The translations under genes were made by a program, and so were the position numbers. Below are positions 1 through 34,924 of a DNA stretch of 34,924 nucleotides, one piece after another. Under the pieces are notes generated by a model. That model saw only the letters and a program-made list of their open reading frames with translations. It was not told where the DNA came from and did no database searches. Each line of letters opens with the position of its first letter. The stretch's first letter is position 1. The stretch covers positions 1-34,924 of the forward strand of contig JAJRUP010000024.1 in assembly GCA_024277725.1 (NCBI GenBank). Direction: 5' to 3'. This stretch comes from a bacterium (lineage in GTDB: Bacteria; CG2-30-53-67).

Positions 1-2
1 AC

Positions 3-443
3 CCTGCAAACAAAAGCGCCAGGAGCATATATCTCTCTTCCGTTTTCCTTGCCCATCGCGCCCGCGTCAACCCGGAGCGCCCATCCTTGGCGTACGGCCT
101 GACTCTGGGAGTGCGCGTGCCGGATTACGAGGTTGAACGGAGATTCTGGCCGGATGCACATTTTGAAGGTGGATACCTGTTCCGGGATACGATGATTATC
201 GAGATCGTTCCACCCCACACAACGGGGGAAAGCTGGGAAATCACTTTCGACTGGCAGAGTAAGAATCCCGGTCGCGCCGGCCGACCACTCCCTTATAAAA
301 TACTGGAGAGTGGAAAACTACAGATGACGGTTCCATTCAGCAGCAACAGCACTCCGGGAATTGACGGTCAAATCCGGTTCGTAGTCTCTGCCTGGGAATT
401 ACTGAACCTGCAGGTCGGCATTTACGACACGGTTAGAACTTGA
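3..443 (+). CDS. Hypothetical protein, partial at the window edge
   Basis: This is the only plausible plus-strand gene. The frame is open from the left edge to a TGA ending at 443, and the first possible start inside the window is a TTG at 87 without a convincing ribosome binding site, so the 5' end probably lies outside. The readable part is rich in alternating polar/hydrophobic stretches typical of beta strands (for example MIIEIVPP and IRFVVSAW), with no cysteines and no recognisable family motif. It converges on the minus-strand gene ending at 433 and overlaps its tail by 11 bp. I do not recognise the family. It could be a periplasmic or surface beta-sandwich domain, or the remnant of a truncated gene. 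Confidence 0.45.
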   Translation, partial: PANKSARSIYLSSVFLAHRARVNPERPSLAYGLTLGVRVPDYEVERRFWPDAHFEGGYLFRDTMIIEIVPPHTTGESWEITFDWQSKNPGRAGRPLPYKILESGKLQMTVPFSSNSTPGIDGQIRFVVSAWELLNLQVGIYDTVRT

Positions 444-1116
444 GACGAAACTTGGAGATCAAGGACCAGGAACGTTTCTCTTCCTGGAGCTTCACGGGAT
501 CGGTAAGGGAGTCAATACTGGTCGCATAACCAGCACCGACGGAGAAACTGAGGCCGGGAGCAATTTCATAGTGGCCGGCAATATCGACTTCATAGCCGAC
601 ATTGGAAGAGGTCGTACCGTTTTTCTCCTCGACCGTCTGGGAGAGACCGGTCGACAGATTGGCGGAAAATTTTTCCGTGGCCTGATACCGGGCGGTCGCT
701 ACAACCATGCTGATATCTGAAAGCCCGCCGTTGTAGGCTGTGCGGGAACGTTTCGGACCGTACGTCAGGGAACGGGGAATGGAAAAGATTTCCAGGTAAT
801 CGCTCTCCGAGGCCTCCAGAAACTTGTTGACATCCAAAGGTCCCTCCCCGATATTGATACGCTCAACATCGACCGTCAAGGGGAGACCAAGGGGAGAGGA
901 GAGATCATAACTCTGCTTCCCGTAACTCAACTCCTCCAGGGAACGATCCGGTCCCACATCATAGACGATAAACCCATTCACCCCTGAGGGGTGAAAAAAG
1001 GTGATCTCCTGCGAATCCGGGACGTCGGCGGGACCGTCTTCCCCCCAAACCGGCCCCAACCCGAGGAAAAGAACGGCAACCATAAAACATAGAAAGGAAA
1101 AGAAGGTTCTACCCAT
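433..1116 (-). CDS. Exported beta-barrel-like outer membrane protein, hypothetical
   Basis: The 227-residue product starts with a clear Sec signal peptide: a basic MGR, a hydrophobic core around residues 4-22, and a likely cleavage near VWG-ED at about residue 25. The C-terminal half (about 140-227) alternates hydrophobic and polar residues in repeated strands separated by short turns, and the last residues are KFRLKF. A terminal Phe after an amphipathic strand is a typical recognition signal for outer-membrane barrel assembly. No domain of known function is recognised. The gene lies downstream of leuB on the same strand, but 133 bp away and behind its own strong promoter, so it is probably a separate unit. 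Outer-membrane location is inferred from composition only. Confidence 0.7.
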   Translation of the reverse strand: MGRTFFSFLCFMVAVLFLGLGPVWGEDGPADVPDSQEITFFHPSGVNGFIVYDVGPDRSLEELSYGKQSYDLSSPLGLPLTVDVERINIGEGPLDVNKFLEASESDYLEIFSIPRSLTYGPKRSRTAYNGGLSDISMVVATARYQATEKFSANLSTGLSQTVEEKNGTTSSNVGYEVDIAGHYEIAPGLSFSVGAGYATSIDSLTDPVKLQEEKRSWSLISKFRLKF

Positions 1117-1173
1117 CTCAACAAACCTGACCCAAAAGGATTACCGAACATCGCCCTATCATCGTGATGCATG

Positions 1174-1202
1174 ATTCTATCAAAATTTAAAACCCCTGTC
1201 AA
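1174..1202 (-). promoter_or_regulatory. Sigma-70 promoter of the exported protein gene
   Basis: On the minus strand a perfect -35 TTGACA (1202-1197) is followed after exactly 17 bases by TAGAAT (1179-1174). A TGA directly before the -10 box gives it an extended -10 character. The ATG at 1116 lies about 50 bases downstream of the expected start of transcription. This is the best promoter match seen in the window. Confidence 0.75.
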
Positions 1203-1249
1203 GGGTAATCCTTTCCGGCTAAAATCGGCGCCAAAACTCCGGGAACCGG

Positions 1250-2317
1250 CTATTCCCCGCGGACGTAATTCGCCACGATATCGCCGATCTCCTTCGTCCC
1301 ATGGCCCATCTTCCCGGCGGAAAGACTTTGCATATCCTTCGCAATCGTCTGCATCACCGCCTTTTCAATCCTGTCGGCGGCCCCTTCTTCACCAAGATGA
1401 TCGAGCATCATCTGCCCGGCGCAGATTGCCGCCAGTGGATTGATGACGTTTTTCCCGGTATATTTCGGTGCCGATCCTCCAATCGGCTCAAACATGGAAG
1501 TCCCTTCGGGATTGATGTTGCCGCCGGCGGCGATTCCCATCCCCCCCTGGGTAATCGCCCCGAGATCGGTAATAATGTCACCGAACATGTTGTCGGTCAC
1601 GACGACATCAAACCATTCGGGATTCTTCACCATCCACATGCAGGTCGCATCGACATGGGCGTAATCGGTTTCGATCTCCGGATAATCCTCGGCCACCTCA
1701 TGGAAGGTCCGCTCCCAAAGATCGAAGGCAAAGGTCAAGACATTCGTCTTCCCACAGAGAGTCAGTTTGTTCTTCCGATTCCGCTTCTTGCAGTATTCAA
1801 AGGCATAGCGGATGCATCGCTCAACCCCTTTGCGGCTGTTGATCGACTCCTGGATCGCCACTTCATCGGCCGTCCTCTTCTTCAGAAATCCCCCGGCCCC
1901 GCAGTAGAGCCCTTCCGTGTTTTCCCGCACCACCACGTAGTCGATCTCCTCCGGCCCCTTGTCACGCAAAGGGGTCTCCACACCGGGATAGAGTTTGACG
2001 GGACGAAGATTGATATACTGGTCAAGGGCAAAGCGGGCCTTGAGGAGGATTCCCTTCTCCAGGATCCCCGGTTTCACATCGGGATGGCCGATGGCCCCCA
2101 GGTAAATGGCATCAAGTTCCCGGAACTCTTCGATGGCGGAATCGGGGAGGATCTCTCCCGTCTTCATATAGCGCTCGCCCCCGAAATCATACGACGTCAG
2201 ATCGAAGGAGAATCCCTCCACTTCCGCCGCCGCCTGAATGACTTTCACCCCTTCCGCCAGAACCTCCGGCCCCGTACCATCACCACCCATCAAACCGATT
2301 TTATAGGTTTTTCCCAT
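1250..2317 (-). CDS. leuB: 3-isopropylmalate dehydrogenase
   Basis: This enzyme oxidatively decarboxylates 3-isopropylmalate to 2-ketoisocaproate using NAD+, the last leucine-specific step before transamination. The 355 residues fit the isopropylmalate/isocitrate dehydrogenase family. There is a GDGTGPEV start motif near residue 14, the substrate-loop motif [10 protein letters not shown] around 130, and the family signature [17 protein letters not shown] in the last third, which carries metal-binding Asp residues. The loop reads RENTEG instead of the RELTGG of E. coli or Thermus LeuB, so by sequence alone another beta-decarboxylating dehydrogenase specificity is possible. Position directly after leuD strongly supports leuB. 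The ATG is preceded by GGGAGA about 5 bases upstream. It is the last gene of leuACDB. Confidence 0.92.
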
Positions 2318-2340
2318 TGTTCTCCCTTTCCATAAAAGCG

Positions 2341-2370
2341 GCTGTCAGCATTCAGCTGTCAGCATTCAGC
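2341..2370. repeat. Tandem 14-bp repeat between leuD and leuB
   Basis: The unit GCTGTCAGCATTCA occurs twice head to tail and is followed by GC. It lies in the 81-bp leuD-leuB spacer. A diverged relative of the same TCAGC-rich string occurs at 17415-17433 upstream of ilvD. It looks like a dispersed intergenic repeat; no function can be read from it. Confidence 0.7.
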
Positions 2371-2398
2371 AAAAAAAAACCAAAACAGACACCGACAA

Positions 2399-2887
2399 TT
2401 ACATCTTCTTTTTCACATACGCCATCAACCCCCCTGCGGCAATCAGTTCCTGCATGAAAGGGGGAACAGGCGCCGAAGTGAACTCCCGGCCCGTCGTCCT
2501 GTTCCGGATCACGCCGGATTCCATCTCCACTTCCACTTCGTCCCCTTCCGAAATTCCGGCAACGGCCTCCTCCGACTCAAATATGGGAAGTCCCATATTA
2601 AAAGCGTTCCGATAAAAAATCCGGGCAAACGATTTGGCAATTACGGCGGAAACCCCGGCCGCCTTGATGGAGATCGGGGCATGTTCCCGGGAGGACCCAC
2701 AGCCAAAATTCTTCTCCGCGACGATCAGGTCCCCGGGCACCATCTTGCTCATGAATTCCGGATCGGCATCTTCCATGCAGTGTTTCGCCAGTTCCTGTGG
2801 ATCGGAGGTATTGAGATACCGTGCCGGAATAATCTGGTCCGTATCGACATCACGGCCGAACTTCCAGGCTTTTCCTTTGATTTGCAT
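2399..2887 (-). CDS. leuD: 3-isopropylmalate dehydratase, small subunit
   Basis: The small (swivel-domain) subunit of isopropylmalate isomerase pairs with LeuC to interconvert 2- and 3-isopropylmalate. The 162-residue length fits the short LeuD form that partners archaeal/anaerobe-type LeuC. Family features include DVDTDQIIPARYL near residue 12, NFGCGSSREHAP near 60, and a FYRNAFNMGLP segment near 95. The chosen ATG at 2887 is preceded by GGAGGAG six to seven bases upstream, and MQIKGKAWKFG is the normal beginning of the family; a longer frame to 2926 has no such support. It is separated from leuC by 351 bp of repeat-filled sequence, unusual for two subunits of one enzyme. Confidence 0.95.
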   Translation of the reverse strand: MQIKGKAWKFGRDVDTDQIIPARYLNTSDPQELAKHCMEDADPEFMSKMVPGDLIVAEKNFGCGSSREHAPISIKAAGVSAVIAKSFARIFYRNAFNMGLPIFESEEAVAGISEGDEVEVEMESGVIRNRTTGREFTSAPVPPFMQELIAAGGLMAYVKKKM

Positions 2888-2921
2888 TTTTTCTCCTCCG
2901 CCTATATTAAGATCTAAATCA

Positions 2922-3200
2922 TTCACCGCAGAGACGCAGAGGGCGCAAAGAAAGGCAAAGATATATCAAGGGCAAAACCCCTTTCTGTTTTTTCCTTGGC
3001 GTCCCTGGCGTTCTTTGCAAGAGTCTGGTTTTTGGTTTTCCCCGTCATGGAAAAAGGCTCTTCGCTTTTGTTTTTGCTTTGTCACTCTGCCCATTTTGTT
3101 CCTGTTTTCTCTGCGGCCTCCGCGTCTTTGCGGTGAATGCTTTTCGCCTTTGATCTTTCCATTTTAATGTTTTGCTTTTCTCTGTGTACTCCGTGGTGAA
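2922..3200. repeat. Cluster of degenerate interspersed repeats in the leuC-leuD gap
   Basis: The 351-bp gap between leuC and leuD holds no credible gene. It contains several diverged copies of a unit that reads, on the minus strand, roughly TTCACCACGGAG-ACACAGAGAAA. Two copies point one way (3175-3200 and 3105-3137), a weaker one is at 2991-3020, and one is inverted at 2922-2954 next to the leuD ribosome binding site. They are linked by AAAGCAAAAGC-type purine runs. A related copy lies at 17603-17638. The short open frame across the region reads as repetitive Thr/Glu/Lys-rich sequence and is probably a by-product of the repeat. Confidence 0.65.
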
Positions 3201-3238
3201 ATGCTTTGCTTTTGCTTTGCCCCTTTGTGCCTCGGTTT

Positions 3239-4510
3239 TCACCTGTTTGATACGACTTCCTCCGGATGGGTAATCCGCCCCGTCACGGCCGACGCGGCGG
3301 CCACGGCGGGATTGGAGAGATAGACTTCACTTTCGGGGTGTCCCATCCGACCGACAAAGTTCCGGTTCGTCGTGGCCACGGCCCGCTCTCCCTTGGCGAG
3401 GATCCCCATGTATCCCCCCAGACAGGGCCCGCAGGTGGGGGTACTGACGGCGGCCCCCGCTTCGATAAAGATATCGAGAAGTCCTTCCTTCATGGCCGCC
3501 TGATAGATCCGTTGCGTGGCCGGAATAACGATCATCCGAACATATTTCGCCACCTTCTTCCCCCGGATCACCCGGGCCGCCTCCCGGAGGTCCGAAAGCC
3601 GTCCATTGGTACAGGAACCGACCACCACCTGATCGATGGAGATATTGGAGGCCTCCTGCACATCGTGAACGTTCTCCGGAAGATGGGGAAAGGCAACCTG
3701 CGGCTCAAGCCGGGAACATTCGTACTCCCGAACATCGCAATAAACGGCGTCGGAATCGCTGACATAGAAGATCGGCTTGCGACGGGCGCGCCCTGTGACA
3801 TACTTCTCCGTAATCGCATCGGGGGCGATGATGCCGTTCTTGCCGCCGGCCTCGATGGCCATGTTGGCCATGGTCAGGCGATGGGCCATGGGAAGGCTTT
3901 CAATCACTTCGCCCGTAAACTCCATGGCCCGGTAGAGAGCGCCGTCGACACCGATGTCTCCGATGGTATGAAGGATCAGGTCTTTGCCCCCCACCCATTT
4001 CTTCAACTTCCCTTTGTAGACAAACTTCATCGACTCGGGGACCTTGAACCAGGTCTCGCCGGTGATAAACGCCGCCGCCAGATCGGTGGACCCCATGCCG
4101 GTGGAAAAAGCACCGAGCCCGCCGTAGGTACAGGTATGGGAATCGGCGCCGATCACCACGTCTCCCGGCACGACGATCCCCTGCTCCGGCAGAAGGGCGT
4201 GCTCCACCCCCATCTGACCGACCTCGAAGTAGTAGGTCAGGTCCTGCTCCCGGGCGAAATCGCGGAGCATTTTGCACTGCTCCGCCGACTCGATATCCTT
4301 GTTGGGAGAAAAATGATCCGGGACAAGGGCGATGAAATCACGATCGAAGACCTTTTCCGCTCCCGACTCCCGGAACTTCCTGATCGCAATCGGCGCCGTG
4401 ATATCATTGGCCAGGGCAATATCGACCTTTGCCGTAATGAGTTCCCCGGGTTCAACCTTCTCCTTCCCGGCATGGGCCGCCAGGATTTTTTCCGTAATCG
4501 TCATTCCCAT
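3239..4510 (-). CDS. leuC: 3-isopropylmalate dehydratase, large subunit
   Basis: The large, iron-sulfur subunit of isopropylmalate isomerase (aconitase superfamily). The 423 residues correspond to the shorter archaeal/anaerobe-type LeuC. The three cysteine ligands of the [4Fe-4S] cluster are visible: VVGSCTNGR (Cys about 300) and [10 protein letters not shown] (Cys about 360 and 363). The substrate-binding motif [15 protein letters not shown] is near residue 122. The chosen ATG at 4510 gives the usual start [15 protein letters not shown] and has GGAGG about 11 bases upstream; a GTG at 4528 is possible but overlaps that ribosome binding site. It works with leuD downstream and lies 224 bp after leuA, with a palindromic repeat in its leader. 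Confidence 0.95.
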
Positions 4511-4529
4511 GATTTTCTCAACCTCCACC

Positions 4530-4560
4530 CACCCTGTCCCTCCCCCTGAAGAGGGAGGGG
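4530..4560. repeat. Palindromic CCCTCCC/GGGAGGG repeat upstream of leuC
   Basis: An inverted repeat, CCCTCCC (4538-4544) and GGGAGGG (4553-4559), is preceded by CACCCACCCTG-like sequence. The same layout (a CTCACCCTACCCC lead followed by a C/G-rich palindrome) recurs upstream of ilvD at 17450-17483, so the two are probably members of one dispersed intergenic repeat family. Confidence 0.6.
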
Positions 4561-4610
4561 AACCATGTCAACCCATCTGATTTTCTATTCCGTATTCCAC
4601 CGTACAACCG

Positions 4611-4736
4611 GATTCTGTTGCAAATGCTGCAGATGCAAGGCACGATGTTATTGTCGAATGAGGCGTACTGTTTCGTACGCCGCAATGAAGACAAAAGCAA
4701 TCGGAACGCCGCAGATGGGGTATTTGCGGCAGAATC
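4611..4736. repeat. 126-nt long-hairpin element at the 3' end of leuA
   Basis: The outer arms pair over 17 positions (4611-4627 with 4720-4736, three of them G-T). Interrupted inner pairings follow: 4643-4646 with 4700-4703, 4651-4655 with 4690-4694, and a terminal 7-bp hairpin GGCGTAC/GTACGCC (4662-4668 and 4675-4681, loop of six). The right arm runs into the leuA stop codon at 4735-4737. There is no U-tract, so it is not a standard terminator, and no clear flanking duplication. It has the look of a dispersed palindromic element or a stable mRNA 3' structure. Confidence 0.6.
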
Positions 4737-6261
4737 ATTTACCGGTACGGTTTCGCCTCCAATGCTCCAGCCTATTCAATGCATTCACATAAGCCTTGGC
4801 GGAGGCCATGATAATGTCCGTATCGGCCCCCTGGCCGATGAAGATCTTTTCTCCATCCTGGACCCGGGTCGTCACCTCCCCCTGGGCATCGGTCCCGCCG
4901 GTGATTCCTTTGACGAAATAACCAACGAGGGGACAGTCGTTCTTCGCGATCTTCTTGATCGCCGAATAGACGGCGTCGACAGGACCATCCCCGGCCGACT
5001 CCACTGTCACACATTCCCCGTCGACACACATCCGGACCTTCGCCCGGGGAGACTGACCGGTGGCGCTGTGAGCCTCAACCAGCTCCAGTTCATAGATATC
5101 GGGAATCCGGTAAACTTCGTCGGCAATCAGCGCCACAATATCTTCATCAAAAATCTCCTTCTTGGCATCGGCCAGGACCTTGAATCGTTCAAAAGCCCGG
5201 TCGATCTCCTCATCACTCAGCCGGTATCCCATCTCCTCCAGACGAGCACGAAAAGCATGCCGGCCGGAATGTTTTCCGAGGACGAGTTTACTTTTGGCCA
5301 ATCCGATCGATTCGGGGGTCATGATCTCATAGGTCTCCTGTTTCTTGAGAAAACCGTCCTGATGGATCCCCGACTCATGGGCAAAGGCATTGGCCCCGAC
5401 CACCGCCTTGTTGGCCTGGACCAGCATCCCCGTAATATCACTGACCAGACGCGAACTCTGGTAGATCTTTTCCGTCCGGATATTCGTTGTCAATCCGAAA
5501 AGATTTTTCCGGGTCCGGATCGCCATGACCACCTCCTCCATGGAGGCATTCCCGGCCCGTTCCCCCAATCCGTTGAGGGTGCATTCCACCTGACGGGCAC
5601 CGTTCTGCACGGCGGCCAGGGAGTTGGCCACGGCCAGTCCCAAATCATTATGGCAATGAACGCTGACCACGGCCCGGTCGATGTTTTCGACCTTTTCCCG
5701 AATGGTGGCGATGAGCCGTCCGAATTCATCCGGAATGGCGTAGCCCACGGTATCGGGGATGTTCACGGTGGTCGCCCCGGCATCGATAACGGCTGCAATC
5801 ACCCGGCAGAGATAGTCCACGTCGGAACGGGCGGCATCCTCGGCGGAAAACTCCACATCCTCCGTATACTGCTTCGCTCGCCGGACCGCCCAGACGGCCC
5901 GTTCCAGGACCTCCTCCCGGGACTTTTTCAGTTTGAACTGAAGATGGAGGTCGGAGGTCGCGATAAAGGTATGGATCCGTGCCCGTTCCGCCTCACGCAC
6001 CGCCTCCCAGGCCCGGTCAATATCCTTCTCCGTGGCCCGGGCGAGACCACAGATCACCGGTCCTTTCACCTGTCTTGCAACTTCACGGACCGCTTCAAAA
6101 TCCCCCGGCGAGGCGATGGGGAACCCCGCCTCAATGACGTCAACATTCAGGACGGCCAGTTGCCGGGCCACTCGAATCTTCTCCGACAGGTTCATACTGC
6201 AACCGGGCGACTGCTCTCCGTCCCGCAGGGTCGTGTCAAAAACACGAACAATCTTCTCCAT
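4735..6261 (-). CDS. leuA: 2-isopropylmalate synthase
   Basis: This enzyme condenses acetyl-CoA with 2-ketoisovalerate, the committed step of leucine synthesis. The 508 residues have the full family layout. An N-terminal TIM barrel begins [13 protein letters not shown] (residues about 7-19). Metal-binding [13 protein letters not shown] lies near 200, with the following [12 protein letters not shown] segment, then [12 protein letters not shown] near 290. A C-terminal dimer domain (about 390-500) normally mediates leucine feedback. The ATG at 6261 is chosen because AGGATGG sits at the right distance and [15 protein letters not shown] is the usual start; an in-frame ATG at 6270 leaves no room for a ribosome binding site. 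Expression is very likely controlled by the leucine T-box leader just upstream. Confidence 0.96.
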
Positions 6262-6278
6262 GGCATCCATCCTAAAGG

Positions 6279-6333
6279 AAAAAAAGACCCCCGTCTCAAG
6301 CTCATAAATCTCACAAGCCAGGGACGAGGGTCT
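6279..6333 (-). terminator. Intrinsic terminator of the leuA T-box leader
   Basis: On the minus strand AGACCCTCGTC (6333-6323) pairs with GACGGGGGTCT (6295-6285). This is an 11-bp stem with one G-T pair, followed at once by a run of seven T (6285-6279). Bases CGTCCCT in its 5' arm and just after it are the same ones needed by the T-box antiterminator, so the two structures exclude each other. Confidence 0.88.
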
Positions 6334-6567
6334 GATCTTTGCCCACGTGGTACCACCCTGATTCAGCGAAACGGGAACCCACTCCGCAACGCCCTTCGTT
6401 TTGGTGAGATGACGGTCACAAACCGGCGAAGACTACTCGGCCCCCTTCCGGGGATGGTTCCCCTCCGCGACTCCAAGGCGAGTTCGAAGACCCCTGTACC
6501 GGTTCGCACCTGCCACCGGCTCTCTGCAACAGGGGGGAGCTTCTACTACTCCTCTTCATTGTCGATC
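6279..6567 (-). promoter_or_regulatory. Leucine-specific T-box riboswitch leader of leuACDB
   Basis: The 306-bp pssA-leuA gap is filled by a canonical T-box. The leader begins directly after the pssA stop with GAAGAGGAGTAGTAG, the specifier-loop 5' strand. A distal stem I arm follows (CCCCTGT pairing with ACAGGGG, containing AGAGAG and GGTGCGA). Then comes the specifier strand GAA-CTC-GCC, with CTC (Leu) at 6482-6480, followed by TTGGAGT. Near the end is the T-box AGGGTGGTACCACG (6359-6346); its 7-nt bulge TGGTACC would pair with the tRNA acceptor end. AGGG and ACG can pair with the CGTCCCT at 6326-6320 to form the antiterminator. Uncharged tRNA-Leu should therefore allow read-through into leuA. 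Confidence 0.93.
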
Positions 6568-7326
6568 TTATTCTTTTACTACATCTTCGTCATCGATGTC
6601 AAGTACATCGAACCTTTTTCTGTGCCGGATTCCTTCGACCACACCGGAGAAGGCATAGGTCACGGCCATCAAAAAAAGGACGATTTCCGGTTTCGCAGCG
6701 ATCACGAGGGCCCCCAGGACCGAGAAGACAAGGATTTTAAAGGGACGCCGCTTGACAAGATCGATGTCCTTAAAACTGTAGTAACGGATATTGCTGACCA
6801 TGAGAAAAGCGACGCCGAGCACCACGACCACAAACCAGAAGGGCTTGTCCGATTCCGAATAGCCAAAAACATAATGATAGGCGATCACGGACGTGGCGAT
6901 GACCCCCGCCCCCGCCGGGATCGGCAACCCGACGAAATATTTCTTGTCCACCACCTCAACGTTGGCATTAAACCGGGCGAGTCGAAAGGCACCGGCCACC
7001 ATGAAGAGGAAAGCCGCCAGCCAACCGATCCGCCCGAAGGGCTTCAGCGCCCAGAGAAAGCTCAGGATCGCCGGCGCCATCCCGAAGGTCACCAGATCGG
7101 AGAGGGAATCATATTCCACACCGAAGCGGGAGGTGGTGTGCGTCCAGCGGGCGATCTTTCCGTCGAGGTAGTCAAAAACGCCGCCTAAAATGATGGCGAC
7201 CGCCGCCCTTTCATAGTCACCCAGCACGGAAGCGATGATGGAATAAAAACCGAGAAAGAGATTCCCCGTGGTAAAGATATTCGGGAGGAGATGGATCCCT
7301 CTTGGACGTTCAGCGGTTTTATTCAT
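6568..7326 (-). CDS. pssA: CDP-diacylglycerol-serine O-phosphatidyltransferase
   Basis: Makes phosphatidylserine from CDP-diacylglycerol and serine in the inner membrane, the step before phosphatidylserine decarboxylase. The 252 residues include the CDP-alcohol phosphotransferase signature D-G-x2-A-R-x8-G-x3-D-x3-D, seen as DGKIARWTHTTSRFG then EYDSLSD around residues 54-78, and several hydrophobic segments typical of this integral membrane family. The C-terminus is acidic. The ATG has no clear ribosome binding site; an 11-codon frame starting at 7358 ends in a TGA that overlaps it, so weak translational coupling is possible. It follows ilvC by 43 bp and precedes the leucine T-box. Its partner psd is about 11 kb upstream, next to rplQ. 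Confidence 0.92.
   Translation of the reverse strand: MNKTAERPRGIHLLPNIFTTGNLFLGFYSIIASVLGDYERAAVAIILGGVFDYLDGKIARWTHTTSRFGVEYDSLSDLVTFGMAPAILSFLWALKPFGRIGWLAAFLFMVAGAFRLARFNANVEVVDKKYFVGLPIPAGAGVIATSVIAYHYVFGYSESDKPFWFVVVVLGVAFLMVSNIRYYSFKDIDLVKRRPFKILVFSVLGALVIAAKPEIVLFLMAVTYAFSGVVEGIRHRKRFDVLDIDDEDVVKE
6573..6602 (-). promoter_or_regulatory. Candidate promoter for leuACDB inside the 3' end of pssA
   Basis: A perfect -35 TTGACA (6602-6597) lies within the last pssA codons. After an 18-base spacer comes TAAAAG (6578-6573), a 4/6 match to a -10 box. Transcription would start near 6566, exactly where the T-box leader sequence begins. The weak -10 keeps confidence moderate. Confidence 0.5.
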
Positions 7327-7369
7327 AAATGATTGAAGGCTTCGTACGAGTTCCTCATGATGGACTGGA

Positions 7370-8876
<1,507 letters not shown>

Positions 8877-8939
8877 AATCCCTTACATCCTTCTGCTTGT
8901 CACAAAAAACCGCAGCGGATCGCTGCAGAACGGTTTTGC

Positions 8940-10685
8940 TTATCCGGTAATCTTGTTGGCCTGTGCGGAGGAGAGTTTCTTTTTCCCCCTTTTTTCCTCA
9001 AAGATCATTTCATCGATGGCCGCTCCTGCCGGAACCATCGGCATCACATTCGCCTCCCGATCGACCACGAAATCGAGGAGAACCGTATTCTTGATGGAAA
9101 TCGCCTCACGAATGGCATCGGGAACATCCTCTTTCCGGGCAACCCGGATTCCGACCGCCCCATAGGCTTCAGCCAATTTCACGAAATCAGGGCCACTGGT
9201 CAGGCAGGTTGAAGAATACCGGCAATCATAAAAGAGCTGCTGCCACTGCCGGACCATACCGAGGAAACGGTTGTCAAGAACGGCGATATTCACCGGCAAC
9301 CGATGCTGAACGGCCGTAGCCAGTTCCTGAATATTCATCTGGATACTGCCGTCCCCCGCGATATCAAAGACCACACGGTCGGGACAGGCGAACTGCGCTC
9401 CGATGGCAGCGGGAAAACCATACCCCATCGTTCCCAGCCCTCCGGAGGTCAGAAACTGCCGGGGCACCTGGAACTTGTAGAACTGGGCCGTCCACATCTG
9501 GTTCTGCCCCACTTCGGTGGTGATGATGGCCTTTCCTTTCGTCGCCTTGTAGATTTCTTCCACCACATATTGCGGCGCGATCTTCCCCTTATGCTCGCGA
9601 TACGTCAATGGACGCTCTTTCTTCCACTGCGCAATCTGCTCGAGCCAGGCCTTGTGCTTCGTTTTCCACCCCACGCCGCGCTCCGCCGCAATCAGCTTAT
9701 TGAGTTCCCGAAGGGTATTCCGGCAATCTCCTACGATGGGGATATCAACCCGTACGTTTTTCTTGATCGAAGTCGGATCGATATCAATATGGACAACCGT
9801 CGCCTTCGGCGCAAAGGCATCAATCTTCCCGGTCACCCGGTCATCAAAACGGGCACCGACGGCAACAATGAGATCGGCCTGCTGGAGACTCAGGTTGGCC
9901 GCATAGGTCCCGTGCATGCCGGGCATGCCGAGAAAAAGAGGATGATCACCCGGAAAACCGCCCAACCCCATAAGACTGTTCGTCACCGGGATCCAGGTCT
10001 TCTTGGCGATCTTCTTCAATTCCTCTGCGGCACCGGAGAGAATGACCCCGCCCCCCGTGAACAGGACCGGTCGTTCCGCTTTTCGCATCAACGACAATGC
10101 CCGCTTGATCTGCTGAAGATTCCCGTGAAGGGTCGGTTTAAACCCCTTCAGATCGACTTTCGAAGGATAGACGAAATCGGTCTTGTTCACCGAGACATCC
10201 TTGGGAAGATCGATCAGGACCGGCCCCTTCCGGCCCGTTGTTGCAATATGAAAGGCTTCCTTGATGGTCGCAGCCAGTTTGGAGACATCACTGACCAGAT
10301 AGTTGTGCTTGGTACAAGGCCGGGTAATCCCGACAATATCGGCCTCCTGGAAGGCATCGTTCCCGATCATCGACATCGGCACCTGCCCGGTAAAAACCAC
10401 GAGGGGAATCGAATCCATGTACGCCGTGGCAATGCCCGTCACGGTATTGGTCGCACCGGGTCCGGAGGTCACCAGAACCACGCCCGGCTTCCCCGACGCC
10501 CGGGCATAGCCATCCGCCGCGTGGACGGCACCCTGCTCATGTTTGGTCAGAATATGACGGATCTCCCGCTGTTGATGCAGGACATCATAGATGTTCAGCA
10601 CCACCCCGCCGGGATAGCCGAAGATGGTATCGACTCCCTCTTTTTTCAGGCACTCCACAAAGATCTCGGCACCGGAAAGTTTCAT
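8940..10685 (-). CDS. ilvB: Acetolactate synthase, large catalytic subunit
   Basis: Thiamine-diphosphate enzyme that makes acetolactate or acetohydroxybutyrate from pyruvate, the first common step of valine, leucine and isoleucine synthesis. The 581 residues show the three expected domains. The N-terminal pyrimidine domain has the catalytic Glu in TKHEQGA (Glu about 50) and the GYPGG loop near 23. A central FAD-binding-type domain follows. The C-terminal pyrophosphate domain carries [15 protein letters not shown] with the downstream Asn (VLDN) that binds Mg2+-ThDP. The ATG start has GAGGTGAAG at a suitable distance. It is the first gene of ilvBNC-pssA and has a candidate promoter about 45-75 bp upstream. 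Confidence 0.97.
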
Positions 10686-10729
10686 AACGCTTCACCTCGA
10701 TTAAGCAATAGAGCTTGTGTGAAGGAAAA

Positions 10730-10758
10730 ACTTTATCACCCTTTCACGGGAAAGACAA
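10730..10758 (-). promoter_or_regulatory. Candidate promoter of ilvBNC-pssA
   Basis: TTGTCT (10758-10753) and TAAAGT (10735-10730) are separated by 17 bases on the minus strand, and TGA directly precedes the -10 box, giving TGnTAAAGT. This is an imperfect extended -10 promoter, 45 bases before the ilvB ATG. No T-box or leader-peptide attenuator is seen in this 193-bp gap. Confidence 0.45.
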
Positions 10759-10878
10759 GCGGAAATTGGCAGGACTTCCCCCAATTTTTTGTGGTGATCC
10801 AGTATTTTGAAAGCATCCGCTGTGGTCCGGAAGGGTGGAGCCTGTTGTAGGTAGGTAGCACTTTAACGGGAAGGAGGA

Positions 10879-12561
10879 TCAGGAAGAAATCTCTCCCTCT
10901 GCAGGAAGGACCTTCCGACCGTTGCGATGTTCCCGGAAAATGATCAGAGATTCCAGCACCAGCCAGACCTCCAAAAGAAGAATGGCCGAACCGACACCGA
11001 GGAGGAGGAAATTCCGGTACTGCCAGTAGGCGGCGATCTTCAGGAACATCCCCGACATGGAAACGGCCAGCATGAAGACCATCGGCACCAGGGTATAGAG
11101 TGTGGGCCGCCCCTTCTTGTAAAGATAGACACTGACCGTCAGAAGGGCAAGAGCGGAAAGGATCTGGTTGGTCACTCCGAAGACCGGCCAGAGAGCCATG
11201 CCGGAAGAAACATTCCCGACAGGGATCCGGGCCAGGGCCAAACCCGACAGAACAGCCAGGACCGAAGCAAGGTATCGGTTCTGCAAGATGGAGATCCCGG
11301 CATTCTCCCCGATCTCGGAAACAATGAGGCGGAGCATCCGGGCACAGGTATCGAGGGTGGTCATGGCGAAGGAGACGACAATCACGACAACGAGGGTCTT
11401 GGAAAAATCGAGAGAGAAACCGAGGGCCGAGACAAAACCACCGGCCCCATCCACAAAAGCCGACAGCTTGTGAGACAGAGAGTTCATCGCCCCCCAGGTG
11501 GCGTACCGCTGATGCCAGAGGGCGGCCGAACCGATCCCGGCCGTACAGGCAAGGACGGCCATCGTCGACAGACTCCCTTCCGTAAGCATGGCACCATAAC
11601 CGATAAAAGACGCATCCGTTTCACGGTCGACCTGCTTGGCCGTCGTCCCCGAGGCAACGAGGGAATGAAAACCGGAGATCGCCCCGCAGGCAATCAGGAT
11701 AAAGAGGAAGGGGAAAATCGGCGGCGCCCCGGCGGGATGGAGTTGCACCGCCGGGGCCACAATCCTCGGATGAACGAGGAAAAGTCCAACATACATCGCC
11801 CCCAGGCCGAAGTAGAGGGCGAAGGAATTCAGATAATCCCGAGGCTGGAGCAGAGCCCAGACGGGCAGGACCGAGGCGAGAAAGGCGTAGGAGAGGAGGA
11901 TCACAATCCAGAGGTTCAGGGAAATCCCGGCACCCATCGGATGCGACGCCCCGTAGCCGATTCCCGCCCCCATGAGCAGGACACCTGCGATCGTCGCACG
12001 ACCGAGACCGAAACCTGTCTTGAAGACCAGAATCCCGATGACCATCGCCAGCGCAACGAGGAAAAAGGTCGGAAAGACCGCTTGGGGATGCTGCCGGAAA
12101 AGAACCCCGATCACGATCGCAAAGACCGCCAGGACGAGGCTGAGGCCGAAAAAAATCAGAATCAGGAAGAGATTGCGGGCACGACGGCCGATGAGATCTT
12201 CCGTCAGGTCCCCGATGGAGCGTCCGCGATGCCGCAGGGAAACAACAAGAGATGAAAAGTCATGGACGGCACCGATAAAGATCGTCCCGAAAACCACCCA
12301 GAGGAGTCCGGGGAGCCATCCGTAGATCACGGCGATGGCCGGCCCGACGATGGGCGCCGCCCCGGCGATGGAAGCAAAATGATGTCCGAAGAGGACATAG
12401 CGATTGGTCGGGATGAAGTCGACGTCATCCCGCAGGGTATGGGCGGGGGTGGCCCGTTCCGGATCGAGTTGAAAAACTCCGGCACCCAGAAACCGCGCAT
12501 AAAACCTGTAGGCCAGAAGATAGGCCAGAAGAACGATCAAGGCAATCAGTGTACTGTTCAT
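10879..12561 (-). CDS. cstA: CstA-family carbon starvation / pyruvate transporter
   Basis: Integral membrane protein of the CstA family, whose characterised enterobacterial members import peptides or pyruvate during carbon limitation. At 560 residues it is shorter than E. coli CstA (about 700) and corresponds to the compact form common outside Enterobacteria. The N-terminal family region is well preserved: PTNRYVLFGHHFASIAGAAP at about 51-70, then AVIYGWLPGLLWV and FIGAVHDFSSL. Many hydrophobic segments follow along the length, with a basic C-terminal tail. It sits alone between a D,D-carboxypeptidase and ilvB, with 148 and 193 bp on either side. A pyruvate-uptake role would feed acetolactate synthase next door, but that is inference. 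Confidence 0.9.
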   Translation of the reverse strand: MNSTLIALIVLLAYLLAYRFYARFLGAGVFQLDPERATPAHTLRDDVDFIPTNRYVLFGHHFASIAGAAPIVGPAIAVIYGWLPGLLWVVFGTIFIGAVHDFSSLVVSLRHRGRSIGDLTEDLIGRRARNLFLILIFFGLSLVLAVFAIVIGVLFRQHPQAVFPTFFLVALAMVIGILVFKTGFGLGRATIAGVLLMGAGIGYGASHPMGAGISLNLWIVILLSYAFLASVLPVWALLQPRDYLNSFALYFGLGAMYVGLFLVHPRIVAPAVQLHPAGAPPIFPFLFILIACGAISGFHSLVASGTTAKQVDRETDASFIGYGAMLTEGSLSTMAVLACTAGIGSAALWHQRYATWGAMNSLSHKLSAFVDGAGGFVSALGFSLDFSKTLVVVIVVSFAMTTLDTCARMLRLIVSEIGENAGISILQNRYLASVLAVLSGLALARIPVGNVSSGMALWPVFGVTNQILSALALLTVSVYLYKKGRPTLYTLVPMVFMLAVSMSGMFLKIAAYWQYRNFLLLGVGSAILLLEVWLVLESLIIFREHRNGRKVLPAEGEISS

Positions 12562-12700
12562 CTCCGTTTCACCCCGGAATATCAGGTCCGAACCTGTCGG
12601 CGCTGCCGATCCGTAACGGAAAAGTCGTAAGTCTGCTCACAAACCAACCGTCCGCTGCAACCCCTTGACGGCGGAAACGCTTCGCACCGCATGAATTTTT

Positions 12701-12706
12701 ATTATA
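12701..12706 (-). promoter_or_regulatory. Possible -10 box for cstA
   Basis: A perfect TATAAT lies just after the carboxypeptidase stop codon, about 140 bases before the cstA start. No good -35 hexamer is found at 16-18 bases, so this is only suggestive. The leader downstream contains two small adjacent hairpins (12583-12596 and 12597-12609). Confidence 0.25.
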
Positions 12707-12709
12707 CTC

Positions 12710-13876
12710 TCATTCAAAAAAATGGAACACCGCCCGGTAACAAAGGGGAGCCTTTGGAATCTCCTTTGTGGAAACGGCAGAAACCCTTCCCAGTTCGCGA
12801 TCCCCGTTTTTGATGAGAATCTCGCCGTAGGATTTCCCCTTGACGACCGGCGCCGCAATAACGGAGGGAAGAGAAAGTTCCCGGTGGATCCGGGATTCAT
12901 TTCCACGCCGGACATGGACGAAGAGATCCCCGGCCGCCGCCAGGGTCACTGTTTTTTCCTTCGCATCGCTCACGGTGACCTTCGAAGAGAGGGGTTCCCC
13001 TTTCCTGACGACCCGCAGTTTCTTGAACATATTGAAACCGATACTGAGCAGTCTCCCCGACTCACGGACCCGGGCACGATCGCTGGAAGCCCCCATGACG
13101 ACGGAGATCATTCGAAGCCCGTCCCGGGAGGCCGTAGCAGTAAGATTATACCCCGCCTTCCGGTAGTAACCGGTTTTGAGACCATCGGCCCCGGGGAAAT
13201 TCCCGATCAACTTGTTCGTATTGTCCAGGATAAATTTTCCATTCCGGAAAGGTGCACGCTCCGTCGATGCCCATGCGAGGATTTTCGGATACTTCACCAG
13301 TTCCCGGGCAAGGAGCGACAGATCATAGGCACTCGACAGATCCGGTTTCTGACCGCGACCGGGCGGCAGGCCGTCGACACTGTGATAGTGCGTATCGTCC
13401 ATTCCCAGTTCCCGGGCACGGCGGTTCATCAGATCAACACATCCCTCAACACTCCCCGTCAAGAACTCCGCCACCGCCACACTGGCGTCATTGGCCGAAT
13501 GAATGACGATGGCCTTAATCATCTCCTCCAACGGGAAAATTTCCCCTTCCTTCAGGTAGACCTGGGAACCCCCGAACTTGCTCGCCTTGGCCGAGGTTTT
13601 GACGAGATCCTGGAGGGTCACCGACTGCTCCTGGACCTTCTCCATGACCAGAAGCATCAACATCATCTTGACCATGGAGGCCGGTGGATGACGATCGTGG
13701 GCATTCTTCTGATAGAGAACTTCGCCGGTATCGGCACGGATGAGGATTGCCGAGGTGTAGTCCCCGTCGCGGATCGCCACATCGGAACCCTTTCCCGCAG
13801 CCCAGATCAAAGAGGGCAGCAGGAGAAAAAAGAGAAGGACACCCGGGATAAACGACCGGATCGTCGGGCAAGACAT
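12710..13876 (-). CDS. D-alanyl-D-alanine carboxypeptidase (penicillin-binding protein 5/6 type)
   Basis: Periplasmic serine peptidase that trims the terminal D-Ala from peptidoglycan stem peptides. The 388 residues begin with a signal peptide (hydrophobic core about 10-24, likely cleavage after LIWA). The three S11-family active-site motifs are present: SxxK as SMVK (Ser about 67), SxN as SAN (about 127), and KTG (about 234). The C-terminal part (about 270-385) fits the beta-rich PBP5 stalk domain, ending in an FHFFE tail that may contact the membrane. ATG at 13876 is preferred over the adjacent GTG at 13879; AAAGGAG lies upstream. It follows the phosphate permease by 136 bp, so its own promoter is likely but was not confidently seen. 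Confidence 0.92.
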   Translation of the reverse strand: MSCPTIRSFIPGVLLFFLLLPSLIWAAGKGSDVAIRDGDYTSAILIRADTGEVLYQKNAHDRHPPASMVKMMLMLLVMEKVQEQSVTLQDLVKTSAKASKFGGSQVYLKEGEIFPLEEMIKAIVIHSANDASVAVAEFLTGSVEGCVDLMNRRARELGMDDTHYHSVDGLPPGRGQKPDLSSAYDLSLLARELVKYPKILAWASTERAPFRNGKFILDNTNKLIGNFPGADGLKTGYYRKAGYNLTATASRDGLRMISVVMGASSDRARVRESGRLLSIGFNMFKKLRVVRKGEPLSSKVTVSDAKEKTVTLAAAGDLFVHVRRGNESRIHRELSLPSVIAAPVVKGKSYGEILIKNGDRELGRVSAVSTKEIPKAPLCYRAVFHFFE

Positions 13877-14012
13877 CACGAAAAGCTCCTTTGTAAGATC
13901 GCGGGATTAAATTGTGTTATATTGGCATATTCGCCCCCCTGTCGTCAATCCCCTCTACCCCGGGGACCGCAGGGCCGTCTATCAATCATTGAGGGGTGGA
14001 AGGCATTGCACT

Positions 14013-14999
14013 TTAAGAAAAGAGGAGGAGAAACCCTTTGCAGATAATCCAGGACATGAGGATCGTCATGGGGAGGGTAAAAATCCAGGCCAGAACAATC
14101 TTGCCGGCCACTCCCCAACGGACGGCTGTCAACCGCTGGGTCGCCCCCACGCCCATAATGGCCGTTGAAATCACGTGAGTCGTGCTGACGGGAAGGCCGA
14201 AATGGCTGGCGCCGAGGATGATCATCGAAGCCGAGGTCTCGGCGGCAAAACCGTGGACCGGTTCCAATTTCAGCATGTGCACACCGATGGTCTTGATCAC
14301 CCGCCACCCCCCCAGGGCCGTCCCCAATCCCATCGCCACGGCACAGACCAGGATGACCCAGAAAGGGACGGTCAGGGTCTCCAGAAATCCGCCGCTGACC
14401 AGAGAGAGGGTAATGATTCCCATGACTTTCTGGGCATCATTCGACCCGTGGGAAAAGGCCATGAAGGCCGAAGAGAGAAGCTGCAGACGGCCGAAATGCC
14501 GGTTCACAGTCCCCTTGGGGAGGGTCCCGAAAAATTTCAAAATGGCCTTCATCATTCCGTAGCCGATCAGGATCCCGAAGATCGGTGAGAAGATCAGGGC
14601 CAGGAAGATCTTCGTCAACCCCTGGTATTCCAGGATTCCCATCCCACCGTAGGCGGCCGCCGCTCCCATGAGACTCCCGATCAGGGCATGGGAGGCGCTC
14701 ACAGGCATCCCGATCCAGGTCATGGCCGAGTTCCAGAGAAATCCGGAGAGAAGCGCCGCCGCCACCACAACTTCCGTCACCGCCCCGGGGGAGACGATCC
14801 CATGACCGATGGTCTTGGCCACGGCCGTGGAGAAAAAAGCACCCAGGATGTTCATGGAGGCAGCCATGAGCACGGCCTGCAGAGGGCTCAAGATCCGCGT
14901 GGAGACCACGGTGGCAATGGCATTGGCCGAATCATTCCAGCCGTTGCTCATATCAAAGGCAACGGCAATCAGGACGACAAGAAGAATGGTTTCATTCAT
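14013..14999 (-). CDS. pit: PiT-family inorganic phosphate permease
   Basis: Low-affinity phosphate (or metal-phosphate) symporter of the inner membrane. The 328 residues show the duplicated PiT signature: GWNDSANAIATVVSTR near residue 18 and SHGSNDAQKVMGIITL in the second half. The PVSASHALIGS and PVSTTHVISTAIMGVG repeats and multiple membrane segments are also present. ATG at 14999 is preferred because MNETILLVVL begins the first membrane helix; a TTG at 15008 is an alternative, and neither has a strong ribosome binding site. It is 40 bp downstream of a DUF47/PhoU-like gene, the standard partnership for this transporter class. Confidence 0.92.
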   Translation of the reverse strand: MNETILLVVLIAVAFDMSNGWNDSANAIATVVSTRILSPLQAVLMAASMNILGAFFSTAVAKTIGHGIVSPGAVTEVVVAAALLSGFLWNSAMTWIGMPVSASHALIGSLMGAAAAYGGMGILEYQGLTKIFLALIFSPIFGILIGYGMMKAILKFFGTLPKGTVNRHFGRLQLLSSAFMAFSHGSNDAQKVMGIITLSLVSGGFLETLTVPFWVILVCAVAMGLGTALGGWRVIKTIGVHMLKLEPVHGFAAETSASMIILGASHFGLPVSTTHVISTAIMGVGATQRLTAVRWGVAGKIVLAWIFTLPMTILMSWIICKGFLLLFS

Positions 15000-15039
15000 A
15001 AGAGGCAACAGGGCAGACCGATTTCACGCCATAAAGGCG

Positions 15040-15657
15040 TTATCCATGTTTCAGGACGATACTCTCCAGGATATTGGCCACATCTTCACAACGGTCCGAG
15101 GCATCTTCCAGATGCTCGTAGATCTCTTTCCACTTGATGATCATCAGGGGGTCTTTGACATCGTCGAAGAGCCTTCCTAAGGCATCCCGGAAGATCCGGT
15201 CCACATGGTTTTCGAGTCGGTTGATCTCGATACAATTGTCGTGAACAAAGGAATACTTCTTTTCCCGGAGGTAGCCGAAGGAACTTTCCAGGACTTCCGT
15301 CGTGGTGTGAAGCGCCCGGGCGATCTCCAGAGCCTCGGGCATGGTCTCCGTAATCCGGAAGACGGTCATCCGGTCCACCGCGCCCCAGATCAGATCGAGC
15401 ACGTCATCAATGGCAGATGCCAGGGCGTGAATATCCTCCCGGTCGATCGGCGTAATAAAGGTCTTGTTCAGCCTCCGCATCACCTCATGGGTCAGGGTGT
15501 CCCCCTTCTGTTCAATCCCGTAGATGATCTTGGCTTTTTCCTCCAGACGGGTGATATTCTTGAAGAGATCCATCAGGTGAGAGGTCGCCTCGGTCAGATT
15601 GCTCGCAGCCTGGTCAAAGATCTCGAAAAAGTCGACACTCTTGGGAAATATTTTCAT
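15040..15657 (-). CDS. DUF47 / PhoU-like accessory protein of the PiT transporter
   Basis: The 205-residue, mostly helical protein fits the DUF47 family, a cytoplasmic PhoU-like fold commonly encoded next to PiT permeases and thought to modulate phosphate uptake. Typical stretches include MKIFPKSVDFFEIFDQAA at the start, HEVMRRLNKTFITPIDREDIHALA near 75-98 and EIYEHLEDASDRCEDVANILESIV near the C-terminus. Acidic residues in these helices match the metal-binding E/DxxxD pattern of PhoU-like proteins. The ATG has a strong GGAGGAGAGGG upstream. It starts only 22 bp after ilvD and is followed by pit, so the three may share a transcript. Confidence 0.9.
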   Translation of the reverse strand: MKIFPKSVDFFEIFDQAASNLTEATSHLMDLFKNITRLEEKAKIIYGIEQKGDTLTHEVMRRLNKTFITPIDREDIHALASAIDDVLDLIWGAVDRMTVFRITETMPEALEIARALHTTTEVLESSFGYLREKKYSFVHDNCIEINRLENHVDRIFRDALGRLFDDVKDPLMIIKWKEIYEHLEDASDRCEDVANILESIVLKHG

Positions 15658-15679
15658 ACCCTCTCCTCCCTCCGGGACT

Positions 15680-17338
15680 CTAACCCTCTTTCATTACCGC
15701 CCCCGAAGAGGCGGAAGTGACGTTTTTCGCATACCGGGCCAGCCATCCCGTTTTAATCTTCGGAGCAGGCGGTTTCCACGATGCCATGCGTTGAGCGATC
15801 TCCTCCGGGGCAAGATCGAGGGTCAGTTTCCGATGAGGGATATCAATCGTAATCGGGTCGCCGTCCTGCACCACGGCAATGGGTCCCCCTTCCATCGCCT
15901 CCGGTGATACATGACCGATGCAGGGCCCCCGGGTCCCCCCCGAAAAGCGGCCGTCCGTAATGAGGGCGACCTTTTCGGCCAGCCCGAGCCCGATCACCGT
16001 AGCCGTCGGCGCCAGCATCTCCCGCATTCCGGGACCGCCTTTGGGTCCTTCATACCGGATGACCACCACTTCCCCACCCCGGATCTTTTTCTTCAGGAGC
16101 GCCGACATGGCCGCTTCTTCGGAATCGAAGACCCGTGCCTTGCCGGTGAACTGCTTCATCTTGTCGGAAACCGCCGTCTGTTTTACCACCGCCCCGTCGG
16201 GTGCGAGATTCCCCTTCAAAACAGCGATTCCCCCTTCCGGATGATAGGCCTTCTTCACGGGGCGGATGACATCTTCCCCCTCCACGACCGCCGCCTTGGC
16301 AATCTGCACGATATTCCTTCCGTTCACCGTCCTGGCCGGTTTGAGCTTTCCGGCAAGGCGGTGCAGAACGGCCGGGACCCCACCCGCATATTCCACGTCC
16401 TCCATGAAATGATCTCCTGCCGGTTCCAGGTTGGTCAGATGCGGGGTCTTTCGGCTGAGGGTATCAAAGAGTTCCAAGGGGAGGTCACATCCGGCATCAT
16501 GGGCAATGGCCGGAATATGCAGGGCTGTGTTGGTCGATCCACCCAGAGCCATATCGACGCGAATGGCGTTTTCAAAGGCATTGGGCGTCATGATATCCCG
16601 GGGACAGAGATTCTCTTCAATCATCTCCACGATACGGATCCCGCTGTCGAAGGCAATGCGCCGTTTTTTGGCGGAGACCGCGAGCCCCGTCCCGCATCCC
16701 GTCAGGGACATCCCGAGCGTCTCCGTCACACAGGCCATGGTATTGGCCGTGTAGAGCCCCTGACAGGACCCCGGTCCCGGGCAGGACTCCATTTCAAGGC
16801 ACTCCTGTTCCTTCCTTCCCACCTCGCGGTTCCGAACTTTCCCGATCGTTTCGTAGGCGTCCCGGACGAAGGAACGCCGTTTCAGCCGATAGTTCCCGGT
16901 CATCATCGGCCCGGCCGTCACCACAATGGAGGGGATATTCAAACGGCCCGCCGCCATGAGCATTCCCGGGGTGATCTTGTCGCAGTTGGTCAGGAGTACC
17001 AGGCCGTCCAGGGAATGGGCCAAGGCGACCGATTCGATCATATCGGCGATCAATTCCCGGGAGGGCAGGGAGTAATGCATCCCCTGATGTCCCATGGCAA
17101 TCCCGTCGCAGATCCCCGGCACGCCGAAGAAGAAAGCCTGACCGCCGCCGCTGTGGACTCCCTTTTCAATATACCGTTCCAGATCGCGCATCCCGATATG
17201 GCCCGGAATCAGGTCGGTAAAGCTGGTCGCTACACCGACAAAAGGATTCTTCATCGCCGCCGACGTCACCCCTGTTGCATGGAGCAATGCACGATGGGGA
17301 ATCCGTTCCACACCTTTCTTGATTTTATCGCTTCGCAT
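15680..17338 (-). CDS. ilvD: Dihydroxy-acid dehydratase
   Basis: Iron-sulfur dehydratase that makes 2-ketoisovalerate and 2-keto-3-methylvalerate, the third common step of valine/isoleucine synthesis and the source of the LeuA substrate. The 552 residues (from the ATG at 17338, usual start MRSDKIKKG) contain [10 protein letters not shown] with the cluster Cys (about 119) and catalytic Lys (about 121). CPGPGSC lies near 186-192. [15 protein letters not shown] has PGH where [2Fe-2S] members have a third Cys; this matches the E. coli-type, oxygen-labile class. A longer frame to 17428 runs into a dispersed repeat and is rejected. It is separated from ilvBNC by about 5 kb of unrelated genes. Confidence 0.95.
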
Positions 17339-17449
17339 AGGCCGCTCTCTTTCAAAAGTTAAGTCAGTCGGCGGATTCGACTCTATGGTGCAGGTTGCCG
17401 AGATCCGTAGGTTTTCAGCAGTCAGCACTCAGCTTTGAAACCCTTTCCC

Positions 17450-17483
17450 CCCTCACCCTACCCCTCTCCCCGAGGGGAGAGGG
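17450..17483. repeat. Perfect 22-bp palindrome upstream of ilvD
   Basis: CCCTCTCCCC (17462-17471) and GGGGAGAGGG (17474-17483) are separated by GA and preceded by CTCACCCTACC. The element resembles the one at 4530-4560 in front of leuC and is likely the same repeat family. Confidence 0.65.
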
Positions 17484-17602
17484 AAACAGGAGTAGCCGCC
17501 TGCTTTGCGCGGGGAAAAAGGGGACTGTCCTGTCCGAACGGTTTGTGTCTTAATGATCTTCATTTCCTGCATGGTGAAGGCTTTTTTGGTTTTTGCTTTT
17601 GG

Positions 17603-17638
17603 TTTTTCTCTGCGTTCTCCGTGGGCTCGGTGGTGAAT
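17603..17638. repeat. CACGGAG/CAGAG interspersed repeat copy
   Basis: The minus-strand reading TTCACCACCGAGCCCACGGAG then AACGCAGAGAAA matches the repeat units at 3105-3137 and 3175-3200, including flanking AAAGCAAAAGC runs. Confidence 0.6.
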
Positions 17639-17748
17639 GCTTTTGCTTTTGATCTTTGTGCCTGGTTTGTGCCTCTGCCCCTTTGCCCCTTGCCTTTCTC
17701 TGCATCGTTACAGAGACGGACCGATCTTACCGGATGCACCCCCTCCCG

Positions 17749-18594
17749 TCAAGGCAGAAAACCGATCGCATCCCCCATCCGGGTCCGGACGCCTTCCCCC
17801 GGAGAAAGGAGGACCCGATCCTTTTCAAAAAGGAGAATGACCGTCGAACCGAGTTCGAAACAGCCGACTTCCTCCCCTTTTTCCAGGAATATCTCCCGCT
17901 CGTAGGAACGGGAGTAAGGGCCTTGCCGGGAAAATCTTCTGTGAACATCGTCAAAACGGATGCGGATCTTGCCAACGTTGGTCGCCCCCACCAGCACCAT
18001 TGCCATATTGCCGGCAGCGGTCTGGACATGGAGAATCAGGCGTTCATTGAGCAGAAAAAGGTTCTCAATCCGCCGGAGGGAAAATCGGTTCACCGGAAAG
18101 AGCCGACCCGGCAGATAATAAAGGGACTCCACCGTCCCCGCCAGGGGCATGTGAATGCGATGATAATCGGCGGGAGAGAGATAAATCGTGCAGGCGGCCC
18201 CCCCCAGAAACCGGGAGGACTGTCGGGGATCTCCCAACAGATCGCGAATGGAGTAATGCCACCCCTTGGCCTGCAACAGGGTCCCGTTGGTAACCTTTTC
18301 CACACGGACGACGGTTCCATCCACGGGGGAGACAACACTTCCGGGGTTCCGGTCCACGGAACGGGCATCCGGTTTCAACGCCCGGGTAAAAAAGGACTGA
18401 AGGGAAGAATATCTCGACAGAGGATACTCCGCCTCGGCCCGGTTGACACGAAACAAGAAAGCGTAGGTACGAAGTACCAGAAAATTCAGAGGAAAGGGGA
18501 GGGGGATCGTAGCCACGATTCCGGTCAGGCGGGAAAGCAGATTGGTCGGAAGTACCCGCAACAAAGCAAGAAGAAATCGATCCAACTTTCCCAC
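17749..18594 (-). CDS. psd: Phosphatidylserine decarboxylase proenzyme
   Basis: Converts phosphatidylserine to phosphatidylethanolamine at the inner membrane. The 281 residues match the bacterial type I (E. coli-like) enzyme. SPVDGTV carries the catalytic Asp near residue 90, YLSPADYHRIHMP the conserved His near 145, and LVGATNVG follows. The LGST autocleavage motif is near the C-terminus (Ser about 250), where cleavage creates the pyruvoyl group. The N-terminal hydrophobic stretch (about 5-50) anchors it. A GTG at 18594 is used; a TTG at 18585 with GGTGG upstream is a credible alternative. It lies 84 bp after rplQ, while pssA is in the ilv-leu cluster. Confidence 0.93.
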   Translation of the reverse strand: MGKLDRFLLALLRVLPTNLLSRLTGIVATIPLPFPLNFLVLRTYAFLFRVNRAEAEYPLSRYSSLQSFFTRALKPDARSVDRNPGSVVSPVDGTVVRVEKVTNGTLLQAKGWHYSIRDLLGDPRQSSRFLGGAACTIYLSPADYHRIHMPLAGTVESLYYLPGRLFPVNRFSLRRIENLFLLNERLILHVQTAAGNMAMVLVGATNVGKIRIRFDDVHRRFSRQGPYSRSYEREIFLEKGEEVGCFELGSTVILLFEKDRVLLSPGEGVRTRMGDAIGFLP

Positions 18595-18678
18595 CGGATA
18601 CCGTTAAACACAGGGAACACAACAGGGAGAAACAAAGCTGTCTCTACCGGGAGATGGGGGAAACCTTTTCGAAAAACG

Positions 18679-19134
18679 TTACGCCTTTTTCCGCCCGACG
18701 CCCTTCTCCATCACCTTCTTCAGGAGCCCACCCTTCTTCCCGGAACCATCCTCGACAGACCGGGCCGACTCACTCACCGGGCGATCCAGATACTCGATCA
18801 TCGCCATCACCGCACCGTCGCCGGGACGGTTCCGCGTCCGGACGATCCGGGTATAACCACCGTTGCGCTCCTGAAAACGTGGCGCCAGATCATCAAAGAG
18901 CTTCTTTACCAGGTCCCGGTCACGGAGCAGATCAAAGGCCTGCCGACGGGCGGGGATGCTTGCTTTTTTCCCGATGGTAATGAGTTTTTCCGCAACACGA
19001 CGGAGTTCTTTCGCCTTGGCCAGGGTCGTCTCGATGGCCTCATAGCGGATCAGGGACCCGGCCAGGTTCTTCATGAGAGCCGCCCGATGGCTTGATGTAC
19101 GATTGAGTCTTCTTCCCGAGATTCTATGGCGCAT
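18679..19134 (-). CDS. rplQ: 50S ribosomal protein L17 (bL17)
   Basis: Large-subunit protein near the tunnel exit and the last gene of the alpha operon. The 151 residues start with [24 protein letters not shown]-type family sequence. The core ends with the [16 protein letters not shown] segment near 100-117. A lysine/glycine-rich C-terminal extension of about 30 residues (ending VGRKKA) is longer than in E. coli (127 residues). It is 25 bp after rpoA. Confidence 0.96.
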
Positions 19135-19159
19135 TGCGCTACCCTTTCAAACGTGGTTT

Positions 19160-20167
19160 CTACGAGGCTTCCTCTTCCTTCTGATCCACCGGCTGCAGCA
19201 GCTCATCATCCACCTTCATGCCGAGAGAAAGCCCCATCTCCGTCAGGAGTTCCTTGATTTCGTTCAACGATTTACGGCCAAAATTCTTGGTACGCAGCAT
19301 CTCCGAATCGGTTTTCTGGACGAGCTCACCAATCGTTTTGATCTCGGCCTTTTTGAGGCAGTTGTAGGACCGGACGGAAAGTTCAAGTTCCTCCACACTT
19401 TTCTGAAGAAACTTCCGGAGTTCCTCATTCTTTCCGTCCTTAACCGGCTCCTCTTCTTCCACTTCTTCATCGAAATTGATAAAAATGGTCATATAATCCT
19501 TGAGGATCTTTGCTGCATAGGCGATCGCATCATCCGGTTTGATGGTACCATTGGTCCAGACCTCCAGAGTCAGCTTGTCGTAATCCGTGGCATGACCGAC
19601 CCGGGCGTTCTCCACTGTGAAATTGACCTTCCGGACGGGGCTGAAAACGGCATCAATCGGAATCACCCCGATCGTTTTGTCCCGATCCATATCCTCCGTG
19701 GCCGGAACATAACCACGCCCCATGCGGACCTCCATCTCCATATCCAGTACGGCATCTTTTTCCAGGGTCGCAATATGATGTTTTGGATTAATGACCTCAA
19801 GATCCGCGCCGGTTTCGATATCTCCGGCCGTCACCGTCCCTTTGCCCTTGGCCTTGAGGTGAATCGTCCTGGGTTTGTCCGTATGCATCGTGAAACAGAC
19901 CCCCTTCAGATTCAGAATAATCTCGGAGACATCTTCCATCACACCGGCAATGGTGGAAAACTCGTGCAAAACTCCCTCAAATTTCACGGAGGTGATTGCC
20001 GCACCTTCAATAGAAGAGAGAAGAATCCGACGCAAGGAATTCCCGATGGTCGTCCCAAACCCACGCTCAAAAGGCTGAGCATAGAACTTCCCATAGGTCT
20101 CCGTCATGGTGTCGAGTTCGAAATTTAAACGCTTGGGCCTTTGAAACCCCGTCAGTTTCATCGCCAT
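19160..20167 (-). CDS. rpoA: DNA-directed RNA polymerase, alpha subunit
   Basis: Assembles RNA polymerase through its N-terminal domain and contacts UP elements and activators through its C-terminal domain. The 335 residues have the expected [23 protein letters not shown] in the dimerisation domain (about 36-58). A glutamate-rich linker around 225-240 follows. The C-terminal helix-hairpin-helix region [17 protein letters not shown] then [14 protein letters not shown] lies at about 255-310. GGGAGGGG precedes the first ATG by five bases. It lies between rpsD and rplQ in the alpha operon. Confidence 0.98.
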
Positions 20168-20204
20168 TCAAACCCCTCCCTTTCGTTGAGAGTGGATAAA
20201 GAAA

Positions 20205-20831
20205 TTACTTCGAATAGAGTTCTACGATCAGCTGTTCCCGAACGGTCAAGGGGATCTCTTCCCGGGTGGGAAGATGGTGGATCACACCCTTCATTTCTTT
20301 CTTGTCGGCTTCGATCCACTGTGGTACACCCCGCCGTTCCACTGCAGCGAAGCAGGTCTTGATCCGTTCGATCTTGCTGCTTTTCGGACGGATGGAAATG
20401 ACATCCCCGGGACGAACCTGCAAGGAAGGGATATTCACCTTTTTCCCGTTCAGATGAAAATGACCGTGGCGGATGAAGTGTCTCGACTCGGCCCGCGAAT
20501 CCGCAAAACAGAGACGGTAGACCACATTGTCAAGACGGGATTCCAGGATCCGGAGAAGATTTTCTCCGGTCACCCCTTTCTTGCGATCTGCCTGATAAAA
20601 GTAAGAGCGGAACTGTTTCTCCAGGACACCGTAGATTCTTCGCACCTTCTGCTTCTCGCGAAGCTGTACCCCGTAATCGGAGACCTTGGATCGCCGTTGT
20701 CCATGCTGTCCCGGCGCATAGCTTCTACGCTCCACACTGCATTTATCCTTGAAGCAGCGTTCCCCTTTCAAAAACAGTTTTTCTCCTTCTCTGCGGCACA
20801 GCCTGCAGACAGGACCTTTGTATCTTGCCAA
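20205..20831 (-). CDS. rpsD: 30S ribosomal protein S4 (uS4)
   Basis: Primary 16S rRNA-binding protein of the 30S body and, in many bacteria, the translational regulator of the alpha operon. A TTG start at 20831 with GGGAGG six bases upstream gives 208 residues and the normal N-terminus [11 protein letters not shown]; a longer frame reaching 20867 is not family-like. Four cysteines (9, 12, 26, 31) form the zinc-binding knuckle of the C+ type. An S4 RNA-binding domain occupies about 95-160. It is 82 bp after rpsK, with two small hairpins in the spacer. Confidence 0.96.
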
Positions 20832-20913
20832 TGGGTACCTCCCGAAATTCAATGACGGCATCATCACCGTCGGAAAAAGATTTCACAGCCGAACCTGCAG
20901 GCACAGGGTGCCG

Positions 20914-21309
20914 TTACACCCGGCGCCGTTTCGGCGGACGACAGCCGTTATGGGGAATCGGGGTGACATCTCGAATCAGGGTGATTTCCAATCCCGTTGC
21001 CTGGAGGGCACGGATCGCCGATTCCCTGCCGATCCCCGGCCCCTTCACCATGACCTCCACCTTGCGTACACCATGCTCCATCGCCTTTTTCGCTGCATCT
21101 TCCGCCGCAAGCTGCGCAGCAAAGGGGGTACTTTTCCGGCTCCCCTTGAAACCCTGCCCACCGGCGGTCGCCCAGGAGATTACATTCCCCGAGACATCGG
21201 AGATGGTGATAATGGTGTTGTTGAAGGATGCTTTGATGTGCGCCACCGCATGAAGTATGTTCTTCTTCTCTTTCTTTCTGCGGCCGCCTTTCTTTTTCGG
21301 ATCTGCCAT
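20914..21309 (-). CDS. rpsK: 30S ribosomal protein S11 (uS11)
   Basis: Platform protein of the 30S subunit near the mRNA exit. The 131 residues contain the conserved [22 protein letters not shown] segment and end [10 protein letters not shown], the usual C-terminus. A lysine-rich N-terminal extension ([13 protein letters not shown]) is present. GGGAGAAACC precedes the ATG. It lies 21 bp after rpsM. Confidence 0.97.
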
Positions 21310-21330
21310 GGTTTCTCCCGTAATCCTGTC

Positions 21331-21714
21331 TTACTTCTTCGCCCTGGATGTCTTTTTGCCCTTGATCGCCCGCCGGGGACCTTTTCGTGTCCGGGCGTTG
21401 GTATGGGTCCGTTGCCCCCGGACCGGTAACCCGCGGCGGTGCCGGAGCCCTCGATACACGCCGAGATCCATGAGGCGTTTGATGCTCATGGAGACCTCCT
21501 TGCGAAGGTCCCCTTCGACGCGACAATCTGCAATGATCACATCCCGGATCTTGCCGATTTCCTCACTGCTTAAATCCTTCACACGGACCGTCCCATCGAC
21601 ACCGGCTTTTTCCAGGATCTCCTTTGAAAGGGATCTCCCGATGCCGTAGATATAGGTCAATGCGATCTCTACATTCTTGCGATCCGGTACGTCTACTCCT
21701 GCGATTCTTGCCAA
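21331..21714 (-). CDS. rpsM: 30S ribosomal protein S13 (uS13)
   Basis: Head protein of the 30S subunit that contacts the 50S subunit and P-site tRNA. The TTG at 21714 is chosen because GAGGAG lies seven to eight bases upstream and because [25 protein letters not shown] is the standard beginning. This gives 127 residues; the longer open frame to 21789 overlaps rpmJ. The C-terminus carries [21 protein letters not shown], the family signature, and a basic tail. It is 38 bp after rpmJ, as is usual at the spc-alpha junction. Confidence 0.96.
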
Positions 21715-21752
21715 AACCCTTCTCCTCTGCCGTTTCCCCCTGGGGGATGGCG

Positions 21753-21866
21753 TTATCCCTGCCGCTGCTTGTGCCGGGGATTGACACAAATGACGCGCAC
21801 CACGCCTTTCCGTTTAATCACCTTGCATTTCTCACAAATCTTCTTCACCGATGCTCTGACCTTCAT
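21753..21866 (-). CDS. rpmJ: 50S ribosomal protein L36 (bL36)
   Basis: A 37-codon gene whose translation begins [15 protein letters not shown] and ends NPRHKQRQG. Cysteines 11, 14 and 27 with His 32 form the zinc site of the classical C+ L36. The ATG at 21866 follows AAAGGATTTTACC. It lies 14 bp after infA and 38 bp before rpsM, exactly its conserved place. Confidence 0.97.
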
Positions 21867-21880
21867 GGTAAAATCCTTTA

Positions 21881-22102
21881 TTATCCCTTGTGCCGATAAA
21901 CGATCCTCCCGCGCGTCAGATCGTAAGGCGAGAGTTCCACCTTGACCTTGTCGCCGGGCAGGATCTTGATGTAATGCAAGCGCATCTTTCCGGAAATGTG
22001 GGCCAATACTTTATGGCCGTTTTCCAGTTCCACACGAAACATGGCGTTGGGAAGCGGTTCCAGCACCGTGCCTTCAACCTCGATTGCGCTTTCTTTAGCC
22101 AT
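21881..22102 (-). CDS. infA: Translation initiation factor IF-1
   Basis: Small OB-fold factor that blocks the A site during initiation. The 73 residues start [20 protein letters not shown]. They carry the conserved [21 protein letters not shown] and end [10 protein letters not shown], all diagnostic. It is 35 bp after map and 14 bp before rpmJ. Confidence 0.97.
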
Positions 22103-22137
22103 GGCTTCCTTCCCTTCGTTTCAGGATACCGACCCGG

Positions 22138-22887
22138 TTATGCCGCCCGACTCAGGATACGCGTCTCATGCTCCAGGATCGCGATAGAGTGCTCAAAATG
22201 GGCGGAAAGGCTCCCATCGGCCGTAACCGTTGTCCAAGTATCGGAGAGGACCTTCACCTCCCAGTCGCCCATATTCACCATCGGCTCAATCGCCAGGACC
22301 ATTCCTTCTTTCAGCCGTGGTCCCCGGTTCGGCTGCCCAAAATTCGGTACTTGCGGCTCTTCATGGAGACTCCGTCCGATGCCGTGTCCCACGAAGGCCC
22401 GAACCACGGAAAAGGAATGGCTCTCCACGTGACGCTGAATCTCGTGGGAAATATCAAAGAGCCGATTTCCCACGCTTGCTTTGGCAATCCCCTTGTAAAG
22501 AGACTCTTCGGTAACCCGAATCAGGCGCTCCGCTTCTTTGGAAACCCTGCGAACGGGAAATGTCTTCGCTGCGTCACCATAGTACCCGTCCAGGACCACC
22601 CCGACATCCACGCTGATCAGGTCCCCTTCTTTTAATGGATCCCGGGAAGGGATGCCGTGAACCACCCGGTCGTTCACCGAGGTGCATAGCGTTGCCGGGT
22701 ACCCCCGGTACCCTTTGAATGCCGGCCGGGCCTTTTGTTTCAGAATATATTCCTCCGCAATCCGGTCGAGTTCCTCCGTCGTGACCCCGGGCTCAATCTT
22801 TTCCTGTAACATCTCCAAGAGGTGGGCCACGACCTGGTTGGCACGGTAGAGCTTCTCCACCTCATCCGGATGTTTCAGAATGATCAT
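22138..22887 (-). CDS. map: Methionine aminopeptidase, type I
   Basis: Removes the initiator methionine from nascent proteins. The 249 residues show the five metal ligands of the pita-bread fold: Asp 94 and Asp 105 (SVDVGVVLDGYYGDAAKTF), His 168 (GHGIGRSLHEEP), Glu 201 (AIEPMVNMG) and the Glu of HFEHSIAI near 232. No N-terminal zinc-finger extension is present, so it is the short type Ia form. The ATG lies two bases after the adk stop, suggesting translational coupling. Confidence 0.97.
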   Translation of the reverse strand: MIILKHPDEVEKLYRANQVVAHLLEMLQEKIEPGVTTEELDRIAEEYILKQKARPAFKGYRGYPATLCTSVNDRVVHGIPSRDPLKEGDLISVDVGVVLDGYYGDAAKTFPVRRVSKEAERLIRVTEESLYKGIAKASVGNRLFDISHEIQRHVESHSFSVVRAFVGHGIGRSLHEEPQVPNFGQPNRGPRLKEGMVLAIEPMVNMGDWEVKVLSDTWTTVTADGSLSAHFEHSIAILEHETRILSRAA

Positions 22888-22889
22888 CC

Positions 22890-23534
22890 CTATTTCTCAA
22901 TCACCGCACAGATGCGACCAAAGATCTCGTCGATACCCCCCGTTCCTTCAATGTCAACCAAAGCTCCGTCCTTCTTATAATACTCGATCAGGGGCTCGGT
23001 CTGGTCATTGTAGACGGCCAGGCGGTTCTTGATGGTCTCTTCCTTGTCATCGTCCCGCTGGAAAAGCGGCCCTTGACACTTGTCGCAGACCCCTTCCGTC
23101 TTCGGTGCTTTGAACATGATATGGTATCCGGCGCCACACTCCTTGCAGGTCCGGCGGCCCGTCAGTCGTTTAATCAACTCGTCATTCGCTACAACGATGG
23201 AAAGGACGGAATCAATGGACTGTCCCATCTCGCTCAGCGCCTTTTTCAGCTCATCCGCCTGGGGCACGGTGCGCGGGAAACCGTCGAGAATGTATCCCTT
23301 CTCACAATCCTTTTCCTGAAGACGATCCCGGATGATTCCGACAACGATCGCATCCGTCACCAGTTCGCCCTTGTCCATGTAGGCTTTCGCTTCCTTCCCG
23401 AGGGGAGTCCCGTTCTTGACCGCCTCACGGAGAATATCCCCCGTCGAGATCTGCGGAATACCGTATTTTTCCACGAGCTTCTTCGCCTGCGTCCCCTTCC
23501 CGGCTCCGGGAGGTCCCAAAAGGATCAATCGCAT
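22890..23534 (-). CDS. adk: Adenylate kinase
   Basis: Interconverts ATP + AMP and 2 ADP. The 214 residues have the P-loop [10 protein letters not shown] (8-17), the AMP-binding segment QISTGDILR (28-36), and the DGFPRT motif (84-89). The long LID domain carries a C-x2-C-x16-C-x2-C zinc site (130, 133, 150, 153), the metal-binding LID type common in Gram-positive and many anaerobic bacteria. It lies 68 bp after secY and is coupled to map, its usual spc-operon position. Confidence 0.97.
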
Positions 23535-23602
23535 TTTTCCATCCCTACCTTTCTTTTCGATCGGTTTCCATATTCATTTTCTTTCGTTTTCCGTCGCAAT
23601 CT

Positions 23603-24916
23603 TTACCGTCCCCGCCGGTCTCGCAGACGTCCCGTCTTTAGAAACCCGTCATAGTGACGCTGCAGCAGGTGCGATTCCACCTGGCGCAGCGTGTCGAGAG
23701 CAACCCCTACGACAATCAACAAGGACGTGCCGCCGAAGTAGAAGGGAATATTCAGTTTCTGAATCAGAAACATCGGCAGCACACAAACCGCGGAGAGGTA
23801 AATCGCCCCGATAAAGGTCACCCGGGACAGTACTTTGTCAAGATAATCGGACGTATTCTTCCCGGGCCGGATTCCGGGGATAAAACCACCCTGTTTTTTC
23901 ATATTATCCGCCACATCAACGGGGTTGAACATGATGGCGGTATAGAAAAAACAGAAGAAGATGATAAACCCCACATAGACAATATTATAAAAGATCGAGC
24001 CCGGCGCCATACTCGCCGCCACGGCCTGCGCCCAGGGGTAGTCCACCATCCGGGCGATGGTCGCAGGAAAAAGGATAATCGAGGAAGCGAAGATCGGCGG
24101 GATGACCCCGGCCGTGTTGATCTTCAGGGGGATATGGGTGGAACTCCCCCCGTAGGCCTTGCGTCCCACCATCCGTTTGGCATACTGCACGGGGACCTTC
24201 CGGAAACCGTTTTCCATAAAGATTATTGCGCCGATCACACTCACGGCAATGACCAAAATCACCAGCACAACGTAGGGCTGCATGATGCCGCCGCGAACCA
24301 TGTTGGTCGTCAGGGCCACCGCCGAAGGCATGGCGGCCACGATGCCGGCAAAGATGATCAGGGAAATCCCGTTCCCGATTCCCCGCTCCGTAATCTGTTC
24401 CCCCAGCCACATGATAAATGCCGTCCCGGCCACAAGGGTAATGACCGTAAAGAGAACAAAGGCCGGCCCGGGATTCGGGACGAGAGACGCCCCTCCGGGA
24501 CTCGTCGTCCCCTGCAACCCGATGGCAATCCCCGTCCCCTGGATCAGACTGAGAAGAATCGTCCCATACCGGGTGTACTGGGTGATTTTCTTCCGCCCCG
24601 CAGCCCCTTCCTTGGACAGCTGTTCCAGGCTGGGTACAACGGCCGTCAGAAGCTGCAGAATAATGGAAGCGCTGATGTAAGGCATAATCCCCAAGGCAAA
24701 GACGGTCATTCGCCGCAGTGCCCCACCGGATAACATGCTCACAAAGCCAAGGATGCCGCCCTGCTGCGCCTGGAAAAACTCTTCCAAGGCCCGGGCATCG
24801 ATTCCGGGAATCGGAACGTGGCACCCGACCCGGTAGATCGCCAGAAATCCGAGGGTAAACAAGACTCTTCGTTTGAGTTCCGGTACCTTGAATATGTTCT
24901 GCAGGTTTTCGAGCAA
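23603..24916 (-). CDS. secY: Preprotein translocase subunit SecY
   Basis: Central channel of the Sec translocon in the inner membrane. The 437 residues have ten expected membrane segments. The start region is VPELKRRVLFTLGFLAIYRVGCHVPIPGI, a plug-region GGILGFVSMLSGG is near 53-65, and family motifs such as SIILQLLTAVVPSLEQL are present. The start codon is TTG (24916) with GAGGAGG eight bases upstream. It is separated from rplO by 115 bp containing an imperfect hairpin, and is followed by adk. Confidence 0.97.
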   Translation of the reverse strand: MLENLQNIFKVPELKRRVLFTLGFLAIYRVGCHVPIPGIDARALEEFFQAQQGGILGFVSMLSGGALRRMTVFALGIMPYISASIILQLLTAVVPSLEQLSKEGAAGRKKITQYTRYGTILLSLIQGTGIAIGLQGTTSPGGASLVPNPGPAFVLFTVITLVAGTAFIMWLGEQITERGIGNGISLIIFAGIVAAMPSAVALTTNMVRGGIMQPYVVLVILVIAVSVIGAIIFMENGFRKVPVQYAKRMVGRKAYGGSSTHIPLKINTAGVIPPIFASSIILFPATIARMVDYPWAQAVAASMAPGSIFYNIVYVGFIIFFCFFYTAIMFNPVDVADNMKKQGGFIPGIRPGKNTSDYLDKVLSRVTFIGAIYLSAVCVLPMFLIQKLNIPFYFGGTSLLIVVGVALDTLRQVESHLLQRHYDGFLKTGRLRDRRGR

Positions 24917-24947
24917 GCCCGAAGCCTCCTCTGACGAAGCAGCGCTA

Positions 24948-25013
24948 TTCGTAAATACGGCGGCACTTGAAGGCTGCAGGACAGCCCTCTCGGTGCGTCA
25001 CAATAATTACGAA
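24948..25013. repeat. Imperfect hairpin in the rplO-secY spacer
   Basis: The ends TTCGTAAATA (24948-24957) and TAATTACGAA (25004-25013) pair at nine of ten positions. Inside them GCAC/GTGC (24963-24966 with 24993-24996) and AAGGCTG/CAGCCCT (24970-24976 with 24982-24988, one G-T) extend the structure. It could be a small palindromic element or an mRNA control structure; there is no T-tract. Confidence 0.45.
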
Positions 25014-25031
25014 CAGGGCCTTAATGGTTTG

Positions 25032-25472
25032 TTAAAGTTTCTCGATCTCCCCACCGGCGGCCAGAATCTTCTCTTCCGCCTTCTTACTGAATTTGTGCGC
25101 CTTCACCTTGACGGCACGCTGGATCTCCCCGTTACCGAGGATCTTGAGCCCCGCTTTCATCTTCTTGATCACCCCCTTCTCCAAAAGGAGAGGAGGATCT
25201 ACTTCCGTCAGGTCGACCAATCGGTCAAGCTGGGAGAGATTCAAAATGGCATATTCTTTACGAAAAATATTGGTGAACCCCCGCTTCGGCAATCGGCGCT
25301 GCAGCGGCATCTGCCCACCTTCAAAGCCGGCCTTCTTGGGACCGCCGGACCGTGCATTCTGTCCCTTGTGTCCCCGGGTGGAAGTCCCTCCATGTCCGGA
25401 GCCATCACCTCGTCCGACCCGTTTCCGTTTTTTCTTCGACCCCTTGGGGGGGCGTAAATCATTTAATCGCAT
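25032..25472 (-). CDS. rplO: 50S ribosomal protein L15 (uL15)
   Basis: Late-assembly 50S protein. The 146 residues begin [22 protein letters not shown]. The glycine-rich [21 protein letters not shown] stretch lies at about 24-44 and [18 protein letters not shown] at about 49-66, as expected. AAGGA lies seven bases before the ATG. A 152-bp mobile-element-like insertion separates it from rpmD. Confidence 0.96.
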
Positions 25473-25501
25473 CTTTCGATCCTTCAGGCACCTTCCGTCT
25501 T

Positions 25502-25653
25502 GATGGGCTCGTCAAAATTCTGATTTTCAGCGGCACAGCAAAAAGCTCCGGATGCAATGCACGAAGGTTTTCAGGGGTGCGCGTCCTTCACGATCGACCG
25601 CAGAGTACTCAAAACCCGGTTCGCACAGCAGACGGACTTTTTACGAAGCCATC
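25502..25653. mobile_element. 152-bp MITE-like insertion between rpmD and rplO
   Basis: The ends form a terminal inverted repeat: the plus-strand left end GATGGGCTCGTCAAAATTC and the reverse complement of the right end GATGGCTTCGTAAAAAGTC agree at 14 of 19 positions. The 6-bp sequence CGTCTT flanks both sides (25496-25501 and 25654-25659), as a target-site duplication would. Removing the element and one copy leaves a normal 30-nt rpmD-rplO spacer. It has no coding capacity, so it would be non-autonomous. It has the same length as, and related ends to, the element at 31732-31883. Confidence 0.75.
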
Positions 25654-25660
25654 CGTCTTC

Positions 25661-25852
25661 TTATTCAGAAGCCGGTTCTACATCCACAATATGAGGAATC
25701 TTGTTAATCATGCCCCAAGTTTCGGGAGTGTCCTTGAGGATCACCGCCTGATTCGTGCGTTTGAGCCCCAATCCCCGAATGATCGCCTTGTGTTTCTTGG
25801 GTCGTCCGATTCCGCTTCTTTTTAATGTAATTTTCAACTGTCCCATGATCAT
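25661..25852 (-). CDS. rpmD: 50S ribosomal protein L30 (uL30)
   Basis: Small 50S protein of 63 residues with the typical LKITLKRSGIGRPKKHKAII start and an RTNQAVILKDTPETWGMINKI core. ATG at 25852 is given; the in-frame ATG at 25846 is equally possible. It is 31 bp after rpsE. Confidence 0.95.
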   Translation of the reverse strand: MIMGQLKITLKRSGIGRPKKHKAIIRGLGLKRTNQAVILKDTPETWGMINKIPHIVDVEPASE

Positions 25853-25883
25853 ACCGTCCCTGACGCCGCAACGTTCATCCGAC

Positions 25884-26399
25884 TTAGCGGAAAAGCTCCT
25901 CGACCGTCAAGCCTCTGAGTTTCGCAATCTCTTCACTCCCCCGCAACCGACGCAAACCGTCCATGGTGGCGCGAATTGCATTGTGGGGATTACTCGATCC
26001 GATACACTTGGTCAAGACGTCCTGCACACCGGCGACTTCCAGCACCGCACGAACACCGCCTCCGGCGATGAGCCCCGTCCCTTCGGAGGCCGGTTTCATC
26101 ACCACCTGTCCGGCTCCGTAATGGCCGATCACCGTGTGGGGGATCGTCTTCCCCTGCAGAGAGATACGGGACATCTTTTTCTTGGCAATCTCAATCCCTT
26201 TCCGGATCGCCTCGGGAACCTCGTTCGCCTTTCCTTTTCCGAATCCCACCCTTCCTTTACCGTCCCCGACAACCACAAGAGCACTGAAGCTGAACCGGCG
26301 TCCACCCTTGACGACCTTGGCAACACGGTTGATGTGTACAATCTTGTCGATCAGTTCTCCGGCCTGATCGTCCTGCTTGTGCATTCGCTTTTCCACCAC
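25884..26399 (-). CDS. rpsE: 30S ribosomal protein S5 (uS5)
   Basis: 30S protein involved in translational accuracy and mRNA unwinding. The 171 residues contain the double-stranded-RNA-binding-like N-domain ([25 protein letters not shown] near 27-51). The loop [22 protein letters not shown] and the C-domain follow, with [25 protein letters not shown] start with GGGAG upstream. It lies 50 bp after rplR. Confidence 0.97.
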
Positions 26400-26449
26400 G
26401 TTCTTTTTCTCCCTGGACAGACAACGTCTTTCCCGGACGCTGCCGTCTC

Positions 26450-26815
26450 TTAGATTTTGATCCCTGCCTCTTTCGCCGCATCGGCCAGGGATTTGACACG
26501 TCCATGGAATTTGAACCCACCGCGGTCGAACACGGCCGTTTCAATCCCCTTTTCCTTCATCTGCCGGGCAATCTCCTGACCGACCCACTTTGCCGCTTCC
26601 CGTTTCCCACCTTCAATCTTCACATCACGAAAGTTTTTGTGCAACGTGGAGGCACTTGCAATGGTCACCTGATTGATATCGTCAATCACTTGCACGGAGA
26701 TATGCCGGGCACTCCGGAAGACGGACATGCGCGGCCGCTCCGGCGTTCCACTCACTTTTTTCCGCACCCGCTTGTGCTTTGCAATTCTTGAGACCCTTCT
26801 GGTATGTACTGCCAC
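26450..26815 (-). CDS. rplR: 50S ribosomal protein L18 (uL18)
   Basis: 5S rRNA-binding protein of the central protuberance. The 121 residues begin [20 protein letters not shown]. They contain [24 protein letters not shown] and end with the conserved [26 protein letters not shown] start with GGAG about nine bases upstream. It lies 66 bp after rplF. Confidence 0.97.
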
Positions 26816-26881
26816 GACTTTTGACTCCTTTACCGAATGGCTCCGAACAGACCCGGAAACTCCCCGGACCGGACCGGAGCT

Positions 26882-27415
26882 CTACTTGGTCGTTTTGCCG
26901 GCTTTGCGGAGGATCTTTTCCTCGGCATACTTGATCCCCTTCCCCTTGTAAGGTTCCGGCGGCCTAAGATCCCGGATGTCGGCAGCGACCTGCCCCAAAA
27001 GTTCCTTGTTGATGCTTTTCAACGTCAGGACATTCTTCTCCACCTGAGCCTCCACTCCTTCTTTCAGGGGGAAGTTAACCGGCTGCGAATAGCCGAGATG
27101 AAGTTCCAGGGATTTCCCCTGCACAACGGCACGGTATCCGACACCGTTGATTTCCAGAACCTTTGTAAACCCTTCCGAGACTCCCTGGACCATGTTCGCA
27201 ATGAGATTGCGGGTCAAACCATGGAAGGCACGATGGCGATTGAGATCCGAGGGGCGGCGGATCCGAATCTCATCCGAGTCGATTTCAATCGTCATCTCCG
27301 GCCGCAATTCCCGCGTCAGCTGCCCTTTCGGCCCTTTCACCTCCAGGACGGAATCCTTGAGTACGGCACTGACCCCCTGGGGGAGCTTTACCGGCATTTT
27401 CCCGATTCGTGACAT
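26882..27415 (-). CDS. rplF: 50S ribosomal protein L6 (uL6)
   Basis: 50S protein near the factor-binding site. The 177 residues begin MSRIGKMPVKLPQGV. Two repeated beta-alpha domains are followed by the C-terminal signature DIRDLRPPEPYKGKGIKY near 146-163. It lies 34 bp after rpsH. Confidence 0.97.
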   Translation of the reverse strand: MSRIGKMPVKLPQGVSAVLKDSVLEVKGPKGQLTRELRPEMTIEIDSDEIRIRRPSDLNRHRAFHGLTRNLIANMVQGVSEGFTKVLEINGVGYRAVVQGKSLELHLGYSQPVNFPLKEGVEAQVEKNVLTLKSINKELLGQVAADIRDLRPPEPYKGKGIKYAEEKILRKAGKTTK

Positions 27416-27449
27416 AATTGCTTACTCCTCAACGGGCGGATCTTGCGAC

Positions 27450-27848
27450 TCACCAGATCGCGCAGAGTACTTCCCCGCCCACATGTTCCTTTCTGGATTG
27501 CCGGTCCGTCAAAACCCCCTTGGGCGTCGAAAGGATGGCAACGCCGAGTCCGTTCAGTATTTTCGGAATTTCCTCTGTCCCGACATAGACGCGTAATCCC
27601 GGTTTGCTGATGCGTTTCAGGCCGTGAATCGCACCTTCCTCGCCCTCCTGTTTACGGAGCGTAATGCGAATCAACCCCTGCCGATTATTCTTCAAGACCT
27701 TGTAATTCTTGATATAGCCCTCGTCCTTCATGATTCGGGCAATCGAGATCTTGATATTGGACGCGGGGACGTCGACGGATTCCTTCCGCGCTTGTACGGC
27801 ATTGCGGATGCGCGTCAGAAGGTCGGCAATCGGATCGGTCATAGACAT
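27450..27848 (-). CDS. rpsH: 30S ribosomal protein S8 (uS8)
   Basis: Central-domain 16S rRNA-binding protein and, in E. coli, the spc operon repressor. The 132 residues start MSMTDPIADLLTRIRNA. The C-terminal signature is GLGVAILSTPKGVLTDRQSRKEHVGGE. GGAGG lies nine bases before the ATG. It follows rpsN by 42 bp. Confidence 0.97.
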   Translation of the reverse strand: MSMTDPIADLLTRIRNAVQARKESVDVPASNIKISIARIMKDEGYIKNYKVLKNNRQGLIRITLRKQEGEEGAIHGLKRISKPGLRVYVGTEEIPKILNGLGVAILSTPKGVLTDRQSRKEHVGGEVLCAIW

Positions 27849-27890
27849 CAGTTAAATCCTCCACATCGTCGTTGCACCTGAGAGCTTTTC

Positions 27891-28076
27891 CTACCAGCTT
27901 GACTTTGCAACGCCGGGAATGTCTCCTCTCAGGGAGAGTTTCCGGAAGCAGATCCGGCAGATCTCGAACCGCCGCATGTATCCGCGGGGTCGCCCGCAGA
28001 TCCGGCAACGGTTGTATTCTCTCACCTTGAATTTCTGCTTCCGATTTGCTTTGTTGATTAAAGACTGCTTGGCCAA
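27891..28076 (-). CDS. rpsN: 30S ribosomal protein S14, zinc-binding type Z
   Basis: Short 61-residue S14 of the 30S head. Cysteines 24, 27, 40 and 43 (CRICGRP and CRICF) form the zinc knuckle, and the conserved [14 protein letters not shown] ends the protein. TTG start with GGAGG seven bases upstream. It lies 36 bp after rplE. Confidence 0.96.
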
Positions 28077-28112
28077 TCTACTTCCTCCATTGAATTCCCG
28101 GTCCGGCCTTTT

Positions 28113-28652
28113 CTAATTCCGAAAAGGCATATGAAACCCCGTCAGCAGGGCCTTGGCCTCTTCATCGCTTTTGGCGGTTGTAACAATTACAATATCCATA
28201 CCGTGGATTTTTTCCACTTTGTCGTATTTGATTTCCGGAAAGATAATCTGTTCCGTCAGGCCCAGGGAATAATTCCCGCGTCCATCAAAGGATTTCCCGG
28301 AAACACCCCGGAAGTCACGGATACGGGGGATGGCGGTATTGATCAGGCGATCCAGAAACTCATACATGATCCGTTTTCGCAGGGTCACCTTGCAACCGAT
28401 GGCCATTCCTTCACGCAGTTTAAAGTTAGCGATCGATTTTCGGGCCAGCGTGACCACCGGCTGCTGTCCGGTGATCATCCGCAATTCCTCCACCGCTGAA
28501 TCGAGCAGCTTCGGGTTCTGGATGGCTTCCCCCATCCCGACATTCACCACAATCTTCGAAACCCTGGGCACCTGCATGATGCTCGAGTAGGAAAATTGCT
28601 TCATCAGGGCTGGGACAATCTCGCTTTTATAGATTTCTTTCAATCTGGCCAT
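28113..28652 (-). CDS. rplE: 50S ribosomal protein L5 (uL5)
   Basis: 5S rRNA and P-site tRNA contact protein. The 179 residues contain the family signature [20 protein letters not shown] near 30-49. The later segment [22 protein letters not shown] lies near 127-148, with [22 protein letters not shown] near the end. It lies 22 bp after rplX. Confidence 0.97.
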
Positions 28653-28674
28653 AACTCATCCACTCTACGTTCTC

Positions 28675-29007
28675 TCAGACCTTGTCAAAGGGTTCGCCGC
28701 ACTTCGCGCAAATCCGCACCTTTTTCTCGTTGTCGAGCCTCTGATGGCGAATACGGACGGGAGCATCGCACTTCCGGCAAACAGGCATCACGTTGGAAAC
28801 ATGGAGAGTCCCCTCCTTCTCGATGATCCCACCCTGCTGGTTCTGCTCGTTCGGCCGCGTATGCCGCTTGACCATATTCAGCTTTTCCACCAAAACCCGC
28901 CCGCGCTCCGGGAAGACCATCAGGATCTTGCCGCGTTTCCCTTTCTCTTTCCCGGCAATGACTTCCGCCATATCGTTCTTCTTGATATGATTCTTGATCT
29001 TCGTCAT
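28675..29007 (-). CDS. rplX: 50S ribosomal protein L24 (uL24)
   Basis: Assembly initiator near the tunnel exit. From the ATG at 29007 (AAGGA eight bases upstream) the 110 residues begin MTKIKNHIKKNDMAEVIAGK. They contain the KOW motif GKEKGKRGKILMVFPERGRVLVE. CRKC and CAKC pairs in the C-terminal third make a zinc-ribbon-like extension. A longer frame to 29034 lacks a binding site. Confidence 0.96.
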   Translation of the reverse strand: MTKIKNHIKKNDMAEVIAGKEKGKRGKILMVFPERGRVLVEKLNMVKRHTRPNEQNQQGGIIEKEGTLHVSNVMPVCRKCDAPVRIRHQRLDNEKKVRICAKCGEPFDKV

Positions 29008-29048
29008 TTCACTGTTCCTTATCCCCGCATCCACTCATCGCCCTGTTT

Positions 29049-29417
29049 CTAAAGAACCTCCGGTGCCAACGATACGATACGCATAAAGTTTTTCCGACGC
29101 AGCTCACGGGTCACCGGCCCGAAAATACGGGTACCGATCGGCTCCTTCTGGGGATTGATCAGAACCGCTGCATTCTCGTCAAAACGAATACTTGTTCCGT
29201 CCTTGCGCTTCACAGGCTTCTTGGTCCGGACGATCACGGCACGCACCAGGGTGCCTTTTTTGGTGTTCCCCCGGGGCATCGCTTCCTTCACGCTTGCCAC
29301 AATGATATCGCCGACACCGGCATAGCGGACTTTAGAGCCCCCCAGGACGCGGACACACATCACCTTTTTCGCACCGGAATTGTCTGCGACTTTCAGTATG
29401 CTCTGTGGCTGGATCAT
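29049..29417 (-). CDS. rplN: 50S ribosomal protein L14 (uL14)
   Basis: 50S interface protein. The 122 residues show the diagnostic [20 protein letters not shown] start and [23 protein letters not shown] near 78-100, ending SLAPEVL. It lies 42 bp after rpsQ and heads the spc operon. Confidence 0.98.
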
Positions 29418-29459
29418 CTTCTACTCCCTAATTTGACGACTTCGAAAAACCCGTCCGCT

Positions 29460-29717
29460 CTACTTGGCCCGTTCGACAATCTGCACAACTCGGAAATGCT
29501 TGTCCCGACTGAGCGGTCGGCATTCCATAATCTTCACGGTATCCCCGATCCGGCATTCATTTCTCTCGTCATGTGCCTTGTAGCGCTTATCCCTTCGGAC
29601 AATCTTCCTGTACAGCGGATGTCGTGTCGATCGCTGAATCGTGACAACAACGGTTTTGTCCATCTTGTTACTCACCACCATCCCCTGGAGGCTCTTTTTG
29701 TTTCGTTTCTTTTCCAT
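29460..29717 (-). CDS. rpsQ: 30S ribosomal protein S17 (uS17)
   Basis: 16S rRNA-binding OB-fold protein. The 85 residues contain LQGMVVSNKMDKTVVVTIQR, HPLYRKIVRRDKRYKAHDE and GDTVKIMECRPLSRDKHFRV, all conserved. It lies nine bases after rpmC. Confidence 0.97.
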   Translation of the reverse strand: MEKKRNKKSLQGMVVSNKMDKTVVVTIQRSTRHPLYRKIVRRDKRYKAHDERNECRIGDTVKIMECRPLSRDKHFRVVQIVERAK

Positions 29718-29726
29718 AGTGGTTGT

Positions 29727-29918
29727 TTATCCCTTACGGTTTTCATTCCGAATCGTTTTGATCCGCGCAATGTCCCTGCGAATCTCACGGATACGGGCCG
29801 AACTTCCGAGTTGACCCGTCTCTTTCTGGAATCGAAGTTTCAGAAGTTCTTCAACCAGGTCATGTTCCTTGACCTCCACCTCTTCCGGGCTTAAGTTCCG
29901 GATCTCATTCGCCTTCAT
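29727..29918 (-). CDS. rpmC: 50S ribosomal protein L29 (uL29)
   Basis: Small two-helix protein at the tunnel exit. From the ATG at 29918 (GGAGG inside the end of rplP) the 63 residues begin [20 protein letters not shown]. The conserved [13 protein letters not shown] and [10 protein letters not shown] follow. One base separates it from the rplP stop codon. Confidence 0.95.
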
Positions 29919-29919
29919 T

Positions 29920-30339
29920 TTACAGCGCGCCTCCATGCTTGGAAATCACCCGGGTCTTGAGTGGAAGTTTCCGGGCGGCCAGTAACAGTGCGCTCTTTGC
30001 GACCTCCCCGCTCACCCCTTCCATTTCGTAGAGGATGCGGCCCGGTTTGATGACGGCCACATGATACTCCGGCCCGCCCTTTCCTTTTCCCATCCGGGTT
30101 TCCGCCGGTTTCTTGGTAATCGGCTTGTCGGGGAAGATCCGGATCCAGATCTTGCCGCCACGCTTCACGTGACGGGTCATGGCAACCCGGGCGGCTTCGA
30201 TCTGCTTGCTGGTGACCCAGCCGGGCTCCAGGGCCTGCAATCCAAACTCTCCGAAATCGATCCGGGTCCCGCCTTTGGCATTCCCGCGAATCCTTCCCTT
30301 CTGCCGTTTCCGGAACTTTTCTTTTTTGGGCATCAACAT
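29920..30339 (-). CDS. rplP: 50S ribosomal protein L16 (uL16)
   Basis: 50S protein near the A-site tRNA elbow. The 139 residues begin [16 protein letters not shown]. They carry [21 protein letters not shown] and the loop [21 protein letters not shown], the usual L16 signatures. It lies 26 bp after rpsC. Confidence 0.97.
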
Positions 30340-30365
30340 CGGTTTTCCGCTCCTTCAATCACCGG

Positions 30366-31028
30366 TCAGGGCCGTGGCCCTTGCGGCACGTCTTTCTTCC
30401 CCGGATTCAAGATTTCTTCCTTAAAGACCCAGACCTTGACCCCGATCAATCCATAGGTCGTCAGTGCCTCGGCAAATCCGTAATCAATATCCGCCCGGAG
30501 GGTATGGAGCGGTACCCGGCCTTCACGATACCATTCCCGCCGGGCCATCTCGGCGCCGGCCAACCGTCCGGAGCACTGGATCTTGATCCCTTTGGCCCCG
30601 AAGCGGATGGCGTTGGAGACGCTTCGCTTCATGGCACGCCGGAAGGCGACTCTGCGCTCCAGCTGGAGAGCCACATTCTCGGCAACAAGCTGCGCATCCA
30701 TCTCAGCCTTTCGGATCTCCCGGATATTCAGGTAGATATTCTTACTGATCACACCCTGCAGGTCGTTTTTGAGCTTGTCGATCTCCGCACCCTTCTTGCC
30801 GATAATGATACCGGGGCGGGCCGTATAGATATTCACCCGAACCTGTTTCGCCGCACGCTCGATCTCCACACGACCGATCCCGGCATGGTACAATTTCTCC
30901 TTGATATATTTCCGAAGTTTGAGGTCCTCGTGAAAAAGCGTGCAATAATCCTTCTTGGCGTACCATTTCGAGTTCCAGTCTTTAATGTATCGCAGACGAA
31001 AACCGATCGGATGGACTTTCTGGCCCAA
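30366..31028 (-). CDS. rpsC: 30S ribosomal protein S3 (uS3)
   Basis: 30S protein at the mRNA entry. The 220 residues begin with [23 protein letters not shown]-type sequence. The KH motif [14 protein letters not shown] is near 73-86, and the C-terminal domain contains [34 protein letters not shown] start with AGGAGG six bases upstream. It lies 23 bp after rplV. Confidence 0.97.
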
Positions 31029-31051
31029 AGCTCACCTCCTAAATCAAATCG

Positions 31052-31381
31052 TTACTCGGACACCACGATCGTGATGTGGCTCGTTCTCTTTCGCAGGGGC
31101 GTCGCCCTTCCCATGGCCCGGGGGATGAAGCGCTTCAGTGTCGGACCGGCGTCGACGAAGACCTCCTTGACATGGAGACGTTCCACATCGGAGACCTCCT
31201 TCTGTTCTGCGTTGGCGATGGCCGACTGCAGCAGCTTCTCCACCACCGGCGCAGATCGTTGGGGAAGATGACGCAGGATATTCAACGCTTCTTCCACGTT
31301 TTTCCCCCGGATGGTATCAATCACCAGCCGCACCTTGCGCGGTGCGATCCGGATATGTCTTGCAATTGCCCTGGCTTCCAT
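31052..31381 (-). CDS. rplV: 50S ribosomal protein L22 (uL22)
   Basis: Tunnel-lining protein. The ATG at 31381 has GAGGA seven bases upstream and gives 109 residues starting [20 protein letters not shown]. The tip region [25 protein letters not shown] forms the tunnel hairpin. An extended frame to 31402 (TTG) is not needed. It lies 51 bp after rpsS. Confidence 0.96.
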
Positions 31382-31432
31382 TCTCTTTTCCTCAGTCGTC
31401 AATCAAACAACGCAGTTGCCGGACGGAATTCC

Positions 31433-31711
31433 CTAACGGGAGCCTGTCGATTTCTCGGATTTATGTCCCCGATAGGTCCGGGTGGCGGAAAACTCACCGA
31501 GTTTGTGGCCGACCATATTCTCCGAAACGAAGATCGGGATAAACTTCATCCCGTTATGGACCGCGAAGGTATGCCCGATCATGTCCGGAGTAATGGTCGA
31601 GCGCCGGGACCAGGTCTTGATAATCTCCCGACTCCCGGAATCATTCATCTTCTGAACCTTCTTTTCCAGATGGCTGTCGACAAAAGGCCCTTTTTTTACG
31701 GATCGTGGCAC
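31433..31711 (-). CDS. rpsS: 30S ribosomal protein S19 (uS19)
   Basis: 30S head protein that pairs with S13. The 92 residues begin [18 protein letters not shown] after a GTG start with GGAGG six bases upstream. They contain [21 protein letters not shown] and [17 protein letters not shown] 152-bp mobile-element-like insertion lies directly upstream. Confidence 0.97.
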
Positions 31712-31731
31712 GCAAACCTCCTTCTATCATT

Positions 31732-31883
31732 GATGACCCAGCAAAAAGTCACAAAAAGCCTTTTTGCTGGGCGGGGGGGAGCCTCCTCCCCCGCCATTTG
31801 AACAAAGTCCAAAAGGTTCCACCCCCACCCCAGGCCGGGGCTTACCCGCCCTCGGCCTGCTGATGACTTCTTACGAAGTCATC
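31732..31883. mobile_element. 152-bp MITE-like insertion between rplB and rpsS
   Basis: The left end GATGACCCAGCAAAAAGTC and the reverse complement of the right end GATGACTTCGTAAGAAGTC agree at 14 of 19 positions. Flanks ATCATT (31726-31731) and ATCCTT (31884-31889) match at five of six, like a decayed target duplication. Inside are a 12-bp stem CCCAGCAAAAAG/CTTTTTGCTGGG (31737-31748 with 31760-31771), a G/C-rich inverted repeat around 31770-31795 and a perfect 10-bp hairpin at the right end (31861-31870 with 31875-31884). The first two bases of the element complete the rplB stop codon. Its right end matches that of the 25502-25653 element at 17 of 19 positions. Confidence 0.72.
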
Positions 31884-32706
31884 ATCCTTTTCGCTTTTTC
31901 ACGATAAACCGATCGGTCCGCCGGTTCTTCCGTGTCTTGTATCCTTTGGTCGGCATCCCCCAAGGCGTGACCGGATGACGTCCACCGGAGGTGCGACCTT
32001 CTCCACCACCATGGGGATGATCGACGGGATTCATCACCACCCCGCGGACCTTGGGACGGCGTCCCAGCCATCGCGAACGACCGGCTTTCCCGATGGAAAG
32101 ATTCTCATGATCGGTGTTGCCTAACTGTCCCACCGTGGCCATACATTCCTGCAATACCATCCGCACTTCCCCGGAGGGCATCCGGATCTGCGCGTATTTC
32201 CCTTCCTTGGCCATGATCTGGGCATAGGTCCCGGCACTCCGGATCATCTGCCCCCCCTTCCCGACGCGAAGTTCAATGTTATGAATCAGGGTACCAAGGG
32301 GGATATTCCGAAGCGGCAGTGCATTTCCGGGCTTGATATCGGCCTCGGGTCCGGCAAGTACCTCGTCCTGCACTTTAAGTCCCTGGGGCGCCAGGATGTA
32401 GCGTTTCTCGCCGTCCAGATACTGCAGCAGGGCGATGCGGGCGCTTCGATTCGGATCGTATTCGATGGAAATCACCTTCGAAGGGATACCGGTCTTGTCC
32501 CGTTTGAAATCAATCACACGGTATTGACGTTTGTGTCCGCCTCCGCGCCGCCGCAGGGTGATGCGTCCATAGACATTCCGTCCCGCTTTTTTGCTGAGGG
32601 GTCTTAAAAGCGGTTTGTACGGCTTCGAGGTTGTAATCTCCTCAAAATCCGAAACCGTCTGGAAACGTCGTCCCGGTGATGTTGGTTTGTATCGTTTAAT
32701 GCCCAT
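31882..32706 (-). CDS. rplB: 50S ribosomal protein L2 (uL2)
   Basis: Peptidyl-transferase-centre protein. The 274 residues start [24 protein letters not shown]. The signature [21 protein letters not shown] with its conserved His is near 222-242, and a basic tail follows. GGGAG is seven bases before the ATG. The TGA stop (31884-31882) spans the edge of the inserted element; without the insertion the frame would end on TAG at the same codon. Confidence 0.97.
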
Positions 32707-32758
32707 CGATGACTCCCACTGGGTAGATCATATCGGATGAATCCGTTTGCGTAACGGA

Positions 32759-33049
32759 TCAGCCTTCCAGATAATCCACCTTTTCCCCTTCCTTGAGGGT
32801 TACAATCGCTTTTTTCCAGTTTTTCCGTTTTCCCATCTGCATCTTGAACCGGACACGCTTTCCGTTCTGGTTCAGGATATTCACCTTCTCCACCTTCACG
32901 TTGAAGACCTTCTCGACGGCCCGTTTGACTTCGATCCGGTTGGCGTCGGGCGCAACTTCAAAGAAGACCTTGTTCTCACTCTCATGGAGCTGCATGTTCT
33001 TTTCCGTGACCAGGGGCCGGATCAGGACCTGATATTCATTGCGCATCAT
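32759..33049 (-). CDS. rplW: 50S ribosomal protein L23 (uL23)
   Basis: Tunnel-exit docking protein for trigger factor and SRP. The 96 residues include YQVLIRPLVTEKNMQLHESENKVFFEV and GKRVRFKMQMGKRKNWKKAIVTLKEGE. Its ATG overlaps the rplD stop by four bases (ATGA), so translation is probably coupled. It is 52 bp before rplB. Confidence 0.97.
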   Translation of the reverse strand: MMRNEYQVLIRPLVTEKNMQLHESENKVFFEVAPDANRIEVKRAVEKVFNVKVEKVNILNQNGKRVRFKMQMGKRKNWKKAIVTLKEGEKVDYLEG

Positions 33050-33672
33050 GCCGACAGTTCCTCCGATACTTTTTCCACCGCGTCCCGAGTCATGACAAGA
33101 TTTTTCATGTTCAGCACATCGTAGACATTCAGAAGCTCCGTATCGATAACCGCAACTTCCGGAATGTTCCTTCCCGAAAGGGCCAGGTTCTCCTGGAATT
33201 CTCCGGTCACGATCAGCGTTTTGCCCGAAACGTTCAGTGTCTTGAGAATGGCAACCAGATCACGGGTCCGGGGCTTCTCCATCTCCAGACTCTCCACGAT
33301 GACGAGTTTCCCCTCCCTGGCCTTGCTTGCCAGGGCACTTCTCAAAGCCAGGCGCCGTACCTTCTTCGGAACCTTGATCTTGTATTTCCGGGGATGGGGA
33401 CCGAAAACAACACCACCGCCCCGCCAGAGAGGCGACCCCCGATACCCGGCCCGGGCCCGACCGGTCCCCTTCTGCCGATAAGGCTTGCTCCCCGAATAGC
33501 CGACGTCGGAGCGGGTCTTCGTTGAGGCCGTTCCCGCACGGGCCTTCGCCAATTGGGAAACCACCACCTGGTGCATGGCCCCGACATGGGGAGAGATGCC
33601 GAAGACATCCTCCCGCAACTCAATCTCACCGACCTTTTTGTTAGTCCGATCCAGGACATCCATCGATTTCAT
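33046..33672 (-). CDS. rplD: 50S ribosomal protein L4 (uL4)
   Basis: 50S protein whose extended loop lines the exit tunnel; in E. coli it represses the S10 operon. The 208 residues contain the loop region SDVGYSGSKPYRQKGTGRARAGYRGSP-type sequence near 56-82, with RGGGVVFGPHPRKY. The ATG overlaps the rplC stop (ATGA). A second in-frame ATG lies three codons on. Confidence 0.97.
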   Translation of the reverse strand: MKSMDVLDRTNKKVGEIELREDVFGISPHVGAMHQVVVSQLAKARAGTASTKTRSDVGYSGSKPYRQKGTGRARAGYRGSPLWRGGGVVFGPHPRKYKIKVPKKVRRLALRSALASKAREGKLVIVESLEMEKPRTRDLVAILKTLNVSGKTLIVTGEFQENLALSGRNIPEVAVIDTELLNVYDVLNMKNLVMTRDAVEKVSEELSA

Positions 33673-34310
33673 TTCTTCGTCTCTTTCTTCTTCCGGATGC
33701 GAAGTATCCCGTTCTTGGCGCCCGGGACGGCTCCCTTGAGCAACAGCAGATTCTGATCGGGAATCACTTCCACGACCTGCAGATTTTTAACCGTCACGCG
33801 GTCAGACCCCATATGGCCTGGCATCCCCCGCCCCTTGATGATCTTCCCTGGGAAAACGCACTGCCCGATCGATCCCGGCGCCCGGTGAAAGCGGGAACCG
33901 TGGGTTTTGGGACCGCCGCCGAAGCCGTGCCGTTTCATGACACCGGCAAACCCTTTCCCTTTGCTCACCCCCGTAACATGGACCTTGTCCCCCACGGCAA
34001 AAGTCTCCACGGTGAACTCCATGCCCGACGTAAGCTCCGTCACATCGTCCACCCGCACCTCGTTGAGGTGGCGGAATTGCGGAACACCATGTTTCTTGCT
34101 GTGCCCGACTAGCGCCTTCTTGGCACGGTTTTTTTTCTTTTCCTCGTCAAACCCCAGTTGAACGGCATTGTACCCTTCCTTGTCCAGACTCTTGACCTGA
34201 ACAATGCGACAGGGACCGACCTGAACCACCGTCACGGGGGTCAGGCGCCCTTCCTCCTTTTCAAAGATCTGGGTCATCCCGATTTTTCGTCCAATCAACT
34301 CGGTCAACAT
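33669..34310 (-). CDS. rplC: 50S ribosomal protein L3 (uL3)
   Basis: Assembly initiator reaching the peptidyl transferase centre. From the ATG at 34310 (AGGTGAG about eight bases upstream) the 213 residues begin [20 protein letters not shown]. They carry the signature [23 protein letters not shown] near 120-142 and [22 protein letters not shown] at 34322 is less likely. It lies 39 bp after rpsJ. Confidence 0.97.
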
Positions 34311-34349
34311 GGCTTTTCTCACCTTATCTGATACGCCGATCCATCCGGC

Positions 34350-34655
34350 CTACAATTTGATTTCGACATCCACGCCTGCGGAAAGATCCAGCTTCATCAA
34401 GGCATCCACCGTCTGGGGCGTCGGCTCAAGAATGTCAATCAGACGTTTATGGGTCCGGATCTCAAACTGTTCCCGGGACTTCTTGTCCACATGGGGAGAA
34501 CGGAGCACCGTAAATTTCTCTTTCCGGGTGGGAAGAGGGATCGGACCGGAAACCCTTGCGCCCGTCCGTTTCGCCGTATCAACGATGTCCTCAACGGACT
34601 GGTCCAACAAATGATAATCATAGGCTTTCAGCCGTATCCGTATCTTCTGGTCCAC
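34350..34655 (-). CDS. rpsJ: 30S ribosomal protein S10 (uS10, NusE)
   Basis: 30S head protein that also acts with NusB in antitermination. The 101 residues contain [23 protein letters not shown] and the loop [31 protein letters not shown], both diagnostic. The GTG at 34655 is preferred because GGAG lies eight bases upstream; a GTG at 34664 overlaps that site. It is the first gene of the S10 operon, 132 bp after tuf. Confidence 0.96.
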
Positions 34656-34701
34656 CTTCCTCACTCCTATCCGTTACATCTTGCTTGTTTTCAATCCCGC
34701 A

Positions 34702-34731
34702 CTCTCTGTCCCCCGGGAGGGAGACGGAGAG
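34702..34731 (-). promoter_or_regulatory. 13-bp hairpin between tuf and rpsJ
   Basis: The minus strand can fold CTCTCCGTCTCCC against GGGGGACAGAGAG with a four-base loop, a 13-bp stem with two G-T pairs. No T-run follows, so it is not a standard terminator. It may be a pause, processing or stability element at the str/S10 boundary. Confidence 0.45.
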
Positions 34732-34787
34732 ATCCGTGAATCGACAGGCATACACCGCCCCGCGTAATCGGAGCGTCTACCCTACCG

Positions 34788-34924
34788 TCATTCGATGATC
34801 TCGCTGATGACCCCGGCGCCGACGGTCCGGCCCCCTTCACGTATGGCAAAGCGAAGCTCTTTCTCCATCGCAATCGGCGTGATCAGTTCCACCTCCATGG
34901 CCACGTTGTCACCCGGCATGACCA
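34788..34924 (-). CDS. tuf: Elongation factor Tu, C-terminal part
   Basis: The last 44 codons of EF-Tu run off the right edge. The visible sequence [20 protein letters not shown] followed by [21 protein letters not shown] is the unmistakable end of domain 3, which binds aminoacyl-tRNA. Placement directly before rpsJ is the common str-S10 arrangement. Confidence 0.97.

Follow-up and report, generated by a model that had tools for sequence, protein, structure and literature searches.

The spacer between rpmD and rplO in a bacterial ribosomal-protein cluster carries a 152-bp segment that we consider, with a probability of about 90%, to be an old MITE moved in trans by an IS1182-type transposase. 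MITEs are described as elements of less than 500 bp that end in inverted repeats and carry direct repeats, the latter becoming less distinct as the element ages (PMC10969869). The segment, at 152 bp, lies below the limit of ~500 bp, lacks a transposase gene of its own, ends in inverted repeats and is enclosed by an exact target duplication, and it has many dispersed copies in the genome and an empty site in relatives. The repeat family, the target duplications, the empty sites and transposase genes with matching ends together bear out the non-autonomous transposon proposed in a preliminary description of this DNA.

The 152-bp segment and its flanks

Positions are those of the window, i.e., the whole 34,924-nt stretch of DNA that was analyzed. 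The spacer is bounded upstream by rpmD (L30; 25661-25852) and downstream by rplO (L15; 25032-25472), both on the minus strand, and measures 188 nt, as originally described. Immediately before rplO lies a remnant of the original spacer with the ribosome-binding site GAAGGAT (25473-25495, minus strand), followed by the first copy of the target-site duplication CGTCTT (25496-25501), whose boundary was set independently by family homology. The non-autonomous element itself, a member of what we term family C, occupies 25502-25653 and is followed by the second, identical copy of CGTCTT (25654-25659). Its left terminal inverted repeat, GATGGGCTCGTCAAAATTC (25502-25520, plus strand), matches the right one, read inwards as GATGGCTTCGTAAAAAGTC (25635-25653, minus strand), at 15 of 19 positions; inverted ends had been recognized before, with the count given as 14. 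Removal of the segment and one repeat leaves the expected 30 nt (188-152-6) with GAAGGAT of rplO untouched. The preliminary description was also right that most gaps in the cluster are shorter than 70 nt, but it missed two others that are long and likewise contain repeats, namely 170 nt between rplB and rpsS and 115 nt between rplO and secY.

A scan of the window for perfect 6-bp repeats spaced 80-300 bp apart, with enclosed ends agreeing at no fewer than 14 of 19 positions, returned the structure at 25502-25653 as the sole case. In 60 simulated windows that kept the dinucleotide composition, the mean was 0.1 cases at this threshold, and there were none at 15 or more of 19. The segment and its CGTCTT flanks are not a chance structure. 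The open reading frames listed across the segment are frame extensions from the region of the neighboring genes, and none is internal to it.

A dispersed repeat family and its candidate transposase

When the host genome (2.9 Mb in 252 contigs) was searched with the segment, 23 matches were returned, so that the other copies anticipated earlier do exist; about ten of them span the greater part of the segment, with an identity of 72-78%. Allowing up to three mismatches, we found the end motif GACTTTTTACGAAGCCGTC 162 times in the host, compared with two matches for a reversed control pattern. Many of these 162 come from another family, family A, which is younger and 153 bp long; its copies are near-identical, so that contigs break inside them. 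The window copy scored 88.8 bits against a profile from which it had been left out, and the modal length of the family is 152-154 bp. Among 60 genomes searched, near and far, matches were confined to six from the host's own taxonomic family, and plasmid and phage collections searched with a family member gave no match.

Two-ended copies across the family are flanked by differing 6- or 7-bp duplications, in keeping with the transposon reading. In a sample of 30 distinct two-ended copies (110-160 bp) from fetched loci, 15 had perfect 6/7-bp repeats at their flanks and 22 had them when one mismatch was allowed, whereas left and right flanks paired across copies gave 0.7% and 4.7%, respectively; because these loci were chosen by their end motif and not at random, the percentages hold for this sample only. 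The duplicated sequence is not the same in all copies (ATGATT or AATCAT, AATTGT, AAAGAA, CTCTTT, ATTATT, AATCTT, CGTCTT and others), as expected of transposition and unlike a conserved regulatory site.

Some elements were arranged head-to-tail, with 5-7 bp between them that are a further copy of the flanking duplication. The host had five junctions of this kind, namely in L134 (contig C228, 1-330), L136 (C201, 100-300), L135 (C183, 1-290), at the right end of L133 (C22) and at C72:30395-30424, and one was seen in G001, a genome of the same genus. New copies of the family seem to land beside old ends. A solitary 22-bp palindromic end, GATGACTTCTTACGAAGCCATC, flanked on both sides by the same 6-7-mer, was present in L138 (host C27, 140-176) and L134 (C228, 140-168); it could be the leftover of a deletion between GTCATC repeats within family A.

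Genes with the Pfam domain DDE_Tnp_1 were surveyed in six genomes of the host's family, and two had family-type ends on both sides. One is a 607-aa IS1182-like gene in the host (C17:667-2603), lying between the ends GATGAACTCGTAACAAGTC and GATGGCTTCGTAAGAAGTC; the other is a 546-aa gene in G004, a member of another genus (C150:5798-7723), with ends GACGGCTTCGTAAAAAGTC and GATGGTCTCCTAAAAAGTC and flanks AATATT/AGTATT (5/6). The transposase domains are PF05598 and PF13751, and the best model for both genes was NCBIfam IS1182 (NF033551; cut-off 270 bits). The G004 gene exceeded the cut-off with 364 bits; the host gene, at 159 bits, fell below it, and we therefore call it IS1182-like, IS1182 still being its best family. 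The right end of the window element matches one end each of the G004 and host C17 elements at 18 of 19 positions. The host element is present as a single copy and showed no target duplication at its flanks. In a distant genome, G142, an element whose transposase is 40% identical to that of C17 occurs in three copies with ends of the form GACGG...AAAAAG and flank repeats AGCTTT, TAGATTT and AATTTAT (6, 7 and 7 bp); its ends match those of the window element at 10-11 of 19 positions, a weak similarity that counts solely as family resemblance. The length of the target duplication is likewise shared with the MITE, at 6-7 bp in the G142 copies and with a 5/6 match in G004. Hence the transposase with matching termini that had been suggested as a check was found in the host and in G004, and more weakly in G142, and from these ends we infer that the window element was mobilized by an enzyme of the IS1182 type.

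The remaining DDE_Tnp_1 genes considered as partners (host C151; G001 C20 and C28; G004 C28 and C73; G002 C32) were rejected, having no convincing pair of family end motifs. A transposase fragment on G001 C33 (L287, 1172-1334), situated beside another repeat, is 82-84% identical to the host C17 transposase over short pieces and is a decayed former source.

The element could instead be a MITE that was mobilized by a transposase outside the IS1182 family, for example one missing from the draft assemblies, which collapse or lose high-copy elements. Only one candidate gene remains in the host, and G001 has none bearing these ends, just fragments of a relative. Against this, the ends, their orientation and the 6-7-bp duplications coincide with those of IS1182-type elements in three genomes, and we regard another transposase as unlikely. 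Under the IS1182 reading, a DDE transposase of this type, supplied in trans, would recognize the 19-bp ends of the element, and a staggered cut would then lead to the 6-bp duplication (CGTCTT) of the spacer. The insertion would be tolerated because it left intact both the stop codon of rpmD and the ribosome-binding site of rplO, and transcription would presumably run through the insert without harm, since the decayed hairpin lacks a U-run and can be read through.

The same site in relatives and the palindromic fold

The rpmD-rplO spacer was compared with those of G001 (178 nt) and of G002-G005, from other genera of the host's family (48, 40, 13 and 40 nt, respectively). The latter four lack the element and provide the empty site that had been looked for. 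A search of named genomes with rplO brought up nothing closer than 62% identity. The G001 site is occupied by a decayed copy in the same orientation. On the same strand as the window copy, it scored 20.1 bits against a profile from which both the G001 spacer and the window copy had been left out, compared with 4.6 bits for the best of 500 shuffles. G001 also keeps GGAAGGATTGAACG, the counterpart of the rplO-proximal part of the spacer with its ribosome-binding site. Since a decayed version occupies the same site in a species of the same genus, the insertion is old, and it was most likely in place before the genus's two species diverged. This dating would be wrong if the G001 copy were a separate insertion into the same spacer, which the re-use of sites beside its own ends by this family and the loss of recognizable termini from the G001 copy would allow. 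The two copies, however, share not only the spacer but the orientation, and their alignment overlaps through the arm nearest rplO, so that we hold independent insertion to be quite improbable and prefer a single, old event.

The G001 and window copies match at 109 of 155 aligned positions (70%, with many gaps; shuffled mean, 63%), and in the same comparison the identity at four-fold sites in the flanking operon was 62%. The insert thus decays about as fast as silent sites, making a site-specific function unlikely.

The family as a whole forms a long imperfect palindrome. RNAalifold predicted 29 pairs, 12 of which are changed on both sides, from the same sequences that were then scored, and in an alignment combining two subfamilies (helix 3 being TTT:AAA or TCC:GGA) 97.3% of cells were paired; the covariation score of 0.203 was matched by none of 500 shuffles and by no slid version, with the proviso that, owing to the mix of subfamilies, a few ancestral events can yield many compensatory cells. 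These data make selection on the palindrome, as DNA or RNA, possible in active copies. A more specific proposal, to which we give little credence, is that compensatory change preserves the arms of the hairpin because the molecule matters in its folded form; if this were true, the hairpin might serve, for example, end recognition, the choice of targets beside palindromic ends or harmless insertion into operons, and the elements would be adapted to life within essential transcription units.

The same fold bears on whether the segment, whatever its origin, is a regulatory RNA or DNA element retained in the spc operon for its function, such as an attenuator, an RNase III site or a ribosomal-protein binding site. 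The palindrome kept family-wide by compensatory changes would suit such an element, as would the fact that a decayed relative persists at this site in G001 with its orientation unchanged. However, part of the palindrome pairs have been lost from the window copy, the rpmD-rplO spacer folds no better than its shuffles (z -0.79), an Rfam search of the segment gave no match at E values up to 1, and the element is absent from the other genera of the family. As the same-site copies, moreover, match no better than silent sites do, we judge a retained regulatory element very improbable. The pattern named beforehand as pointing to such an element, a segment with no other copy in the genome and conserved at this site in distant relatives, was not observed.

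Further insertions in the cluster and comparison with known elements

The ribosomal-protein cluster contains two more insertions. A second MITE, a 152-bp member of family A, lies between rplB and rpsS (31732-31883) and is flanked by ATCATT and ATCCTT (5/6, window orientation). It is younger than the rpmD-rplO element and has the cleaner empty site: G001, where the gap is 12 nt, and G002, G004 and G005 all lack it. In the rplB stop codon, TGA, the second and third bases are the first two of this element, which follows AAAGGAT; in its absence, the codons would be AAA GGA TAG. The third insertion, at 24937-25016 between rplO and secY, belongs to an unrelated high-copy repeat family with 52 host matches, and its site is empty in G001 (19-nt gap). 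Repeats have thus invaded gaps in the main ribosomal-protein operon of this bacterium three times independently, and one of the inserts now supplies the stop codon of an essential gene.

The third repeat family is common in related genera also. In the sister-genus ribosomal operons of G002 (L293) and G004 (L295), several gaps of 127-268 nt were seen (rpsJ-rplC, rpsC-rplP, rplP-rpmC, rpsH-rplF and rplO-secY), which suggest more repeat insertions; the rplO-secY gaps of these two genomes hold tandem-like repeats of other sequence.

A literature search on MITEs of Nitrospira and on MITEs in ribosomal operons yielded no direct precedent. Short palindromic intergenic elements that are co-transcribed with their neighbors are known as QMITE2 in Coxiella, Correia/NEMIS in Neisseria and ERIC in enterobacteria; they occur in other hosts and, going by the description in a review, are unrelated in sequence (PMC10969869). 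Within the IS1182 family, IS1272 of Staphylococcus replaces a target stem-loop, and palindromes are reported as targets of family members (PMC5678879). The elements described here share with IS1272 the transposase family and the importance of palindromic DNA, their 22-bp end being an imperfect palindrome and new copies being found beside old ends. They nevertheless produce 6-7-bp duplications, although IS1272, the best-studied member of the family, makes none (PMC5678879).

Closer parallels come from two other systems, both likened to ours by description only. Methanosarcina acetivorans carries MITEs of similar size (160-169 bp) that are derived from IS1182 and assigned to a partner of that family, ISMac2; their direct repeats, however, are 4 and 0 bp, and the host is an archaeon (PMC3852290). 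Chunjie of Geobacter uraniireducens, in the account of Chen et al. (2008) given in a review, is a high-copy MITE that carries direct repeats as well as terminal inverted repeats and has one copy inside an operon, the structure of which is left undisturbed; at 178-235 bp it is longer than the 152-154 bp found here (PMC10969869). The rpmD-rplO element is an ordinary, well-documented kind of mobile DNA, for which Chunjie and the IS1182-derived MITEs of Methanosarcina are the closest precedents.
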